From an uncultured Bacteroidota bacterium (GTDB lineage Bacteria; Bacteroidota; Bacteroidia; Bacteroidales; WCHB1-69), in contig CADADB010000010.1 of NCBI GenBank assembly GCA_902786595.1, positions 1 to 64,000 on the forward strand: 64,000 nt of DNA. Reading direction: 5' to 3'. Under the pieces are notes generated by a model. That model made no database searches and had not been told where the DNA came from. It was given only the letters and a program-made list of their open reading frames with translations. A program made the position numbers and the translations under genes. Position 1 is the first letter of the stretch; each line of letters starts with the position of its first letter. Shown here piece after piece: positions 1-64,000 of this stretch.

Positions 1-742
1 GTTGTTCAATAACGCCACGGTATTCACCGACCCCGACGGGATTGTGCGCCGCCCTTACAACAACTTTCTGCAGCAGGCCACCACGCTTGACCAGTATGGT
101 AAACCGTTAACATTGTTGGCGAATCTGACCATATCGGGCACACCGACTATGGTATTTGAAAGCGATGTCTTGTCTGTGGAAATAGAAGTTTGCAATACCG
201 GCGAAGTAACTCTTGACCCACCCCTATATGTATCCGTTTATGCTGCATCTGGGGAACTGGTGCAGACTGAGGAGATATCGCAAGGTCTTCAGCCAAATGA
301 ATGCATAACGATCACTTTGCTAATTAGTCAGGAGGTGTTGAAGCAGTTTGAAAACTCGTATCCGCTGTATATCGTAGTTAACGACAATGGCGAGGGCTTG
401 GCGCAATATGGGGGGTTGCAGGCCGAGTGCGACACAACAGACAATTTCCTACAGATTGACGGACGGCCTTGTCAGATAAGCTTGCCGAATATTATCACAC
501 CCAATGGCGATGGATATAACGATGTTTTCGTTCCGCGGTTGGAGGGCGATTTTATTAGTTTGGAGATGGAGATTTATGATCGTTGGGGTAAGCAGGTTTG
601 CCGTCAGGAGAGTAGAAAAACGCTCAATTGGGATGCAGCTGGGGTTTCCGACGGGGTATATTACTGTGCGATAGAGTTCCGTTGTGCGACCAGTGCCAAA
701 AAACTCCAACGGATGAACACTAGTGTGACGGTAGTGCGGTGA
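1..742 (+). CDS. C-terminal part of a secreted protein with a gliding-motility/T9SS type B sorting domain (5' truncated)
   Basis: The reading frame is open at the window edge, so the true start lies upstream. The visible 246 residues hold a beta-rich CARDB-like segment (about residues 40-135) and then the motif LPNIITPNGDGYNDVF (161-176), followed by a short module with IYDRWGKQV. That motif is the hallmark of the gliding-motility-associated C-terminal domain. In Bacteroidota this domain directs a protein through the type IX secretion system to the surface or medium. The organism therefore probably has a T9SS. The function of the missing N-terminal part cannot be told; these tails sit on adhesins, proteases and glycan-binding proteins. 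Confidence 0.85.
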   Translation, partial: LFNNATVFTDPDGIVRRPYNNFLQQATTLDQYGKPLTLLANLTISGTPTMVFESDVLSVEIEVCNTGEVTLDPPLYVSVYAASGELVQTEEISQGLQPNECITITLLISQEVLKQFENSYPLYIVVNDNGEGLAQYGGLQAECDTTDNFLQIDGRPCQISLPNIITPNGDGYNDVFVPRLEGDFISLEMEIYDRWGKQVCRQESRKTLNWDAAGVSDGVYYCAIEFRCATSAKKLQRMNTSVTVVR

Positions 743-756
743 GGAAAAAATATTTG

Positions 757-764
757 TATTTTTG
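757..764 (+). promoter_or_regulatory. Bacteroidota -7 box for the cytidylyltransferase-aminotransferase gene
   Basis: TATTTTTG followed by CAGCC, the usual context in this genome. It lies about 105 bases before the start codon at 869. No convincing TTTG -33 box is seen at the expected distance. Confidence 0.5.
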
Positions 765-868
765 CAGCCGTAAACATTTGGCAAGGATTCTTTGGCAGGA
801 TGGTGCGAAAATACAATTGTCAAATTAACAGAAAGAGCAAAATCTTCTACTTATCAATAGCTTAAAAA

Positions 869-2677
869 ATGCAAGCAATTATTTTAGCAGCAGGAATGGG
901 GAAGCGTTTGGGTGAATACACTCAGGACAATACGAAGTGCATGCTTGAAGTAAATGGCGTTCGTCTTATTGATCGGGCGCTGGAGACTTTGCATAACGTG
1001 GGTGTTTCGCGTGTGGTCCTTGTGGTTGGCTATAAAGGTCAGAATGTGAAAGATTATGTAGGTGCCAACTATAAAGGTACACCTGTTGAGTATGTGGACA
1101 ATCCCATCTATGACAAAACAAATAACATCTATTCGCTTTATTTGGCAAAAGATTACATGCTAGTGGAAGATACTATTCTTTTGGAAAGCGACCTTATTTA
1201 TGAACCTGCTGTGGTTCAAAAAATTCTTGAAGATGATAGTCCAAATATTGCGCTTGTGGACAAATACGAGAGTTGGATGGATGGAACTGTCGTGACACTT
1301 GATGAAGAGAACAGGATAACACGTTTTATAGACAAGAATCGTTTCCGTTTCGAAGAGATAAAACAGTACTATAAAACGGTTAATATCTATAAGTTCAGTA
1401 AGGATTTCTCTTCCAAATACTATGTGCCCTTCCTTGCTGCATATAGTACAGCATTGGGCAATAATGAGTATTACGAGCAGGTGTTACGGGTCATTCTCCA
1501 TCTGCATGATGCTCCGTTGAAGGCTCTCCCGCTTTCTGGTGAAGTTTGGTATGAAATTGATGATGTTCAGGATCTTGACATTGCTTCGGGTATGTTCGCC
1601 CCAACAGAAGACGAACACTTCCAGGCCATATCATCACGATACGGTGGCTATTGGCGCTATCCGCAGATGCTTGATTTCTGCTATCTCGTCAACCCATTTT
1701 TTCCGCCACAAAGAATGATTGACGAGATAAAGGCCAGTTTTGATATACTGATGAGCGAGTACCCTTCGGGAATGCGAGTCAATTCGTTGCTTGCTGCCAA
1801 GAACTTTGGTGTAAAACAGGAATACATACTTGTTGGAAATGGAGCCGCCGAACTGATCAAAGCGTTGATGGAAAACTGGACTGGAAAACTTGGAAATGTG
1901 ATTCCAACTTTTGAGGAGTATCCAAACCGCCGTGATGCACATAATCTTGTACAGTACATCCCGCAAACAGAAGGATTCAAATATACGGCAGACGAACTTA
2001 AGGACTTCTTTGATAACAAAGACATAGACACCTTGTTGCTGATTAACCCAGACAATCCTTCTGGCAATTACATTCCATTTGCTGACTTGTTGGGACTTTT
2101 GGAATGGACCAAGCAAAAGGGGATTCGTTTTATAGTGGATGAATCGTTCGTGGATTTTGCAAAGGTGGATGGACAGTTCTCGCTGTTTGACAATAAGATT
2201 CTTTCAGAAAACCCGCATCTCATTGTCGTGAAAAGCATTAGCAAGAGCTATGGGGTGCCAGGGTTCCGTTTGGGCGTACTTGCTTCTGGTTATACCGAAC
2301 TTATTACCAAACTAAAAAAGGAAGTGGCTATTTGGAATATCAACTCTTTCGGAGAATTTTATATGCAGATTTATGAGAAATATCATAAAGATTATCTCTC
2401 TGCATGTGATCAGTTCCGTGCGGAGAGAGAGATGTTCTTGTCAGAGTTGCGGGATATACCATTTCTTGAAGTTTACAGCAGCCAGGCAAACTACTTCCTT
2501 TGCAAAATAAAATCTGGATTCACCTCACATGAACTTGCTTTGCGGCTTCTGAAACACAATATCCTCATTAAGGATTGTAGCACAAAAAAATCCTTTAACG
2601 GCGAAAATTACATCCGTCTTGCAGTGAGGGACCGTAATGATAATCATTATCTTGTTGAAACATTGAAAAGTTTGTGA
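869..2677 (+). CDS. Bifunctional protein: LicC-like nucleotidyltransferase fused to HisC/CobD-like PLP enzyme
   Basis: Residues 1-240 form a nucleotidyltransferase: LAAGMGKR (6-13), the NNIYSLYLA stretch (85-93) typical of LicC-type phosphocholine cytidylyltransferases, ESD at 106-108 and WYEIDD (227-232). Residues about 255-602 form a fold-type I PLP enzyme of the histidinol-phosphate aminotransferase/CobD group: NPDNPSG (393-399), DESF (424-427) and SISKSYG with the Schiff-base lysine at about 459. The family precedent is activation of a small phosphorylated amino alcohol or phosphonate as its CDP derivative. The CobD-like half would make the amine by decarboxylation or transamination, for example phosphoethanolamine from phosphoserine. 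The substrate is inference. The next gene starts 7 bases on and a LicD-like transferase follows, which fits glycan decoration. Confidence 0.8.
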   Translation: MQAIILAAGMGKRLGEYTQDNTKCMLEVNGVRLIDRALETLHNVGVSRVVLVVGYKGQNVKDYVGANYKGTPVEYVDNPIYDKTNNIYSLYLAKDYMLVEDTILLESDLIYEPAVVQKILEDDSPNIALVDKYESWMDGTVVTLDEENRITRFIDKNRFRFEEIKQYYKTVNIYKFSKDFSSKYYVPFLAAYSTALGNNEYYEQVLRVILHLHDAPLKALPLSGEVWYEIDDVQDLDIASGMFAPTEDEHFQAISSRYGGYWRYPQMLDFCYLVNPFFPPQRMIDEIKASFDILMSEYPSGMRVNSLLAAKNFGVKQEYILVGNGAAELIKALMENWTGKLGNVIPTFEEYPNRRDAHNLVQYIPQTEGFKYTADELKDFFDNKDIDTLLLINPDNPSGNYIPFADLLGLLEWTKQKGIRFIVDESFVDFAKVDGQFSLFDNKILSENPHLIVVKSISKSYGVPGFRLGVLASGYTELITKLKKEVAIWNINSFGEFYMQIYEKYHKDYLSACDQFRAEREMFLSELRDIPFLEVYSSQANYFLCKIKSGFTSHELALRLLKHNILIKDCSTKKSFNGENYIRLAVRDRNDNHYLVETLKSL

Positions 2678-2684
2678 CCCAATT

Positions 2685-3632
2685 ATGAAAATTATTTCTC
2701 AACGGCAGATAAAATCATTGAATATTCCGGCAACCGAATGTGTCAATTGGGTGCGTGAGAGCTTTTTAATGAAGCAAAATGCACAACTTCCCGCCAAAAT
2801 CAGCATTCATCCGCAAGGCAACGACTTTTTTAACACAATGCCTTGTGTTTTGCCCGCTCCAAATCATTTTTTCAGCGTTAAAATAGTGCACAGGATAGCA
2901 GGTGCAACACCTTCGTTGGGCAGTGACCTGTTGCTTTATGATTCCACTACGGGAGAACTTTTGGCGATGATGGACGCTGACTGGATAACAGCTATGCGTA
3001 CAGGTGCAGTTGCGACTTTGGCTGCGCAGACATTTCAAGTAAAAGACAATTGTGATTATGGTTTGTTAGGGTTAGGAAATACTGGTCGTGCAACTTTGCT
3101 TTGCCTGTTGGAATCAGAACCAAATAAGAATCACAGGGTTAGACTACTACGCTATAAAGACCAGGCTGAATCGTTTATGGAGCGTTTCAAAGCATACGGC
3201 AATGTGGAATTCTTTGTGATTGACACTGTTGAAGAGATTGTATCTGCATCAGATGTTATCATTAGCTGTATAACCAACACTAATGAATTACTATGTCCTG
3301 ATGATTCGCTTTTTAGGAAAGGGTGTCTTGTCATCCCAGTTCATACAAAAGGTTTCCAAAATTGCGATTTGTTCTTTGACAAAGTCTTCGGAGACGACAC
3401 AGAACATTTGCACGGTTTTCGCTACTTTGACAAATTCCGTAAATACGCCGAAATAAGTGACGTTTTGCATGGGGATTTGCCTGGTCGTGAATCTTCTGAA
3501 GAGAGAATATTGAGCTATAATATTGGTCTTGGCTTGCATGATGCCGTATTCGCAGCAAAAATATATAACAAACTAAAAGACAACAGCAAAGATATTACAA
3601 TAGAACACGAAACAGACAAATTTTGGATATAA
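2685..3632 (+). CDS. Ornithine cyclodeaminase / mu-crystallin family protein
   Basis: The 315-residue protein has the family layout: a conserved lysine in SVKIVH (about residue 66), an arginine in AMRTGA (104-109) and a Rossmann dinucleotide motif GLGNTG (129-134). Members deaminate ornithine to proline or act as NAD(P)H imine or amino-acid dehydrogenases (alanine dehydrogenase, SbnB-type enzymes). The gene is 7 bases downstream of the LicC-CobD-like fusion, so it probably shares its transcript and may supply or modify the amino compound that is activated there. The exact substrate cannot be read from the sequence. Base composition is more AT-rich than the genes after 4450. Confidence 0.8.
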   Translation: MKIISQRQIKSLNIPATECVNWVRESFLMKQNAQLPAKISIHPQGNDFFNTMPCVLPAPNHFFSVKIVHRIAGATPSLGSDLLLYDSTTGELLAMMDADWITAMRTGAVATLAAQTFQVKDNCDYGLLGLGNTGRATLLCLLESEPNKNHRVRLLRYKDQAESFMERFKAYGNVEFFVIDTVEEIVSASDVIISCITNTNELLCPDDSLFRKGCLVIPVHTKGFQNCDLFFDKVFGDDTEHLHGFRYFDKFRKYAEISDVLHGDLPGRESSEERILSYNIGLGLHDAVFAAKIYNKLKDNSKDITIEHETDKFWI

Positions 3633-3684
3633 ACAATCCCCTCTTCTTATTCAGATTCAGAACGATTAAACAATTATTTCTATT

Positions 3685-4377
3685 ATGAGAGATTTTATCG
3701 TAAAAATTGCCCTAAAATTGGGTCTTTATAAAAAACTTGTCGATATTGACACTTTTTTTACCAATCGTAAAAAATTTAAGAATTTCCAAAAATATGGTGT
3801 CGAAACCTTTATTAAAATGGACGAGATTTGTCGTAAAGCAGGTGTTCAGCTGCTCCCAATTTTCGGAACCCAATTAGGTTTATATCGAGATAATGGTTTT
3901 ATTCCATTTGACAATGATCTTGACACGACCGTTTTATATAGTCAGCGTCCTGATAATATGATAGAGATCATGGAGGAAAATGGTTTTAAGATAGAAACTT
4001 CTTATTATATCAAAGGAGAAAACAAGCACCTTATTGAACAATATTCCTATAAAGGTGTTCATGTTGACATTTTTTATCTCTTTGAATATGATGAAGAAGA
4101 TTATTTTTGCTATGTAGTTGAACGTCATGAGACCAAAGAATGGAAAGAGGCCAATAGAACGGATGGCTTCCCTTGTCACATTTGGCCTTTAAAAAAATGT
4201 CCGATAATCGAAAAAGAGTATTTTAGTCATCAGTTCTTTATGCCTGAAAAAACAGAAGATTGGCTAAAGGGTGTGTTTGGAGAAAATTTCATGACACCTA
4301 TTAAAAACTGGACAATCGAAAAGCAGAAAACCAGGGTTATCTATCCAAACATCCGTCTTTATAGAATTCAGTATTAA
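3685..4377 (+). CDS. LicD-family nucleotidyltransferase-fold transferase
   Basis: The 230-residue protein carries the LicD signature GTQLGLYRDNGFIPFDNDLD at residues 61-80 and a later acidic segment VHVDIF, both typical of LicD/fukutin-type nucleotidyltransferase folds. In known systems LicD moves phosphocholine (or a related group) from its CDP-activated form onto lipopolysaccharide, teichoic acid or another glycan. With a LicC-like cytidylyltransferase two genes upstream, the simplest reading is that this is the transferase of the same decoration pathway. The gene is clearly AT-rich compared with the following glycosyltransferase, which suggests that the 0.9-4.4 kb block was acquired separately. 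Confidence 0.8.
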   Translation: MRDFIVKIALKLGLYKKLVDIDTFFTNRKKFKNFQKYGVETFIKMDEICRKAGVQLLPIFGTQLGLYRDNGFIPFDNDLDTTVLYSQRPDNMIEIMEENGFKIETSYYIKGENKHLIEQYSYKGVHVDIFYLFEYDEEDYFCYVVERHETKEWKEANRTDGFPCHIWPLKKCPIIEKEYFSHQFFMPEKTEDWLKGVFGENFMTPIKNWTIEKQKTRVIYPNIRLYRIQY

Positions 4378-4415
4378 TGGTACCACTAGCATACTGCGTG
4401 TACCATGAAAATGTG

Positions 4416-4423
4416 TATTTTTG
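4416..4423 (+). promoter_or_regulatory. Bacteroidota -7 box upstream of GT2 gene
   Basis: TATTTTTG followed by CCGG, 26 bases before the start codon at 4450, so the leader is short. It separates this transcription unit from the LicD block. Confidence 0.6.
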
Positions 4424-4449
4424 CCGGAAATTTCTTACAATAGATTCTT

Positions 4450-5460
4450 ATGGCAAAAGTTTCCGTCATTCTTCCCGTTTATGGTGTGGCCGAATATATA
4501 GAGGCCTGCACAAAGTCGTTGTTGGCTCAGACGCTCGACGAGGTTGAGTTCCTTTTCGTGGACGACCACGGTCCCGATGACAGCATCGCCATCCTGCAAC
4601 GCACTATAGAAGGGCATCCGCGTGCTTCGCAGTTCCGAGTGTTGACCCCTGAACATAACCTTGGCGCTGGCATGGCCCGCAACTTCGGCATTCCCGAGGC
4701 ACAAGGCGAGTACATCTCCTTCATCGACCCCGACGACACAGTCGAGCCCGATATGTTGGAGGTGCTCTACAACAAAGCCAAAGCATCGGATAGTGACATT
4801 TGCTGTTGCTATATGCAGAAATGCTTCCCCGACGGCTCTACGGGCGACCTGCTCGTCAATCCCCATGTGGCGGAAGGGGAACTGACACACGAGAAACGCG
4901 CCTACATCTTGACGCATTATGTCTCGCTTTTTGCCTCGATGATTTACCGCCGTGAGATGATTCTCGCCCACGACATCCGTTTCCCGGAAGACCGTGCGGC
5001 CGATGACAGCTACTTTGTCTCCTGCGTCTGGATGAAAGCACGCAGCGTGGCCTACGTTGACCGCCCGCTGTATCACTATCTTATCCGTCCGGGCTCGGTG
5101 ACTACAACAATGCAGAGCGACAAATACAAAAAACGTCTGGCGGTTTTCGGCAAGTTGATGCAATACGCCAAAGACCATGGCGCATACGACGAGTTCAAGC
5201 ACGAGTTGGACTACATGTATCTCAAGAAGGGGTATCTCTCCTCCGTCGCCAATTATATTCGCAACAGCCGCCGCCCTCAAGCCGCGACCTACTGTGAAAT
5301 ATACGACGAACTGATGAAACAAGTTCCCGATTACCAAGAAAACAGCTACTATCGCAGTGACAAAAAAATGCAGGCACTGATTCGGTTACTGCGTTGTTGT
5401 CCATCATTGGCCACGGTTGCCCTGCGCTGGTATATCAAGAAAAACAACATTATAACTTAG
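4450..5460 (+). CDS. Family 2 glycosyltransferase
   Basis: The 336-residue protein begins with the GT-A nucleotide-sugar fold: VSVILPVYG (4-12), FVDDHGPDDS (36-45) and the metal-binding DPDD (93-96), as in inverting GT2 enzymes of capsule and LPS assembly. It is cytoplasmic or membrane-associated, with no membrane segment seen. It would add one sugar to a lipid-linked glycan; donor and acceptor are not predictable. The following flavoprotein starts 5 bases after its stop, so the two are co-transcribed. A long reading frame on the opposite strand is a coding shadow. Confidence 0.9.
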   Translation: MAKVSVILPVYGVAEYIEACTKSLLAQTLDEVEFLFVDDHGPDDSIAILQRTIEGHPRASQFRVLTPEHNLGAGMARNFGIPEAQGEYISFIDPDDTVEPDMLEVLYNKAKASDSDICCCYMQKCFPDGSTGDLLVNPHVAEGELTHEKRAYILTHYVSLFASMIYRREMILAHDIRFPEDRAADDSYFVSCVWMKARSVAYVDRPLYHYLIRPGSVTTTMQSDKYKKRLAVFGKLMQYAKDHGAYDEFKHELDYMYLKKGYLSSVANYIRNSRRPQAATYCEIYDELMKQVPDYQENSYYRSDKKMQALIRLLRCCPSLATVALRWYIKKNNIIT

Positions 5461-5465
5461 CAAGA

Positions 5466-6701
5466 ATGGATTTGATCATAGGAGCCGGGATTTCCGGTTT
5501 GAGTTACGCCGCTGCCACGAAAAACGATTATCTCATCATCGAAAAAGAGAATGAGATAGGTGGTTATTGCAAGACAATTTATTCGGGAGACTATGTGTGG
5601 GATTATTCCGGGCACTTCTTCCATTTTCAAAGAGAAGCCATCAAAGATTATGTGATGAGCCGCTTGAGCGAGGAAGAGATGCTCAAGGTACACAAGTTCA
5701 CCCAGATATACTACAAAGGGCTGCATGTGGACTTCCCCTTCCAAATGAATATTCATCAATTGGACAAAGAGGAATTCATTGACTGCTTGTATGATTTGTT
5801 CACCATAGAGGACAATGCGGAAATCAACTCTTTCAAGAGCATGTTATATGCCAAATTCGGGAAATCCATTGCCGAAAAGTTTCTCATTCCTTATAACGAG
5901 AAGCTGTATGCCACGGATTTGGACAAATTGGATACCGATGCGATGGGAAGATTCTTTCCATACGCAGATAAAGAGCAGATAATCAAAAATTTCCGGAATT
6001 CTACGAACCGGTCGTACAATGCTTTTTTCCTCTATCCGAAACGTGGCGTCATCAAAGTGGTGGAGTCGGTGGCATCACACGTGGACAAATCCAAGATAAG
6101 CTTTAACGAATGGTTGGTTTCAGTGGATATGTCCACCAAAACCGCTGTCACCAACAAGCGTACTTTGCATTTCGACCATTTGATTTCTTCCGCGCCTTTC
6201 CCGAAGTTATTGGACATGTGCGGTGTGGAGTACGACAAATCCATCTATTCGTGGAACAAAGTGCTGGTTTTCAATCTCGGTTTTGACAAAAAAGGCCCTG
6301 AAACCCGAAACAATTGGATTTATTTTCCAGACAGGAATTTAGTTTTCTATCGTGTCGGTTTTTATGACAACATCATTGGGCAAGATAAAATGTCGCTATA
6401 TGTAGAGATCGGATTCAACCACGAAGATAACGACGTGGATGTGGAGCAGTTGCTTCATCGCACTTTGTCGGATTTGCAAAAAGCCGGCATCGTCACCGAC
6501 CAGCATTTGGTGGCCTCGCACCATGTGATGATGGATCCCGCGTATGTGCACATCACCCGTCAGTCAGAAGCGGACAAGGTGCAGAAAAAACAGATGCTTG
6601 CAAAAGCAGGCGTTTATTCTATCGGCCGGTATGGCTCATGGACATACTGTTCGTTGGAAGACAATATCTATGAGGCGTTCTGTTTGGCGGAGAAATTATG
6701 A
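5466..6701 (+). CDS. FAD-dependent oxidoreductase of the amine oxidase / UDP-galactopyranose-mutase-like group
   Basis: The start at 5466 gives an N-terminus that opens directly with the FAD-binding motif GAGISG (residues 6-11) and then EIGGYCKT. The longer in-frame start at 5394 would overlap the GT2 gene and add residues that do not belong to the fold. At 411 residues it matches NAD(P)-binding flavoproteins often found in polysaccharide loci, related to protoporphyrinogen oxidase and UDP-galactopyranose mutase. It could interconvert a pyranose/furanose nucleotide sugar or oxidise a sugar, but the mutase signature is not certain. It overlaps the convergent YfhO gene by 6 bases. Confidence 0.75.
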   Translation: MDLIIGAGISGLSYAAATKNDYLIIEKENEIGGYCKTIYSGDYVWDYSGHFFHFQREAIKDYVMSRLSEEEMLKVHKFTQIYYKGLHVDFPFQMNIHQLDKEEFIDCLYDLFTIEDNAEINSFKSMLYAKFGKSIAEKFLIPYNEKLYATDLDKLDTDAMGRFFPYADKEQIIKNFRNSTNRSYNAFFLYPKRGVIKVVESVASHVDKSKISFNEWLVSVDMSTKTAVTNKRTLHFDHLISSAPFPKLLDMCGVEYDKSIYSWNKVLVFNLGFDKKGPETRNNWIYFPDRNLVFYRVGFYDNIIGQDKMSLYVEIGFNHEDNDVDVEQLLHRTLSDLQKAGIVTDQHLVASHHVMMDPAYVHITRQSEADKVQKKQMLAKAGVYSIGRYGSWTYCSLEDNIYEAFCLAEKL

Positions 6702-9161
6702 TTTTTTCTCTCTCCTATAATACCACACGATGCCCCCTGCCATACAGCAAAGCATTAAGATCGAGATAATCAGCGTTATATTATCCCATTTGTGCAACAG
6801 CGGAGCTTCATTCTTGAATTCAATGGTGTGTTCGCCCGCAGGGATGACCATGGCGCGGAGAATGTAATTGGCGCGGAAGTAGTCAGCGGGTTTGCCGTCA
6901 ATATAAGCTCTCCAATCTGGATCATAATAGACTTCTGAGAAGACTGCCAACTGATCCTTACCAGTTTTGGTTTTATATACCAAATAATCAGGGTTATACG
7001 GCTTCTGATGCACCATGGTGATGACAGAATTGCTGTCGCGCTCCAAATTCTTCCCTTGCACCATTTCTGCAAAACGCTTGTCGATGACCGCTGTGTCCGC
7101 CGGATTCAATTCGTTGAGCGCCAGAATCTCCGCGTTGGCATCATCCACCAGCTGACATGTATTCACGAACCAAGCGTTGCCTAACGCTTCAGGGTTACGT
7201 TGCACTTGTGCCTGCCCATTCTGTCCGGGCACCACCACATAACGTGCATTCAACATGTTCAGCACACCGGTATTGATGTGGCGGGAGAGGTAGAAATCTA
7301 TAATGTCTTGATACCGACGCAGTTTCGCGGCGCTATATCCGCCAATCTGGTGATGGAAGGCGGAGGGGTAGGAGTCGTTGAAAGTGTTCACCGACAAGTC
7401 GAACACGCGATAGTCCTCGTCTTTGAACTGTGCGGCATACTGATCCAATATTTGATCGGTCTGGCTGGGTTTCAGCTTGATACGCTTCTCCGAAACAAAG
7501 TTGGAATCGTTGAGGTAGCGGCGATCGACACCCCACAAATCGAACAGCACCAGACAGGACAACACCCCGATGATGATGCCGGACTGTTTGATTTTCTGAT
7601 TGATATACAGCCACAAGAAAACGGCTGACACCAAAATCAAAATCAGTGAACGCCAAGAATCGGACATAAAGAGTGCCTTACGGTCTTTCACCAGCACATC
7701 TTTGATCAAATCCCACTGGTTGCCATACTGGGCGGCCATCTGCACATCGCTGGCACCTGAGAAAGAAAAATTGCCTGACAATGCCATCATCAGCAGGATA
7801 AAACCCGCTGTGATGCCCGTGGAGATGTATAGTCCGAGGTTTAATTTCTTTTTGTCAACGGGATTCTCTTTGTCGAAGATAGTTTTCAGGGCTAAAACTC
7901 CCAATATTACCATGGTCACATTGGCAATGACCAAGCTCATGGACGGGGTCCGGAACTTGTTGTATAGTGGCAGATGGTCGAAGAGGAAACTGTTGAATCC
8001 CATCAGGTTCTTTCCCCAAGCCATCATAATGCCGAGAATGGTCGCCAACAAAAGCCACCACCGTTCAGGACCTTTCACAACGAAAAGACCAAGCACAAAG
8101 AGGAAGACGACGATAGCACCGAAATAGACCGGTCCGGAAGTGAACGGCTGGTCGCCCCAATAGAGTGGCGCCTGTTTCTGTCGGAAAGTCTTGTAGAACT
8201 CCGAGTCCGTCCCTACCGTCTCCCCGGATCCGCCGCCGTAGGCCCCGGGAACAAGCAAGGTGTATGTCTCTCCTTTGCCATAACTCCAGGAGAAAGCATA
8301 ATCTTTGTCAAGGCCATTTGAAGCGGTAGTGGACTTTGGCTCACCGTCCTTGTATAGCTCTTCCGGGGTTACAGTGAGTTCCGAACCGCCGCGCATGGTG
8401 TATTTCATATATTCCTGATTGACAATCAAGTGCCGGGCGTTGCTGCCAACGGCAAAGACAGCACCAATCAACAAGACGCATATTCCTATAAGGTAAGACT
8501 TTATCTCTTTATCTTTAAGAGCATAAACCAGATACACCACCCCTAAGATAATACCTATCAGCATCGTGTAGAATGTGATCTGAATGTGGTTAAAGTATAT
8601 TTGTAATGCCAAAGCGAGGGTAAAGAGGATACCGCCCCACACATAATTTTTCCTGAATGCCAACAACATACCTCCCAATATGGGGGCCATCATCGCCATC
8701 GCCCAACCCTTGGTGATATGTCCAGCTTCAATGATAATGATATTATAGCTCCCCAACCCGAAAGCCAAGGCGCCCAACATGCTCAACCAGGGATTGCATC
8801 CCAACGCCAACAGACAGACGTAAAAACCGATCAGGTAGAGGAAAATCATCGCGATGTTGCGTTCCCAGCCCATTGGACGCATGATTAGAAGCGATTTTAT
8901 CGGGGCAAGGGTGGTTTTTGCCGGAGGTGAGGAAATCTGGTATCCGGGCATACCGCTGAACATGGAACTTGTCCATGCCGTGAATTGTCCAGTCTTCTCT
9001 TGAAAATCAACCTGTTCTTTAGCCATGGCAGCCACTTTCATCGTATCTCCCTGTTGGATGACTTTGCCATCAAAGACAGGAGACATATAGACGGCCGCTA
9101 TGAGAAAGAAGAACAGAATGATTCCGCAATGGATAAGGGTTTTCTTAAGAGCAGGTTTCAT
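6696..9161 (-). CDS. YfhO-family multi-spanning membrane protein
   Basis: The 821-residue protein has an N-terminal membrane helix, a long series of hydrophobic spans (about a dozen) and a soluble domain near the C-terminus before a final helix and a basic RREKKS tail. The layout and segments such as MPGYQ and the late YDPDWRAYIDG match YfhO (GT-C-like) proteins. In Gram-positives YfhO helps glycosylate lipoteichoic acid. In Bacteroidota its role is unproven, but transfer of a lipid-linked sugar outside the cytoplasmic membrane is likely. Its promoter lies in the divergent region shared with the GT4 gene. Confidence 0.85.
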   Translation of the reverse strand: MKPALKKTLIHCGIILFFFLIAAVYMSPVFDGKVIQQGDTMKVAAMAKEQVDFQEKTGQFTAWTSSMFSGMPGYQISSPPAKTTLAPIKSLLIMRPMGWERNIAMIFLYLIGFYVCLLALGCNPWLSMLGALAFGLGSYNIIIIEAGHITKGWAMAMMAPILGGMLLAFRKNYVWGGILFTLALALQIYFNHIQITFYTMLIGIILGVVYLVYALKDKEIKSYLIGICVLLIGAVFAVGSNARHLIVNQEYMKYTMRGGSELTVTPEELYKDGEPKSTTASNGLDKDYAFSWSYGKGETYTLLVPGAYGGGSGETVGTDSEFYKTFRQKQAPLYWGDQPFTSGPVYFGAIVVFLFVLGLFVVKGPERWWLLLATILGIMMAWGKNLMGFNSFLFDHLPLYNKFRTPSMSLVIANVTMVILGVLALKTIFDKENPVDKKKLNLGLYISTGITAGFILLMMALSGNFSFSGASDVQMAAQYGNQWDLIKDVLVKDRKALFMSDSWRSLILILVSAVFLWLYINQKIKQSGIIIGVLSCLVLFDLWGVDRRYLNDSNFVSEKRIKLKPSQTDQILDQYAAQFKDEDYRVFDLSVNTFNDSYPSAFHHQIGGYSAAKLRRYQDIIDFYLSRHINTGVLNMLNARYVVVPGQNGQAQVQRNPEALGNAWFVNTCQLVDDANAEILALNELNPADTAVIDKRFAEMVQGKNLERDSNSVITMVHQKPYNPDYLVYKTKTGKDQLAVFSEVYYDPDWRAYIDGKPADYFRANYILRAMVIPAGEHTIEFKNEAPLLHKWDNITLIISILMLCCMAGGIVWYYRREKKS

Positions 9162-9196
9162 ATTTTCAATTTTATTATTATCAAAAATCAGGGCTG

Positions 9197-9204
9197 CAAA
9201 AGTA
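9197..9204 (-). promoter_or_regulatory. -7 box of the YfhO gene (minus strand)
   Basis: Reads TACTTTTG on the minus strand, followed by CAGC; about 36 bases before the start codon at 9161. Confidence 0.6.
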
Positions 9205-9216
9205 CGAAAAATTAGC

Positions 9217-9224
9217 TATCTTTG
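9217..9224 (+). promoter_or_regulatory. -7 box of the GT4 gene
   Basis: TATCTTTG followed by CCGC, 20 bases before the start codon at 9244. It is back-to-back with the YfhO promoter in an 82-base divergent region. Confidence 0.6.
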
Positions 9225-9243
9225 CCGCTCAAATTAGTATCAA

Positions 9244-10374
9244 ATGAAAATCATCATCCTCGGAACAGCATACCCTTACCGTGGTGGCCTCGCCACGTTC
9301 AACGAACGCCTTGCTGGCGAATACCAGAGGCAGGGTCACGAGGTGGAGATGTACACCTTTACCTTGCAATATCCCAATTTTCTTTTCCCAGGGAAGACCC
9401 AGTTCAGTCCAGACCCCGCTCCAAACGACTTGAAAATATATCGTAAAGTGAACTCCTGTAACCCGTTCAATTGGTTGAAAGTGGGCAAAGAATTGTCAAA
9501 AAAACGTCCTGATGTGCTCGTATTCGCATACTGGATGTCGTTTATGGCTCCTTGTATGGGCACGATTGCGCGCAAAGTGCGCCACAACCACCATACCAAG
9601 ATTATTGCGTTGGTTCACAACATGATACCTCACGAACCTAATGTTTTGGACAAGATACTTCCACCCTATTTCGTGAAATCCATGGACGGATTCATGGCGC
9701 TTTCGGAATCGGTCGTCAAAGACATTGAGAAATTCGACAAGCGCAACTGCCCCAAACGGTTCTCTCCGCACCCCATTTATGACCATTACGGGGAACGTCT
9801 TTCACGAGAGACCGCCCTTTCCCTGCTGAACCTTAGTCCAGATTACCGTTATGTGCTGTTTTTTGGTTTTATAAGGGCATACAAGGGGCTGGATTTGCTG
9901 TTGGGAGCTTTTGCTGACGAGCGCCTTCGCCAACAGAACGTGAAACTTGTCGTGGCTGGGGAATTTTATGGAGATCCAGAACCTTATTACAAGCAAATCA
10001 AGGACTTAGGAATCGAAGACAGGGTGGTGCTTTGTACGGATTTCATTCCCGACGGCGAAGTGAACCGCTATTTCAGCGCGGCCGACATCGTGGCACAGCC
10101 ATATAAGACCGCCACGCAAAGCGGTGTCACCCAGATTGCCTTCCATTTCGAAAAACCGATGCTAGTGACGAATGTGGGAGGACTACCCGAAATCGTCCCC
10201 GATGGTAAGATCGGCTACGTGACAGAGCCCGATGCCAAACAGATTGCCGACGCCCTCTACCGTTTCTTCCAAGAGCAGAAACAAGAGGAATTTGAACGGA
10301 ATGTGGCTGAGGAGAAAAAGAAATACGCATGGTCAAGGTTTGTGGAAGTGATGGGGGAGGTGATACACGAATAA
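9244..10374 (+). CDS. Family 4 glycosyltransferase (GT-B)
   Basis: The 376-residue protein starts with the donor-fold motif GTAYPYRGGLATF and carries the C-terminal GT4 region AADIVAQPYKTATQSG followed by NVGGLPEIV. In many GT4 enzymes two glutamates (EX7E) sit around this region. Here the first appears replaced (TQSGVTQIAF), as in several related Bacteroidota enzymes. It probably adds a sugar, perhaps heptose or mannose, to a surface glycan. It opens the block that also holds the heptose genes, and its own promoter sits at 9217. Confidence 0.85.
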   Translation: MKIIILGTAYPYRGGLATFNERLAGEYQRQGHEVEMYTFTLQYPNFLFPGKTQFSPDPAPNDLKIYRKVNSCNPFNWLKVGKELSKKRPDVLVFAYWMSFMAPCMGTIARKVRHNHHTKIIALVHNMIPHEPNVLDKILPPYFVKSMDGFMALSESVVKDIEKFDKRNCPKRFSPHPIYDHYGERLSRETALSLLNLSPDYRYVLFFGFIRAYKGLDLLLGAFADERLRQQNVKLVVAGEFYGDPEPYYKQIKDLGIEDRVVLCTDFIPDGEVNRYFSAADIVAQPYKTATQSGVTQIAFHFEKPMLVTNVGGLPEIVPDGKIGYVTEPDAKQIADALYRFFQEQKQEEFERNVAEEKKKYAWSRFVEVMGEVIHE

Positions 10375-10415
10375 CAACGAAAAATAGTATCGCTACCAAT
10401 ATCCGCCAATTTGTG

Positions 10416-10423
10416 TATATTTG
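10416..10423 (+). promoter_or_regulatory. -7 box of hddA
   Basis: TATATTTG, 66 bases before the hddA start codon. It separates hddA from the GT4 gene. Confidence 0.55.
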
Positions 10424-10489
10424 CATTTCCGTTTTTTATAGGGAAATCAGAAATCAAACAAGAACTAAACAGTTGAATATCATTCGATT

Positions 10490-11533
10490 ATGATAATCCG
10501 AAGTAAAGCTCCCCTCCGATTAGGTCTCGCCGGCGGCGGTACCGATGTCTCGCCGTTTTCCGACATTTACGGCGGCGCCATCCTCAATGCCACGGTGAAC
10601 ATGTACGCCTACACCACGTTGGAACCGTTGGACAATGGCACAATTGTCTTTGACAATCCAGCCAAAGAGGAGCTTGGGGAAACGTTAACGGCTACTGAGG
10701 AGATAACCCCAGAGGGCTATTTCATCCTCCACAAAGGGGTGTATAACCGTATTGTTAAACAGTTCACGCACAAGTCGTTGTCTTTCAAGATGAGCACCTT
10801 TGTGGACGCGCCTCCTGGTTCAGGATTGGGAACTTCTTCCACATTGGTGGTCTCCATTCTCGGTGCGTTCGTGGAGTGGCTGAAGCTTCCGCTCGGGGAG
10901 TACGACATTGCTAAACTTGCATACGAAATCGAACGAATAGATTTGCGAATGGCCGGGGGCAAACAGGATCAATATGCTGCCACTTTCGGCGGTTTCAACT
11001 ATATGGAATTCATCGGCGACAACGTGATTGTCAATCCGTTGCATGTTCGTCAACGCTATTTTGACGAACTGGCGCACAACCTCGTGCTCTACCATACGGA
11101 TACCAGCCATGTTTCTGCGAAAATCATTGAGGAACAGCAGAGAAACGTTCAGGCAAAGAAGCAGAAATCCATCGATGCGATGCTGGCCTTGAAACGACAA
11201 GCCGCTCAGATGAAAGAGGTGCTGTTGAAAGGCGATTTGGATGCCATCGGGCAGATTTTGGATGAAGGTTGGACACATAAGAAGCAGATGGCCGACAGCG
11301 TTTCCAACGCGTTCATCGATGAGGTCTATGAGGCGGCTATCGCAGCAGGTGCCACAGGCGGCAAGATTTCCGGTGCGGGCGGTGGCGGCTTCATGTTCTT
11401 CTATTGTCCCTCCAATGCTCGCTACAAGGTCATTGACCGCCTTGCGGAGTTCGGCGGCCAGTCGAAACGCTACGAATTTGTCACCGAAGGCTTGAAAACG
11501 TGGACGATGAACGATGAGACGATGAGGCGATGA
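10490..11533 (+). CDS. hddA: D-glycero-D-manno-heptose 7-phosphate kinase (GHMP family)
   Basis: The 347-residue GHMP kinase has RSKAPLRLGLAGGGTD at the N-terminus (residues 4-19), the phosphate-binding loop PPGSGLGTSST (108-118), the DLRMAGGKQDQYAA segment and the C-terminal KISGAGGGGFMFFY. This combination is that of HddA, which phosphorylates D-glycero-D-manno-heptose 7-phosphate at the anomeric position. hddC and gmhA follow, so the product enters the GDP-heptose route. The last residues (from about 11503) are encoded by the low-complexity CGATGA repeat that fills the gap to hddC, so the C-terminal TMNDETMRR tail is repeat-derived. Confidence 0.9.
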   Translation: MIIRSKAPLRLGLAGGGTDVSPFSDIYGGAILNATVNMYAYTTLEPLDNGTIVFDNPAKEELGETLTATEEITPEGYFILHKGVYNRIVKQFTHKSLSFKMSTFVDAPPGSGLGTSSTLVVSILGAFVEWLKLPLGEYDIAKLAYEIERIDLRMAGGKQDQYAATFGGFNYMEFIGDNVIVNPLHVRQRYFDELAHNLVLYHTDTSHVSAKIIEEQQRNVQAKKQKSIDAMLALKRQAAQMKEVLLKGDLDAIGQILDEGWTHKKQMADSVSNAFIDEVYEAAIAAGATGGKISGAGGGGFMFFYCPSNARYKVIDRLAEFGGQSKRYEFVTEGLKTWTMNDETMRR

Positions 11534-11643
11534 GACGATAAGACGATGAAACGATGAGACGATGAACGATGAGACGATGAGGCGATGAAACGATGAGGCG
11601 ATGAGGCGATGAGACGATAAGGCGATGAAACGATGAGACGATG
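11503..11643 (+). repeat. Low-complexity GATGAGAC tandem repeat between hddA and hddC
   Basis: About 140 bases built of near-identical 8-10 base units (ACGATGAGACGATGAGGCG and variants). It supplies the last codons and stop of hddA and the start codon of hddC. Related units occur at 17908-17940. Confidence 0.9.
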
Positions 11644-12342
11644 AGTGTTGAATTTAAAGAAGCGATTATTTTGGCCGGTGGACTCGGCACACGGCTGCAA
11701 GGCGTGGTCAAAGACCTGCCCAAGCCGATGGCGCCCGTTAACGGAAGGCCTTTTTTAACGTATATTTTGGACTATCTAATTGATTATGAGTATGAAAGAG
11801 TTGTTTTGTCGGTGGGCTACTTACATGAAAAAATTGTGGATTATTTCGGAAAGAAATATAAAACCTTGGAGATTGACTACGCCGTGGAGGAAGAACCGTT
11901 AGGTACCGGCGGCGGCATACTCCTCGCTATGTCCAAATGCACAACGGACAATGTGTTGGTTATCAATGGCGACACGATGTTCAAAGTGGATTTGACGGCT
12001 TTTGAGCAATTTCATCAAGAGAAGAACAGTTTGCTTACCATCGTTCTTCGCGAAGTCGAAGATGTCTCCCGTTACGGCAGCGTCACCATCAGCAAAGACA
12101 ATCTGATCGCCCTTTTCGCCGAGAAGCAGGTCACTTTCGGACGCGGTTACATCAACGGCGGGGTTTATCTCATCAACAGAAGATTATTTGAGAAATATCC
12201 CCAATCGAAGAGGTTTTCATTTGAAAAAGACATTATGACCAAATACTATACGCAAGAATGTTTTTACGCCATGCCCTCCGACGGCTATTTTATCGACATC
12301 GGAATTCCCGAAGATTATGCACGGGCGCAGAAGGAATTGTGA
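11641..12342 (+). CDS. hddC: D-glycero-alpha-D-manno-heptose 1-phosphate guanylyltransferase
   Basis: The 233-residue nucleotidyltransferase has LAGGLGTRLQ (11-20), KPMAPVNGRPF and INGDTMF, typical of sugar-1-phosphate nucleotidyltransferases. Its position between hddA and gmhA identifies it as HddC, which makes GDP-D-glycero-alpha-D-manno-heptose. Without that context it could be called a generic NDP-sugar pyrophosphorylase. The start codon is the last ATG of the tandem repeat. There is no Shine-Dalgarno sequence, which is usual in this phylum. Confidence 0.85.
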   Translation: MSVEFKEAIILAGGLGTRLQGVVKDLPKPMAPVNGRPFLTYILDYLIDYEYERVVLSVGYLHEKIVDYFGKKYKTLEIDYAVEEEPLGTGGGILLAMSKCTTDNVLVINGDTMFKVDLTAFEQFHQEKNSLLTIVLREVEDVSRYGSVTISKDNLIALFAEKQVTFGRGYINGGVYLINRRLFEKYPQSKRFSFEKDIMTKYYTQECFYAMPSDGYFIDIGIPEDYARAQKEL

Positions 12343-12391
12343 GTTTTTTCATAATGTAATCAAATTATAATATACACGAACGAAATGGATA

Positions 12392-12419
12392 GTAGAGACG
12401 TTTCATGAAACGTCTCTAC
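12392..12419. repeat. GTAGAGACG palindrome, copy 1
   Basis: A perfect 28-base palindrome with arms GTAGAGACGTTTCA and its complement, between hddC and gmhA. Copies with the same arm ends but different centres lie at 54937-54966 and 61182-61213. Confidence 0.9.
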
Positions 12420-12443
12420 ATTTTCCGAAGAAATAAACCCAAA

Positions 12444-13019
12444 ATGAACCAAAGAATACCCCAATCCATCGAGCAATCCATCGCCGTGAAGCAGGCGATT
12501 TTAGATAATCCTGAATTTCAAAACCGTATCCAGCAAGCTGCGGACATGATTGCCGAATCGCTGCGAGGCGGCGGCAAAGTCCATTTCTGCGGCAACGGTG
12601 GCAGCGCGGCAGACGCCCAGCACCTCGCCGCCGAACTCTCTGGCCGTTTCTACTTCGACCGGCCGCCGCTTAACGCCGAAGCCCTCCACTGCAACACCTC
12701 CTACCTTACCGCTGTGGGCAACGACTACGGCTACGACCTTATCTTCTCGCGGCTCCTGCGCGGCACCGCCAAAGCCGGTGACGTCGTCGTGGGCATCTCC
12801 ACTTCGGGCAACTCCAAGAATATCCTCAAAGCTTTCGAGGAGGCCAAAGAGATGAACGTGAAAATCATCGCCATGACCGGCGAAACCGGCGGCGCAATGA
12901 AAGAATATGCCGACATCCTGTTGAATGTGCCCTCAAAAGATACCCCGCGCATCCAGGAAAGCCACATCATGCTCGGTCACATCATCTGCGAACTTGTTGA
13001 AACCGCGATGTTCAGCTAA
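12444..13019 (+). CDS. gmhA: Phosphoheptose isomerase
   Basis: The start at 12444 gives 191 residues, the usual GmhA length. A start at 12405 would begin inside the palindrome arm. The SIS domain shows GNGGSAADAQH (50-60) with the active-site glutamate just after it (E64), VGISTSGNS and a C-terminal ESHIMLGHIICELVE containing the second catalytic residue (His). GmhA converts sedoheptulose 7-phosphate to D-glycero-D-manno-heptose 7-phosphate, the substrate of HddA two genes upstream. gmhB (the 1,7-bisphosphate phosphatase) is not in the window. Confidence 0.93.
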   Translation: MNQRIPQSIEQSIAVKQAILDNPEFQNRIQQAADMIAESLRGGGKVHFCGNGGSAADAQHLAAELSGRFYFDRPPLNAEALHCNTSYLTAVGNDYGYDLIFSRLLRGTAKAGDVVVGISTSGNSKNILKAFEEAKEMNVKIIAMTGETGGAMKEYADILLNVPSKDTPRIQESHIMLGHIICELVETAMFS

Positions 13020-13044
13020 AGGTTAGAAGTAGTCGCGTTAAATC

Positions 13045-13082
13045 GATAGTTATAGTCATAGTTATAGTCATAGTCATAGTTA
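13045..13082 (+). repeat. ATAGTTATAGTC tandem repeat
   Basis: Degenerate 6- and 12-base units (TAGTTA/TAGTCA) fill the gap between gmhA and the next start codon. The same unit recurs at 13894-13942. Confidence 0.85.
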
Positions 13083-13085
13083 AAA

Positions 13086-13823
13086 ATGCGTACCCTCTTA
13101 TACATCATACGAACCATCAACGTACTTAAAACCCTCTGGTTCAATTTCAAGGTTTTTCCCTTCGCGGTGGCGAAGAAATTGCCGGTTTGGCTGTACGGGA
13201 AGGTGACCTTCCGCAGTCTGGCGGGGAAAATCGTCATCAACGGGCCGATCAGCTCCGGGATGATCCGGATCGGGAAGAACGACCATTACGTGGACACCGC
13301 CATCCAGCAGTGCATCTGGAACCTGCGCGGCACTGTTATTTTCAACGGACCCGTTATCTTCGGTCACGGCTCCTACGTGGTGGTCTCCGACAACGCAACA
13401 CTGGAGTTCGGCGAAAGGGAATCCTATTTCGGCACCAACCTCAAGATTTTCTGCTTCGACAAGATTGTCATCGGCAGCAACGTGCGCGCCGCCTGGGACT
13501 GCCAGTTCATGGACACGACGTTCCACTATGTGCAGAACCTTAACCGCAACGGGGAGGTTGGACCCTTGACCAAACCTATTATTCTCGGTGATGACATCTG
13601 GGTTGGAAACCGAACCACCTTTACCAAGGGAGCGGTCGTGCCGAGCAAAACCATCATCGCATCCAATAGTTTGGTAAACAAGGACTTCTCAAACATCGAA
13701 CCCCACACAATGTTGGCGGGAATGCCTGCTTCCGTGAAAGCGACAGGTATGAAACGCATCTTTGATCTGGACATCCAACGCGAGATGGATGAAAAATACC
13801 ACTATGTCCGCACACATCTGTAA
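13086..13823 (+). CDS. Hexapeptide-repeat (left-handed beta-helix) acyltransferase
   Basis: The 245-residue protein has an amphipathic N-terminus and then successive hexapeptide-type turns (IRIGKND, VIFGHG, IVIGSN, IILGDDIWVG, VVPSKTIIASNSLV, MLAGMPA). This is the left-handed beta-helix of WbbJ/maltose-acetyltransferase-like O-acyltransferases. The active-site histidine is probably the one in TTFHYVQN. In a glycan cluster it would acetylate a sugar residue. It stands between two tandem-repeat spacers and has the same direction as gmhA and the ATP-grasp gene. Confidence 0.8.
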   Translation: MRTLLYIIRTINVLKTLWFNFKVFPFAVAKKLPVWLYGKVTFRSLAGKIVINGPISSGMIRIGKNDHYVDTAIQQCIWNLRGTVIFNGPVIFGHGSYVVVSDNATLEFGERESYFGTNLKIFCFDKIVIGSNVRAAWDCQFMDTTFHYVQNLNRNGEVGPLTKPIILGDDIWVGNRTTFTKGAVVPSKTIIASNSLVNKDFSNIEPHTMLAGMPASVKATGMKRIFDLDIQREMDEKYHYVRTHL

Positions 13824-13942
13824 ATAGTGAATAGTGAATAGTGAATAGTGAACAGTGAACAGTGAACAGTGAACGGTGAGCAGTGAATTTTCAATAGTCT
13901 AAGTCATAGTTATAGTCATAGTTATAGTCTAAGTCATAGTTA
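13824..13942 (+). repeat. Two adjoining low-complexity repeats (GTGAATA/GTGAACA, then TAGTCATAGTTA)
   Basis: From the stop codon of the acyltransferase, 8-base units (AATAGTGA then ACAGTGA) run to about 13888. A second block of TAGTTATAGTC units runs from about 13894 to the next start codon at 13943. Confidence 0.9.
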
Positions 13943-15082
13943 ATGTCAATAAGAAACAACATAGCCGCAGTCTATCATGCCATCCAACTCGCACGGATGT
14001 ATCCGTTTTCACAGCGGATGAAGGTGATGCACGACTATATCTCCCTCTATCGTGCCAAAGGGCTTACACATGAGGAATATTACGAGTTTGAATTTGAGAA
14101 ACGTAGCGAGACGTTCCGTCGGGATTTCTTGGGTCTGAACGAACAACATTTCTACTTGGATCTGCTTAATCCATTGAAATATATGTCCTTGGCTCGGAAT
14201 AAGTATGTGGCACATAAGATGCTGGAAAACACAGGAATAAGGACATCCGAACTATACTGCTACTACCAACCTGAGGCGCGTTACACAGTTCATACTGAAT
14301 GTGCCGGAGATCTCGCTGGAGTGTTGCAAATCCTGAAGGCCAAAGGGGTGCAATCTTGCGTCATCAAGACTACGGAAAGCTCGCATGGCGATAATGTCTG
14401 GGTGATAAAAAACATTGATTATCAAGATGATGATGCTATAATGACCCGTTTTGACGGACAGGAGCTGACCCTTTCGTCCGTTTTGGGCGAGGAGGCGCTG
14501 ATTTTCGAAAGTGTGGTGCGTCAAACCGACCAATTTTCAGCATTCAATGGCTCTTCGGTGAACACGGTGCGCTTCATGACCGCGCTTTATCCGGACGGTT
14601 CAGCGAAGGTAATCGCCACCTTTATCAAAATCGGTAGGGCAGGCCGTTGTGTCGATAATGCCGGCGGCGGCGGGAACGTGGATGTCTGCGTCGATGTGGA
14701 GACTGGCGAAATCCGCCACGCCATCCAGTTTGACGGCTGGCACAACGTAAAAGACATTGACTGCCACCCCGACAACGGTAATCCATTGAATGGGGTCATT
14801 ATCGAGAATTGGGACTCCGTGAAGGCGGAAGTAATTCGTTTCCAACAAGCGTTCCCGTATTGCAAAGTCGCGGGCTGGGACATTGCCATCACCGATGAAG
14901 GGCCGGTCGTCATTGAAATCAACGATTTCTGGGACCGCACCGGACAGTTTTTCATCCGCAAGGGTTGGCGCAACGAGATACGAGAGTGTTATCAGGCGTG
15001 GGAGAAGCTGGGGAAGGACTACAGGGTCTATCCACAACGCCTTCCTTTAGACGACAAAAATTTAACGGCGAAGTTTCAATAG
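13943..15082 (+). CDS. Sugar-transfer-associated ATP-grasp protein
   Basis: The 379-residue protein resembles the ATP-grasp family found in capsule loci: an N-terminal helical part, CVIKTTESSHGDNVWV as an ATP-binding segment, then TVRFMTALYPDG and a C-terminal metal-binding GWDIAITDEGPVVIEIND. Such enzymes ligate a carboxylate to an amine and in surface-polysaccharide clusters probably attach amino acids or similar groups. The product is unknown here. The stop codon lies inside a strong inverted repeat that probably ends transcription. Confidence 0.75.
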   Translation: MSIRNNIAAVYHAIQLARMYPFSQRMKVMHDYISLYRAKGLTHEEYYEFEFEKRSETFRRDFLGLNEQHFYLDLLNPLKYMSLARNKYVAHKMLENTGIRTSELYCYYQPEARYTVHTECAGDLAGVLQILKAKGVQSCVIKTTESSHGDNVWVIKNIDYQDDDAIMTRFDGQELTLSSVLGEEALIFESVVRQTDQFSAFNGSSVNTVRFMTALYPDGSAKVIATFIKIGRAGRCVDNAGGGGNVDVCVDVETGEIRHAIQFDGWHNVKDIDCHPDNGNPLNGVIIENWDSVKAEVIRFQQAFPYCKVAGWDIAITDEGPVVIEINDFWDRTGQFFIRKGWRNEIRECYQAWEKLGKDYRVYPQRLPLDDKNLTAKFQ

Positions 15083-15105
15083 AAATTTCGCCGTTAAATT
15101 TGTCT
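15052..15105. terminator. Bidirectional hairpin terminator between convergent genes
   Basis: Long inverted repeat: GACAAAAATTTAACGGCG pairs with CGCCGTTAAATTTGTC around an AATA loop. It contains the last eight or so codons and the stop of the ATP-grasp gene. A- and T-rich arm ends suit termination in both directions. Confidence 0.75.
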
Positions 15106-15130
15106 ATCACAAGCTGTTAACAGATTATAA

Positions 15131-15211
15131 ACCGCTAAAAGCTAACAGCCAACCGCTAACAGCCAAAAGCCAAAAGCTAACAGCTAATAGCCAACAGCTA
15201 ACAGCTAATAG
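15131..15211. repeat. AGCTAACAGCCAA tandem repeat
   Basis: Degenerate units (GCTAACAGCC, GCTAATAGCC, AAAAGCC) occupy the rest of the convergent gap and reach the stop codon of the reductase-like gene. A related block lies at 23255-23323. Confidence 0.85.
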
Positions 15212-16014
15212 ATAAACGGGAACACCCGTTTCAGACGCTTTTTCTCCATGATTTCGCCGAACTCTTCTTTGTAGCGCTGATAGATGGCGTTGGCGCGCGG
15301 CACGAGGTTGGCGAAGGTCCAGATGAAGAACACCAGACCGGAAATGGACCATGTGAGGATTGCAAACCCGAGCCACTCCATCAGTTCGCCGAAGTAGTTG
15401 GCACTGGTAACGTACTCAAACATAAAACCTTCCGGAAGATAATGCTTCGTATCCTCATCGCTCTTACGCAGATGGCGGATGATGTAGTCCGAGCGCAGGT
15501 TGACATAGAATCCGAAGAGGAAAATGATGACACCGATGATGAACTGCGGCGACCAAAGCCACGCGACATCCGTGTAGGAAAGTCCCAGCACGTGATAATT
15601 CTGCTTGTAGGACTCGAAGAATATCCAGTAGCCCTGCATCATGGCGTTTAAGATATTGAAGGCAATGCCCATAAACATGACCGCAAGGGGCATTTGGCTC
15701 TTCTTTCCTTTCATTAACCAAGGAAAGATTAGTGATCGTTGGAAGTAGTGGATTTCAAAGATCAGCAGGAAAATCATGGGCACAAGGTCGAATCGGTGTG
15801 GGGATGCGAGCCAGATGACAATCATGGCCAGGAAGATGGGAAATTCCATCAGAAACCAGGCCAGCTTGTTGTTGATACTTTTACCCCATTTGCTGGTGGT
15901 GAACATGCCATAACCGGCCTTCACAAAGTAAAGGGAGATGAAAACCACCACGGCGATGCCAATCATCACCCAAAGGTATATGTTAAAAGCTGTGGTATAA
16001 AATTCAGGACTCAT
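15205..16014 (-). CDS. Steroid 5-alpha-reductase (3-oxo-5-alpha-steroid 4-dehydrogenase) family membrane protein
   Basis: The 269-residue protein has about six membrane helices. Its C-terminal half has the features of the Steroid_dh domain: LRSDYIIRHLRK, then YLPEGFMFEYVTSANYFGE and AIYQRYKEEFGE. This family reduces the C4-C5 double bond of 3-oxo steroids or polyprenol/enoyl lipids with NADPH. Gut Bacteroidota homologues act on bile-acid or steroid hormone intermediates, but a native lipid role is possible. It starts 17 bases after sppA on the same strand, probably as the last gene of that unit. Confidence 0.8.
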   Translation of the reverse strand: MSPEFYTTAFNIYLWVMIGIAVVVFISLYFVKAGYGMFTTSKWGKSINNKLAWFLMEFPIFLAMIVIWLASPHRFDLVPMIFLLIFEIHYFQRSLIFPWLMKGKKSQMPLAVMFMGIAFNILNAMMQGYWIFFESYKQNYHVLGLSYTDVAWLWSPQFIIGVIIFLFGFYVNLRSDYIIRHLRKSDEDTKHYLPEGFMFEYVTSANYFGELMEWLGFAILTWSISGLVFFIWTFANLVPRANAIYQRYKEEFGEIMEKKRLKRVFPFIY

Positions 16015-16031
16015 AATTGTTGATTTTAAGG

Positions 16032-17846
16032 TTATTCAATGGTGAAAAGCATGGGCATACGCGCTTGTATCCCACTGTTGTCCAACACTTGTTGCACACC
16101 GTCATATAAATAGTAGAACTGTCCCATTTTTTGACGCAATGCGGCATCCACCTCTTCGTCTTTCATGTTGAAAATCAAAGAGAACCAATCCTTTTGTGCT
16201 GGATAATAGGTGATGTCGTATTTGTCGAGGGAGGCCAATTTAGCCGCTTTGGCAATGGCATCGTCGAGGTTGCCGAGTGCATCCACAAGACCCAGTTCGA
16301 GTGCATCGCTGCCAGCCCATACACGACCCTGACCGATGCTGTCCACATAGGTTACTGACAAGTGACGACCGTCGGCGACACGTTTCGTGAACGTGGCGTA
16401 AATGTCTTCGATGGATGCCTGCAGCTTCTGGCTTTCCAGTTCGTCCATCGGACGGTACAGGCCGCCAGGGACGGAATGTTTGTTGGAGCCCACTTCATCC
16501 ATTGTGATGCCGAGCTTATTCTTCATGAATTTCTGCAAAGAGGGAACCATACCGAACACGCCGATGGAGCCGGTGATGGTGTTGGGTTCTGCGAAGATAT
16601 AGTCGGAATTGCAGGATATGTAGTAACCGCCGGAAGCCGCATAGTCGCCCATGGAAACCACCACTTTTTTGCCGGCTTTTTTGGCGAGTTCAATCTCGTG
16701 CCAGATGTTTTCAGATGCTAACGCGCTGCCGCCAGGGGAGTTGACGCGCAACACAATGGCTTTCACGTTATCGTTTTTATATACTTTGCGGAATTCTTTG
16801 ATGAAAGTTTCGGAATAAATACCAAGACTACCATCTCCTTTACCATCGGAAATCTCGCCATACGCGTACATTACCGCAACTTTGTCAGAGTTGTTTTCTT
16901 TATGGGTGATAGTCTTGGCATATTGGCTGATGGTCACGTAGTTGATATCGTCTTTGTCGCCTAAGTTCAGTTTTTCCTTGATCATTTTCTCCGCTTCATC
17001 GGCATAAGCCAGATTATCAACTAATTTTAAGCTCAATGCCTCTTGCGGGGAAGAGCAGAGTAAACTGTCGGCGATGTTATTCAGTTGATCCACAGAAAGT
17101 TTGCGGGATTTGGCAATATCCTGCACAAGAACCGCCCACAGAGAGTTGGCCAGTGTGGACAACTGTTCGCGGTTCGCCTCGCTCATTTTGTCCAGAAAAT
17201 AGGGTTCCACCGCACTCTTGAACTGCCCGTGGCGGAAAATCTGCACATCTACATCCAGTTTGTCTATGAGATTCTTATAAAACATGAGTTGGAATGCGTA
17301 TCCTCTGAAGCTGAGGTCACCGGTGGGGTTGAGCAAAATCTTGTCGGCAGTGGTGGCTACGTAATAGCCGTTCTGCGTATAGATGTCGCTATAAGCATAG
17401 ATGAATTTGCCCGACTTCTTGAATTCCAAAAGGGCGTCGCGAATAGCTTTAGTGGAAGCGGGAGAAGCTGTTACTGTTTTGGATTTCAGGTAGATACCTT
17501 TGATTTTGGAATCTCCTGCCGCAGATTTGATGGCGGCCAAAACGTTGTCCAAACCCAAGCCCTGCTGGGCGTACTCGCCGAAGCTGAAAGGCATATCTAC
17601 CGCACGTTCAGAGATACTCGGGGAAAGGTCCACAAGTAGGACACTTTTGTCCTTTATATTCGGGGTGGACGTGGAGGTGCCCATCTTCTCAAAAGAGGCA
17701 ATCATTCCAAGGAACATCAGGACGCTCAGAATGGAAACAATGATGGAGGCGAGCACGAAACCCACCATGGAGCCCAGTACCACGCGCCAGAACTTGCGCG
17801 ATCTGGTCTCGGGCTTGTTGTTTTGTTGTTCGGTATATTCGTTCAT
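16032..17846 (-). CDS. sppA: Signal peptide peptidase SppA, 67K type
   Basis: The 604-residue protein has one N-terminal membrane helix (about residues 22-50) and two tandem Clp/crotonase-like domains, as in E. coli SppA. The catalytic lysine is K210 in GQFKSAVEPY and the serine is S405 in DYAASGGYYIS, both equivalent to E. coli positions. It digests signal peptides left in the cytoplasmic membrane. The gap to the upstream methyltransferase holds a GATGAGAC tandem repeat. The reductase-like gene follows 17 bases downstream. Confidence 0.95.
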   Translation of the reverse strand: MNEYTEQQNNKPETRSRKFWRVVLGSMVGFVLASIIVSILSVLMFLGMIASFEKMGTSTSTPNIKDKSVLLVDLSPSISERAVDMPFSFGEYAQQGLGLDNVLAAIKSAAGDSKIKGIYLKSKTVTASPASTKAIRDALLEFKKSGKFIYAYSDIYTQNGYYVATTADKILLNPTGDLSFRGYAFQLMFYKNLIDKLDVDVQIFRHGQFKSAVEPYFLDKMSEANREQLSTLANSLWAVLVQDIAKSRKLSVDQLNNIADSLLCSSPQEALSLKLVDNLAYADEAEKMIKEKLNLGDKDDINYVTISQYAKTITHKENNSDKVAVMYAYGEISDGKGDGSLGIYSETFIKEFRKVYKNDNVKAIVLRVNSPGGSALASENIWHEIELAKKAGKKVVVSMGDYAASGGYYISCNSDYIFAEPNTITGSIGVFGMVPSLQKFMKNKLGITMDEVGSNKHSVPGGLYRPMDELESQKLQASIEDIYATFTKRVADGRHLSVTYVDSIGQGRVWAGSDALELGLVDALGNLDDAIAKAAKLASLDKYDITYYPAQKDWFSLIFNMKDEEVDAALRQKMGQFYYLYDGVQQVLDNSGIQARMPMLFTIE

Positions 17847-17907
17847 GCTGAATTGTTTTATTTTTTCATTATTAATATTCTTGCCCTTTAAAATCCCTCT
17901 GTTTTTT

Positions 17908-17940
17908 TCATCGTCTCATCGTCTCATCGTCTTTCATCGC
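17908..17940. repeat. GATGAGAC tandem repeat
   Basis: On the minus strand the stop codon of the methyltransferase (CGATGA) is the first unit of a run of AAGACGATGAGACGATGA-type units. It has the same unit as the hddA-hddC spacer. Confidence 0.85.
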
Positions 17941-18755
17941 CCTTTCACAAACACCATGTTAATTCCCCAAAACGCATGACGGCGCAAAAATGCGCTTTTT
18001 TTCCATATCTTTTGCTCTTTTTCTATATTTTTTTGCAATTTTTTTTCATTGAAGCAACAAGACGGCAGGAAACGTATGTATTGAAGGGCGTTCTCCTCCA
18101 TTCGGAAATCTGCTTTCTCAAAATGTTTTCGCCAAACTTTCTCAGGTCGGATATTCTCATTTCCCATCAGTACCTCTTTTTTCAGGGTGTCGTCATACAT
18201 GGAAATCACCCGTTTGTTGCCCCGTTGCGCAAAAAGCATCGCGCTTTTGATCCAGCAGCCGCCATTTTCTTCGATCAGAATCAGTTTTCCGTCGGGTTTG
18301 AGCACACGGCGGAAAATCGGCAGGGCTTCGTCCAACGGTTCGATGTGGTGAAGTGTGTCTTGCAAGATAATGTAGTCAAAGCTGTTTTCCTCCATGTTTT
18401 GATCGAAGAGGTTAGCGTATTGGAACGTGCAGAGCGAGGTGTCGCCGTATTGATTCCAGAATTGGCGGCGGCGTTCCCACTCCTCGGGGTAATATTCCAG
18501 CGTGGTACCATAAACGGGTTGCCCTTTCATGGCGAAATAGAAGCCCGTGGTACCGTAGCCGCAGCCGCAATCCCATATTTTCGGATGCTTGCTGAGGTCG
18601 ATGTGCCGGTCCAAAAACTCCAAACGCTGCATGAAATAGGCCTTGCGGAACTGCTGGCGCGCCGGAGATCCATCGGTTAGTTTATAATAAGGATAAAGGC
18701 CTCTGTTTTGGCGCAGCTCCTCACAAAGATGTTCGTAAAAGACCTCCCTCTGCAT
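17934..18755 (-). CDS. Class I SAM-dependent methyltransferase
   Basis: The 273-residue protein has the SAM-binding motif IWDCGCGYGTTGFYFA, a motif II-like FDYIILQDTLHHI and LKPDGKLILIEE, which is the standard Methyltransf_11/25 order. The substrate is not predictable. The HHIEP segment is common in small-molecule methyltransferases. It starts 14 bases after typA ends on the same strand. The C-terminus ends in a stop codon that is also the first unit of the GATGAGAC repeat. Confidence 0.75.
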   Translation of the reverse strand: MQREVFYEHLCEELRQNRGLYPYYKLTDGSPARQQFRKAYFMQRLEFLDRHIDLSKHPKIWDCGCGYGTTGFYFAMKGQPVYGTTLEYYPEEWERRRQFWNQYGDTSLCTFQYANLFDQNMEENSFDYIILQDTLHHIEPLDEALPIFRRVLKPDGKLILIEENGGCWIKSAMLFAQRGNKRVISMYDDTLKKEVLMGNENIRPEKVWRKHFEKADFRMEENALQYIRFLPSCCFNEKKLQKNIEKEQKIWKKSAFLRRHAFWGINMVFVKGR

Positions 18756-18769
18756 GATTTACGTGCAAA

Positions 18770-20584
18770 TTAATTGTCGGACGTGCGTTTTTCGGCGCGT
18801 TTGCGCTCTGTTTCGTCAAGGATGATCTTGCGCACGCGCAGACTCTGTGGTGTGATTTCCAGATATTCGTCTTTGGCGATGAACTCCATGTACTGCTCCA
18901 ACGAGTATTTGATGGCCGGGGCGAGAATCAGCTTCTCGTCGGAACCGGCGGCGCGCATGTTCGACAGTTTCTTGGATTTGCAGACGTTAACCACCAGGTC
19001 GGTCTGGCGGATATGCTCGCCGATGACCTGTCCGGCATACACCTGATCGTTCGGCTCAATGAAGAAACGTCCGCGATCCTGCAGTTTGTTCAGCGAGTAG
19101 GCGTAGGCCTGACCCGTCTCCATGGCGATAAGCGAACCGGCGTGACGACCCGCAATTTCACCCTTCCACGGTTGGAATTCGATGAAACGGTGCGAGATGA
19201 TGGCCTCACCCTCGGTGGCTGTCAGCAACTGGTTGGTCAGTCCGATAAGGCCACGGGACGGAATGTTGAAGTTGAGGTGAACGCGGTCGTTGACGGTGTC
19301 CATAGACATCAGGTCACCCTTCTTGCGGGACACGTAGTCGATGACGCGACTTGACATCTCCTCGGGCACCAGCACGGTGAGCTGCTCCACGGGTTCGCAT
19401 TTCTGCCCGTCAATTTCCTTGATAATCACCTGGGGCTGACCCACTTGCAACTCATAACCCTCACGACGCATCGTCTCAATGAGGATAGAGAGGTGCAGGA
19501 TGCCGCGCCCGAAGACGTTCATACGGTCGGGGGAGTCGGTCTCCTCGATGCGCATGGCGAGGTTTTTCTCCAACTCGGCGAAAAGACGGTCGCGCAAGTG
19601 TCTGGAAGTGACGTATTTGCCCTCTTTCCCGAAGAACGGGGAGTTGTTGATGGTGAAGAGCATACTCATGGTCGGCTCATCCACCTTGATGGGCGGCAAC
19701 TGTTCCGGATTTTCGGCATCCGCCACGGTGTCGCCAATCTCGAAATCGTCCAGACCGAGCAGCGCGCAAATTTCGCCTGCTTCCACCGGATTCTTGTATT
19801 TTTCCTTGCCAAGTCCTTCAAACACATACAGTTCCTTGATTTTGGAGGTCTGCACGGTGCCGTCGCGTTTCACCAATGAGACGGTCTGTCCCCATTGGAT
19901 GGTACCGCGTTTGACGCGTCCCACGGCGATACGTCCCACGTATGAGGAGTAGTCGAGGGAGGAGATCATCATCTGCAGGTTGCCGGGCTCCACTTTCGGG
20001 GCGGGGATGTGTTCGATGATGGTGTCGAGGAGGTAGGAAATGTCGGTGGTCGGGGTGTTCCAGTCGGGACCCATCCAACCGTTCTTGGCGGAACCATAGA
20101 CGGTGGGGAAATCCAGCTGTTCGTCGGAGGCGCCGAGGTTGAACATCAGCTCGAAAACGGCCTCTTGCGCGAGGTCGGGGTGGCAGTTGGGTTTATCGAC
20201 CTTGTTGATGACCACGATGGGCTTAAGTCCCAGTTCGATTGCCTTTTGCGTCACAAAACGGGTTTGCGGCATCGGGCCTTCAAAAGCATCGACGACGAGG
20301 AGCACACCGTCGGCCATGTTGAGCACACGCTCCACCTCGCCGCCGAAATCGCTGTGTCCTGGAGTGTCTATCACATTGATTTTCACTCCTTTATATCTTA
20401 CGGAAACATTCTTGGACAAAATGGTTATCCCGCGTTCCCTTTCCAAATCGTTGTTATCCAGCACCAAATCCTGCACTTGTTGATTCTCACGGAAGAGATG
20501 GGATTGGTAAAGAATTCTGTCCACGAGGGTGGTTTTGCCGTGGTCAACGTGTGCAATGATGGCGATGTTTCTGATATTCTGCAT
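18770..20584 (-). CDS. typA: Ribosome-associated GTPase TypA/BipA
   Basis: The 604-residue translational GTPase has the P-loop [10 protein letters not shown] (11-20), the switch II motif [16 protein letters not shown] and NKVD. EF-G-like domains III and V and the BipA-specific C-terminus ([21 protein letters not shown]) follow. It helps 50S ribosome assembly and stress adaptation. The length is as in other bacteria. It is the first gene of a minus-strand unit with the methyltransferase and perhaps sppA. Its -7 box is at 20611-20618. Confidence 0.97.
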
Positions 20585-20610
20585 TTTATATCTTTTTGAA
20601 AAAAAACCTG

Positions 20611-20618
20611 CAAAAATA
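20611..20618 (-). promoter_or_regulatory. -7 box of typA (minus strand)
   Basis: Reads TATTTTTG then CAGG on the minus strand, about 27 bases before the typA start codon. Confidence 0.6.
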
Positions 20619-20747
20619 CAATTTTTTTGGATTTGGGACGTAGGACTTTGGACCGGGACTATGGATATAGGACAATGTAATCTCGGAACTTTTTATATAT
20701 TTTTTCTAAAAAAAATGAACTGCTGCATGTTGATTTTGAAATTTATG

Positions 20748-20755
20748 TACCTTTG
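20748..20755 (+). promoter_or_regulatory. -7 box of the CAP-like secreted protein gene
   Basis: TACCTTTG followed by CTAA, 26 bases before the start codon at 20781. Confidence 0.6.
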
Positions 20756-20780
20756 CTAAATTTAAATTGAAATCTTAAAA

Positions 20781-23252
20781 ATGTCGTTTATGAATATAAA
20801 ATCTATCCTTTCATTCTTATCTATAACTCTGTTTTTCAATGTGTTGCTGTTTGCTCAGACTGAAAATCAATACAGCAAGTTTGATCCAATATCATTGAAA
20901 GAAAATGCCAAATACACGCGAAATTTTGCGCCTAATAATTATGACGAGAGGATTCTGTACCAGTGTTTCACCGACATGGTGGATCTTGCACGTGCCGAAT
21001 TCCGCTATGTCCCGAAAATGAAACACGACGTCAGTTTAGATTCCGTGGCTCAGTTCCAAGCTGATTATCAGGCATCTAAGGATGAAAAGACATTGGAAAA
21101 CAATGCTCCTTACAAGACCACCTATTTCCGCTTGCGCAAGTATGGATTGGCCGGCAATGGCGAAGAATTGGTGGCTAAAGCGAAGGCCTATATGGGTGAG
21201 AATGAGTATTCCTACTATGACCTTTGTCTCGCCTTGGTGCAATCCATCCTCAAAAATGTCAAAACCGCCGATGTGATGCTCAACGAACAATACACCTATA
21301 TGGGTTTCGGTTTCAACACGGATGTCGCCATGAAGAGCATGTACACTTCCCTTGTCCTCGGTAATGACCGCACCTTCAATCATTACAAGGCGGGTTATAA
21401 CGACAAGGATGTCCCTTATACCAAAGGGCAGGCCGGTTTGAAAGGTTATGATGAGAAAATCTGCAAAAAATGCGCCACCGAACCTGGTTTGGAAATGCTC
21501 TCCGAGTGGGTGTCGTTGAACAAAAACGGCGAAATCTACATGAACTGCGACAATTACAAAGAGTTGAAGCGCCTCATCGGCAAGGAGGGCGATGCCATCG
21601 CCATCGATATTATCCAGGAAGGGCAATACGAGTGTGACAACCATCAGGTGGATTACGATCTCTCCCATCGTGGAACAGTCACCAAACCCATCACTTTCGA
21701 GAAACTGTTGGCTGCCAATGAGAATGCCAACCTCAAATCCGGCAAACTTATCGCGAAAATTGGCACATTACCCGAAAATGTTGATGACAGTAAAAATCTG
21801 GAACTCGCCGTGTTGGTGTTGAAGGAGGGTAACCGCGTGTGTCGCTCGATTATTTCCAAGCATATTGAGAGCAAAGGGGCCGACTACACCGAGAAAATCA
21901 ACTTCGTGAAAGATGAAGACGGTGTCAAGAGCACTGGAGAATGGACGATTTCCCCTGAAGATGGCACGGTCACTCTTTCGTTCCCTTACGAGGTCAAAAA
22001 AGTAGATTACACGGCTGCCGGATTCGGCCTTGACAAAAAAGACCCAAATCTGCCACCCTATAAGGTGAACAGCGTGGAGCTTATCTCCCACATTTCTCCT
22101 GACTATTACCAAGATGCATCTTACAAAGCCATCCAAGAGAAACGCGCCGCTGCCATCAAGAAGGATTTACAACGCTATTTCCCGGGTATGGACATCAAGT
22201 TGGTGTATGATTATTGTTGGGACGAGTTTAAGGAGAAAATCACCCAACACGAAGAGTATTATGACTTGAGCTTCAAGACGTTGGAAGAGGCGGCCAAAGA
22301 GTTGCGCCTGTATAATCGCTATGCTGCCAAAGTGTTGGATACCAATTATCTGGCTCCTTTGCGTACGATGGAACTTCGTCAAAGTGTAACCTATTATGCC
22401 GATTCCCCGTCCAGTGAAGAGACTTTTGCATTGTGGAAATTCAACAATGCGGTCAAGGACCCGAAAAAAATCGGCTTCGCCATGTCGGTGGAAAATTATA
22501 TCTTGAAGCAGGTCGAGAGCGGAAAATTCTCTTCCTCCTCGCTGGAAAAGATGGAGATTCCATTCAAGAAAGAGTATCAGACATTGTTGAACAACAAACT
22601 CTATGCTCAATATTACAAGAGTACGAAGTTGACCCCGGCAATGGCTGAGCAGATGGTGAAGATATATAATCTCAACACTTCCAACCAGTTGCTGATGTAT
22701 AACACCACGGTAGCGGATGTGCTGGCTGCAAAAATCAACACCACGGCGGACATTGCCAAGACTCAGGCCTCCATCGACCGGCTCTATGGCATCCCTGTTA
22801 TCCCGAAAGACCGAGTGAACAGTCTGAACCTGGAGTATCAGTTCAAAGTCATCAACTATTTGGACACAATTCCCGCCAGTACAGAGACCACAGCGTTGAT
22901 TAACAGCACGTATGCCAAAATCAAGGAAATCCGCAACGAAAAGCTGGACAGCTGGAAAAACGCTTTCAAGTTGGCCTCTTATTTCAATAAACGTCACGAA
23001 TACATGTATTCGCTCTCGTTGATGAATCCTTTCCTTGACGACCCGACCATTTCAGAAGATTTCATCTTCTCATACGTCTCTTTGGCGGCGCACCGCGAGG
23101 AAACCTATCTGAGCGGACTCTTCACCAAAGCAGTACAGATGGCTGCAGATAAGAATTCTGCACGCTTGTGCGGACTGGTGGACAAACTGCCTACTTGCAT
23201 TTTGGAGAACGAAGAGGCGAAGAAGATAATCTGCAAAGCTTGCAACAGGTAG
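20781..23252 (+). CDS. Large secreted protein with a CAP/SCP-like N-terminal domain
   Basis: The 823-residue protein starts with a signal peptide (hydrophobic residues about 10-26, cut near FAQ-TEN). Residues about 55-200 look like a distant CAP (SCP/PR-1) domain: LARAEFRYVPKM, LDSVAQFQADYQ, an ELVAKAKAY segment at the usual ENI position, and VMLNEQYTYMGFGFN before SMYTSLVLG. The middle has an OmpA-like pattern (AIQEKRAAAIKKDL), and the rest is unrecognised alpha-rich sequence with three cysteines near the end. Function is unknown; a cell-surface role is likely. The CAP assignment is inference from pattern only. An alternative start exists at 20790. Confidence 0.6.
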   Translation: MSFMNIKSILSFLSITLFFNVLLFAQTENQYSKFDPISLKENAKYTRNFAPNNYDERILYQCFTDMVDLARAEFRYVPKMKHDVSLDSVAQFQADYQASKDEKTLENNAPYKTTYFRLRKYGLAGNGEELVAKAKAYMGENEYSYYDLCLALVQSILKNVKTADVMLNEQYTYMGFGFNTDVAMKSMYTSLVLGNDRTFNHYKAGYNDKDVPYTKGQAGLKGYDEKICKKCATEPGLEMLSEWVSLNKNGEIYMNCDNYKELKRLIGKEGDAIAIDIIQEGQYECDNHQVDYDLSHRGTVTKPITFEKLLAANENANLKSGKLIAKIGTLPENVDDSKNLELAVLVLKEGNRVCRSIISKHIESKGADYTEKINFVKDEDGVKSTGEWTISPEDGTVTLSFPYEVKKVDYTAAGFGLDKKDPNLPPYKVNSVELISHISPDYYQDASYKAIQEKRAAAIKKDLQRYFPGMDIKLVYDYCWDEFKEKITQHEEYYDLSFKTLEEAAKELRLYNRYAAKVLDTNYLAPLRTMELRQSVTYYADSPSSEETFALWKFNNAVKDPKKIGFAMSVENYILKQVESGKFSSSSLEKMEIPFKKEYQTLLNNKLYAQYYKSTKLTPAMAEQMVKIYNLNTSNQLLMYNTTVADVLAAKINTTADIAKTQASIDRLYGIPVIPKDRVNSLNLEYQFKVINYLDTIPASTETTALINSTYAKIKEIRNEKLDSWKNAFKLASYFNKRHEYMYSLSLMNPFLDDPTISEDFIFSYVSLAAHREETYLSGLFTKAVQMAADKNSARLCGLVDKLPTCILENEEAKKIICKACNR

Positions 23253-23254
23253 GG

Positions 23255-23323
23255 TTAGCTATTAGCTTTTAGCTATTGGCTGTTGGCCATCGGCTAAAAG
23301 CTAAAGGCCAAAAGCTAAAGCTA
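23255..23323 (+). repeat. AGCTAAAAGCC/AGCTATTGGCC tandem repeat
   Basis: Degenerate units of TAGCTATTAGCTTTT and GGCTAAAAGCTAAAGGCC type fill the 70-base gap and end exactly at the next start codon. The arms are partly self-complementary (TTAGCTTTTAGC against GCTAAAAGCTAA). Confidence 0.85.
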
Positions 23324-24351
23324 TGAGTGATATAGAAAAGAATCCAGAGGAGAGAGACGAATTATACGAACATTTCCGGTTTGAGGTCACGGCGGGGACG
23401 GAAATGCTCCGCATCGACAAGTACCTTTTTAATCTGATTGCCAACACGTCGCGCAACAAAGTGCAGCAGGCAGCGAAGGCGGATTGTATTCTGGTGAACG
23501 GCAAACCCGTGAAGCAAAATTACAAGGTGCGTCCAGGAGACACGATTTCCGTGTTGATGCCCAATCCACCCAACGACACGGAGATTCTTCCCGAGAATAT
23601 CCCCTTGAATATCGTTTATGAAGACAATGACCTGCTGATTGTCAACAAGGAGGCGGGCATGGTGGTGCATCCGGCATACGGCAATTACACCGGCACGCTG
23701 GTCAATGCGCTCTACTACTATCTCCGCGACCAGAAATTGGAGGACGGCTCCCCGATGAAGCCGCTTTTGGTGCATCGCATCGACAAGAACACTTCAGGAC
23801 TGCTTGCAGTGACCAAGAATGAGCTGGCGCAGATGCGCTTGGCCAAGACTTTCTTCGACCACGACCTGGAACGCAAGTATTGGGCGTTGGTGTGGGGCGA
23901 CATGGAAGAGGATTCCGGCACGATTGTCGGCAACGTGGGGCGCAACCCCAAAGACCGCATGGTGATGACGGTGTTTCCCGAAGGCAGCGACCAAGGCAAA
24001 CACGCGGTTACGCACTGGCGTGTGGTGGAGCGTTTCGGCTATGTGACGCTGGTGGAATGTCAGCTTGAGACTGGTCGCACGCACCAGATTCGCGTGCACA
24101 TGCAGTACATAGGACATCCGCTTTTCAACGATGAGGCGTATGGCGGCAACCGCATCCTCAAAGGCACCACGTTTACGAAATACCAGCAGTTCATCCGTAA
24201 CTGCTTTAATCTCATGCCGCGTCAGGCGTTGCACGCTAAATCACTGGGATTTAAGCATCCCATAACGGGCAAGATGATTCAGTTCGAGTCGGAACTGCCA
24301 GAAGATTTTGCGGCAGTGGTGGAAAAATGGCGGGGATATAAGAATAGCTGA
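23323..24351 (+). CDS. rluD: RluA-family pseudouridine synthase (RluD-like)
   Basis: The 342-residue protein has an N-terminal S4 RNA-binding domain (about residues 27-75: LRIDKYL, NKVQQAAKADCILVNG) and the RluA catalytic motif HRIDKNTSGLL with the nucleophilic aspartate at 154. It also has QLETGRTHQIRVHM and PRQALHA. This is the RluD arrangement, which makes pseudouridines in helix 69 of 23S rRNA. Assignment to RluD rather than RluC rests on overall layout. The start codon directly follows the tandem repeat. Confidence 0.88.
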   Translation: MSDIEKNPEERDELYEHFRFEVTAGTEMLRIDKYLFNLIANTSRNKVQQAAKADCILVNGKPVKQNYKVRPGDTISVLMPNPPNDTEILPENIPLNIVYEDNDLLIVNKEAGMVVHPAYGNYTGTLVNALYYYLRDQKLEDGSPMKPLLVHRIDKNTSGLLAVTKNELAQMRLAKTFFDHDLERKYWALVWGDMEEDSGTIVGNVGRNPKDRMVMTVFPEGSDQGKHAVTHWRVVERFGYVTLVECQLETGRTHQIRVHMQYIGHPLFNDEAYGGNRILKGTTFTKYQQFIRNCFNLMPRQALHAKSLGFKHPITGKMIQFESELPEDFAAVVEKWRGYKNS

Positions 24352-24365
24352 AACAGATAATTCAG

Positions 24366-24411
24366 TTTTCACCAGTGGTGCTTAGAAGGTGAAAATCTAT
24401 AGTTTTTTTAT
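24366..24411. terminator. Hairpin terminator between convergent genes
   Basis: TTTTCACC pairs with GGTGAAAA around a 14-base loop, followed by a T-run (AGTTTTTTTA). It ends the rluD transcript and lies at the 3' end of the opposing hydrolase gene. Confidence 0.55.
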
Positions 24412-25157
24412 TCGTAATGTCTGATGCGAACATCAATACCTGCTTCTTTCAGTAGTTCAGGGATTCCGCTTACCTTAGTCTTGCCATAATGGTACGGGAA
24501 CAGAACCTTTGGCTGGACAACCTTAGCGGCGTGCACCAACTGTTCAACCGTCATGGTATAGGGTTGGTTACAAGGCAGGAAAGCCACGTCAATATCCTTA
24601 ATGTCAGCCATTTCCGGAATGTCTTCCGTGTCTCCGGCGATGTATATCCGCAGACCGTCGATAGTGAGGATAAAGCCGTTGTCTCGACCTTTGGGGTGGA
24701 ACTGAAGGTGTCCGGCGGTAGTGTTGTAGGCAGGGACGGCCTCCACGGTCAACCAGTCGTTGAGCACGAGGCGGTCGCCGTTGGCCATGACGGTGCCGAA
24801 TCCCAATTGGTCGGCGCAGCGGCGGTTGGTGACCAGTTGCGTTTCCGCTTTTGAGAGTGCAGCGATGGCAGTCTTGTCGAGGTGGTCGAAATGCTCGTGG
24901 GTAACCAAGATGTAGTCGGCCTTGGGAAATGCGGCGTAGTCAATATCGCGCCCGTTGTATTGGCTCACGGGGTCGATTTCGATTTCCTTTCCATCAAACT
25001 CGATACGGATGCTTGCATGCACCAATGCGTGAATCTTGAGTGTTTTTCCGCTTTTTGTGGTGAATGAGTCCGTCTCGTATAAGTCTGAAATGGAGCTGTT
25101 TTGTCCGCAAGCCACTAAACCGAGGAGTAGCGGCAGAATAATGATGGTGTTTTTCAT
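24408..25157 (-). CDS. Metallo-beta-lactamase-fold hydrolase, predicted lipoprotein
   Basis: The start at 25157 gives 249 residues with a lipoprotein signal (MKNTIIILPLLLGLVACGQ, lipobox LVAC). The longer frame would add 13 residues with no signal character. The core has the metal motif THEHFDHLD, then FHPKGRDNGF, YIAGDTEDIPEM and PYHYGKT. This is the UPF0173/L-ascorbate-lactonase-like (UlaG-like) branch of the metallo-beta-lactamase fold. It is probably tethered in the periplasm or on the outer membrane. Its substrate is unknown. Confidence 0.8.
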   Translation of the reverse strand: MKNTIIILPLLLGLVACGQNSSISDLYETDSFTTKSGKTLKIHALVHASIRIEFDGKEIEIDPVSQYNGRDIDYAAFPKADYILVTHEHFDHLDKTAIAALSKAETQLVTNRRCADQLGFGTVMANGDRLVLNDWLTVEAVPAYNTTAGHLQFHPKGRDNGFILTIDGLRIYIAGDTEDIPEMADIKDIDVAFLPCNQPYTMTVEQLVHAAKVVQPKVLFPYHYGKTKVSGIPELLKEAGIDVRIRHYE

Positions 25158-25182
25158 AATTTTCTGAATAAAATAAATCGTG

Positions 25183-25190
25183 CAAAAATA
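25183..25190 (-). promoter_or_regulatory. -7 box of the hydrolase lipoprotein gene (minus strand)
   Basis: Reads TATTTTTG then CACG on the minus strand, about 26 bases before the start at 25157. Confidence 0.55.
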
Positions 25191-25304
25191 CAACATTTTT
25201 GGATGCTGTCAAGAAAAGTCTCAATCCCCGCAGGCCATAGGTCTGAGGGCAAATCCCAAACACATTTTTCCGCCAAATATAGCTCCCATCACACAAAAAC
25301 ATTG

Positions 25305-25312
25305 TATTTTTG
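25305..25312 (+). promoter_or_regulatory. -7 box of the zinc-ribbon / CAT-like / CDP-alcohol cluster
   Basis: TATTTTTG followed by CGGCC. It lies about 110 bases before the preferred start codon at 25425. Confidence 0.6.
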
Positions 25313-25424
25313 CGGCCTCAAAATTTCTCGAATGAGGAAACCGATAGAATCTTGCTGCGTCTGTGGCGCGAGAGCGATGCCGAAGCGCAGTATGGAGCAG
25401 TACAGAACAAAAAACGAAATCAAT

Positions 25425-26012
25425 ATGGATAAAGAACAGAAATTTTGTCAGAGCTGCGGAATGCCGCTAACCCCAGAGGTCCTCGGCACCAATGCCGACG
25501 GCAGCAAAAACGAAGAATATTGCATCTACTGCTACAAAGACGGTGCCTTCACCGGCGACTTCACCATGGAGGAGATGGTGGAGTTCTGCGCCCAGTTCGT
25601 GGAGGAGTACAACAAAAACACCGGTCAAAACCTCACCCGCGAAGAGTACAAGGGCGTGCTTCGTCAGTATTACCCTAATCTGAAGCGTTGGCAACTACCC
25701 GCCGACCAGCTGCCGCACGCCACCTCGCCCATCAAGCAGCAGCTTGTTGATGAGGTCAATGCGTTGGGCATCAAGGGTATGCCGCACATTGACAACCTCT
25801 TCATCCTGCAAGGTTCGTTCGTCAACATGGAGTACACCCTCAACGGCAACAAGGTGAAACTCCTCGACGACAATGCCACCTATTGGGGCAACCAAGTGGA
25901 AAAAGGCAACGGTCGCTGTTTCGGAATTGCTTGCGACGAGCGTCACATCCTCGTGAGTGAGTACGGGAAAGATGGTGCGGATGCCGAACTGGTGGTGCTG
26001 AAAAAGAGATAA
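25425..26012 (+). CDS. Zinc-ribbon domain protein
   Basis: From the start at 25425 the 195-residue protein opens with a putative zinc ribbon (FCQSCGMPL ... YCIYCYKDG; four cysteines). A helical segment (MEEMVEFCAQFVEEY) and a C-terminal domain with YWGNQVEKGNGRCFGIACDE follow. Starts at 25332 or 25392 are also in frame; the earlier one would add another CxxC pair (CCVCGAR), so a longer protein is possible. The ribbon resembles the putative zinc-ribbon family often linked to transcriptional regulators or acetyltransferases. The function is unknown. It leads a tightly packed cluster with the next three genes. Confidence 0.65.
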   Translation: MDKEQKFCQSCGMPLTPEVLGTNADGSKNEEYCIYCYKDGAFTGDFTMEEMVEFCAQFVEEYNKNTGQNLTREEYKGVLRQYYPNLKRWQLPADQLPHATSPIKQQLVDEVNALGIKGMPHIDNLFILQGSFVNMEYTLNGNKVKLLDDNATYWGNQVEKGNGRCFGIACDERHILVSEYGKDGADAELVVLKKR

Positions 26013-26014
26013 GT

Positions 26015-26632
26015 ATGAAAACCGAAGTACAACCCCAGGAAACCCCGCGTGCCTTCGCTTTCGAGATGTGGATGACCGCGCCCATGCCGATGGTGACGCT
26101 GGTGAAGACAATGAACGTGAGCAAACTGCTGAGAACCAGCCGGAAGAGCGGCATCAAGTTCAACACGCTGATGTGCTGGTGCATCGGGAAGACCGCCAGC
26201 CGGACTGAGGAACTGCACCTGCTGCCCGAGGACGGCAAGCTCTTCCGCTACGACCAGATCGCCATCAACGTGGTGGTGCGCAACCGCAAGGGCAGCATCA
26301 ACTCTTGCGACATCCCCTTCACCGACAACCTGCAGCAGTTCAACCGCGACTACATCGCGCTGACCACCAAAGTGGCGGAAGAGTGTGCGAGCAGCTTCCT
26401 CGACGGCTATATGATTGTCGGCACCTCCGCGATGATCCAGACCGAGCTCGACTGCATCGTCAACCAATACACCGACAAGTTCCTCAACCCGATGGTGATG
26501 TGGGGCAAATACCGCAAAGAATGGTTCAAGACCAAGCTGCCGGTCTCGTTCCAGTTCCACCACGTGCAGATGGACGGCGGCGACGCGGCCCGGTTTCTCG
26601 AGGCACTGCAGAAAACCATCGAAACGCTATGA
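26015..26632 (+). CDS. Chloramphenicol-acetyltransferase-like acyltransferase
   Basis: The 205-residue protein has the size and motifs of the CAT family: PMVTLVKTMNVSKLL, KFNTLMCWCIGKTA, SCDIPFTDNLQQFNRDY and the catalytic region FHHVQMDGGDAARF with the histidine pair at 182-183 and DG at 187-188. In classical CAT the motif is HHAVCDG plus a second histidine. Here that second histidine (HV in the usual FHV) is replaced by GD, so true chloramphenicol resistance is uncertain. It starts 2 bases after the zinc-ribbon gene and overlaps the next by ATGA. Confidence 0.75.
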   Translation: MKTEVQPQETPRAFAFEMWMTAPMPMVTLVKTMNVSKLLRTSRKSGIKFNTLMCWCIGKTASRTEELHLLPEDGKLFRYDQIAINVVVRNRKGSINSCDIPFTDNLQQFNRDYIALTTKVAEECASSFLDGYMIVGTSAMIQTELDCIVNQYTDKFLNPMVMWGKYRKEWFKTKLPVSFQFHHVQMDGGDAARFLEALQKTIETL

Positions 26633-27087
26633 AACCGCTAAAACAATACCGTTTCGGCTTTGACCCGTGGGGCTTGCTCCTTTTCCTGCTGGTAATGCTC
26701 CCCAACTTCATCTGGTTTGCCGTTCCCGCACCGAACGACATCCTGCGCACGGATTCGATCACGCCAGTGGTGGACACCATCGGTTCCGTGTTCCAAGTCC
26801 TGACCGTCGCGTGCCTCTGTTTCGTCATCCGTAAGAGCAAAAGCAAACCTCATCTCTCGCCACTTATCATCGCCACAATTGTTTGTATCGCAATCTATTA
26901 CATCGGATGGGTGTTATATTACACAGCCAATGTAAACCCCGTCGTCATCCTCCTGCTGACTATTCCGCCCTGCTTGGCGTTCATCCTCTTTGCCGCCGAC
27001 CGCAAGAACCTACCGGCAATCCTCTTCGCCACAGCGTTTGCGGTGTGCCATCTGGTGTTTGCGGTGGTGAACTTTATACTCAAATGA
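26629..27087 (+). CDS. Small four-helix membrane protein
   Basis: The start at 26629 forms an ATGA overlap with the CAT-like gene. A longer frame from 26305 is a shadow of that gene. The 152 residues hold about four hydrophobic helices (LLLFLLVMLPNFIWF, VLTVACLCFVI, IIATIVCIAIYYIGWVLYY, and a C-terminal pair). I recognise no catalytic motif. The two ATGA overlaps on either side mean that it is translated together with an acyltransferase and a CDP-alcohol phosphatidyltransferase. Confidence 0.75.
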   Translation: MKPLKQYRFGFDPWGLLLFLLVMLPNFIWFAVPAPNDILRTDSITPVVDTIGSVFQVLTVACLCFVIRKSKSKPHLSPLIIATIVCIAIYYIGWVLYYTANVNPVVILLLTIPPCLAFILFAADRKNLPAILFATAFAVCHLVFAVVNFILK

Positions 27088-27581
27088 AACACCTCCCAAA
27101 CTTCATAACAGTTCTCCGGTTCCTTGGCGCTCTCGGTCTCCTCCTCTTCGATGTGAGAAGTGTCGCCTTTTGGGTAATATATTTCGCCTGCGGACTGAGC
27201 GATATGGTAGATGGTTTCTTGGCAAGGAAACTCCACTGCGAAAGCAAAACAGGAGCACTGTTGGACAGTCTGGCAGATTTGGCGTTTGTGGTCGGCTGTT
27301 GCATAAAGCTGATCCCTGTCTTGGCTCTTCCCCATTGGCTCTGGCTCTGGGGCGCGGCAATCGTCGTCATCAAAGTCATCAACCAGATTTCCGCCATAGT
27401 GATGTACAAGAAATGTGTTTTCCCGCACACCATCGCCAACAAGGCGGCTGGTCTTCTGCTTTTCGTCGGAGTTCCATTGACCGTGTTTCTGGAGTCTGTC
27501 GTGCCAATGGTCATTATAGCCGTTGTCGCGACCTTTGCCGCCGTTCAGGAGGGGCATTTCATAAGGACGAGGTCGGTGTGA
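27084..27581 (+). CDS. CDP-alcohol phosphatidyltransferase family protein
   Basis: The 165-residue membrane protein carries the full family motif D-x2-DG-x2-AR-x8-G-x3-D-x3-D: D40, D43-G44, A47-R48, G57, D61 and D65. Several membrane helices follow. Such enzymes transfer the phospho-alcohol part of a CDP-lipid (or CDP-alcohol) to an acceptor such as glycerol phosphate, inositol or serine. It is short but complete. Its start overlaps the stop of the previous gene by ATGA. With the CAT-like enzyme it may make or modify an unusual lipid; that link is inference. Confidence 0.85.
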   Translation: MKHLPNFITVLRFLGALGLLLFDVRSVAFWVIYFACGLSDMVDGFLARKLHCESKTGALLDSLADLAFVVGCCIKLIPVLALPHWLWLWGAAIVVIKVINQISAIVMYKKCVFPHTIANKAAGLLLFVGVPLTVFLESVVPMVIIAVVATFAAVQEGHFIRTRSV

Positions 27582-27619
27582 ATTGTAAATAAACTATCTG
27601 TATGTTTGCAAAAAAAATG

Positions 27620-27627
27620 TATTTTTG
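27620..27627 (+). promoter_or_regulatory. -7 box of the DUF1016 gene
   Basis: TATTTTTG followed by CAGC, 23 bases before the start codon at 27651. Confidence 0.6.
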
Positions 27628-27650
27628 CAGCTCACTAAACCTTTAACAAA

Positions 27651-28847
27651 ATGAATAAAAAACCGACATTCGTATCCCGTGACATGATGACTTCCGACGA
27701 GGGCTATGTGCAATGGATGGCCGACATCAAGCAGCGTTTCCGCCAAAGCCAATTGAAAGCCGCAGTTCGAGTAAACACCGCCATGCTTGAGTTTTACTGG
27801 AGCGTAGGCCGAGATTTGGTGGCACTGCGTGCTGAAGAGCGTTGGGGATCTGGCGTGGTTAAGCAATTTTCCCTCGATATGCGACAAGCATTCCCCGATG
27901 AAACAGGCTTCTCATATTCCAATGTGAAATATATGAAGCAATGGTATTCGTTTTATTATGAAAGAGTTACAAAAGGCCAACGACCCGTTGGCCAAATTAG
28001 TCACCAAGCTGGTGACGAATTTGAAGCCTTTGAAAAAGGCCAGCAAGCCGCTGACCAATTAGAAGGCGATAAAAAAGGCCAACGAGTCGTTGGCCAATTA
28101 GAAATGCCTGAGTTTTTTGGCCAAGTGCCTTGGGGACAACATATTGATGTTGTTTCCAGATGCGAGACATTAGAAGAAGCATTATTCTATGTTCAGCAGG
28201 TTGTGGATAGAGGTTGGTCTCGTCTGGCACTTAATGCTAATATTGACAAACATCTGTATCAATCCCAAGGTGTGGCGATCACCAACTTTGCAAACACTTT
28301 GCCCGCAACGGAGAGCCAGTTGGCCAAAGAACTGCTGAAAGACCCCTACCATTTCGAATTCCTTTCGATGAACGAGAAATATGATGAGCACGATTTGGAA
28401 GATGCGCTTGTGTCAAAGGTCACGCAGTTCCTATTGGAGTTGGGCAAGGGTTTCTCGTATGTGGGGCGTCAGATGGAGCTGCAAATGCCGGGTGGGCAGA
28501 CCTTTTTCCCAGATTTGCTGTTTTATCACATTCCGCAGCACCGCTATGTCGTCGTCGAGTTGAAGGTGGTGAAGTTCATCCCCGAGTTTGCTGGCAAGCT
28601 GAACTTCTACGTCACCGCCGTTGACGAGTTGCTGCGTGCGGAGGGCGACAACCCCACCGTGGGACTGATCATCTGCAAATCGACGGACAAGACCGTGGTG
28701 GAATGGTCGTTGAAGGACATCAACAAACCTCTTGGCATATCCACTTACCAGCTTGAGCAGGTGGTCGAGCGCACGGTGAGGGAGTTGGAGCAGAAGAAGA
28801 GAGAATCAGGGGGTGCTGAGCGTGCTGGAAGCACGCAATTCCAATAA
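27651..28847 (+). CDS. DUF1016/YhcG-family protein with PDDEXK nuclease domain
   Basis: The 398-residue protein has the DUF1016 N-terminal domain (WMADIKQRFRQSQ, FYWSVGRDL, GFSYSNVKYMKQWY) and a C-terminal PDDEXK nuclease domain. The latter shows FFPDLLFYH, YVVVELKVVKF (the D...ExK core) and VGLIICKS. Members occur near restriction systems and mobile elements and are thought to act in DNA cleavage or defence. The linker (about residues 108-165) is made of GQ-rich units encoded by a row of small hairpins. The C-terminal AGSTQFQ comes from the hairpin repeat that follows, so the natural C-terminus may have been altered. Confidence 0.88.
   Translation: MNKKPTFVSRDMMTSDEGYVQWMADIKQRFRQSQLKAAVRVNTAMLEFYWSVGRDLVALRAEERWGSGVVKQFSLDMRQAFPDETGFSYSNVKYMKQWYSFYYERVTKGQRPVGQISHQAGDEFEAFEKGQQAADQLEGDKKGQRVVGQLEMPEFFGQVPWGQHIDVVSRCETLEEALFYVQQVVDRGWSRLALNANIDKHLYQSQGVAITNFANTLPATESQLAKELLKDPYHFEFLSMNEKYDEHDLEDALVSKVTQFLLELGKGFSYVGRQMELQMPGGQTFFPDLLFYHIPQHRYVVVELKVVKFIPEFAGKLNFYVTAVDELLRAEGDNPTVGLIICKSTDKTVVEWSLKDINKPLGISTYQLEQVVERTVRELEQKKRESGGAERAGSTQFQ
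27975..28133 (+). repeat. Row of hairpins encoding the DUF1016 linker
   Basis: Six short inverted repeats lie nearly head to tail inside the coding region: GGCCAACGACCCGTTGGCC (27975-27993), TCACCAAGCTGGTGA, GCCTTTGAAAAAGGC, a degenerate GGCCAGC copy, GGCCAACGAGTCGTTGGCC (28077-28095) and CCAAGTGCCTTGG (28121-28133). They encode GQRPVGQ-, GQQAADQ- and GQRVVGQ-type units. Confidence 0.85.
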
Positions 28848-29060
28848 CCCCATACTAAGGCCGACAGGCCGCAGTGTGGGGTGGAATGCGCGGCGGAAGT
28901 CTGCGTGCCAGAGGCACGCCACTACTCGACTCTCTGATAGTAGCGTGTTTTCAACACGCCATCGACGTGCTGCCGCCGCCGTCACCCCACATTGCGCTCC
29001 ACTTCGTTACGCTGATGTGGGGTTATTCGAATATCGTGCCTCCGGCACGCGAAGTCCGTT
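28813..29060. repeat. Hairpin-rich dispersed-type intergenic repeat
   Basis: A chain of inverted repeats: GCGTGCTGGAAGCACGC (28820-28836), GCGTGCCAGAGGCACGC, GCGTGTTTTCAACACGC, CCCCACAT...ATGTGGGG (about 28984-29023) and CGTGCCTCCGGCACG (about 29036-29050). The first supplies the DUF1016 C-terminus and stop codon. I see no gene in it. It resembles multi-hairpin intergenic repeats seen in Bacteroidales. Confidence 0.8.
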
Positions 29061-29130
29061 TCCCACTTTCTTTAGCATAAATAAACGCACCCGTAATATT
29101 GCAGCTGTATTTAAACAGTGATGATAATGA

Positions 29131-29643
29131 GAAAAAAATCCGGAGATAGACTTGAGCGCCGAGTTCGTCACTACAATCTGGCGCGATAATGATGCAACTG
29201 AAAGTTCAAATGTTGCAACTAATATTGGAACTGATGATGCAACCAATATTGGAACTAACCTTGGAACTAATATTGCAACTAATAGTGGCACTAACGATCT
29301 GACAATCAATGCTGATAGCACCACTAGTATTGGAACTAATATTGGAACTTCCGGAAACAGTGTTGCAACTGACCATTTGACGGAGAACAAGCGAATCGTG
29401 GACAGAATAGTAAAAAAGAAAATCAAGCCAAGAATGACAAAAGAGCAGTTGCGGGAGTGCATCATCGAAGCATGTGTCGTAGATCATTCAATTGATGAAT
29501 TGGCTACGCTTTTGAAAAAGAGTCCAGACTATCTGCAAAATTTCGTGATTCCTGATTTGGTCGCCGACGGAACACTCTTACGCACCAAACCGAGTCATAG
29601 TCCAGGGCAGACATACATGACGAATCCGAAACTTGACAAGTAG
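29131..29643 (+). pseudogene. C-terminal remnant of an AlbA_2/COG2865-type ATP-binding protein
   Basis: The open frame begins in mid-protein: LSAEFVTTIWR is, from memory, the end of the conserved body of Schlafen-AlbA_2 DNA-binding/ATPase proteins. No start with a full domain exists upstream. An ATG at 29127 would reach this frame only if the A-run at 29132-29138 were one base shorter. A low-complexity NxGT stretch follows (about 30 codons with ATTGGAACTAA units). A winged-helix-like C-terminus ends it (MTKEQLRECIIEACVV ... DLVADGTLLRT). The N-terminal two thirds are gone, so it is probably inactive, though the tail could still be expressed. Confidence 0.55.
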
Positions 29644-29791
29644 GATTGAAGGGTTGTTGGTGCGAAAATAGGTTGCGCAGGATAGTTGTATTGCAAGAAA
29701 AAAAATTTAGCTTTGTCCGCTATTTCAATTTTTTTTCTATCTTGCGGCCCTCATGTAGTAAAGATTTTTAGATATTAAAAATGTAGATAGT

Positions 29792-29986
29792 ATGAAAGCA
29801 TTTGGAACTATGATTCCATATTGTGGAAATTGTTCGCGTAAAATAAAGAAAGAAGGACTGTCTAAAGATGAGTATTATTGTGATGTTTTCATTGATACTC
29901 CGATGAAAGGTGTTGTCACTTCTGACACAGATGGAACGCATTGCGTGGAATTGGGTGTTTATGAACCAATTCAACAAAGTAATTGA
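29792..29986 (+). CDS. Small cysteine-containing protein of unknown function
   Basis: A 64-residue frame with YCGNCSRKIKK, a further YYC and THC, so four cysteines that could bind zinc. It lies at the left end of the AT-rich island, 55 bases before the DUF3825 gene and in the same direction. I recognise no family. The AT-rich composition and codon use match the genes that follow rather than the remnant before it. Whether it is a real gene cannot be proved from one sequence. Confidence 0.5.
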   Translation: MKAFGTMIPYCGNCSRKIKKEGLSKDEYYCDVFIDTPMKGVVTSDTDGTHCVELGVYEPIQQSN

Positions 29987-30041
29987 TTGAATTTGAAAAT
30001 GTTGAGTAATAAAAATGCATACTTATAAATGATAATGGATT

Positions 30042-31511
30042 ATGGAAGAAAAATATGGCTTGTTAAAATTGGGAAGTGTAAAAAATTTGAAAACTAATGA
30101 AAAAGGACAAAATTGCGTGTCAATTTTATCACTTTTACTGGGTCGCAAAATAACTTTAAATGAAATTAATGCATTCATAGAGTCAGATGTTTTTTTTCTT
30201 GAATATGTTGACAAGTACGGGAATGTTACAGAAAGTGACTCTTGTGTAGGATTTCGATTCAGGTTGCCATGGCGAGATGCAAATGGAAATGATATCTATG
30301 GCCATTTCCAAAAAAACGGTTCCATGTTCATAGGTGTTACATGGGGAGGAAAAAGAAATTTGAAACTAAGAAAGTACGGATACATTGATCAAATTTGCTG
30401 GGAAAAACTAAAAACCATAAGTGGTCATGATATAACAGAGAGTAATATTGGAGACTATATTACTTCCGATATTGAACATTACAATGGCGCCGGTTATACT
30501 AAATTTCCAGATGGTACCGTAGTAACTTCGGAGACAGGAAAATTTGTTAAATTTAACACAAGTATCTCTGTAAATGGCGAAGTTTTAGTCGGTTGGTTCA
30601 CAAAAAACAAACTAGGACGTTTTGAGGGAATTACTTGGGGTACGGAAGCGGATTTTAAGTCAGCACAAGATTTAAGAGAACAGTTTTATGTAGGACGTAT
30701 GGTTTTCGATTCAATAGAAGAATGCAATCTGTTTTTGGAAGAGCTAAAGAAGAAAACCATTCTTGAGCCATGGGAATATAAACGCAAAAAAGACCATACT
30801 TTTAAAAATCCAATATTGAAATCCTATTTGCAGTTTGAATTGGATAGGCTTTTCTATGAACAAGATTCGTTAAACTATCCTGATAGGATAATTATCAACA
30901 AAGACCACAGCAAAGCGTTGTTTAATACGAATCTCATTAACAAATTTGGAGATGATTTGATAATAGTTGGTTCTCTTCTTGAAATATCCAATAAATGTTA
31001 TTTGAGCGAGCTTGAGATATCTCCCTCCATGATGAGTTTGAAAAAGATGGGCTTTGACACATCAAAAAATCCTATTCCACCAATGTTTTTTAAGGACATA
31101 AACGAAATCATATTCCACTGTGATTGGGATATTGATAAAGATTTAGAGAAGTATGAACATATTATTGAAGAACGCAAAGAAAGATTCCCTGAAAAATACC
31201 AAGTACTAACAACAGATGATTTAGGACGAAGACTTAACAATGCAATACAACTTGCAAAAAAGATAGCACAACGAAACTACAAGTTTATTGTACCTATGTA
31301 CTACCCTACAGCAAGAAGAATTCAGTTATTAATGCCGATTTATTTAGAAACATCTTATTCGTCACATCCGGATTTTGCATTAGTATTAACTCCTCATTCG
31401 GAAGAAAGGTTATATACTCTCGAAACAATACTTGGATTGGATGAAGTGTACCAGGATGCACGATTAATAGCAAAGCCTGAAGAATCTTGGCTTAACCCTG
31501 AGATGTTATAA
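30042..31511 (+). CDS. DUF3825 domain protein
   Basis: The 489-residue protein ends with a domain whose conserved points (FNTNLINKFGDDLIIVG, YPTARRIQLLMPIYL, PDFALVLTP, ARLIAKPEESWL) match DUF3825 as I know it. The N-terminal half holds two similar segments of about 45 residues (near residues 70-115 and 145-205, each with GF/GYxxF...G...F...GxTWG). These look like a duplicated small beta domain. DUF3825 has no firmly known activity and occurs near RNA- and stress-related domains. It is the first large gene of the AT-rich island; a 167-base gap separates it from the kinase-like chimera. Confidence 0.7.
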   Translation: MEEKYGLLKLGSVKNLKTNEKGQNCVSILSLLLGRKITLNEINAFIESDVFFLEYVDKYGNVTESDSCVGFRFRLPWRDANGNDIYGHFQKNGSMFIGVTWGGKRNLKLRKYGYIDQICWEKLKTISGHDITESNIGDYITSDIEHYNGAGYTKFPDGTVVTSETGKFVKFNTSISVNGEVLVGWFTKNKLGRFEGITWGTEADFKSAQDLREQFYVGRMVFDSIEECNLFLEELKKKTILEPWEYKRKKDHTFKNPILKSYLQFELDRLFYEQDSLNYPDRIIINKDHSKALFNTNLINKFGDDLIIVGSLLEISNKCYLSELEISPSMMSLKKMGFDTSKNPIPPMFFKDINEIIFHCDWDIDKDLEKYEHIIEERKERFPEKYQVLTTDDLGRRLNNAIQLAKKIAQRNYKFIVPMYYPTARRIQLLMPIYLETSYSSHPDFALVLTPHSEERLYTLETILGLDEVYQDARLIAKPEESWLNPEML

Positions 31512-31678
31512 TATAATACTGCAAGAAAGTCTCGGATAAGTAAAAGGACAAAATATGTTAAAAAAATAATAGTGTAAACATTCCCTTTTTGAATGTACCT
31601 TGTGTTCTTTAAGAAGTTTTGACGCAGGAATTGTAAACTAAATAAATCTACAAATAAAAAACAACAAAATTATCATGT

Positions 31679-34675
31679 ATGAAATACCCTACAGTTTCAG
31701 AATATATAGAATCTCTTCGTGTTGCAAATGATAATCTTGCAACTTTGACATCTTTGGAGCTTGTTCTTGGTACAGATGGAAATCCAACTTATTCAAAAGA
31801 AAACCATGGTGTTGTCTTTCGGATGAAAGATAGGGATACCGATTTAGAGTATAATGTAAAATGTTTTACTGATGAACAAGAAGGCAGAGAAACATTGTAT
31901 GAGCAAATTAATAATAGTCAAGGTGTATGGATCCCTGATGGAGTTAAATATTATGCTAACGAGCTATTTGTAGATACTGCGATTTCGGATGCTAATGAAT
32001 TTCCAGTTGTTGTTATTCCTTGTTGCAAAACGACAAACCTTATTTCTTTTATCAACACAAACATTGCAAATTGCTCGCTTATCTCAAAACTTGCAGATAG
32101 TTTTAGTTGTGTTGTAGAATGGGTTAAAGAAAAGGGTTGCTTTTGGCATGAACTAAATGTCGATTCACTTTATGTGAACGATACTGGTCATATTGTTGTT
32201 TCGGATATTGACGGACACATTGAAACAACTAATTCTACCAAGAAAAACGATGATTTGAGCGCATACCTAATTCTTCTATCGCTAAAAGCACTGTATAGGG
32301 ATTCAAGTTTGTTCAATGCAAAAGACGTCAAGCCGTATATTCTCTTCGATGGGGATAATTTCACCGAGCTTCCTGCAAATGAGATTATTACAAGATTGTC
32401 GATATTAAATGATTCGGAGATTTCATCCATAATTAGTGATGTTTTCGTAAAAATTGGACATGGCAATTCTAATGAAACGCGAAACGACTTGCAGCAATCC
32501 GAGATTTATGAAGACGGCCTAAAAATGATGGCGGAAAAGGGAAATGTTACAATGCAATTGCAGCTGGCGCGGAAATGTTGGGATAATGAAATGTATGAAG
32601 AATCATTTAAATGGTATAAACAAGCAGCATCTCAAGAGGATGCAGATGGTTTATATGGCTTAGGATTGTGTTATCGTAATGGTTTTGGAATAGAAAAGGA
32701 TTTGACAAAATCATTTCATTGTTTTCTTAATGCTTCTGAGTTGGGATTGTTGGATGCTCAATATGAACTTGCTGAAGCATATTATTTCGGATGGGGAGTT
32801 CGCAAGGATAAGACAAAGGCAATGGATTTGTATTTCAAAGCTGCTCAAAGGGGGCATGCTATGTCAGAATTTATGATTGGTCATTATCTTATGTCCAATC
32901 GTGGAGAGATTGACAGCTCTTTTGCCATTACAAGTAAACGTGATACAGTGAAGGCATTTGAATGGTTTTTGAAATCCGCTAAACAAGGTTATCATCCTGC
33001 ACAACGAAGGATAGGTGCATTCTATGAAACCGGCACAGACCCTTGTGTAAGAAATATTAGCAAAGCTATGGAGTGGTATCAAAAGGCAGCTGCCCAAGGT
33101 AATGATAAAGCCTTGTTTGCAATAGGAAGATTGTATGCCAATGGTCTTGATGAAAGAAATCCTGATAACAAGAAAGCTTATGAGTATTATTTGCAAGCGG
33201 CAAATAAAGGTCTTCGTGATGCTCAGTTTAGGGTAGGTGTTGCATTGTTATTTGGCAAGGGGATAGACAAGGATAAAGATGCAGCTGTTGAGTGGATTCG
33301 AAAATCTGCTGACAAAGGTTATGCGGCGGCAAAAAAGCTTATCATTGAAATTGAATATAGTGAAGAAGTCTCTGAAGAAACGGGAACCACAGGATTAGAA
33401 ATTGTATCTGCTACTATTGACGATTATGGTGTTCTTTATAGTCAAGACGGGAAAAAACTTTTGAAATATAGTATAGAAGAAGGATTCGATAGTGCTGGAA
33501 TATACGGTGGTTCAATAAGCATGTTTGATGAAGAAAGCGAATTTGGAAGCATAAAACAACAAAGTTTAAATCAATATAAAGTAAAAGAAGGGACAGAGAT
33601 AATCTGCGAGAATGCTTTTTACGAATGCGAGTCTTTACAATCAATTACATTTCCTCAATCATTGAAGCGAATAGGAGATGATGCATTTTACCAATGCGAG
33701 AATTTGGAATATGTTGGAATTAATGAAGGTCTAGAAGAGATAGGGAACAATGCGTTCAATGGTTGCGTGAATCTATCATCAATAGTATTACCTCGATCAC
33801 TTAAGCGGAGTGTTGCAGGAAGTACTTTTACGGGGGTTCAGGATATAGTATCTAATTCTGAAAAATACATTTGTGAAGATAATTGTCTGTATACATCAGA
33901 CTTTCACACTCTTATTTATTTCTTTCAAAATGGGGAGGACTACCTTGAAATACCGTATGGGGTTAAAACAATTGGAGCTTATGCATTTTCGGAATCTGAT
34001 ATTAGACATGTTGATATTCCCGAATCTGTAACTGAGATAGGGTACTGTGCTTTTTCTCATTGTATGAATTTAAGACATATATATTTACCACGATCCATAA
34101 TAGAGATTGGCACTTCTGCATTTTATTGGTGCAAGAAATTAATTGAGGTTGATTTTCATGAAGGATTGGAAACAATTGGCCTTGATGCGTTCTTCAGTTG
34201 TGAAAACTTAGGTGATATAAAAATTCCTGACACAGTAAGAGAGATTCAAGACAGGGCTTTTGCGTTTACCGGTATTGATTCGATAACTTTCCCGAAAAAC
34301 CTAAAAATACTTGGTCGAGATCCATTTATTTCTTGCCCTCTGAGTGAAATCGTGTCTTTTTCTGAAAGATTTGTTGTTAAAGACATGGCAATATATTATG
34401 ATGAAGGAAAGACTTTCATTAATTATTATGGTAAAGATACGAGGTTTGAAATTCCAGTCGGAGTAGAAAAAATCGCAGATTGGGCACTCTCAAATGCGTA
34501 TTCTCTTCAAGAGATTGTGATTCCACAAACAATAAAGCAAATCGGGTGCGGATTTCTGCTTGAAGCATCGCCAAAAAAAATATTTGTCCCATCCAAGATT
34601 AGAGATATTCTTATTGATAAGATACCATCCTATTTAGCCGACCGTGTATTTATGATTGAAGATGATAGTAATTGA
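31679..34675 (+). CDS. Kinase-like / Sel1-repeat / BspA-type LRR chimera
   Basis: The 998-residue protein has three parts. Residues about 1-265 look like a protein-kinase fold: a glycine-rich turn near ENHGVVFRMK, lysine K61 in YNVKCF, a catalytic loop WHELNVDSL (156-164) and DID at 176-178. Compared with HxDLxxxN and DFG, the catalytic Asp is Glu158 and the Asn is Ser163, so activity is doubtful. Residues about 275-560 are Sel1-like repeats (AAAQGNDKALFAIGRLYANG and similar). Residues about 590-985 are LRR_5/BspA-type repeats (AFYECESLQSITFPQSLKRI). Both repeat types bind proteins, so it may be a sensor or scaffold. The next gene overlaps its 3' end. Confidence 0.75.
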   Translation: MKYPTVSEYIESLRVANDNLATLTSLELVLGTDGNPTYSKENHGVVFRMKDRDTDLEYNVKCFTDEQEGRETLYEQINNSQGVWIPDGVKYYANELFVDTAISDANEFPVVVIPCCKTTNLISFINTNIANCSLISKLADSFSCVVEWVKEKGCFWHELNVDSLYVNDTGHIVVSDIDGHIETTNSTKKNDDLSAYLILLSLKALYRDSSLFNAKDVKPYILFDGDNFTELPANEIITRLSILNDSEISSIISDVFVKIGHGNSNETRNDLQQSEIYEDGLKMMAEKGNVTMQLQLARKCWDNEMYEESFKWYKQAASQEDADGLYGLGLCYRNGFGIEKDLTKSFHCFLNASELGLLDAQYELAEAYYFGWGVRKDKTKAMDLYFKAAQRGHAMSEFMIGHYLMSNRGEIDSSFAITSKRDTVKAFEWFLKSAKQGYHPAQRRIGAFYETGTDPCVRNISKAMEWYQKAAAQGNDKALFAIGRLYANGLDERNPDNKKAYEYYLQAANKGLRDAQFRVGVALLFGKGIDKDKDAAVEWIRKSADKGYAAAKKLIIEIEYSEEVSEETGTTGLEIVSATIDDYGVLYSQDGKKLLKYSIEEGFDSAGIYGGSISMFDEESEFGSIKQQSLNQYKVKEGTEIICENAFYECESLQSITFPQSLKRIGDDAFYQCENLEYVGINEGLEEIGNNAFNGCVNLSSIVLPRSLKRSVAGSTFTGVQDIVSNSEKYICEDNCLYTSDFHTLIYFFQNGEDYLEIPYGVKTIGAYAFSESDIRHVDIPESVTEIGYCAFSHCMNLRHIYLPRSIIEIGTSAFYWCKKLIEVDFHEGLETIGLDAFFSCENLGDIKIPDTVREIQDRAFAFTGIDSITFPKNLKILGRDPFISCPLSEIVSFSERFVVKDMAIYYDEGKTFINYYGKDTRFEIPVGVEKIADWALSNAYSLQEIVIPQTIKQIGCGFLLEASPKKIFVPSKIRDILIDKIPSYLADRVFMIEDDSN

Positions 34676-35363
34676 GTCAAAAAGAAAGAAACAAGAAACA
34701 TTGCAGAAGGAATATCCTAATGCGGTGTTTTGTGATGTGACGAGCAAATCACCATATCTTGGATTAAGGCAATTAAGTCCGTTTTATCCATGGGGAGGTA
34801 TACCTGTTAGTTTTTCACCAGGAGTTGAAGCCTCTTGTGTAGAAGCAGTATGGCAAGGATTGAAAGTGTTTGAAAACGCTGATGTTGATACGGAATTGTT
34901 TTTAAACAACACTATGAAAGGTCTAAAACGCTCGTCACGAGTTTATGGTAAAGTCTTGGGGCACAGGAAAGGTGTTGATGGTGAAATATTACTTAATTAT
35001 CATGATGCTCGTAGAAAAATATACATTCCCACATATAAGTGGATGTTGGAACATAAAGCTTTTTATACCATTGAATATTTAAGGGCTTTTTGCCAAGAAA
35101 ACCCCAACGTCACTCTCGTATTATTAGATTATCAGACAAATAGCAATATTGAGGATCTAACCAAGCCTTTGTCTCACGCATTTTTGGTTAAATCATACGT
35201 AGAGGGATTGCCTCCGTATGATGATGTAGTGATAGAGAAAACGGTTCACCATGTGGTCGTTGGGCGACGTGTTCATGAATGGCAAACAAAAGAGTATTCA
35301 TTTAAGAAGCTCCCAGTGGTTGACGACAATAACAAACAATTAGCAATTGATTTCGATGAATAG
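34662..35363 (+). CDS. DUF6939-like protein, possibly a distant NADAR domain
   Basis: The 233-residue protein starts MIVIESKRKK; an in-frame ATG at 34656 is also possible. Either start overlaps the kinase-like gene, and its end overlaps the DarT gene by 8 bases. The sequence matches a family I recall as DUF6939 (CDVTSKSP, SPFYPWGGIPVSFSPG, GLKRSSRVYGKVLGH). The stretch SPFYPWGGIP ... VEAVWQGLKVF resembles the NADAR pattern SNFAxxP ... SEHYFQAQKF, with a conserved glutamate. NADAR proteins remove ADP-ribose from guanine, and some are antidotes to DarT toxins. The NADAR link is inference. The C-terminal NADAR motif (WGxG...G.N.LG) is not seen. Confidence 0.55.
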   Translation: MIVIESKRKKQETLQKEYPNAVFCDVTSKSPYLGLRQLSPFYPWGGIPVSFSPGVEASCVEAVWQGLKVFENADVDTELFLNNTMKGLKRSSRVYGKVLGHRKGVDGEILLNYHDARRKIYIPTYKWMLEHKAFYTIEYLRAFCQENPNVTLVLLDYQTNSNIEDLTKPLSHAFLVKSYVEGLPPYDDVVIEKTVHHVVVGRRVHEWQTKEYSFKKLPVVDDNNKQLAIDFDE

Positions 35364-36765
35364 AAGGAAGGATTACAAAGAGTTTAAGCAACTTCTTGAG
35401 AAGTATAATATTACAAAGTTTTATCACTTCACAGACCGTGACAATGTTGATTCTATAATCAAAAATGGTGGACTGTTCTCTTATGGTGATTGTATTAAAC
35501 GCGGAATTAGAATAAACAGGCCAGGTGGGTCGGCGTTGTCGCACGAACTGGATTATAAAGAAAATTTGCAAAATTATGTTAGGGTTAGTTTATGCAAGAA
35601 ACATCCAATGATGTTTACAGCAATACAGGATGAACGAATCGTAAACCCTGTGATATTGGAAATTGACACAGATGTTCTTTTTATAAAGGGTAATATTTTT
35701 TCAGATAAGAATGCGGTTCGGAAAGATTCATGTAAGGGAAAGAGTTTCGCTGATTTTAGCAGAATACATTTCAATACAGTCAAACAAAGGAACCAATTTG
35801 AGGTTGATGATGACGAGCAAGACTATTATCAGGCAGAAATACTGGTACCACATCACATCTCGCTTAACTATATTTTGAATTTGACCGATTTCCAAACATT
35901 GGATTCTGAGAGAAAAGAGAGTTGTCTTAAGATACCTTATTCTTCAGCCATTACTCGGGAAAATCCAGCTGGTATTTTCTTCATACTTAATCAATCGTAT
36001 CCCACAGAAGAAAAGATAGAGTATGGAGGTGAAAAGATGTCCAAGGCAAGAGTTGAAGGAGGCATTGTTGATAAAGTGATAAACGAACTTATTTTGAGTA
36101 ATACAAGTAATGGTGTCCTCAATGATAAGTATAATATTTCTGTTATTGGATATGGTGACTATGCGTATAGTTGCTTTGAAAAAGGAAATGTTCATACTTT
36201 GAAAGAGCTCCAAGATAATCCATTGTTTGTTAGAACAATGTCCAAAAAAACTAAGACACGACAAGGAACAAAAACAATCGAGATAAAACAACCAACATGG
36301 ATAAAAACTAATAGTGATGGGGATGCAAAACTATATAAAGCCCTAAATAAAGCTCGAGATATAATTGAGAACTGGGCAGAGGAACATGAATCGTCATACC
36401 CACCTATTGTGATACACATCACAGAATACAGATACCATGGCGCGGATGATAGTGATATGAAGCAAATGGCAAACCAAATAAAGTCCATATTTACAAAAGA
36501 TGGGAATGCCTTGTTTTTCAACATCATTCTCACGGAAAAGGAAGATGCTGTTTCCGTACTATTTCCATATGACAATCAAGCAGTTTCAGACTCATATTAT
36601 GGGACGATGTATTGTTTAATGTCCAGCATTTTGCCAAAATCATTTAATCAAAATGTCGCTTGTTTTAATGAGATTGAAGATGTTTTATGTCAAAGATATG
36701 GAATAGCCTTTAATGTTAAATTCAAGGACTTATTTGATACTATACTCTCTATTATACCAAAATGA
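35356..36765 (+). CDS. DarT-like DNA ADP-ribosyltransferase fused to a degenerate vWA domain
   Basis: ATG at 35356 is preferred over TTG at 35347; 469 residues. Residues 1-180 follow DarT (DUF4433): YHFTDRDNVDSIIKNGG with H24 and N30, LQNYVRVSLCKKHPMMFTA, VILEIDTDVLF, and YYQAEILVPHHISL with the presumed catalytic E161. Family members ADP-ribosylate thymidine or guanine in single-stranded DNA. Residues about 205-469 resemble the vWA domain of stress/conflict clusters (FFILNQSYPTEEK, ISVIGYGDYAYS, PIVIHITEYRYHG). Its metal site is altered: DxSxS reads NQSYP and the late ITD reads ITE. No macrodomain (DarG) antitoxin gene is adjacent. The upstream overlapping gene is the candidate antidote. Confidence 0.75.
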   Translation: MNRRKDYKEFKQLLEKYNITKFYHFTDRDNVDSIIKNGGLFSYGDCIKRGIRINRPGGSALSHELDYKENLQNYVRVSLCKKHPMMFTAIQDERIVNPVILEIDTDVLFIKGNIFSDKNAVRKDSCKGKSFADFSRIHFNTVKQRNQFEVDDDEQDYYQAEILVPHHISLNYILNLTDFQTLDSERKESCLKIPYSSAITRENPAGIFFILNQSYPTEEKIEYGGEKMSKARVEGGIVDKVINELILSNTSNGVLNDKYNISVIGYGDYAYSCFEKGNVHTLKELQDNPLFVRTMSKKTKTRQGTKTIEIKQPTWIKTNSDGDAKLYKALNKARDIIENWAEEHESSYPPIVIHITEYRYHGADDSDMKQMANQIKSIFTKDGNALFFNIILTEKEDAVSVLFPYDNQAVSDSYYGTMYCLMSSILPKSFNQNVACFNEIEDVLCQRYGIAFNVKFKDLFDTILSIIPK

Positions 36766-37059
36766 ACTGGTCTTGTAAGTATAAATATTCTCTTTTGATA
36801 TTTACAGAACGACACCTGAAATCACCATTTCAGACAATTCGCGACAGGTGAACTTTTTATGACAAGAATATTTTGCAACCAGCTGTCATTTAGTGAATTA
36901 TATGATTGTTTGTGGTAATTTTAGTGAACCAATCAGTCCAAACAAACATACAATCAGCAAGGCATCGCTAGGTTTTTCAACGGCGACGAGACGCTGGAGA
37001 GACAAACACCCCCCTCTTTGCAAGCCTTGCAAACCCCGCCCTCATCACCCGAAATATCG
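36766..37059. other. Non-coding gap at the right edge of the AT-rich island
   Basis: No convincing gene. It holds AT-rich sequence to about 36990 and then an abrupt change to GC-richer sequence with the palindrome TTTGCAAGCCTTGCAAA (37017-37033). It could contain the island boundary, but no attachment-site repeat is recognised. Confidence 0.5.
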
Positions 37060-37067
37060 TATTTTTG
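37060..37067 (+). promoter_or_regulatory. -7 box of the 37104 gene
   Basis: TATTTTTG followed by CGCCGG, 36 bases before the start codon at 37104. This marks a transcription unit separate from the DarT operon. Confidence 0.6.
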
Positions 37068-37103
37068 CGCCGGTTAATAATTGTAAGAAAGAGTGCTCAT
37101 ATT

Positions 37104-38222
37104 ATGAATGATACACTGCCAAAAGAAGTCCATCGTCAGAAGGCTTTGTTCAGTCGGGACCTGCCTTTTGAGCCTCAATATGGCATGATGCTGTATATCG
37201 AGGCGGGCGCGAATGAAGAGGTCAACGAGTACTTTCACAAAAATATGGAGAAGGCTTGCCGTATTTTGGGCAAATCGTTTACTTATTTGCCGGAAATGTT
37301 GGACAAGCTGGTGCAAATTGTGGAGTACAACTGGCCGGAGACCGATTCCGCTTGGATAGAGAAGGCGAAGTCCGATCCGTCGTGGATACAAGACACTTAT
37401 CGGGAAATCCTCTCCTACAGGATAGACAAAGAAGACGAAATGCCCGAATTGCCTCTGCAAATCGTGGAATTACCCATGCTAATGCGCCATGAAGAGACCT
37501 CTTTAGACGGCCATGTTTTCACTCTGTTTCCACTTCTGTACAGTAACGACACCCAATTCGAGCAATTGTTGACGGCCATCGCGCAGGCGCCTCGTCCTGA
37601 TTCGAATACATTTCATAGTACGCTTATTGAACAGCCCCTGCGTTATAGCCGCTTGCGGGAGCGCGTGGATGTTGACCCCAAAGACAACGCGGACTGGGGG
37701 AGAATCGATGTGCTGGCGGACGAAATCCGGCAGCGAATCGAGGAAATGCGCTCGATTGGGGTGTCCGACTTTGTCATAAAGAAACTGATTGCATTGCCTG
37801 ACCCAAAACTGAGCACGCTTCGCATCACCAAGGATTACGGCATTTTCCTGCCCGACTACAACGATATGGAAATCTCCCTGCCGACACTCTCCAAGGTGGT
37901 CTATTTCTTCTACCTGCGCCATTCCAAAGGATTGCGGTTCAAGGAGTTGATCGACTACCGCGAGGAGTTGCTGCAGATTTACCGTCTTATATCTAACCGT
38001 TATGACGCGGCTAAAATGGAGCAAAGCATCGACGATTTGGTTGACTCCACCGGCAATTCCATCAATGAAAAGTGCAGCCGCATCCGCGCCGCCTTTGTAA
38101 GCCGGTTCAGCGATGATCTGGCCAAGAACTACTACATCACGGGATCTTCCGGTCAGGCGAAATACATCCCCCTCGACCGCAGTTTGGTGATAGATGAGGC
38201 GGGGATAACAAACAAGCTATAA
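37104..38222 (+). CDS. Conserved-looking hypothetical protein
   Basis: The start at 37104 suits the promoter at 37060. An upstream in-frame start at 37065 would lie on the -7 box. The 372-residue protein is soluble and rich in charged helices, with no signal peptide and no motif I recognise. A middle segment LADEIRQRIEEMRSIGVSDFVIKKLI and a C-terminal SRIRAAFVSRFSDDLAKNYYITG look like ordered conserved blocks. Base composition is like the core genome, unlike the island to its left. Confidence 0.7.
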   Translation: MNDTLPKEVHRQKALFSRDLPFEPQYGMMLYIEAGANEEVNEYFHKNMEKACRILGKSFTYLPEMLDKLVQIVEYNWPETDSAWIEKAKSDPSWIQDTYREILSYRIDKEDEMPELPLQIVELPMLMRHEETSLDGHVFTLFPLLYSNDTQFEQLLTAIAQAPRPDSNTFHSTLIEQPLRYSRLRERVDVDPKDNADWGRIDVLADEIRQRIEEMRSIGVSDFVIKKLIALPDPKLSTLRITKDYGIFLPDYNDMEISLPTLSKVVYFFYLRHSKGLRFKELIDYREELLQIYRLISNRYDAAKMEQSIDDLVDSTGNSINEKCSRIRAAFVSRFSDDLAKNYYITGSSGQAKYIPLDRSLVIDEAGITNKL

Positions 38223-38295
38223 CACAGTGGTGCCGAAAATTGTACAATTTACCATAAAACTGAAGAGCCAACAGGATAAAATAGGCATAACGTAT

Positions 38296-38976
38296 ATGAA
38301 CGATCTACTAACTTTTAATGCTGTTTCTGCATGGACAGCTTTTGGAGCTCAAGATTACTCTGGTTTAGAACGACATGGAAACCAAATATACAACTATTTC
38401 GTTCACAATCCAGGTGAACTCCTTAAGTTAGATAAACCTCTTTTAATCGGAAAGGTTTTCCAAGTATGTCTCGGTTTTCAAGAGCCAGACGAGGATATAC
38501 AAGAGGTTCGGGCAGAAAATGCATTTCTGTGCTTTTCCCAAGCTTTAGAATCCAACAAGACAAATGTTCATGACGAAGCTTCTGCAAGACTAATGATGCT
38601 TTTAATTCGAGACCAGAAGCATTTGATTAGTAAGGTGGGGCAGGCGTGTCGAAACGAGCATGCAAATCCGTATGGTTTTTTGGATATGTTTGATGATGGT
38701 CTACCGATGGATATGCCTATGGCAACAAACACAAAGATGCTTTTTACCGCATACTATATTTATGATGGTATTCTTGACAAAACAAATGTCAGTGGCGAAT
38801 TTGTAAATGTAGGAGAAAGGAGTGCGTATGAGAATGTCAAAAGACATATTATTGACAACTGTGATCAGTTAAGCAGCACAGCGTCAGAAAGAAAGATAGA
38901 ACTTGGCGGTATCGTTTTTAATAAGATATGTGACAGACTTCGTAAAGATATCTCGCTGTATTCAGACAGTATGTAA
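38296..38976 (+). CDS. Hypothetical protein
   Basis: ATG at 38296 gives 226 residues (MNDLLTFNAVSAWTAFG...). A GTG start at 38227 is possible, but that part looks untranslated and contains a small palindrome AAATTGTACAATTT (38237-38250) that could bind a regulator. The protein is mostly helical and soluble, with a FLDMFDDGLPMDMPMATNTKM loop. No family is recognised. It is more AT-rich than the gene before it and follows it by 73 bases in the same direction. Confidence 0.65.
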   Translation: MNDLLTFNAVSAWTAFGAQDYSGLERHGNQIYNYFVHNPGELLKLDKPLLIGKVFQVCLGFQEPDEDIQEVRAENAFLCFSQALESNKTNVHDEASARLMMLLIRDQKHLISKVGQACRNEHANPYGFLDMFDDGLPMDMPMATNTKMLFTAYYIYDGILDKTNVSGEFVNVGERSAYENVKRHIIDNCDQLSSTASERKIELGGIVFNKICDRLRKDISLYSDSM

Positions 38977-39125
38977 CAATCCGCAATAAGTAAACTTCTT
39001 TGTGCTGACGTTCCTTTGGACCGGCTTCGTGGCAGCAGCATTATATTTAGTCATCGATTGATTGGACTGGAGTATCGTTTCTTCGCAAAACAGGAGGAAA
39101 AGACGGGCGGTTGTTGTGCTTTTCC

Positions 39126-39550
39126 CGGCCACAGCAGGCCGCTGCGGCCGAAGCCAATTCCCCTTCTATTTTAGAAGGGGTGCCCGTAGGGCGGGGTAGT
39201 AATACTGAATATCAATATTCCTTGTGAAACAATGACCATCATCAACGACATCAGAATCAAAGACCGATACGTCCACTGTCTCTCTGAAAACAGAGAACTG
39301 TTGGGCTACGCACGCAACAACCGAAAAGCCGGCAATATGGCTGAAATCGCATTCTGGAAACAACCGCACAGGAAAATGTTAGCATGAGGATTGAAATAGG
39401 AATATTAGATGCTGTTATCTTGCCTTACGTGCGTATCCTTTTGAATTTCAATAGGAATTCTGATGTTTTATATTACTACCCCGGCCTCCGGCCACCCCTT
39501 CTAAAATAGAAGGGGAATTTCCCCGCTCCGGCAGTGTACTGCCGTGGCCG
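39126..39550. mobile_element. MITE-like element with long inverted repeats
   Basis: Imperfect inverted repeats of about 85 bases bound a 425-base unit. The outer arms begin CGGCCAC(A/G)GCAG. The inner arms share AATTCCCCTTCTATTTTAGA, AGGGGTG and CGGGGTAGTAATA in opposite orientation (about 39152-39205 and 39465-39523). The arm itself contains a hairpin (CCCCTTCTATTTTAGAAGGGG region). Inside lie two tiny frames overlapping by ATGA, 39232-39387 (51 residues, RNNRKAGNMAEIAFWKQ) and 39384-39509, neither recognisable. No transposase is present, so it is non-autonomous if mobile. A target duplication is not obvious. Confidence 0.6.
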
Positions 39551-39626
39551 TAATATTGATCGGACGAGAGTTTTTGCTCCCAGCAACAGGACATTTGTGA
39601 GCGACACCCTTTTGCCGGAACTTTAA

Positions 39627-40574
39627 ATGATCAAAAAACAAACGAAACTTCGATACAACAAAAACCACCCCATCATGAAACTCAACCACCTCATGACCCT
39701 TCCCCTCGACACTGAGAGCGAAACCGTTGCCACGGGCTTCCAACATCTTGACCACCTTACCGGCGGACTGCGAACAGGGCAAATATGCACCGTTGCCGCA
39801 CGACCGGGGATGGGCAAAACGGCCTTCGCCGTGTCCCTTCTGCGCAATATAGGGGTGGTTCAGAAAGTGCCCACGGCGTATTTTTCCCTCGATCTGACCG
39901 AGCTGGAAATCGTGAGAAGACTTAAGGCCTCCCTAACCGGCAGTTGGGAAACCGTGCCTTGCAATGAGATAACGCCACCCGTGGATGTTATCGATGCAAT
40001 GGAAAAGATAGGGTTTCACATAGGAAAAGGCCGGGATGTGGAACAGGAAGCCGTGCAAATGATGAAAGAAGCCCCTGTCTGGTTAGAACACAACTTGGAA
40101 GTAGGTGTGGATGAGATTGTCAGTCGTATGGAGCGGCTACATCAGGAGAACCAGGTGCGGGTCGTGATTATCGACAGTATGCATGGAATCAGGTGTGCCA
40201 ACAATCACACAGAACAATCGCAGGCACTCAGGAAACTATATCAGGCCGCAGATAGTCTAAAACTGGCGGTGATACTGACCTCTTGGCTAAACCGTTCGGT
40301 GGAAACTCGGGATGGCTCTAAACGTCCATGGTTAAGCGATTTAAGGGATTGGTATCAGCTTGAGTGTTTTTCTTCGATGGTAATGTTCGTTTATCGCCCG
40401 GAGTATTATTATCTTGATACATTTGAAGACAATTCCCCCTCGGAAGACATGGCCGACATCATGGTGGGAAAGAACAGCTTTGGCGACACCGGTGATGTGC
40501 GCATGCACTTTGACAACCATGCCAGTTTCAGGGAAATTTCATACGATGACAATGATAAATCCACACATCTGTGA
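39627..40574 (+). CDS. Stand-alone DnaB-type helicase C-terminal (RecA-fold) protein
   Basis: The 315-residue protein corresponds only to the C-terminal ATPase of DnaB: ATGFQHLDHLTGGL, Walker A ARPGMGKTAFA, Walker B-like RVVIIDSMHG, LTSWLNRSVETRDGSKRP and LSDLRD, then MVMFVYRPEYY. The N-terminal primase-binding domain and linker helix of replicative DnaB are absent. A start at 39675 (MKLNHLM) is also plausible. It could be a helicase of a former plasmid or phage, or a RecA-like ATPase with a different job. It sits right after the MITE-like element, which supports an accessory origin. Confidence 0.75.
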   Translation: MIKKQTKLRYNKNHPIMKLNHLMTLPLDTESETVATGFQHLDHLTGGLRTGQICTVAARPGMGKTAFAVSLLRNIGVVQKVPTAYFSLDLTELEIVRRLKASLTGSWETVPCNEITPPVDVIDAMEKIGFHIGKGRDVEQEAVQMMKEAPVWLEHNLEVGVDEIVSRMERLHQENQVRVVIIDSMHGIRCANNHTEQSQALRKLYQAADSLKLAVILTSWLNRSVETRDGSKRPWLSDLRDWYQLECFSSMVMFVYRPEYYYLDTFEDNSPSEDMADIMVGKNSFGDTGDVRMHFDNHASFREISYDDNDKSTHL

Positions 40575-40634
40575 ACTTGTTTTGAAAAATTCCGGGAAGT
40601 TACTGATATATGTAAATAAAAACCCCAAAGAACA

Positions 40635-41498
40635 ATGAATCAAAGAAACTTTACCAAATTCGCAATTATTCTCCTTTGCATCGCCGCATTCTCCGCTTGC
40701 ACCACATCCCAAAAGACCGATGAAGAAAACCAGCAAGTCCGCTGGCCGGATTTCCTGCGGGATTGGGCGGCGGATTATGAAATCAACGACAGCCAACGGC
40801 TTTCGCTTATCAATTTGATAGATTCCGTCTATTATTTCCTGGAGGATAGCACCCAATCTGTCGAAGCCCATTCGGATCAGGTGTGCCGGATGCTGGATCG
40901 AATGGCTGATGTCATAGCCAATGACTCTGCGTTTGAGTTTACCCTGATGATGCGGGCTACGGCAGACAACTTTTGGGCACAAGCGCCAAGGGATGAACGG
41001 ATTCTACAATGCGATTGTTCAAGCGAGTCGATCAGTCGCCTCATGGATTGGCAAACCGTGTATTCGACAGATGTGGAACTTATGTGCTACACGATTACCC
41101 CTGACCCCTGGCAAACCCCTTGGCACTTTGCCAATATGATTCTTACCATAGATAAGGATGGTGAAGATCCTCTTGCCAGTTTCGTGATCACCAACTTCCA
41201 AGATTACAAAATGGACAGTGTTCAAATCGCTTTCCATGATAGCACCTCCACACTGGTGGATGTTTTATATGAAGATGAGGTGTTTGTCGATTCTTCAAGT
41301 GCGGCAGGGGGCGTTAAGACTTTGCTCATGCCTTACAAGTATCTGATTCGAATGTTGTCGCATTCAGCAAGTGTGAGTGTCGCATATAAAACAACTGAAG
41401 GATGGTATTCTATGCGAGGTTTTCCGCAAAGGAACTTCAAAAAGAATTTGAATGATTGTCCCCGGTTGAAGAAGGCGTCAGATCAAATTACGCGGTAG
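40635..41498 (+). CDS. Lipoprotein of unknown function
   Basis: The 287-residue protein begins with a lipoprotein signal (FAIILLCIAAFSACTTS, lipobox AFSAC), so it should be anchored in the outer or inner membrane after export. The mature part is acidic and shows no known domain. Features such as ERILQCDCSSESISRL and a DSVQIAFHDSTS beta segment are visible. It lies 60 bases after the DnaB-like gene in the same direction. Confidence 0.7.
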   Translation: MNQRNFTKFAIILLCIAAFSACTTSQKTDEENQQVRWPDFLRDWAADYEINDSQRLSLINLIDSVYYFLEDSTQSVEAHSDQVCRMLDRMADVIANDSAFEFTLMMRATADNFWAQAPRDERILQCDCSSESISRLMDWQTVYSTDVELMCYTITPDPWQTPWHFANMILTIDKDGEDPLASFVITNFQDYKMDSVQIAFHDSTSTLVDVLYEDEVFVDSSSAAGGVKTLLMPYKYLIRMLSHSASVSVAYKTTEGWYSMRGFPQRNFKKNLNDCPRLKKASDQITR

Positions 41499-41507
41499 TT
41501 AACTTCA

Positions 41508-42155
41508 TCAAATGAACAGGGTTTCAAGCGTACATCCGAGCACGCGGGCCAAGGCAAAAACCGTCTGCACCTCGGCTTTCCGGATGTCCTGGTCCCCTTG
41601 TTCGTAGGCTTGGATCATGCGCAACGAAACACCGGAAATTTCCGACAGCTGCTTTTGCGTGATTCGTTGCTGCTTTCTTATGGTTTTCAGCATATTATGG
41701 CGCTCTTTCAAATGCCGTTTCATAATGGCGGCAGCTGTGGCCACGAATTTCGTGAGATCCGCTTCGTGCAAGGTGGGATAAAGCGAAAGTACTGTATTGA
41801 TATCCAATCCGTTACGCTGAATGAATGAGAACGAGTAGGTTGATTGCCATTGGTAATAGGCCAACGCCCATCCTACCCAGTATTCGGGCGTGCGTTCAAA
41901 TAGGCTGAATTCAGTTTCGGGGATCCGAATGTCGGATGACCGCGTCAGTACTTTTCTCATCAGCTCCATCCCTGACAACCCGGAGACATAGCGAGGATTG
42001 CCGGTCTCCATTTGTGCGGCGATTCCGCTGGAGAGGAACATCTCGTAATAGGCGTTCAGATCGCAATGCGCGACACGGACAGCACAATCGAGCATCGTGC
42101 CCAAGTTGTGCATGGCATCCTCAAGGTAGAGTTGATTATAGGCGGGGGTCATCAT
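41508..42155 (-). CDS. Helix-turn-helix (XRE-type) antitoxin
   Basis: The 215-residue protein has an all-helical N-terminal domain and a C-terminal HTH (about residues 155-210: RKQQRITQKQLSEISGVSLRMIQAYEQG, followed by ALARVLGCTLETLF). It follows the DUF3990 gene on the same strand, overlapping it by 20 bases. That tight order and the palindrome at the operon promoter suggest an antitoxin that represses its own operon. Known DUF3990 neighbours in other genomes are often small HTH or DUF proteins of this kind. Confidence 0.75.
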   Translation of the reverse strand: MMTPAYNQLYLEDAMHNLGTMLDCAVRVAHCDLNAYYEMFLSSGIAAQMETGNPRYVSGLSGMELMRKVLTRSSDIRIPETEFSLFERTPEYWVGWALAYYQWQSTYSFSFIQRNGLDINTVLSLYPTLHEADLTKFVATAAAIMKRHLKERHNMLKTIRKQQRITQKQLSEISGVSLRMIQAYEQGDQDIRKAEVQTVFALARVLGCTLETLFI

Positions 42156-42813
42156 TGTTCCAGTTTTGTCTCAGAATATCAATCATGTAAATGGCATCAG
42201 AGGCGGTGGCCATTGTTTTTTGGTTTTGGAAGTCCTCGCGTGCTTGCCGGTCACGCGCCATCCGTTTGGGATAATATTGGCTGCTATCCACCGGAATGCT
42301 TTCAATAAAATGCAATTGCGCGAAGGCCCTTTCGGATTTCAACACCACTTGCTCACCCAAATTCCCTAACATCATTGCCTTGCGCAACTGCTCCAGCGAA
42401 ATGGTGTTGTTCAGGAAAGCGTTCGCAAATGCAAAATAGGAGTCGTCGGCCCGGTAGCCGACAATCAAGTCGTATGGCTCATAATCAGGCAGAAAATGAT
42501 TTAATAGGTATTCTTTTGCATCCGATGGCAATCCTTGCGACAGCACAAAAGTCCTGTTTTTCAGCAAAATCGAAAGCCAATTCAGAATATGATAGGGCTT
42601 TGTGTTCAATCGAAGAATCTGCAACCCATCAAGGATAAGTTCATAATGGTTGGCAAAACCATCGCTCTTTTCGGTGCTGGCCCATTCTTTCGCAAGTTCC
42701 GGGTTTTCAGTACAATAAAATCCCAACCCATAATCATTCTTCGGGTTTCCAATGCCGAGTTCAGGTCGCTCAACCACCTTCGTCGAGCCGTGATATAATG
42801 TCAGATTATCCAT
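42136..42813 (-). CDS. DUF3990 protein, ADP-ribosyltransferase-like toxin candidate
   Basis: The start at 42813 gives 225 residues. A much longer frame upstream overlaps the opposite-strand thioesterase and is a shadow. The N-terminus LYHGSTKVVERPEL followed by DYGLGFYCTENPELAKEWA is the DUF3990 signature. That family is regarded as related to ADP-ribosyltransferases (YHG-S and GxGFYxT strands forming an NAD site). The C-terminal part has YDLIVGYRADDSYF. Together with the overlapping HTH gene it forms a likely toxin-antitoxin operon; toxicity is inferred from the family and the arrangement. Confidence 0.75.
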   Translation of the reverse strand: MDNLTLYHGSTKVVERPELGIGNPKNDYGLGFYCTENPELAKEWASTEKSDGFANHYELILDGLQILRLNTKPYHILNWLSILLKNRTFVLSQGLPSDAKEYLLNHFLPDYEPYDLIVGYRADDSYFAFANAFLNNTISLEQLRKAMMLGNLGEQVVLKSERAFAQLHFIESIPVDSSQYYPKRMARDRQAREDFQNQKTMATASDAIYMIDILRQNWNNDDPRL

Positions 42814-42814
42814 A

Positions 42815-42838
42815 AAACTATCGTTATAACGAGAGTTT
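42815..42838. promoter_or_regulatory. Palindromic operator of the DUF3990/HTH operon
   Basis: AAACT-A-TCGTTATAACGA-G-AGTTT: a 24-base palindrome with a single mismatched pair. It lies between the minus-strand -7 box and the start codon, ideal for autorepression by the HTH protein. Confidence 0.7.
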
Positions 42839-42839
42839 G

Positions 42840-42847
42840 CAAAAGTA
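42840..42847 (-). promoter_or_regulatory. -7 box of the toxin-antitoxin operon (minus strand)
   Basis: Reads TACTTTTG then CAAACTC on the minus strand. Transcription would begin inside the palindromic operator, leaving almost no leader before the start codon at 42813. Confidence 0.65.
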
Positions 42848-42882
42848 CATTTTTTTTGATATGGAAGTCCAATAAAAAAGAA

Positions 42883-42890
42883 TATTTTTG
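42883..42890 (+). promoter_or_regulatory. -7 box of the thioesterase gene
   Basis: TATTTTTG followed by CACCCC, 19 bases before the start codon at 42910; the mRNA is nearly leaderless. Confidence 0.6.
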
Positions 42891-42909
42891 CACCCCAAAA
42901 CATCCTACT

Positions 42910-43293
42910 ATGACCGAATTTAACACCCTGATCGGTCTCCGCCACAGCGAGCAGCTGGTGGTGGAGCACAAAGACACCGCCGCGGTCTATGGCTCCGGCG
43001 CGTTGGAGGTGTTCGCCACCCCCGCGATGATCGCCCTGATGGAGAAAACCTGCCTGATGGCCGTGTGCGACAAAATCGGCGAAGGCAACACCACCGTCGG
43101 TATTGCCGTCAATATCAAGCACCTGAAAGCCAGTCCCGTGGGCGCGACCATCCGCTGCGAGGCCGAACTCATCGAAGTCGATCGTCGCCGCCTGGTTTTT
43201 TCCGTGAAGTGCTTCGAGGGCGAAATGCTCGTTGGCGAAGGTGTCCACGAACGGTTCGTGGTGGAGAGCGCGAAGTTCATGGCGAAATTCTGA
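42910..43293 (+). CDS. Hotdog-fold thioesterase (fluoroacetyl-CoA-thioesterase-like)
   Basis: The start at 42910 gives 127 residues (MTEFNTLIGLRHSEQLVV). The frame could extend to 42856, but that part spans the promoter. The order VFATPAMIALMEKTCLMAV, then GNTTVGIAVNIKHLKASPVG and CFEGEMLVGEGVHERFVV is that of the FlK-type hotdog family, with the conserved threonine and glutamate and a histidine near the end. Such proteins hydrolyse short acyl-CoAs. The next gene starts 5 bases later. Confidence 0.8.
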   Translation: MTEFNTLIGLRHSEQLVVEHKDTAAVYGSGALEVFATPAMIALMEKTCLMAVCDKIGEGNTTVGIAVNIKHLKASPVGATIRCEAELIEVDRRRLVFSVKCFEGEMLVGEGVHERFVVESAKFMAKF

Positions 43294-43298
43294 AAAGT

Positions 43299-43832
43299 AT
43301 GAACCAGCTAAAACGTTTGTTTACAGCGATTTTTGCGGTTGCGGTGTTCCTGGTTGTCGCGGCCTCCTGCTGTATGGCGCAGAACACCTCTTCCGCCCAT
43401 GTTCTCGGCCACTACACCTACCAGCACGCCTTTGACTATGACCTCGATGGAGCCCACCTTGATGTACACGAGACCGGCACGATGGACTTCCACCCCGATG
43501 GCACCGCCCTCGACTCTGCCCGGCAAGTCTATACCGCCACCCTTCAGGACAGTAGTATTGTGACGTGGGTGTTCAACTATGTCAGTCCCAGCAAGTGGCG
43601 TTTGGAGGGTGAGGATTTCTACTTCGCCGGCATTAAAGAAACCTTCCGAATGGAGGTGGTTGAAGGCGACAAAGAGAACGAACTGGCTCAGGAAATCATC
43701 AAGGTCGTCAGCGGCAGCATTGACTACGAGTACAAGTTCCATTTAGACACGCTGACGGACCAGAAACTGCAGTGGAGCTTCACCTACCGCGACGGCCACA
43801 GCGACACGTGGGAGTTCTATCGAGTCAAGTAG
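43299..43832 (+). CDS. Secreted protein of unknown function
   Basis: The start at 43299 gives 177 residues with a signal peptide (LFTAIFAVAVFLVVAASCCMAQ). A longer frame from 43065 is a shadow of the thioesterase gene. The mature part is beta-rich, with alternating hydrophobic strands such as WVFNYVSPSKWRLEGEDFYF and QWSFTYRDGHSDTWEFYRVK. It suggests a lipocalin-like or similar small beta-barrel fold, but no family is certain. It is co-transcribed with the thioesterase. Confidence 0.7.
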   Translation: MNQLKRLFTAIFAVAVFLVVAASCCMAQNTSSAHVLGHYTYQHAFDYDLDGAHLDVHETGTMDFHPDGTALDSARQVYTATLQDSSIVTWVFNYVSPSKWRLEGEDFYFAGIKETFRMEVVEGDKENELAQEIIKVVSGSIDYEYKFHLDTLTDQKLQWSFTYRDGHSDTWEFYRVK

Positions 43833-43865
43833 TGACTTTTTCCGCTAAATGAAAATCTTTCCCTG

Positions 43866-43882
43866 TATTTTTGCTACTTTTG
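43866..43882 (+). promoter_or_regulatory. Two -7 boxes upstream of the GIN-domain lipoprotein
   Basis: TATTTTTG (43866-43873) and TACTTTTG (43875-43882) lie one base apart, 30-46 bases before the start codon at 43912. Confidence 0.5.
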
Positions 43883-43911
43883 CCGCCGGAAAATTCTAAA
43901 CTAAAACAAAT

Positions 43912-44616
43912 ATGAAAAACATTGTCATTCTGCTGTCGTTGAGCATCTTTTTTTTCGGATGCACAAAAGATTGGGGTACTCCTGCCACCAAAAACTATCC
44001 TATCAACGGGGCATACACGAAACTTGATGTGAGCAATGCTTTCGAGGTGACGGTCAGCGACCAAGTGACAGAGGTGGTCGTCACGGTGGGCGAGCTGGCG
44101 CACGACAGGGTGGTGGTAAAAGCGGTTAATGGTGAATTGCAAATCGGATTCAAACCGAACACAATGTATAACGGAAAAGCCACTGCCGTCATCCCTGCCA
44201 CTGCCAACCTGTACGGCCTTGATCTCAGCGGGGCCTCCTCATTCACAGGAGATCTTAGAGGGAACAATGTGAACATAGAACTTTCCGGTGCGTCAACCTA
44301 TCGGGGCTCTATCGAAGCCGCTGAACTGGACATTGACTTGTCAGGGGCTTCGGATGCCATTATAAACGGTGTTTGCCAGACCAAGATGGAGATAGACCTG
44401 AGCGGGGCCAGCACTTTGAAAGCAGCTGACCTTTCGGCCATGTCGGTGTATGGGGTGATGAGTGGCGCCAGCGATGCCGATGTCACGGTCTGCTCTGCTC
44501 TGAATGTGGAACTCAGCGGTGCCAGTACGCTCACGTACGGGACCTCCTCTGAAGAGTGTCATCCTAATATCAACTGCCCTGCATCTGGCAGCTCGGATGT
44601 CAAGCCGCGTCATTAG
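43912..44616 (+). CDS. GIN-domain (DUF2807) lipoprotein
   Basis: The 234-residue protein has a lipoprotein signal (LSLSIFFFGCTKD) and a right-handed beta-helix-like GIN domain. The domain has repeated LSGASxF/LSGAST units (LDLSGASSFTG, IELSGASTYRG, IDLSGASDAII, IDLSGASTLKA, VELSGASTLTY), typical of DUF2807. These are frequent outer-membrane or periplasmic proteins in Bacteroidota, linked to adhesion or envelope stress in a few cases. It has its own promoter pair. The hydrolase gene begins 28 bases after its stop. Confidence 0.85.
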   Translation: MKNIVILLSLSIFFFGCTKDWGTPATKNYPINGAYTKLDVSNAFEVTVSDQVTEVVVTVGELAHDRVVVKAVNGELQIGFKPNTMYNGKATAVIPATANLYGLDLSGASSFTGDLRGNNVNIELSGASTYRGSIEAAELDIDLSGASDAIINGVCQTKMEIDLSGASTLKAADLSAMSVYGVMSGASDADVTVCSALNVELSGASTLTYGTSSEECHPNINCPASGSSDVKPRH

Positions 44617-44644
44617 CAACGTTGCTATTTTAACCCGTTGTTCT

Positions 44645-45394
44645 ATGGACTTCCACATTTACGGCGTTCCCGAAAAACCGACCCTCTTGCTGCTTCCCGG
44701 CTTGGGTGTGTCGCATGAGATTTTCCTTCCGTTGATAGAATTGCTGAAGGGGGACTTCCGCATCATCACGGTGGATGTTGACGGATTCCTGCTCGGCAAG
44801 CCCTCGCGTTTCACCTCCGTCGATGATCAGGCGGCGCAGGCCATCCGCTATGTGCAGGAGAACCTCGGCGGACGGTTGGATGTCGCCTACGGGCTCTCGT
44901 TGGGCGGCAAAATCCTCTCGCGAATGCTGGAACGCAACGAAATCACCATCGACCACGCCATTATGGATGCCGCGCCGCTGCTGCCGCTGCCCAAATGGAC
45001 CGTGGGACCGCTTCGCTACTACCAAGCTCTCAATGTCTGGACCTGCTACCACTGGACCGGATTCTGGCGGTGGCTTTTCCACTCGCACTACTTCGATGTG
45101 CTGCTGGATGAAGTGAGGAAAGTTTTCCCATCGGACAAAACACGCGCTGTGTTAGAAGGCTACAAATCGGTATATACCAACAAATTGGAATCTATTCACG
45201 GAGCTGACATCCACTACTGGCACGGCACCAAGGAGGCCTTTGTGGCGAAGCCGCAGGCCAAACACCTGCTCTTGCTTTGTCCGGATGCGCACGTGGAGGT
45301 CTTCCCGAAGATGAACCACGGACAACTATTGGTGGACCACCCGGAGGAGGTGGCGCGGAGAATCTCTGAAATCTCTGAAAACAAGTTATCGTAA
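44645..45394 (+). CDS. Alpha/beta-fold hydrolase
   Basis: The start at 44645 (MDFHIYGVPEKPTLLLLPGLG) gives 249 residues. The frame could be extended into the previous gene but without hydrolase character. The nucleophile elbow is YGLSLGGK, the oxyanion region LPGLGVSH, the acid probably in the LLLLCPDAHVE region and the histidine in FPKMNHGQLL. Substrate is unknown. It follows the GIN-domain gene and ends 2 bases before the transporter gene, so the three may form one transcript. Confidence 0.82.
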   Translation: MDFHIYGVPEKPTLLLLPGLGVSHEIFLPLIELLKGDFRIITVDVDGFLLGKPSRFTSVDDQAAQAIRYVQENLGGRLDVAYGLSLGGKILSRMLERNEITIDHAIMDAAPLLPLPKWTVGPLRYYQALNVWTCYHWTGFWRWLFHSHYFDVLLDEVRKVFPSDKTRAVLEGYKSVYTNKLESIHGADIHYWHGTKEAFVAKPQAKHLLLLCPDAHVEVFPKMNHGQLLVDHPEEVARRISEISENKLS

Positions 45395-45396
45395 TA

Positions 45397-46377
45397 ATGT
45401 TCGTAGGTGAGCTGATATCCCTATTCGTTGCCCTTTCGTGGACCGCCACGGCACTCTTTGCCGAGGTGGGCTCGAAACGCATGGGCTCGTTGCCGTTCAA
45501 CACGATCCGGATGACGATGTCGCTGTGCTTCCTTGTCCTCACCCTATGGTTGGTGATGGGCGTCCCCTACCCGCGCTATGCCGATGGTGGCACCTGGGGC
45601 TGGCTACTGCTCTCGGGCGTGGTCGGCTACGTCATCGGTGACTACTGCCTGATGCAGGGCTACATCCACATCGGGTCTCGTTTCGGACAGCTCTTCATGA
45701 CCCTTTCGGCCCCCACGGCAGCCCTCACGGGACGAATCCTTCTTGGCGAACAGATGCGCCCGATTGCCATCCTCGGGATGGTGGTCACCCTGAGCGGCAT
45801 CGCCCTGTCGATTCTCTCGAAAAACGATGATTCGGAACATCACGGATTGCGTTTCAAGTTGCCCGCCAAGGGCATCTTCTACGCGGCGATGGCCGGCATC
45901 TGCCAAGGTTTCGGACTGGTACTCAGCAAGATGGGACTCCAACACTACGATGCGGCGCTTACAGCACTCAACATTTCCCAGGATGCGGTTTTTGAGGGCG
46001 CATTGCTGCCGTTGCCGGTTAGTATCTGCGTGCCCTTCGCCGCCACCACCATCCGCGCCTACATCGGGTTGGCGGGCTTCTTCCTGTCGTTGATGCTGTT
46101 CAGCAAGGACGGATTGGCGAAACTGCGCAGCGCCTTCCACGACCGCAAGGCGATGTGGTGCGTGTTCGCCTCCACCATCTTCGGCCCGTTCATCGGGGTC
46201 AGCGCGTCGCTCTTGGCCACGATGTACACCTCTGCGGGCATCGCGCAGACCATCTTCGCCCTCACGCCCATCCTAATCATCGCCCCGGCGGCCATCCTGT
46301 TCCACCAAAAGGTGACCGTTCGCGAAGTCATCGGTGCCGTCATCAGCGTGGCGGGGGTATGTTTGTTCTTCGTATAG
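45397..46377 (+). CDS. EamA/DMT-family transporter
   Basis: The 326-residue protein has ten predicted membrane helices in two EamA repeats (FVGELISLFVALSWTATALF ... and GIFYAAMAGICQGFGLVLSK ...). This is the size and layout of drug/metabolite transporters of the RhaT/EamA group. The substrate is unknown. It follows the hydrolase gene by 2 bases. A CTGCG-rich palindrome sits directly after its stop and may terminate the transcript. Confidence 0.85.
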   Translation: MFVGELISLFVALSWTATALFAEVGSKRMGSLPFNTIRMTMSLCFLVLTLWLVMGVPYPRYADGGTWGWLLLSGVVGYVIGDYCLMQGYIHIGSRFGQLFMTLSAPTAALTGRILLGEQMRPIAILGMVVTLSGIALSILSKNDDSEHHGLRFKLPAKGIFYAAMAGICQGFGLVLSKMGLQHYDAALTALNISQDAVFEGALLPLPVSICVPFAATTIRAYIGLAGFFLSLMLFSKDGLAKLRSAFHDRKAMWCVFASTIFGPFIGVSASLLATMYTSAGIAQTIFALTPILIIAPAAILFHQKVTVREVIGAVISVAGVCLFFV

Positions 46378-46445
46378 TCTCCCGCGGACAACACTAATTT
46401 GCGAAGAAAAAAAAGTCTGCGATATTCTGCGAGTTCTGCGGGAGA
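46378..46445. repeat. CTGCG-rich imperfect palindrome, copy A
   Basis: TCTCCCGCGG ... TTTGCGAAGAAAAAAAAGTC TGCG ... TTCTGCGGGAGA. The ends pair, and an A-run lies in the centre. It follows the stop codon of the transporter gene. Confidence 0.8.
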
Positions 46446-46461
46446 ATTATCGGAAAAATAG

Positions 46462-46469
46462 TACTTTTG
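46462..46469 (+). promoter_or_regulatory. -7 box of the exported flavodoxin gene
   Basis: TACTTTTG followed by CATC, 26 bases before the start codon at 46496. Confidence 0.55.
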
Positions 46470-46495
46470 CATCTCAAATTTCAAAGTACAATCGT

Positions 46496-47338
46496 ATGAA
46501 AAGTCCCAAACTGATACTGCTCCTCGCAGTCGTGACGCTGACCGCCGTTTCCTGCGGTTCCAAGAAAGAAACCCCGAAAGAGGAAGCCCCCAAGATGCTG
46601 GTTCTCTACTACTCCCAGACCGGCAACACCAAGGCCGTGGCGGAGGAAATCGCCAACAAACTCGGTGCCGACATCGAGGAAATCACGATGGTAGAACCCT
46701 ACGACCCTGATTTCCAGGCGACCATCGATCGTTGCAAGAAAGATCAAGAGCAGGGCATCCTCCCTGAGATTCAACCCGTCAAAGCGGACATCGCCAACTA
46801 TGACGTCGTCTTCCTCGGCTTCCCCGTGTGGTTCGGGACGTATGCGCCGCCTGTGACCACCTTCCTCAACAGTGCTGACTTCAGCGGCAAGAAGATTGTG
46901 CCGTTCTGCACCTTCGGCAGCGGCGGACTGGAGTCCAGCGTGAAGGACTTGGCGGCGGCTGAGCCTGGTGCGGAGATCTTGCCCGGCTACGGAGTCCGCG
47001 CCGCCCGTCTGGAGGCGATGCCCAAGGAGGTGGACAATTTCTTGATAGTCAACGGATTCCTTGAAGGCAAATATGTCCAGTTAGCGGACTTTCCCGTGCA
47101 GCACGAGGCAAGCGCTGACGAGGCCGCCATCTTCGACGCGGCTGTCGATGGTTACCCGATGATCCACGCCAAGGCCAAGACGGTGGCCTCCCGCGACATC
47201 CCCGACGGCACGGAATACCTCTTCACCGCCGTCAACCTTCCTCGCGAGGACAAGCCGGACATGCCCACCGACGAAATCCAAGTTTTTGTGACGGTGGAGA
47301 AAGACAAAGCGCCGGTGTTCACGAAGGTGATACGGTAG
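46496..47338 (+). CDS. Flavodoxin-domain lipoprotein
   Basis: The start at 46496 (after the promoter) gives 280 residues with a lipoprotein signal LAVVTLTAVSCGS. The flavodoxin fold follows: the FMN phosphate loop YYSQTGNTKAVA (about residues 39-50), FLGFPVWFGTYAPPV and FCTFGSGGLES. The FMN-binding loops are intact. About 100 extra residues at the C-terminus form a second, beta-rich domain. Flavodoxins normally carry electrons in the cytoplasm, so a lipid-anchored one implies an electron-transfer step in the envelope; its partners are unknown. Confidence 0.82.
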   Translation: MKSPKLILLLAVVTLTAVSCGSKKETPKEEAPKMLVLYYSQTGNTKAVAEEIANKLGADIEEITMVEPYDPDFQATIDRCKKDQEQGILPEIQPVKADIANYDVVFLGFPVWFGTYAPPVTTFLNSADFSGKKIVPFCTFGSGGLESSVKDLAAAEPGAEILPGYGVRAARLEAMPKEVDNFLIVNGFLEGKYVQLADFPVQHEASADEAAIFDAAVDGYPMIHAKAKTVASRDIPDGTEYLFTAVNLPREDKPDMPTDEIQVFVTVEKDKAPVFTKVIR

Positions 47339-47342
47339 TTTG

Positions 47343-47411
47343 TTTTCCCGCATATTACGCTGATTTTCGCAGAAAAAAGATCTGCGTCAGTCTGCGAAGT
47401 TTGCGGGAAAA
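47343..47411. repeat. CTGCG-rich imperfect palindrome, copy B
   Basis: TTTTCCCGCA ... CGCTGATTTTCGCAG, AAAAAAG, ATCTGCGTCAGTCTGCGAAG TTTGCGGGAAAA. It lies directly after the flavodoxin stop. Confidence 0.85.
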
Positions 47412-47479
47412 AATACGACAAACTGCAACCTTTTGACACTTTTGCGTCATTATTGTAAAGTTGTTTAAATGAACTCAAT

Positions 47480-49501
47480 ATGAAAAACATCCCCCTTGTG
47501 CTGGTCATTCTTTCGTTGCTGTTCTCGGGCATAGCGCAGGAGCACGAAAACCGTGACTATCGTGCTGAACTTGATTTGCTGGGTGGCTTTCCCCTCTTTG
47601 CGCTCGCACCTGACGGAACCTGTTGGCTGACATCGGGGCGGGGCAAAGTCTATTACACCGATGACATCCACTCCGACTGGCATTGTGCCTCACCGCTCTT
47701 TCTCGTTAACGATAACACTTGGATAACCGTAAATCAACTCTCTTTTATAGACACGAACACCGCCGTAGCCGTCACATACGACGAGTGGGGAAAATGGAGT
47801 CATTGCTATCGCACTGAAAACCATGGCAAAAGTTGGTTTCAGCAAGCCGTAAGCGGGGATGTAGTTCTCCGACAAGTTTGCACAGATGGCCAAGGTCATA
47901 TTTGGTTGACTGGATCCGGCAAAGAAGCTGTTCTCTATTATTCCGAAGACCATGGCGTAACCTTCACGCCACTGGAACGGCCGGTTATTTCAACAGATTG
48001 GGTAAATGTCACGGCATTTGACATGCGCGACGGGCTGTATGGCTTAGCTGGAGTCAACATCAAGCACGACACTTTTCCGCTCATGCTGACGGAAGACAAT
48101 TGGCGCACTTCAAAACGGATTCCCTCTCCGTTAGGAGAAAGCAAAGAAATCAACAAAGTATTGATATGGAATGATTTATGGGTGATTCGGCAAGGAAGGG
48201 AGGTCTATTACTCCTCTTCTCAAAACCTTCAGTGGCAGCGTTTTCCGGTCAAGGTCACGGATTTTTATCCTGACAGGGAACGCGGACATCTGATTGCCAT
48301 CACCGACAATCTTGACTTGCTTGATTTCAGCTCCCCCACGGATTACCGGCCGTTCACCGGCGAACCACTGCCCGCAAAGCCTGCAGAGGCCGCTGTCTAT
48401 CACGGAAAATTGTATGTATGGACGGTCGGTGGCTTCCTCTGCAAGGCAGACGAGGATGGGGTGGTTTTCGCTTTCCGTGGCTATACTTCGGATGAGGGCA
48501 TCGAAAAACCCTATATGGTGAGGGACGGCGGCAAGCAGCTTTGGGGCGTTGACTTCCGCAACACGCTCTGCTTCGCCGACAAATTGGATGGCAGATGGTA
48601 TCGCAAGCAGTATCTCCCAATGGATGTCGAAACATTCAAACTATTAAGTGACAGTGTGGCGCTGTTTTGGGACGGGCAGCGGCATTACACGTACTCCCTT
48701 GCCGACGATCAGCTGCGTCCGTACACCCTTTCCGCGCCTTTGGAGGGTTTTCTGAAAGCACCGATAATCGAGGTCGTTCTCTGCGGCGGGCTTACCAAAT
48801 ATCGTAGAGACACGGTCCGTTATCTTGTCACATCTGACGGCGATCTGCAGGCGAGCCATGCCACGTTGGTCTTGGACCAGTATGACCCCTGTTTTCCGAA
48901 AGCCAACGCCAAATACAAACGGAAAAGCATAAAGTTCCCGCATACCGCCAGTCGTCACGAATTGGACAGCATCCTTCGCGACATCAACCGCGACTACGCC
49001 CGCATTCCCAATATCGCCGAATTTCAAATCGCTGAAAAAGACCGCCGGAAATACTACAAACTATTGGACGAATTGGACAAAAAGGACATGATGTATGTGT
49101 ACCCCAGAAGAAGAACTAATGCTTTTGATTATGATTATGCGGAGAATTTCTACCAATCAGTGCCAGATCGAATCGACACGCTGAGTGCCAACACAATACG
49201 GAAAATCCTGTACAAAGATGAAAACTGGAGGACCACAGGCGGAGTCTATTGGTTCGAGGTTCAGATCATCAACAGCCGTCATGACACGCTCTGTTTCATC
49301 CATTTCAATTTGCGTAACGAATATGCCTGGTTCATCCCGTGGTTGACGGAATACAACGGCATCCCGTTCCGATGCTACAGCATTGCGCTTTCACGATGGG
49401 TCTCGGCCTGCCTTCCAGAGAAGTTTTACGTCAAAGGGAGTTTCGACAATGCCCGTTTACTGTTACAGATAGCGGACTATCTCTGGAAGCGGGAGGAATA
49501 G
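47480..49501 (+). CDS. Secreted beta-propeller (BNR/Ycf48-like repeat) protein
   Basis: The 673-residue protein has a signal peptide (PLVLVILSLLFSGIAQ) and, over residues about 25-400, BNR/Ycf48-like blades with the Asp-box pattern (YRTENHGKSWFQQ, YYSEDHGVTFTPL, YSSSQNLQWQRF). These form a six- or seven-bladed beta-propeller. The C-terminal 270 residues are an unrecognised domain (HTASRHELDSILRDINRDY, VYWFEVQIINSRHD). It is probably exported and binds a ligand or protein. Sialidase activity is not supported, as no RIP motif is seen. Confidence 0.7.
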   Translation: MKNIPLVLVILSLLFSGIAQEHENRDYRAELDLLGGFPLFALAPDGTCWLTSGRGKVYYTDDIHSDWHCASPLFLVNDNTWITVNQLSFIDTNTAVAVTYDEWGKWSHCYRTENHGKSWFQQAVSGDVVLRQVCTDGQGHIWLTGSGKEAVLYYSEDHGVTFTPLERPVISTDWVNVTAFDMRDGLYGLAGVNIKHDTFPLMLTEDNWRTSKRIPSPLGESKEINKVLIWNDLWVIRQGREVYYSSSQNLQWQRFPVKVTDFYPDRERGHLIAITDNLDLLDFSSPTDYRPFTGEPLPAKPAEAAVYHGKLYVWTVGGFLCKADEDGVVFAFRGYTSDEGIEKPYMVRDGGKQLWGVDFRNTLCFADKLDGRWYRKQYLPMDVETFKLLSDSVALFWDGQRHYTYSLADDQLRPYTLSAPLEGFLKAPIIEVVLCGGLTKYRRDTVRYLVTSDGDLQASHATLVLDQYDPCFPKANAKYKRKSIKFPHTASRHELDSILRDINRDYARIPNIAEFQIAEKDRRKYYKLLDELDKKDMMYVYPRRRTNAFDYDYAENFYQSVPDRIDTLSANTIRKILYKDENWRTTGGVYWFEVQIINSRHDTLCFIHFNLRNEYAWFIPWLTEYNGIPFRCYSIALSRWVSACLPEKFYVKGSFDNARLLLQIADYLWKREE

Positions 49502-49590
49502 GGTTTACGGTAGTTTCCAAAATCTTCGGGAAAACCAATAAAAGTGTATTTTCGCGGCCTCTTATCAAACAAATTTCTAAACGTTAAACA

Positions 49591-50301
49591 ATGAAAGAAA
49601 AGACTGCATTCATCACTGGGGCCAACAAAGGAATCGGATTTGGCATTGCAAAACATCTCGGCTTGAGCGGCTGGAGAATCATCATCGGGGCGCGAAATCA
49701 GGAACGTGCGGAGAAGGCCATCCGCGAGCTCACCGCCTTGGGCATCGATGTGCCCGGATGGGTATGCGTGGAACTGGCCGACCTTGCGAGCGTGGAAAAC
49801 GCCGCCCGCGAGCTCAACGACAAACACCCTGAACTTGCGCTGTTGGTGAACAACGCCGGCATCCCGGGCGACATGGGCGTGGACAGCCTCCATACGGAAC
49901 TCAGCGACATCCGGGCAACCCTTGACGTGAACTTTATCGGCACTTTCGCCCTCACCAAGCTGCTGATGCCTCTGCTTGCGAAGAACCACGGCCGGATTGT
50001 CAATGTCACCGTGCCGTCGGAAATCAGTCCCTACTGGCATCCGTTAGCCTACGTGACGAGCAAGGCCGCCCAAAACGCCATGATGGGCGTGATGGCCATC
50101 GAGTTCCAGCAGCACAACACCCCGTTGGAGATTTTCTCGGTGCACCCGGGTCCCACCACCACCGACCTCAACGGTAACATGAGTCTCCCCGGCTTCCACG
50201 ACATTGACACGGTAGGAGAGAAGATGGCCGAGCTCATCAACGACGGTCAAAGCCACCAGGGCGAATTCGTGGAGCTTTACCCGATTGTGAAAGAAGATTA
50301 G
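49591..50301 (+). CDS. Short-chain dehydrogenase/reductase
   Basis: The 236-residue classical SDR has the cofactor motif TGANKGIG (9-16), NNAG (87-90), a catalytic serine around VTVPSEIS (S143) and YVTSK with Y154 and K158. It looks like carbonyl-reductase-type SDRs and should be a soluble NAD(P)H enzyme with unknown substrate. A TATTTTCG box (49547-49554), one base off the consensus, is its likely promoter. A CTGCG-rich palindrome follows the stop codon. Confidence 0.88.
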   Translation: MKEKTAFITGANKGIGFGIAKHLGLSGWRIIIGARNQERAEKAIRELTALGIDVPGWVCVELADLASVENAARELNDKHPELALLVNNAGIPGDMGVDSLHTELSDIRATLDVNFIGTFALTKLLMPLLAKNHGRIVNVTVPSEISPYWHPLAYVTSKAAQNAMMGVMAIEFQQHNTPLEIFSVHPGPTTTDLNGNMSLPGFHDIDTVGEKMAELINDGQSHQGEFVELYPIVKED

Positions 50302-50309
50302 CCGAATAG

Positions 50310-50379
50310 TTTTCCCGCAGAACTCGCTGATTTTGCGCGGAAAATGATCTGCGTTAATCTGCGAGATCTGCTGGAGAAA
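50310..50379. repeat. CTGCG-rich imperfect palindrome, copy C
   Basis: TTTTCCCGCAGAACTCGCTG ... CGCGGAAAATGATCTGCG ... AGATCTGCTGGAGAAA. It begins 8 bases after the SDR stop codon. Confidence 0.8.
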
Positions 50380-50392
50380 GGAATATCGCTTG

Positions 50393-50476
50393 TCGGAAAA
50401 AAGTTGCATTACACATTCCAATAAATTGGAAAAAAGTTGTATTTTTGCAGTCTGAATCCTGGAAAAAAGTTGCATT
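50393..50476 (+). promoter_or_regulatory. Three direct repeats of GGAAAAAAGTTG around a -7 box
   Basis: GGAAAAAAGTTG(C/T)AT occurs at about 50396, 50428 and 50461. The middle copy runs into the -7 box TATTTTTG (50440-50447). Such spaced repeats could be regulator sites. The adjoining short frame at 50477 looks like the start of a lost gene, so the promoter may originally have served that gene. Confidence 0.45.
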
Positions 50477-50575
50477 ATGCTGCGTAGAAAAATTGATAAA
50501 GTATTTTGCGACAAAAAAGCAAACACGAACTTGATTTTGTTTTGCCCGCTGAGGTATATGGCTATGTTTTTATGA
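50477..50575 (+). pseudogene. Possible N-terminal remnant of an AAA/DUF4143-type ATPase
   Basis: A 32-codon frame beginning MLRRKIDKVF. AAA_14/DUF4143 ATPases of Bacteroidales often start ML(R/K)RKI(D/E)K before their P-loop. Here the frame ends without a P-loop. The match is only about eight residues, so this is tentative. Confidence 0.25.
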
Positions 50576-50622
50576 ATATTACTTCTATTTGAAATCTTTC
50601 TAACCAAAGTTCTGAATTGACA

Positions 50623-51981
50623 ATGATTGATTTGAAAAAACGTCTGTCGCTCTTAGTCGGTTTGTTCTTGGCGGCCTTGTTCGGATCGGCGCAGGTGCTC
50701 TTGAACGGCGGTTATGGTATAGACATTGCAGATTCATCCCTTCTCCAATTCCAAACTATTATCGATGGGAAAACTGTAGAGGTGCCACTGAAATATTATG
50801 TAAATCGCGACGAATGGAGTACAGTTGTTTATGAATGGAGTGATCCTTTTACGGAACACGACACCGATTACCTCTGCCGGCAATTCTTCATCTTCCGAAA
50901 TCTTGGAGAAGCCGATACGTGCGTGAGAAATTATTTTATCCGTTCCAGAACACGTAACGACCATACCGAATACGCCTTGAAGATGACCCCTAAACAATCT
51001 GTTTTGGAGTCTGAAGACCCTCCCGGTGAGGAATTTTGCAGTCGGAAGTATCGCGAACTTCTTCACCAGCCGCTCGATAGCACTCTGTTTCGGAATGTGC
51101 CGAGGCTATGGTTTCCCATTATGAGATACCGAGGACGGTACTTTTTTTCGGAGGATAACCCATACGTGACCGAGTTGACGGATAGTGCAGTGATTTTTTA
51201 TGGGATGGAACCTGTCTTGCTCCCATATCTGGATGTTCACTTCACAAATGACTTGTATTATTATGAAATACCAGCCTACCACGACGGATTGTTCAAGACC
51301 TGGATAACTCCGTCCAACAAAGTGCCCGGTCTTTTTGTGATGACTACCAAATCCTCAGAAGGCCACATCCAACACCAATTGGTGACTCCTTCCGAAAATT
51401 TGCACCTGTTCGACCTGATTAATATCAGAAATTGGTGTGAGATAACAGATGGTTTGCCGTATGACACAGTCGATTATTCTGAATATGTGGATGAATTGAT
51501 GCCTGACGTGATCGTTTCAGAGCAGATGCGGCGAAATCGAATAGTTGAAATTGAGGACAATCATCTCCCAGAAGAATCGGGGCATTTGTTCTATTCAGAC
51601 ACGATAATCTGTGAAACGATTATAGATGTTGATTTTTCGGATACAGAAGAGGATGATTCGTGGCGGGAGAATGTGTTCCGTTTTGCGGAAGAGATGCCAG
51701 AATTTCCAGGTGGTCCGGATGCAATGGATGCCTATGTTAAGAGGAGTGTGCAGTATCCAGAAGTAGCAAGAAGCAACGGGATACACGGTACCGTTTTGGT
51801 GGAGTTTGTGGTGGAAACGGACGGGAGTTTGAGTCACCCTGTGATCAAGGTGCCGCTTTTTCCCGAATGCGACCAAGAAGCCGTGCGGGTGGTTATGTCT
51901 ATGCCGAAGTGGTCGCCCGCCCGTATGCAAGGCAAACCTATCCGTTGTTATTATGTTGTGCCGGTGAAGTTTGTCTTGTAA
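50623..51981 (+). CDS. Secreted protein with a TonB C-terminal domain
   Basis: The 452-residue protein has a signal peptide (LSLLVGLFLAALFGSAQ) and a long unrecognised N-terminal region. It ends with a TonB C-terminal domain (residues about 365-452: MPEFPGGPDAMDAYV, VQYPEVARSNGIHGTVLVEF, VRVVMSMPKWSPARMQGKPI). Classical TonB has a membrane anchor and proline-rich spacer, which are missing, so it is not the normal energy transducer. In Bacteroidota such domains also occur in signal-linked periplasmic proteins. The TTG start at 50617 is less likely. Confidence 0.75.
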   Translation: MIDLKKRLSLLVGLFLAALFGSAQVLLNGGYGIDIADSSLLQFQTIIDGKTVEVPLKYYVNRDEWSTVVYEWSDPFTEHDTDYLCRQFFIFRNLGEADTCVRNYFIRSRTRNDHTEYALKMTPKQSVLESEDPPGEEFCSRKYRELLHQPLDSTLFRNVPRLWFPIMRYRGRYFFSEDNPYVTELTDSAVIFYGMEPVLLPYLDVHFTNDLYYYEIPAYHDGLFKTWITPSNKVPGLFVMTTKSSEGHIQHQLVTPSENLHLFDLINIRNWCEITDGLPYDTVDYSEYVDELMPDVIVSEQMRRNRIVEIEDNHLPEESGHLFYSDTIICETIIDVDFSDTEEDDSWRENVFRFAEEMPEFPGGPDAMDAYVKRSVQYPEVARSNGIHGTVLVEFVVETDGSLSHPVIKVPLFPECDQEAVRVVMSMPKWSPARMQGKPIRCYYVVPVKFVL

Positions 51982-52100
51982 GGATCCGATAGCGGGTGTT
52001 TGGGGACAAAACACGCTGATGGATTCAGATGGGAACCCGAAGGATGCATTTTCAAAATAGCATGGTATATTTGAATGATAATCCCACAAAAACCAAAGAA

Positions 52101-52137
52101 AGCTTTGCGTCAGTCTGCGCAGTCTGCGGGAGAAACA
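52101..52137. repeat. CTGCG-rich palindrome, degenerate copy D (right half)
   Basis: GCTTTGCGTCAGTCTGCGCA, then GTCTGCGGGAGAAAC. Only the right arm is well kept; a weak left arm (ACACGCTGATGG) lies near 52010. Confidence 0.6.
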
Positions 52138-52150
52138 AAACATAAAGGAT

Positions 52151-52822
52151 ATGACTTCAAAACTCTTTTTCCAAGCCCTGACAAAGTTCCTCGCCGGATT
52201 AGTGCTGGTGGGTGTGCTGCTTTTTTTGCCGGCGGGCACTTTCGCCTACTGGCAGGGATGGCTTTTCATCGCCCTGCTGTTCGGGCCAATGTTCATTGCG
52301 GGTGTGGTGCTGATGCTCCGCCAGCCCGAACTGTTGCGCAAGCGGTTGGATGCCAAAGAGAAACAAGGGGAACAGAAGCGGGTGGTCGCGTTAAGCGGCT
52401 TGATGTTCCTCGCGATGTTCGTGGTGGCCGGCCTCAACTACCGTTTCCAATGGTGCCTGTTGCCGGATTGGGCGGTATATGTGGCCTCTGCGGTGTTCCT
52501 GATCGGCTATGCACTCTACGCCGAGGTGCTCCGCGAGAACGTCTGGCTGTCGCGCACCATCGAAGTGCAGGAGCATCAGAAGGTGGTGGACACGGGGCTG
52601 TACGGCATTGTGCGGCATCCGATGTACGCCGCCACGCTGGTCCTCTTCCTCGCTATGCCTTTGGTACTGGCTTCCCCGTGGTCGTTTTTGATTATGCTGC
52701 TCTACATCCCCATCATCGTCAAGCGCATCCGCAACGAGGAGGCCGTCTTGGAGCAGGGACTTGAGGGATACACGGAGTACAAACAGAAAGTTCGCTACAA
52801 GGTGATTCCGTTTGTGTGGTAG
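52151..52822 (+). CDS. Isoprenylcysteine-methyltransferase-family (ICMT/PEMT-like) membrane protein
   Basis: The 223-residue protein has five or six membrane helices and, near the C-terminus, the family motif VVDTGLYGIVRHPMYAATLV with the RHPMY core and a conserved NEE in IRNEEAVLEQ. This matches isoprenylcysteine carboxyl methyltransferase and phospholipid N-methyltransferase relatives. Bacteria rarely have prenylated proteins, so a lipid or small-molecule methylation is more likely. A frame at 52075-52764 in another register is a shadow. Confidence 0.82.
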   Translation: MTSKLFFQALTKFLAGLVLVGVLLFLPAGTFAYWQGWLFIALLFGPMFIAGVVLMLRQPELLRKRLDAKEKQGEQKRVVALSGLMFLAMFVVAGLNYRFQWCLLPDWAVYVASAVFLIGYALYAEVLRENVWLSRTIEVQEHQKVVDTGLYGIVRHPMYAATLVLFLAMPLVLASPWSFLIMLLYIPIIVKRIRNEEAVLEQGLEGYTEYKQKVRYKVIPFVW

Positions 52823-52827
52823 TGGGA

Positions 52828-52896
52828 TGCCCGCAGAACTCGCTGATTTTCGCAGAAAAAAGGTCTGCGTCAGTCTGCGAAGTCTGCGGGAGAAAC
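52828..52896. repeat. CTGCG-rich imperfect palindrome, copy E
   Basis: GCCCGCAGAACTCGCTG ... TTCGCAG, AAAAAAG, GTCTGCGTCAGTCTGCGAAG TCTGCGGGAGAAAC. It fills the gap between two convergent genes and so could end transcription from both sides. Confidence 0.85.
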
Positions 52897-53714
52897 TATT
52901 TCAGCGCCCCGACCGGACACGCCTTCTTGCACTGCTGACAAAGAATGCACTCGGTGGCGTTCTTCCGCTTGCGCGAGTTGTTGTTGACCTCCACTTCCAT
53001 CGGACAGACTTTCAGGCACTTGTCGCAATGGATGCACTTGGCCTCGTCGCACTTGATGCGTAGTAACGAGAAGTAGCTCATCGGTTTGAGGAACACCGTG
53101 ATGGGGCAGATGTACTTGCAGAAAGCGCGGTTGTCCTTCAACACGACAGCCAGGACGATTCCGACGGCGTAGTAGAGCACATTCCCGGCCACGAAAAGGT
53201 AGAACATCGTCGTTTTGTCGGCTTTGCCGAGGCACATCAGCAGGATAACGATGGCGAGTGACAGCGCGAACATCACATAGCGCACCCATCCGAAGGATTT
53301 CCGTGGTTTCGCGGGCTGCTTGTAGGGCAACAGGTCGAGGATCATGGCAGTCCAACAGGCGAACCCGCACCAACCGCGCCCGAACAGCAATGGTCCGAAG
53401 ATCTTGGCAATGAGGTAATGCAGCACCCCCGCCCCGACAACCCCGGAGAGCAGATAGTACCAGAATCCCTCTATCTGCATGTTCTCGCGACAGACAAGGC
53501 CGAGGAACACCAAAATGTAGCTGCCCACGGTGAACTGCACGAACTCGCGGGCGTGTTTCCACCCTGCTGCCATCAATATTCCCCCGACGCCGAGGCAGAT
53601 GCCGATGTAGGAAAAGTTCAGCAGAAAGAAGAGGTTACCTGTTGAGAGCCAAAGCGATACGGCAATGATCTCAAAAATGGCGAACAGGAGGATGGGGGTT
53701 CTGTATTTCTTCAT
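52896..53714 (-). CDS. NapH/MauN-like membrane 4Fe-4S protein
   Basis: The 272-residue protein has about six membrane helices and then two 4Fe-4S clusters (CDEAKCIHCDKCLKVCP and CILCQQCKKACP). A conserved WCGFACW segment stands between helices and CKYICP comes before the clusters. The NapH/CcoG-like layout suggests membrane electron transfer to a periplasmic oxidoreductase. No partner reductase gene is next to it. It starts 15 bases after the M28 peptidase gene on the same strand. Confidence 0.85.
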   Translation of the reverse strand: MKKYRTPILLFAIFEIIAVSLWLSTGNLFFLLNFSYIGICLGVGGILMAAGWKHAREFVQFTVGSYILVFLGLVCRENMQIEGFWYYLLSGVVGAGVLHYLIAKIFGPLLFGRGWCGFACWTAMILDLLPYKQPAKPRKSFGWVRYVMFALSLAIVILLMCLGKADKTTMFYLFVAGNVLYYAVGIVLAVVLKDNRAFCKYICPITVFLKPMSYFSLLRIKCDEAKCIHCDKCLKVCPMEVEVNNNSRKRKNATECILCQQCKKACPVGALK

Positions 53715-53729
53715 AACGGGATGTTTACA

Positions 53730-55004
53730 TCAATACCTTTCGATAAAATCCCGCACCAACCGGAACAGCGGCTCGTACGTGTCGAACACCGCGTGCTCCC
53801 AGTTGTCGTTGACGGTGTGGTAGTACTGGAACGCGTCGCCGCTCTCGTTCTCGAAGAGGATGCACGGCACGTGGCGCAGGGCGAACGGATAGTGGTCGCT
53901 GTTTCCCTCCAGCTCGGCACGGTTCAGTCCCTTGAAATGGTGTTTCTCATCGTTGATTCGCTCCATCAAAGCGTAACCGCGCAATCCCTCGTCGCTGACC
54001 TCGCAGTACTGCACCGGGTTGTTGTCGCCAATCATATCGATGTTGAACAGGTACCTGATCTGGGAGAGCGGCACGACGGGGTTGTGATCCACGTAATACT
54101 CCGAGCCGCGAAGGTTGGCGTCCTCGCCGGAGAAGGCGATGAAGTACATATCGTACTCGGGACGGTTCTTGGCGTAATAGGCCGCGAGCGTCACGATGGC
54201 GGCGGTTCCGGAGGCGTTGTCGTTGGCCCCCGCATAGAACACCTTCTTGCCAAGGTTGCCGAGGTGGTCGTAGTGCGCCGTGAAGACGTAGCAGCTGTCG
54301 TGCCGCCTGCCCTCCACCTTGGCGATGACATTGAAGAGCTCGTAGTCCTTCAGAAACTCGTTCTCGATGTTGACGGTGATGGTCTTGGCATCCTTCGGGA
54401 AGTCGGAGGTGGCCCAGATGACGGGCTTGCCCATCACCTTCTCGCCGTATGCCTTGTAGAATTTCAGCAAGGGAGGCCAAGTTTGAATCATCCCCGCATT
54501 GGCACATTCAGTGCCGCCCCAGATCTTCTGGAAGTCGCCGTAGTGACGGTAGGAGAACCAGAAGTCGCAGACCACGAAGCAGTCCTTGTACTCGGGTTTC
54601 GCCAGGTCGGCAAACATCTTCTCAGCATCGTAGTTGTTCGTATCAACATAGTAGAGTTTGTAGGTGCCGCGCACGCCTGGAGAGTACTCGCGCATGGAGA
54701 AATCGACACCCGGGGTCAATTTCTTGCCATCCACAGACATTTCCATCTTGCCGGGAAATGTGTTGATGTCGATAGTGAACGGCTGGCACCTCACTTCGTC
54801 CACGCATGCTTTCTTGTATTCTTTCAACAGGTATTTCCCAGCCTTGTTGGCGCCGCCGTAGGCATAGCCGCGCCCCTGGTACTTCGCGGAACTCAATTCT
54901 TTGACAATCCGTTTGTAGTGCGCCAGATCCTGCGCCTGTAGAGACGCAATGCATTGCGTCTCTACAATCACAAACGCCATCAATATGACAATCAGTTTTT
55001 TCAT
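53730..55004 (-). CDS. M28-family metallopeptidase, exported
   Basis: The start at 55004 gives 424 residues beginning MKKLIVILMAFVIVETQC. The signal peptide's hydrophobic core is followed by ETQCIASLQ, which is encoded by an in-frame GTAGAGACG palindrome (54937-54966). Metal and catalytic residues of M28 are present: FTAHYDHLG, GANDNASGTAAI, IAFSGEDANLRGSEYYV, FNIDMIGDN and SDHYPFALRHVPCILF. These enzymes are zinc aminopeptidases of the periplasm or surface. A frame of 406 codons on the opposite strand is a shadow. Confidence 0.88.
   Translation of the reverse strand: MKKLIVILMAFVIVETQCIASLQAQDLAHYKRIVKELSSAKYQGRGYAYGGANKAGKYLLKEYKKACVDEVRCQPFTIDINTFPGKMEMSVDGKKLTPGVDFSMREYSPGVRGTYKLYYVDTNNYDAEKMFADLAKPEYKDCFVVCDFWFSYRHYGDFQKIWGGTECANAGMIQTWPPLLKFYKAYGEKVMGKPVIWATSDFPKDAKTITVNIENEFLKDYELFNVIAKVEGRRHDSCYVFTAHYDHLGNLGKKVFYAGANDNASGTAAIVTLAAYYAKNRPEYDMYFIAFSGEDANLRGSEYYVDHNPVVPLSQIRYLFNIDMIGDNNPVQYCEVSDEGLRGYALMERINDEKHHFKGLNRAELEGNSDHYPFALRHVPCILFENESGDAFQYYHTVNDNWEHAVFDTYEPLFRLVRDFIERY
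54937..54966. repeat. GTAGAGACG palindrome, copy 2, inside the M28 peptidase gene
   Basis: A perfect 30-base palindrome TGTAGAGACGCAAT and its complement. On the minus strand it encodes VETQCIASLQ just after the signal-peptide core, with no frame disruption. Confidence 0.9.
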
Positions 55005-55027
55005 TTTTCGAGTATTAAATACGGGTG

Positions 55028-55035
55028 CAAAAATA
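55028..55035 (-). promoter_or_regulatory. -7 box of the M28 peptidase gene (minus strand)
   Basis: Reads TATTTTTG then CACC on the minus strand, 24 bases before the start codon at 55004. Confidence 0.6.
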
Positions 55036-55070
55036 CAAATAATGATGTAAACGTGTCCCCGCATTTTGCG

Positions 55071-55078
55071 TATTTTTG
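55071..55078 (+). promoter_or_regulatory. -7 box of the erythromycin-esterase-like gene
   Basis: TATTTTTG preceded by CATTTTGCG and followed by CCGCC, 21 bases before the start at 55099. The same longer stretch (CATTTTGCGTATTTTTGCCG) recurs at 58904-58923. Confidence 0.6.
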
Positions 55079-55098
55079 CCGCCGGAAAAAATCAGATT

Positions 55099-56391
55099 AT
55101 GACAAGCAAAGGTTCAAACAAACACACTCTTCGCTGGATTCTGCTGATGTTGATCTTCGGCGGCATTGTTGTTCTGTATTTCTACGGATACTTCGGCGGC
55201 TTCACGAAAGTAAAACCAATTGATAACGAGGAATTTGCGAAATATACAGGCAATATTTCCGACATCACCATCCCCGATTCCGTCCGCATCATCGGATTAG
55301 GCGAGGCGACGCATGGCAACGCCGAGTTCCAGCAACTCAAGCTGGATGTTTTCAAACTGATGGTTGAGAAATACAGCGTGCGGGCATTCGCGCTGGAGGG
55401 CGACTATGGCGGCTGCGAGGCGGTCAACCGCTACATCCACGGCGGTCCAGGCACGGCACAGAAGGCGGCCGCGGCCATCGGCTTCCCCATCTATCGAACT
55501 AAGGAGATGGCGCAGCTTATTGACTGGATGCGCAAATACAACGCGACGGCAAAAGAAGGCGAAGACCTGCGCTTCTATGGGTTCGACATGCAACTTTACG
55601 AGTGTAGCTACCAGTATTTGCTGGAGGCTGCCAAGACTTTTGCAATTCCGACGGTGGAACTGGAGAAGCTTTGGGACAAGTCGGAGGGCAAATACTCAGC
55701 CTCCTTCACCGCCGACCAAAAAGCGAAAGTGATAGAAGAGGTAAGGCAGGAATTGTTGCAATTAAACGACTCAACAACCGCGCAGGCAGTGCATTTTGCG
55801 GATATGCTGCTCCAAAACATCGCAGTAGGGAAGGTGATGGACAACATGTCGAAAGGGATTGCGCTGCGCGACTCGCTGATGTTCGTGAACACGCACTGGA
55901 TTATGGAACAGGAGGCGTTCCGTGGCAACGAATGCATTTTCATCTCGGGGCACAACGGGCACATCCAGCGTGTCCATGACTACGGAACGGAGGGGAAGGC
56001 CATGGGAGCCCGGCTGGCAAACGAACTCGGCAAGGCCTATTTCGTCATCGGCACCGATTTCTACAAAGCGCGAGTCAGTCTGCCGAAAGGCAAGAGCGGC
56101 AAACGAAGCAACCACACTTTCTTCTCAAAAGACCCGTTGGCCGAAGCCGCCAAACAATGCGGATACGAGATTTGTTGGCTCGATTTTTCGAGAATCCCGG
56201 ACGGCACCACACTCAAACATCAGATTACGGATTACACGTGGATGGGTGACGTGGGCGAAGGTTACTCCCCACTTATGGCCTTTTTACCCATGTCGTACCG
56301 CGATTGGGTCTCCCCAAAGTCACTCTACGACGGGGTGATTTTCGTGTCGAACGCGCACCCGATAGTGGTGCTCCAGACAACAGAACCGTGA
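55099..56391 (+). CDS. Erythromycin-esterase-family protein with N-terminal membrane anchor
   Basis: The start at 55099 gives 430 residues. A single N-terminal helix (WILLMLIFGGIVVLYFYGYF) anchors it, probably with the domain outside the cytoplasmic membrane. The domain shows the family residues GLGEATHGN (Glu and His), FALEGDYGG and FISGHNGHIQRV. Relatives range from Ere macrolide esterases to succinoglycan-biosynthesis-type hydrolases. Macrolide resistance cannot be claimed from the family alone, and export would be unusual for Ere. A short repeat separates it from the next gene. Confidence 0.82.
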   Translation: MTSKGSNKHTLRWILLMLIFGGIVVLYFYGYFGGFTKVKPIDNEEFAKYTGNISDITIPDSVRIIGLGEATHGNAEFQQLKLDVFKLMVEKYSVRAFALEGDYGGCEAVNRYIHGGPGTAQKAAAAIGFPIYRTKEMAQLIDWMRKYNATAKEGEDLRFYGFDMQLYECSYQYLLEAAKTFAIPTVELEKLWDKSEGKYSASFTADQKAKVIEEVRQELLQLNDSTTAQAVHFADMLLQNIAVGKVMDNMSKGIALRDSLMFVNTHWIMEQEAFRGNECIFISGHNGHIQRVHDYGTEGKAMGARLANELGKAYFVIGTDFYKARVSLPKGKSGKRSNHTFFSKDPLAEAAKQCGYEICWLDFSRIPDGTTLKHQITDYTWMGDVGEGYSPLMAFLPMSYRDWVSPKSLYDGVIFVSNAHPIVVLQTTEP

Positions 56392-56397
56392 TCGTTT

Positions 56398-56434
56398 ACT
56401 AATCACCAATCACTAATCACTGATCACTAATCAC
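56398..56434 (+). repeat. ATCACTAATCACT tandem repeat
   Basis: Units of 7-8 bases (AATCACC, AATCACT, GATCACT) in the short gap before the start codon at 56442. Confidence 0.8.
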
Positions 56435-56441
56435 AATAAAT

Positions 56442-56939
56442 ATGAACTGGACCGTCATCATCATCGAAACCCTCGTCATGACCGCTGCGTTCACGGCCAT
56501 GATTCTGATTCCGCTCGTGAAGAATCCCGTGTGGTGGATCCACGACTACCCGGAGGACATCCAGGAGGAGTACTTCAAGACACACGAGCGCGTGCCGTCG
56601 AAGTTCTTCACCAAGACTGTACTGCTCAAGAAAGGCCTTGCACTGCTCATCACCCTGGCTGTAATGCTCGGGCTGATGAAGTTGGCCGGTGCCTACAACT
56701 TCTGGTCGGCGTTCGCGCTGAGCTACGGCATTTGGCTCGTCATCGACTGGTACGACTGCTTTTTCCTCGACTGGGTGCTCTTCGCCAATATGAAGTCCGT
56801 GCGTCTGCCCGGCACCGAACACATGGACGCGGCCTACCATCAGAAAAAGTACCACTTCGTGCAGTCGCTGTGGGGAATGCTCATCGGACTGATTCCGTGT
56901 TTGATCGGGGCGGGGGTGTATGCGTGGTTGTTTTGTTAA
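56442..56939 (+). CDS. Four-helix membrane protein of unknown function
   Basis: The 165-residue protein has hydrophobic helices near residues 4-25, 66-84, 88-112 and 140-165. Between the first two is a conserved-looking cytoplasmic or periplasmic loop VWWIHDYPEDIQEEYFKTHERVP. Families with the motif WIHDYPEDIQ occur widely as small membrane proteins without a known role. It follows the esterase-like gene through a tandem repeat, and a CTGCG-rich palindrome follows it. Confidence 0.75.
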   Translation: MNWTVIIIETLVMTAAFTAMILIPLVKNPVWWIHDYPEDIQEEYFKTHERVPSKFFTKTVLLKKGLALLITLAVMLGLMKLAGAYNFWSAFALSYGIWLVIDWYDCFFLDWVLFANMKSVRLPGTEHMDAAYHQKKYHFVQSLWGMLIGLIPCLIGAGVYAWLFC

Positions 56940-56944
56940 TGGAT

Positions 56945-57015
56945 TATTCTCCCGCAGAACCCGCTGATTTGCGCAGAAAAAGGTCTGCGTTATTCTGCGC
57001 AGTCTGCGGGAAAAT
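56945..57015. repeat. CTGCG-rich imperfect palindrome, copy F
   Basis: TTCTCCCGCAGAACCCGCTG ... GCGCAGAAAAAGGTCTGCG ... GCGCAGTCTGCGGGAAAA. It lies 5 bases after the stop of the membrane protein gene and before the AAA ATPase promoter. Confidence 0.85.
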
Positions 57016-57045
57016 TTTTATTCTTGCACGACGATTTTTATCTTC

Positions 57046-57098
57046 TGTAAAAGATAAAATGTTATTTTTGCAGCGAATTTCTTTTATAAAAGATAAAA
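57046..57098 (+). promoter_or_regulatory. -7 box flanked by direct repeats, AAA ATPase gene
   Basis: TATTTTTG (57063-57070) is flanked by two copies of TAAAAGATAAAA (about 57048 and 57087). The second copy ends 7 bases before the start codon, so a bound regulator would cover promoter and start. Confidence 0.55.
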
Positions 57099-57104
57099 CA
57101 CAAA

Positions 57105-58310
57105 ATGAGTGCGATATTAAGACAGAGCTATTTAGAAAAGATCGAGCATTATCTCGGCAAAGATACCATCATCATTCTGACGGGACAGCGAAGAATTGGC
57201 AAAAGCTACATCCTTCGTCTGTTCAGAGACAAGATGAAAAAGGACAGACAGGCCAATGTTATCTTCATTGACAAGGAGAAACACGAGTTTGACGACATCA
57301 GGACCTACCAGGACTTGAACACCTATATTGATGCAAGGCGTAACAAAGCCAAAACGAATTTCATCCTTGTTGACGAGATTCAGGACATTGAAGGATTCGA
57401 GAAGAGCGTGCGCAGCTACTATGAGGAGGCAGATATAGAGATTGTCGTTACCGGCTCTAATTCGAAGATGCTCAGTAGTGACTTGAGCACCCTTATCGGC
57501 GGCCGTTACAAGGAAATTTACATCCAAGCATTGAGTTATGAGGAGTTCATGTTGTTTCATCAGCTACCTGACTCCGACGACACGCTCATAAAATATATCC
57601 AGTTTGGCGGTCTGCCGGGCTTGCTGAAGATGGGTCTTGACGAACAGGATGCGCGTGAGTACCAGATGGATGTGTATCACACTGTTTTGCTGAAAGATGT
57701 GATAATGAGATATCAAATCCGTAACGTTCCTTTCCTCGAAAATCTTGTTCGGTTTCTGGCTGACAATACGGGGAAGATTATCTCGGCCAACAGCATCGCC
57801 AAGTATATGAAGACTCAGGGCGACAACATCACTTCAACTGCCATCATTAACTACACCAAATATCTGTGCGATGCTTATATGATACATCGTGTGCATCGTT
57901 ACGACATACACGGGAAGAAGCTGTTCGAGAGCAACGACAAGTTCTACTTTGAGGACAACGGAATCCGTAATGCCCTTGCAGGCGGCACACGCGAGGGTGA
58001 CATAGAGAAGGTAGTAGAGAATATCGTATATAGCCATCTGAAACGTCTCGGTTATGAAGTGACAGTGGGTCAGCTGCAAGCTGGAGAAATTGACTTTGTC
58101 TGCACCAAGTCTGAAGGTCAGCGCGTATATGTGCAGGCATCGTATATTATTGCCGATGAGGTCACTCGTGAACGTGAGTTTGGCAATCTGCGGGTTATCA
58201 AGGACAACTACCCGAAATATGTCATCTCAATGACTCCGTTAGTCAGCCGTCAGGACTCGGACGGCATCACGCACCTCAGCTTGAGGCATTTCCTGACGGA
58301 AGGACTGTAG
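57105..58310 (+). CDS. AAA_14/DUF4143 ATPase
   Basis: The 401-residue protein has Walker A GQRRIGKSY (27-35), Walker B FILVDEIQDI (86-95), a sensor-like VTGSNSKML, the LSYEEFMLF segment and a C-terminal DUF4143 nuclease-like domain (LKRLGYEVTVGQLQAGEIDFVCTKSEGQRVYVQASY). The last part has a PD-(D/E)xK-like D...ExK-type core (EIDF ... VQA). Such ATPases are frequent in Bacteroidales, often horizontally moved and of unknown role. Copy F of the palindrome lies upstream. Confidence 0.88.
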   Translation: MSAILRQSYLEKIEHYLGKDTIIILTGQRRIGKSYILRLFRDKMKKDRQANVIFIDKEKHEFDDIRTYQDLNTYIDARRNKAKTNFILVDEIQDIEGFEKSVRSYYEEADIEIVVTGSNSKMLSSDLSTLIGGRYKEIYIQALSYEEFMLFHQLPDSDDTLIKYIQFGGLPGLLKMGLDEQDAREYQMDVYHTVLLKDVIMRYQIRNVPFLENLVRFLADNTGKIISANSIAKYMKTQGDNITSTAIINYTKYLCDAYMIHRVHRYDIHGKKLFESNDKFYFEDNGIRNALAGGTREGDIEKVVENIVYSHLKRLGYEVTVGQLQAGEIDFVCTKSEGQRVYVQASYIIADEVTREREFGNLRVIKDNYPKYVISMTPLVSRQDSDGITHLSLRHFLTEGL

Positions 58311-58410
58311 ATGCAAGAAAATCTCAGGTGCACTGGATCATCGTGGTATTTGAAACCGAACGCTTGCTGATCACGGACTTCACGTTGAACATAACAGAGC
58401 GAGTCCATTA

Positions 58411-58734
58411 TTATAGATAAAATGTGGAAAAGCATGCGAAAGGATGCGTTCCTGGAATATATTGAGCCTTAGATGTGTTGACAGGGCAAGTCTGCAGGGA
58501 TTCCCATTCGATGTCAAATGCAGCACAAACTAATTCCTTGAGAAATGTTTCGTCCTGACAGACAACTTTGATTTTACGAACCCCAAATGGAGAAGTTGTT
58601 TCTTTAAAATGCTGAAAATGCCGGGCGTTTTTGCGTTTCTCATGGGCGCGCCTCCGATTTTTGATGATGACACGCAATTCCAGGCCTCCGACTATCAGAG
58701 GAAAAACCAGCAGGATAAGCAAGTAATACTTCAT
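58411..58734 (-). CDS. Small membrane-anchored protein of unknown function
   Basis: The 107-residue frame starts MKYYLLILLVFPLIVGGLEL, one membrane helix, followed by a strongly basic stretch (KNRRRAHEKRKNARH) and a soluble tail. A TATTTTTG box on the minus strand at 58803-58810 gives it a promoter, which supports a real gene. No family is recognised. The basic stretch next to the helix suggests an inner-membrane protein with a cytoplasmic tail. Confidence 0.55.
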   Translation of the reverse strand: MKYYLLILLVFPLIVGGLELRVIIKNRRRAHEKRKNARHFQHFKETTSPFGVRKIKVVCQDETFLKELVCAAFDIEWESLQTCPVNTSKAQYIPGTHPFACFSTFYL

Positions 58735-58802
58735 AATTGCAATAACATTATAATATGTACCCGTTCACATCATAGCATCTTCCGTTTTGGCAACAACACG
58801 GC

Positions 58803-58810
58803 AAAAATAC
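58803..58810 (-). promoter_or_regulatory. -7 box of the 58734 gene (minus strand)
   Basis: Reads TATTTTTG then CCGTG on the minus strand, 69 bases before the start codon. Confidence 0.5.
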
Positions 58811-58912
58811 AATATTTTCGGATGATGTCGGAAAACAAACGAGAACATGGATACGTACGATATGCGGAGATAATTTTTTCAACCAAACGAAAACGCATCC
58901 AGACATTTTGCG

Positions 58913-58920
58913 TATTTTTG
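58913..58920 (+). promoter_or_regulatory. -7 box of the DUF1295 gene
   Basis: TATTTTTG followed by CCGCC, 22 bases before the start at 58942. Confidence 0.6.
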
Positions 58921-58941
58921 CCGCCTCAAAATAATGTTCTT

Positions 58942-59895
58942 ATGAAGAAAATGAATATCCCTTTGATGGGCACCCTGTTGATACTGTCCATCGTGGTTTG
59001 CCCGATCCTCTATTTCACTGTTGGCCCGACATTGGATGAGGCGCAGTTGGAAGTGCTCAAGATTCTGGGCATCATCGTGTCTTGCAGCGCTGCGTTCTGC
59101 TTTATCGTGGGCGAGCTTACCGGAAACAACAGCCAAATGGACAAACTCTGGAGTCTGCTCCCCATCGTTTACACGTGGGTGATTGCCGTCAAGGGCGGTA
59201 TGAGCGCCCGCTTGGTGGTGATGGCTGTCCTGGCCACCCTTTGGGGCCTCCGTCTCACGATGAATTTCGCCCGCAAAGGGGCATACAAACTCAAGTTCTG
59301 GGAAGGGGAAGAGGACTATCGCTGGGCCATTCTCCGTTCCGGCCCGCCTTTCCAAAAACGATGGGTTTGGGCATTGTTCGACCTCTTCTTCATCTCCATA
59401 TACCAAAACGTGCTGGTGTTGATGACCACTTTCCCGGCATTGGTGGCTATGAATTCCGACAAACCTTTCGGTTGGTTGGATGCCGTTGCGGCCGTGCTGA
59501 TGTTAGGATTCATCATCTGGGAGACTGTCGCTGACGAACAGCAATGGAAATTCCAGACCCGCAAGTGGGCGATGATCAAAGAGGGGAAAAAGTTGGAGGA
59601 ATTACCCGCTCCATACAACAAAGGATTCAACACCACGGGCCTCTGGGGACGGAGCCGCCATCCCAACTATTTCGCCGAACAGTCCGTCTGGGTGTGCTTC
59701 TACCTCTTTTCCATCGCTGCCGGAATCGGCATTCTCAACTGGAGCGTGATCGGTGCGCTGCTGCTGGTGGTCCTGTTCCAGGGAAGTTCGTCGCTGGCAG
59801 AAGAGATCAGCGGCGGAAAGTATCCGGAATACGAGAAGTACTGTCAGAGCGTTCCGCGTTTCTTCCCCGGCAAGAAATATGAAAATGTGAAATAG
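58942..59895 (+). CDS. DUF1295 / steroid-5-alpha-reductase-like membrane protein
   Basis: The start at 58942, just after the promoter, gives 317 residues; the longer frame to 58609 spans that promoter. The protein has about seven membrane helices and a DUF1295 core: QMDKLWSLLPIVYTW, LWGLRLTMNFARKG, WETVADEQQWKFQ, the NTTGLWGRSRHPNYFAEQ motif and a C-terminal YEKYCQSVPRFFPG. These proteins are relatives of 5-alpha-reductases and ICMT and are predicted to reduce or methylate lipid substrates with NADPH or SAM. It ends where the shikimate kinase gene, convergent to it, ends. Confidence 0.85.
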   Translation: MKKMNIPLMGTLLILSIVVCPILYFTVGPTLDEAQLEVLKILGIIVSCSAAFCFIVGELTGNNSQMDKLWSLLPIVYTWVIAVKGGMSARLVVMAVLATLWGLRLTMNFARKGAYKLKFWEGEEDYRWAILRSGPPFQKRWVWALFDLFFISIYQNVLVLMTTFPALVAMNSDKPFGWLDAVAAVLMLGFIIWETVADEQQWKFQTRKWAMIKEGKKLEELPAPYNKGFNTTGLWGRSRHPNYFAEQSVWVCFYLFSIAAGIGILNWSVIGALLLVVLFQGSSSLAEEISGGKYPEYEKYCQSVPRFFPGKKYENVK

Positions 59896-60381
59896 TTATA
59901 GGGTTAAGTCTCCCATTTTTTCTAACGGACACACTATCTGCGCCTGCAGGTAATAGGGTTCCCGTTGCGATAATGTATTGTGAACATACGCCCGTAATTC
60001 CTCCTCATTGAGGTGGCTTGTCAGCGGGCGTTTTTTCTTTGAATGTAAAAGATGTTCAACTATTTCGTTCTCATTAAGTTGTAGGTATATACTTTTGGCA
60101 TTTGCGTTGATCAGCGTCATGGCGTCCCCATGACATGGAGTACCGCCGCCTACTGCGATCACGGCGTTTTCTATTGATAGCGCCTCCTGCAATGCCACAT
60201 ACTCCAATGTCCGAAAAGCCGATTCCCCATACCGTTGAAACAGTAGGGGAATCGCCGTATGATATTTTTCTTCGATGTATAAGTCAAGGTCAACGAAGGT
60301 CATGTTCAGCTTGTTGGCGAGTTTTTTGCCAACGGTGCTCTTTCCCGCACCCGAAAAACCGACAATGACAATGTTGTTCAT
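59896..60381 (-). CDS. aroK: Shikimate kinase
   Basis: The 161-residue kinase has the P-loop GFSGAGKSTVGKK (8-20), DLDLYIE (31-37) with the shikimate-binding aspartate, FRTLEYVALQEAL with its arginine, AVGGGTP and a lid arginine in KKKRPL. It phosphorylates shikimate in the chorismate pathway. It is 3-prime adjacent to the convergent DUF1295 gene with no gap. A low-complexity GACGT repeat separates it from elbB, which is upstream on the same strand. Confidence 0.93.
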   Translation of the reverse strand: MNNIVIVGFSGAGKSTVGKKLANKLNMTFVDLDLYIEEKYHTAIPLLFQRYGESAFRTLEYVALQEALSIENAVIAVGGGTPCHGDAMTLINANAKSIYLQLNENEIVEHLLHSKKKRPLTSHLNEEELRAYVHNTLSQREPYYLQAQIVCPLEKMGDLTL

Positions 60382-60475
60382 TTGAGACGTGAGATGTACG
60401 ACGTGAGACGTATGACGTGAGAGACCTCATAAGGTCGGATGAGCTGAAACATCCAAACGTCTTACGTCTAAAAGG
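60382..60475. repeat. GACGTGAGACGTA tandem repeat
   Basis: Degenerate units TACGTCTCACGTC on the minus strand run up to the aroK start codon. A small hairpin (GACCTCATAAGGTC, about 60423-60436) lies within. It is the whole gap between elbB and aroK. Confidence 0.8.
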
Positions 60476-60476
60476 G

Positions 60477-61124
60477 TTACATCACTTTAAGCATTTCTTT
60501 GATGAGGTTGTCGGCGCAGTCGGCGATGTCACCGATACGGGCGGGCAACATGTAGCAAGGCGTGGTGAAGACTTTATTGGCTTTGTCAACACAAACCTCT
60601 TTTTGGACAGTGATTTCGTGCTTCGTGCCGAAAGTTTCCACATTGCGGATAGTGCCAGAATCGCTGCCGACGGTGATGGTAACATCCCCCAGCACTTTGG
60701 CGATCATCACAGGAGCGATGCAAAGAGCACCCACGGGTTTGCCGGCGTTGTGGAAGGCGCGGATCACCTTCGCCACATCCTCGCGCACGGTGCAGGCCGC
60801 ACCCTCAATGGCGTAGGTGAAGAGGTTCTTGGCAGAACCGTTGCCTCCCGGGAAGACTACCGCATCGAAATCCTCCACGCGGCATTGTTCAATGGGTTTT
60901 ACATTGCCGCGGGCGATGCGTGCCGCCTCCAATAACATGTTGCGCTTCTCATCCATCGGTTGCCCCGTGACGTGATTTACCACATGATACTGCCAATCAT
61001 CTGGTGCAAAGATTTGATACTCACCATCATTGCGGTCAATGGCTAATAAGGTCATCACCGATTCGTGGATTTCGCTGCCGTCCAAGGTGCCGCAGCCGCA
61101 CAATATTACTGCAAATTTCTTCAT
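60477..61124 (-). CDS. elbB: ElbB-like isoprenoid biosynthesis glyoxalase (DJ-1/PfpI superfamily)
   Basis: The 215-residue protein starts FAVILCGCGTLDGSEIHE and has FDAVVFPGGNGSAKNLF and KPVGALCIAPVMIAKVLG with the nucleophilic cysteine elbow (ALCIAP). This is the ElbB layout (class I glutamine-amidotransferase-like fold). ElbB has glyoxalase III-type activity and is linked to isoprenoid production in E. coli. Its promoter box TACCTTTG is at 61160-61167 on the minus strand. aroK follows through a tandem repeat. Confidence 0.9.
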   Translation of the reverse strand: MKKFAVILCGCGTLDGSEIHESVMTLLAIDRNDGEYQIFAPDDWQYHVVNHVTGQPMDEKRNMLLEAARIARGNVKPIEQCRVEDFDAVVFPGGNGSAKNLFTYAIEGAACTVREDVAKVIRAFHNAGKPVGALCIAPVMIAKVLGDVTITVGSDSGTIRNVETFGTKHEITVQKEVCVDKANKVFTTPCYMLPARIGDIADCADNLIKEMLKVM

Positions 61125-61159
61125 AATGAAAATGTTTTTCGTTTGTAGATATCAATCTG

Positions 61160-61167
61160 CAAAGGTA
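61160..61167 (-). promoter_or_regulatory. -7 box of elbB (minus strand)
   Basis: Reads TACCTTTG then CAGATT on the minus strand, 36 bases before the start codon at 61124. Palindrome copy 3 lies just upstream of it. Confidence 0.55.
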
Positions 61168-61181
61168 ATAATTTTTAAAAC

Positions 61182-61213
61182 ATGAAGAGACGTTTCAGGA
61201 AACGTCTCTTCAT
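61182..61213. repeat. GAAGAGACG palindrome, copy 3
   Basis: Arms ATGAAGAGACGTTTC and GAAACGTCTCTTCAT around a 2-base centre, between the DUF2723 gene and elbB. The arm core AGAGACG is shared with copies 1 and 2, and AGAGACGTTTC with copy 1. Confidence 0.88.
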
Positions 61214-61237
61214 AAGGGGATATAATAAAGTATATTG

Positions 61238-64000
61238 TTAGTCCTCAGTAACTTCTTCGTCAGCCACTTCTTCTGTGAGCTGCTCAGGGACATCCATTCT
61301 GTTGTAGAATTGACGGAAGGCAGCGCCTAATTCACGTGAAAGACTGTTAATCATGTCTAATTGTGAGGCGGCAATATCCTTGATTTTTTGAGTAGTTTGT
61401 TTGTCGCCAATAATGGTGGCGATTTCCTGCAGCTGGTGCATTTCTTGGAACGCACCGGCAATGGCCTGCTGATCCATGTCGGCCTTGCGAAGCTGTGCGG
61501 AAATGTCTCCTTGCAGCGATTTGACGTAATTCATGGCCACCTTGTCGATCTTCATCTCCTTGTAACGTTGAGCCAGACTGTTGTCTGGATATTTGATGTT
61601 ATTCAACATGTAATACAAGAACAGGAAATCGTAGTGAATGTCGCTGCTGCGGTAGTTCAGTGTCCGGTCATCGCAGCCGTTATACCAGTTGAATAACTCC
61701 ACCTGATCATCCCAAATCTTGTTGGCCATTTCCATGCCTTTCGCGTTGGCGGTCGGCGTGCCGATTTTGAAGAAATCCTCCATATAGGTCATGCAACCAT
61801 GCGTTTGACCATAAATGTAGGACATAACGGAAACGTATGGGAAATTGCAGTCTGGCAGCACTTCGTTGCCATGCACCAGCACTTCAAGCGCTTTGTCCTT
61901 TTCCCCTTCGGCAATCAGTTGCTCTGCAAGACGGGCATAAAGTCTGCGCATCAGCGGCACCAAACGGGTGTTGTCTTCGCTGTGATACAGTTTCGGATCG
62001 TTGAAACCACCCCATGCAAAAGGATATGGCTCTTGCTTGGGAGCGTTCGGATACTTGACGGCATCCACGCGGCTATGGTCGTCAAACACTTCCATCAGGT
62101 TGTGGTATAACCGTTCTGAGTTGATGCGGCCTGTCTCGCCATAAGAGCGTGAGGTGTTCTGGATGGGCACCAGACGATAGGCAAAACCTTCAAGCTGGAA
62201 ATAATCTTCCAAGCCAAGATAAGCTTCTGAACCAGCAGTGGAAGCATAATAAATCGGGCGCTCCCAGTTGTTGTTGGCCAGGATGTCCATCATCACAATA
62301 TAAGCTTTCGTGAGCGGATTCACTCCGGTGGTCTTCATGTTCCATCTCATGCGATCGACAATGAGAGCAGAGTCTTTTTCAGAAACGGTTCCTGTCGCCA
62401 GCACTTTCTCTTTATCCACAGGGAGAGAGAAACTGGCCGGGATAGGACGTCCGTTGCTGCGGTATCCGCTCTTTTGGTTCAACAGGAAAAGAGCCCTCTG
62501 GTTGTCAAATTCCGGGGACTTCACATAATCCATGACTGCTTTCAAGTCAACAAATTGATTGTTAGCCGCTTCAAGGTATAAAACGTCTCTGGTGCCATCC
62601 TTATATTGATTCCAGTTCATAGAAATGGGGAGTGGATCCGATTCGTAGGCCTTACGTTTCATTTGATCCACATACCAACTGGTACTCAACAACATAAGGT
62701 TACAAACACGCACATCGGTGCGGTATCCTTCCACCTCCTGAGCATACCAAAGCGGGAAGGTGTCGTTGTCGCCGAGAGTGAACAAGATGGCATTGGGTTC
62801 GCACGAGTCAAGATAGTTCTTGGCTACCGCCAATGCAGTGTAGCGGTCGGAACGGTCATGGTCGTGCCAGTTTTCCTTGGCCATCACACACGGTACCGCG
62901 CCAACGCACACCAATGTGGTGAGTACAGCACCGATGGCTTGGACACTCTTGCTCTGTAATTTCTCGAAAAGACGGTAGATCCCTAACACGCCGAATCCAA
63001 CCCACATCGCAAAAGCGTAGAACGACGCGGCGAATGCATAGTCTCGCTCACGCGGCTGGAAGGCGTACATGTTCAGATAAATGGCAATGGCAATGCCCGT
63101 CATTACGAAGAGCATGAAGACTACGAAGGAGTGCTTTTCATCGTTCTTCGTTTGGAAAATAAGCCCTATGAGCCCTAATAAAAGTGGGAGTAAGTAGTAT
63201 TTGTTATGTCCAGGGCGTTCTATGGCGGCAGGCAGATCTTTCAGATTGCCGACCATCGGATTGTCAATGGTTCCGAAACCGGAAATCCAATTACCGTTTT
63301 GATAGTCTCCATGTCCTTGAAGGTCATTCTGGCGGCCGGAGAAATTCCACATGAAATAACGCCAATACATGTAACCGAGCTGATATGTGTGGAAGAACTT
63401 GATGTTCTGTTGCCAGGTGGGCAGGTTGCCACGTGCCAGCTGACGACGGTTGTCTCTGTCTGAAGGGCTGTCGGAATTGTAGCGGTTGTTCAGCCAGTCG
63501 ATGTATTGCGCCTGTTTCTCGGACGACCACATACGAGGGAAGAACATACATCCTTTGGGATCGTATTGGTATTCAGTGCCCTTGCGGGAATCAGAGATTT
63601 CGTAACGCTTGGTCTCTTCATTACGATAATAGATGGGGCTTCCGTCCTTTTGACCAATGATGCGAGTGTTGTAACTTTGTCCATACACTAACGGGTTTGA
63701 GCCGTATTGCTCACGGTTGAGGTATGAAAGGAGAGACACGGCATCTTCCGGACTGTTCTCGTCGATGGTAGGGTTGGCATTGGAGCGGATGACCAGCGTC
63801 ATGAAGGTGGAGTAGCCGATAATAAGCATCATCAAGGAGAATGCACTGATGGTAAACACCGGTTTGCTCCGTTTGTGACCGTACCAAATACCCCATCCGA
63901 TGATGGCGGCAATGATCAGGAAGAAGAAAATCACGCCGGAATTGAACGGCAGATGGAGTGTGTTGACAAAGAAGAGGTCAAACTTGCCCGAAAGGTTCAC
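61238..64000 (-). CDS. DUF2723 membrane protein, C-terminal part (5' truncated by window end)
   Basis: The gene enters from beyond 64000; 920 residues are visible. It has membrane helices in the first part of the visible sequence (GVIFFFLIIAAIIGWGIWY; LLPLLLGLIGLIF; FVVFMLFVMTGIAIAIYL; AIGAVLTTLVCVG). A periplasmic domain follows with NAILFTLGDNDTFPLWYAQ, RPIYYASTAGSEAYLGL and an acidic C-terminal tail. This is the DUF2723 family, GT-C-like proteins related to protein O-mannosyltransferases that are common in Bacteroidota. Glycosylation of exported proteins is a reasonable role but unproven. The N-terminal catalytic loop lies outside the window. Confidence 0.85.
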   Translation of the reverse strand: MNLSGKFDLFFVNTLHLPFNSGVIFFFLIIAAIIGWGIWYGHKRSKPVFTISAFSLMMLIIGYSTFMTLVIRSNANPTIDENSPEDAVSLLSYLNREQYGSNPLVYGQSYNTRIIGQKDGSPIYYRNEETKRYEISDSRKGTEYQYDPKGCMFFPRMWSSEKQAQYIDWLNNRYNSDSPSDRDNRRQLARGNLPTWQQNIKFFHTYQLGYMYWRYFMWNFSGRQNDLQGHGDYQNGNWISGFGTIDNPMVGNLKDLPAAIERPGHNKYYLLPLLLGLIGLIFQTKNDEKHSFVVFMLFVMTGIAIAIYLNMYAFQPRERDYAFAASFYAFAMWVGFGVLGIYRLFEKLQSKSVQAIGAVLTTLVCVGAVPCVMAKENWHDHDRSDRYTALAVAKNYLDSCEPNAILFTLGDNDTFPLWYAQEVEGYRTDVRVCNLMLLSTSWYVDQMKRKAYESDPLPISMNWNQYKDGTRDVLYLEAANNQFVDLKAVMDYVKSPEFDNQRALFLLNQKSGYRSNGRPIPASFSLPVDKEKVLATGTVSEKDSALIVDRMRWNMKTTGVNPLTKAYIVMMDILANNNWERPIYYASTAGSEAYLGLEDYFQLEGFAYRLVPIQNTSRSYGETGRINSERLYHNLMEVFDDHSRVDAVKYPNAPKQEPYPFAWGGFNDPKLYHSEDNTRLVPLMRRLYARLAEQLIAEGEKDKALEVLVHGNEVLPDCNFPYVSVMSYIYGQTHGCMTYMEDFFKIGTPTANAKGMEMANKIWDDQVELFNWYNGCDDRTLNYRSSDIHYDFLFLYYMLNNIKYPDNSLAQRYKEMKIDKVAMNYVKSLQGDISAQLRKADMDQQAIAGAFQEMHQLQEIATIIGDKQTTQKIKDIAASQLDMINSLSRELGAAFRQFYNRMDVPEQLTEEVADEEVTED

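What the first reader, a model, noticed from the sequence alone, without database searches (positions are those of the whole stretch)
35356..36765. DarT-type DNA ADP-ribosyltransferase fused to a vWA domain
The N-terminal 180 residues align by eye with DarT over its whole length, including the His (H24), Asn (N30) and the catalytic Glu in YYQAEILV (E161). The remaining 290 residues look like the vWA domain found in kinase/phosphatase and Ter-type conflict clusters. DarT normally stands alone next to its macrodomain antitoxin DarG; here DarG is absent. A vWA partner suggests that the toxin is recruited or released by a protein assembly instead of by simple antitoxin loss.
Basis: partly seen in the sequence, partly recalled or inferred. 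Interest (0 to 1): 0.8.

Follow-up and report, generated by a model that had tools for sequence, protein, structure and literature searches.

The report
DNA-marking toxin fused to signalling domain
A bacterium carries a gene that joins a DNA-marking toxin to a signalling domain, next to a likely antidote gene; relatives keep the same set beside a kinase and a phosphatase, which suggests a toxin held under a phosphorylation switch.

The parts
31679..34675 (+). Kinase-like N-terminal domain (pseudokinase in this lineage) + Sel1 repeats + BspA-type LRR repeats, 998 aa; candidate sensor
   Evidence: Pfam Sel1 and LRR_5, no Pkinase hit up to E 1; PADLOC STK_OB E 9e-5 over residues 56-179; N-terminal 260 aa match the G633 kinase by phmmer E 3.6e-32; catalytic-loop residues and activation loop lost
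33630..34672 (+). LRR half of the kinase-like gene, diverged between two otherwise near-identical islands
   Evidence: window vs G456: blocks of residues 1-650 at 49 or 50 of 50 identical, residues 651-998 at 13 to 25 of 50; DNA alignment gap 33633-34645
34656..35363 (+). DUF6939 (PF22075), NADAR-fold candidate antitoxin/ADP-ribosyl hydrolase; overlaps the fusion gene by 8 nt
35337..35354 (+). QLAIDF, residues 228-233 of DUF6939: beta-sliding-clamp-binding-like peptide in a tail predicted disordered
   Evidence: residues 191-235 pLDDT < 50
35356..35910 (+). DarT domain of the fusion (M86, N119, E161 kept)
   Evidence: PF14487 E 2.3e-28; profile match to E. coli C7 DarT1 8baq E 1e-12, DarT2 7omv E 4e-4; residue mapping
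35935..36738 (+). TerY-type vWA domain of the fusion, metal site degenerate (N212, P216, A324, E357)
   Evidence: PADLOC TerY E 2e-34; alignment A10
35356..36765 (+). DarT::vWA fusion gene

Best explanation
This is a DarTG1-like toxin-antitoxin module built into a TerY-P-like signalling triad. DarT (toxin) is covalently joined to the vWA scaffold. DUF6939, a NADAR-fold hydrolase, is the antitoxin. A repeat-bearing kinase is the likely sensor and, in four of six relatives counted with the window, PP2C is the counter-enzyme. Inferred working: at rest the NADAR, probably tethered to the sliding clamp by its C-terminal peptide, erases base ADP-ribose from host single-stranded DNA at forks. A trigger bound by the repeat domain changes the kinase/vWA/phosphatase assembly and frees or concentrates DarT, which then marks single-stranded (phage) DNA and stops replication. 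In the window lineage phospho-chemistry and metal binding are lost, so control is probably by direct binding between pseudokinase, vWA and antitoxin. Shown: domains, operon, fold, conservation, losses. Inferred: ADP-ribosylation, switching, clamp binding, phage defence.
For: Profiles. Operon kinase-DUF6939-DarT::vWA-PP2C in G633 and G617; contig-cut versions in G703 and G009. PADLOC models hit in relatives: STK_OB 7e-40 and 9e-51, PP2C 1e-11 to 4e-9, TerY 5e-54 and 2e-63. In G498 the vWA is a separate gene and DarT sits behind a PP2C-like domain (phmmer E 6e-22; alignment), so DarT swaps partners inside the same set. DUF6939 is NADAR-like by weak profile, hhalign and fold. Of the seven genomes with DUF6939 among 393 of the order, six have DarT beside it. 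Outside the LRR part the block 31629-37247 is about 99% identical to G456, while the gene just upstream is 81%: these genes travel together. First 560 residues of the kinase-like protein plus vWA, window vs G456: 8 synonymous in 519 sites, 5 nonsynonymous in 1998, p 0.0015. TerY-P is reported as anti-phage (PMC7699616, PMC11090510, passages); DarTG1 as anti-phage with NADAR antitoxin (PMC11543638, passages).
Against: No function was measured. DUF6939 is below the Pfam cut-off for NADAR-DarT1 (20 vs 27 bits), hhalign probability is only 55% and the third catalytic acid is ambiguous (D158 aligns on E173 of C7 NADAR, not on D171). The Arg R52 of C7 DarT1 has no clear equivalent (Y67/K68), though several NADAR-linked DarTs also lack it. 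The window/G456 DarT pair is on a long branch (0.97 against end branches of 0.13-0.22 for the other fusions). In the window itself kinase and phosphatase activities cannot be expected and the metal site is gone. In G498 the PP2C-like half of the fusion has no PP2C hit in Pfam or PADLOC. Purifying selection rests on few changes. The fusion structure could not be predicted.
Confidence: 0.6

Rival explanations
1. A plain DarTG1-like toxin-antitoxin pair; the vWA is only an oligomerisation or localisation tag and the kinase and phosphatase are chance neighbours in a defence island.
For: DarT+DUF6939 exist without vWA in G430, G645, a P. distasonis plasmid and a viral contig. The window holds other candidate defence genes.
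Against: The kinase/DUF6939/DarT::vWA/PP2C order is kept in G633 and G617 with touching or near-touching genes. In G498 DarT is fused to a PP2C-like domain, with vWA and a PP2C gene beside it. The vWA is of the TerY class.
Confidence: 0.2
2. In the window the system is a decaying remnant: the TerY-P switch is broken and the genes drift.
For: Lost catalytic loop, lost metal site, no PP2C; long branch.
Against: All three frames are open. Changes against G456 are fewer at nonsynonymous sites in all four parts compared. The block is shared at about 99% by two species of the genus. Only the LRR half is diverged, as expected for a sensor.
Confidence: 0.15
3. The DarT domain marks something other than single-stranded DNA (RNA or protein), and DUF6939 reverses that.
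For: NADARs also reverse guanosine ADP-ribosylation on RNA (PMC11833690, passages). DUF6939 also lies downstream of an Rhs-type gene in a Bartonella plasmid; a NADAR antitoxin to an Rhs-like toxin is described in PMC11125620 (passage).
Against: Closest solved relative is DarT1, with the guanine-contacting Asn kept. Clamp-like tails point to replicating DNA.
Confidence: 0.12
4. The C-terminal Qxx[LIM]F-like peptides are not clamp ligands but dock the antitoxin on DarT or another partner.
For: They follow DarT linkage rather than NADAR fold, which a DarT-docking peptide would also give.
Against: Tails such as QLSLF, QLNLF and QLDIF match or nearly match the published clamp pentapeptide QL(S/D)LF at a C-terminus (PMC9690074, passage), in two divergent NADAR families.
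Confidence: 0.35

Closest known systems
DarTG1 (DarT1 + BC4488-type NADAR)
   Same: DarT toxin next to a NADAR-fold protein; best PDB match is C7 DarT1; Asn at the base-contacting position; clamp-like tails also on 10 of 20 canonical NADARs read here
   Different: Partner is DUF6939, not PF22397; toxin is fused to a TerY vWA; extra kinase and (in relatives) PP2C
TerY-P triad (TerY vWA, PP2C, kinase)
   Same: The same three protein classes by PADLOC profile in relatives; that TerY, PP2C and STK_OB are PADLOC's TerY-P set is recalled
   Different: Carries its own ADP-ribosylating effector fused to the vWA; kinase ends in Sel1, LRR or both, while the papers describe an OB fold or zinc ribbon; in the window PP2C and active sites are missing
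DarTG2 (DarT2 + macrodomain DarG)
   Same: DarT fold and catalytic Glu
   Different: No macrodomain among the eight neighbouring ORFs scanned; Asn instead of the DarT2 His; DarT2 structure 7omv scores lower
vWA-MoxR ternary conflict systems (PMC7159879, passages)
   Same: vWA scaffold coupled to effector domains; some vWA there also lack MIDAS aspartates
   Different: No MoxR ATPase among the neighbours scanned here; kinase/PP2C instead

Membership tests
DarT (PF14487) | Profile match above the curated cut-off and ART-type catalytic Glu | tested here: met
   99.7 bits vs 22.5; E161 invariant in 11 of 11
DarT (NCBIfam toxin_DarT equivalog NF048013) | Score above the equivalog cut-off | tested here: not met
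   41.7 bits vs 150
DarTG1 | NADAR-fold partner gene adjacent | tested here: met
   adjacency in 6 of 6 fusions
DarTG1 | Partner belongs to the DarT1-associated NADAR family PF22397 | tested here: not met
   20 bits vs cut-off 27; 26.3 vs 27 for the P. distasonis homologue
DarTG1 | Active-site set M71, N104, E152, R52 of C7 DarT1 | tested here: inconclusive
   M, N and E kept; R52 equivalent not clear
DarTG1 | Guanine ADP-ribosylation reversed by the partner; toxicity rescued | not testable with these tools
   needs bench work
DarTG2 | Macrodomain DarG adjacent | tested here: not met
   no Macro hit in eight neighbouring ORFs; the rest of the window was not scanned for it
TerY-P triad (window) | TerY vWA | tested here: met
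   E 2e-34
TerY-P triad (window) | vWA metal site DxSxS...T...D | tested here: not met
   NxSxP...A...E in the window, and in G456; kept in the other 10 of 11 sequences of A10
TerY-P triad (window) | Active Ser/Thr kinase | tested here: not met
   WHELNVDS in place of HGDLKPDN, activation loop missing; no Pkinase hit
TerY-P triad (window) | PP2C phosphatase | tested here: not met
   no tblastn match below E 1 in the window with four relatives' PP2Cs
TerY-P triad (relatives G633, G617) | vWA, PP2C and kinase together | tested here: met
NADAR superfamily (DUF6939) | NADAR/YbiA fold and catalytic Glu/Lys pair seven apart | tested here: met
NADAR superfamily (DUF6939) | Third catalytic acid (D171 in C7 NADAR) | tested here: inconclusive
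   D158 invariant but aligned two positions off
Sliding-clamp ligand | Binding to DnaN | not testable with these tools
   only the peptide was tested

The most novel reading that the evidence does not exclude
DarT-linked NADAR antitoxins are clients of the host sliding clamp. The eraser rides the host replisome, so host forks are cleaned while forks run by a phage's own polymerase and clamp are not: self/non-self discrimination by location. In this operon the toxin is additionally locked to a kinase/phosphatase/vWA switch, and one lineage has turned that switch into a phosphorylation-free binding device with a fast-changing LRR sensor.
Probability: 0.3. Interest if true: 0.9.

Novelty: new variant of a known kind. 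Interest (0 to 1): 0.72.

Why it matters
TerY-P triads are reported to stop phages, but what they act on is not stated in the passages read. Here an effector is written into the same protein, which makes a link between phospho-signalling and DNA ADP-ribosylation directly testable. DUF6939 gets a fold and a probable role. The clamp-like tails offer a concrete answer to how a cell could tolerate a DNA-marking toxin yet let it hit phage DNA. The window and G456 separate toxin from switch: toxin and antidote kept, switch chemistry lost.

Tried and rejected

Literature: no paper describing a DarT-vWA/TerY fusion, DUF6939, or clamp binding by NADAR was seen in the listings of searches of an open-access library; most subscription papers are not held, including the 2022 DarTG phage paper.

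Full report
Observation. The ORF at 35356-36765 (+) encodes 469 aa. Pfam finds DarT at E 2.3e-28 and PADLOC finds TerY (vWA) at E 2e-34 in the same protein. It overlaps the upstream gene by 8 nt. The fusion recurs: G456 (99% identical) and G009 in the same genus (3 of 40 genus genomes match, the window's own included), and G633, G703 and G617 in two other families. Of 393 genomes of the order, 15 match at E 1e-8 or better, 4 of them (own included) over both domains. Of 395 genomes sampled across the phylum, 20 match at E 1e-5, only the window's own over both domains. The two same-genus copies in genome contigs are titled uncultured Bacteroidales RUG312 and uncultured Bacteroidetes RUG11592; that RUG stands for rumen genomes is recalled.

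Which DarT. A profile of 11 relatives matches E. coli C7 DarT1 (8baq) at E 1e-12, a macrodomain-annotated chain (7omu) at 6e-8 and DarT2 (7omv) at 4e-4. M86, N119 and E161 fall on M71, N104 and E152, reported as essential; N104 contacts the target base (PMC11543638, passages). R52 falls on Y67/K68, so its role is unresolved; several NADAR-linked DarTs also lack it. The chain numbering used was taken as native plus one, which fits the four residues.

The operon. In G633 and G617 the order is repeat-bearing kinase, DUF6939, DarT::vWA, PP2C; G703 and G009 show the same from where their contigs begin. DUF6939 precedes the fusion in 6 of 6; PP2C follows in 4 of 6 (not in the window or G456). PADLOC's STK_OB, PP2C and TerY models hit the relatives; that these form its TerY-P set is recalled. 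In G498 the vWA is a separate gene and DarT is fused behind a PP2C-like domain (phmmer; aligned; no PP2C hit in Pfam or PADLOC), with DUF6939 between it and the vWA gene. DarT thus changes its covalent partner inside one set, a strong sign of a functional link. TerY-P is described as anti-phage in PMC7699616 and PMC11090510 (passages).

What is special in the window. Of 11 aligned vWA domains only the window lacks the DxSxS aspartate (N212), its last serine (P216), the threonine (A324) and the later aspartate (E357); G456, not in that set, shares these changes. The kinase has WHELNVDS where G633 has HGDLKPDN, and the activation loop is deleted. Pfam sees a protein kinase in G633 (E 2.6e-9) and G617 (8e-13) but not in the window. 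No PP2C is found. Against G456, DUF6939, DarT, vWA and the first 560 residues of the kinase-like protein each change less at nonsynonymous than at synonymous sites; pooled for kinase part plus vWA, 5 of 1998 against 8 of 519 sites, p 0.0015. So the loss looks like a settled state rather than drift, though the numbers are small and the window DarT sits on a long branch. The block 31629-37247 is about 99% identical between the two species outside the LRR part, while the DUF3825 gene just upstream is 81%, consistent with recent exchange of these three genes. The 1-kb bins from 30000 to 36999, DUF3825 included, have 33-37% GC; bins at 27000-28999 and from 37000 on have 41-55%, and the bin at 29000 has 39%. 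Inside the block only the LRR half of the kinase-like gene is diverged (13 to 25 identical residues per 50-column block against 49 or 50), as expected for a sensor that is exchanged or diversified. The repeat type also varies: Sel1 in G633, LRR in G617, WG in G308.

Clamp-like tails. DarT-linked DUF6939 proteins end in peptides such as QLSLF, QLNLF, QRSLF, QTTLF, QGKLF and, in the window, QLAIDF. The pattern Q..[LIM]F or Q[LIM].[LIM].[FL] in the last 15 residues was set after seeing these tails. It hits 10 of 11 DarT-linked sequences (window and G456 are near-copies; the miss is P. distasonis, QTNNLF) and 0 of 8 unlinked (p 1e-4). Three further unlinked sequences found afterwards also lack it, so 0 of 11; no new DarT-linked one turned up for a blind test. 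Canonical NADARs: 10 of 20 hit. These are 19 of the 28 plasmid records plus G203; nine records were left out, five near-copies by their scores and four not read. Near misses such as QASLL (L027) and QMNLI (L028) count as misses. Hits follow the DarT type: 9 of 10 where the neighbouring DarT has Asn at the base-contacting site, 0 of 8 where it has Val or Ile; two had no DarT ORF in the 800 bases upstream (1 hit, 1 miss). The p value for this split printed used other counts (10 of 11, 0 of 7) and is not relied on. Among mechanically called ORFs of 120 aa or more in the loci held, 2 of 521 non-NADAR ORFs carry such a tail against 19 of 37 NADAR-type ORFs; some of the 521 are surely not genes. Shuffled tails give 0 to 2.4%. 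Bacterial clamp ligands are described with QL(S/D)LF at the C-terminus, with more variability possible, and the SocB toxin binds the clamp by such a motif (PMC9690074, passages). The tail is disordered in the model. No paper linking NADAR or DarT antitoxins to the clamp was seen in the listings; in the two NADAR papers searched for the word, clamp appears only as an author's name. Related sequences are not independent, so p values are guides only.

Mechanism and confidence. Best supported: a DarT/NADAR pair placed under a TerY-P-like switch through covalent fusion of toxin and vWA (0.6). Kinase repeats as sensor, phosphorylation as control, ssDNA guanine as target and phage defence as purpose are inferences from family knowledge. 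In the window lineage the switch must work without phosphorylation by this kinase or MIDAS metal, or only the antitoxin restrains the toxin. The boldest reading, an antitoxin tethered to the host clamp as a self/non-self device, is not excluded and is simple to test.

Noticed in passing
L026:5281-9403; L078:4769-8953: DarT + DUF6939 followed by a membrane-type gene and a ZorB (MotB-like) gene, in a Parabacteroides plasmid record and a viral contig; the first of the two has ZorA hits in L026 only. Possible Zorya-like system with a DarT/NADAR effector.
   Followed up: partly
L073:4318-9423 (-): DarT, a 519-aa ORF not scanned, a gene with a weak MotB_plug hit and an ADP-ribosylglycohydrolase (PF03747, E 9e-45) in a row, no DUF6939 seen: the eraser may have been exchanged.
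   Followed up: partly
L031:2-5549: In a Bartonella plasmid DUF6939 is the second gene after an Rhs repeat protein, in the position of an immunity gene.
   Followed up: no
L111:6814-8070 (-): DUF6939 fused to what looks by eye like a YbiA-type NADAR domain.
   Followed up: no
L036 and L037 around 8410-9161: Unlinked DUF6939 sits in clusters whose neighbours look by eye like KptA, macrodomain, sirtuin and ADP-ribosylglycohydrolase genes (not tested by profile).
   Followed up: no
L066:1602-7691: G617 carries two tandem copies of the kinase gene, near-identical in much of the kinase domain and diverged in the repeats.
   Followed up: partly
window 27651-28847 (+): PDDEXK-type candidate defence gene (PADLOC PDC-S02, E 2e-128) upstream of the island; G009 has one downstream of its operon and G796 one near its DarT (phmmer).
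   Followed up: partly
window 41511-42810 (-): DUF3990 gene with a helix-turn-helix partner, matching the candidate defence models PDC-M42A and PDC-M42B.
   Followed up: partly
L084-L100, L027, L028, L040: NADAR-linked DarTs fall into an Asn type and a Val/Ile type at the base-contacting position; among partners with a DarT in view only those of the Asn type carry clamp-like tails.
   Followed up: partly
L067:7800-8345 (-): G752 holds a lone DarT that still carries the linker of the fusion but no vWA and no DUF6939 beside it in the stretch read: a truncated relative.
   Followed up: no
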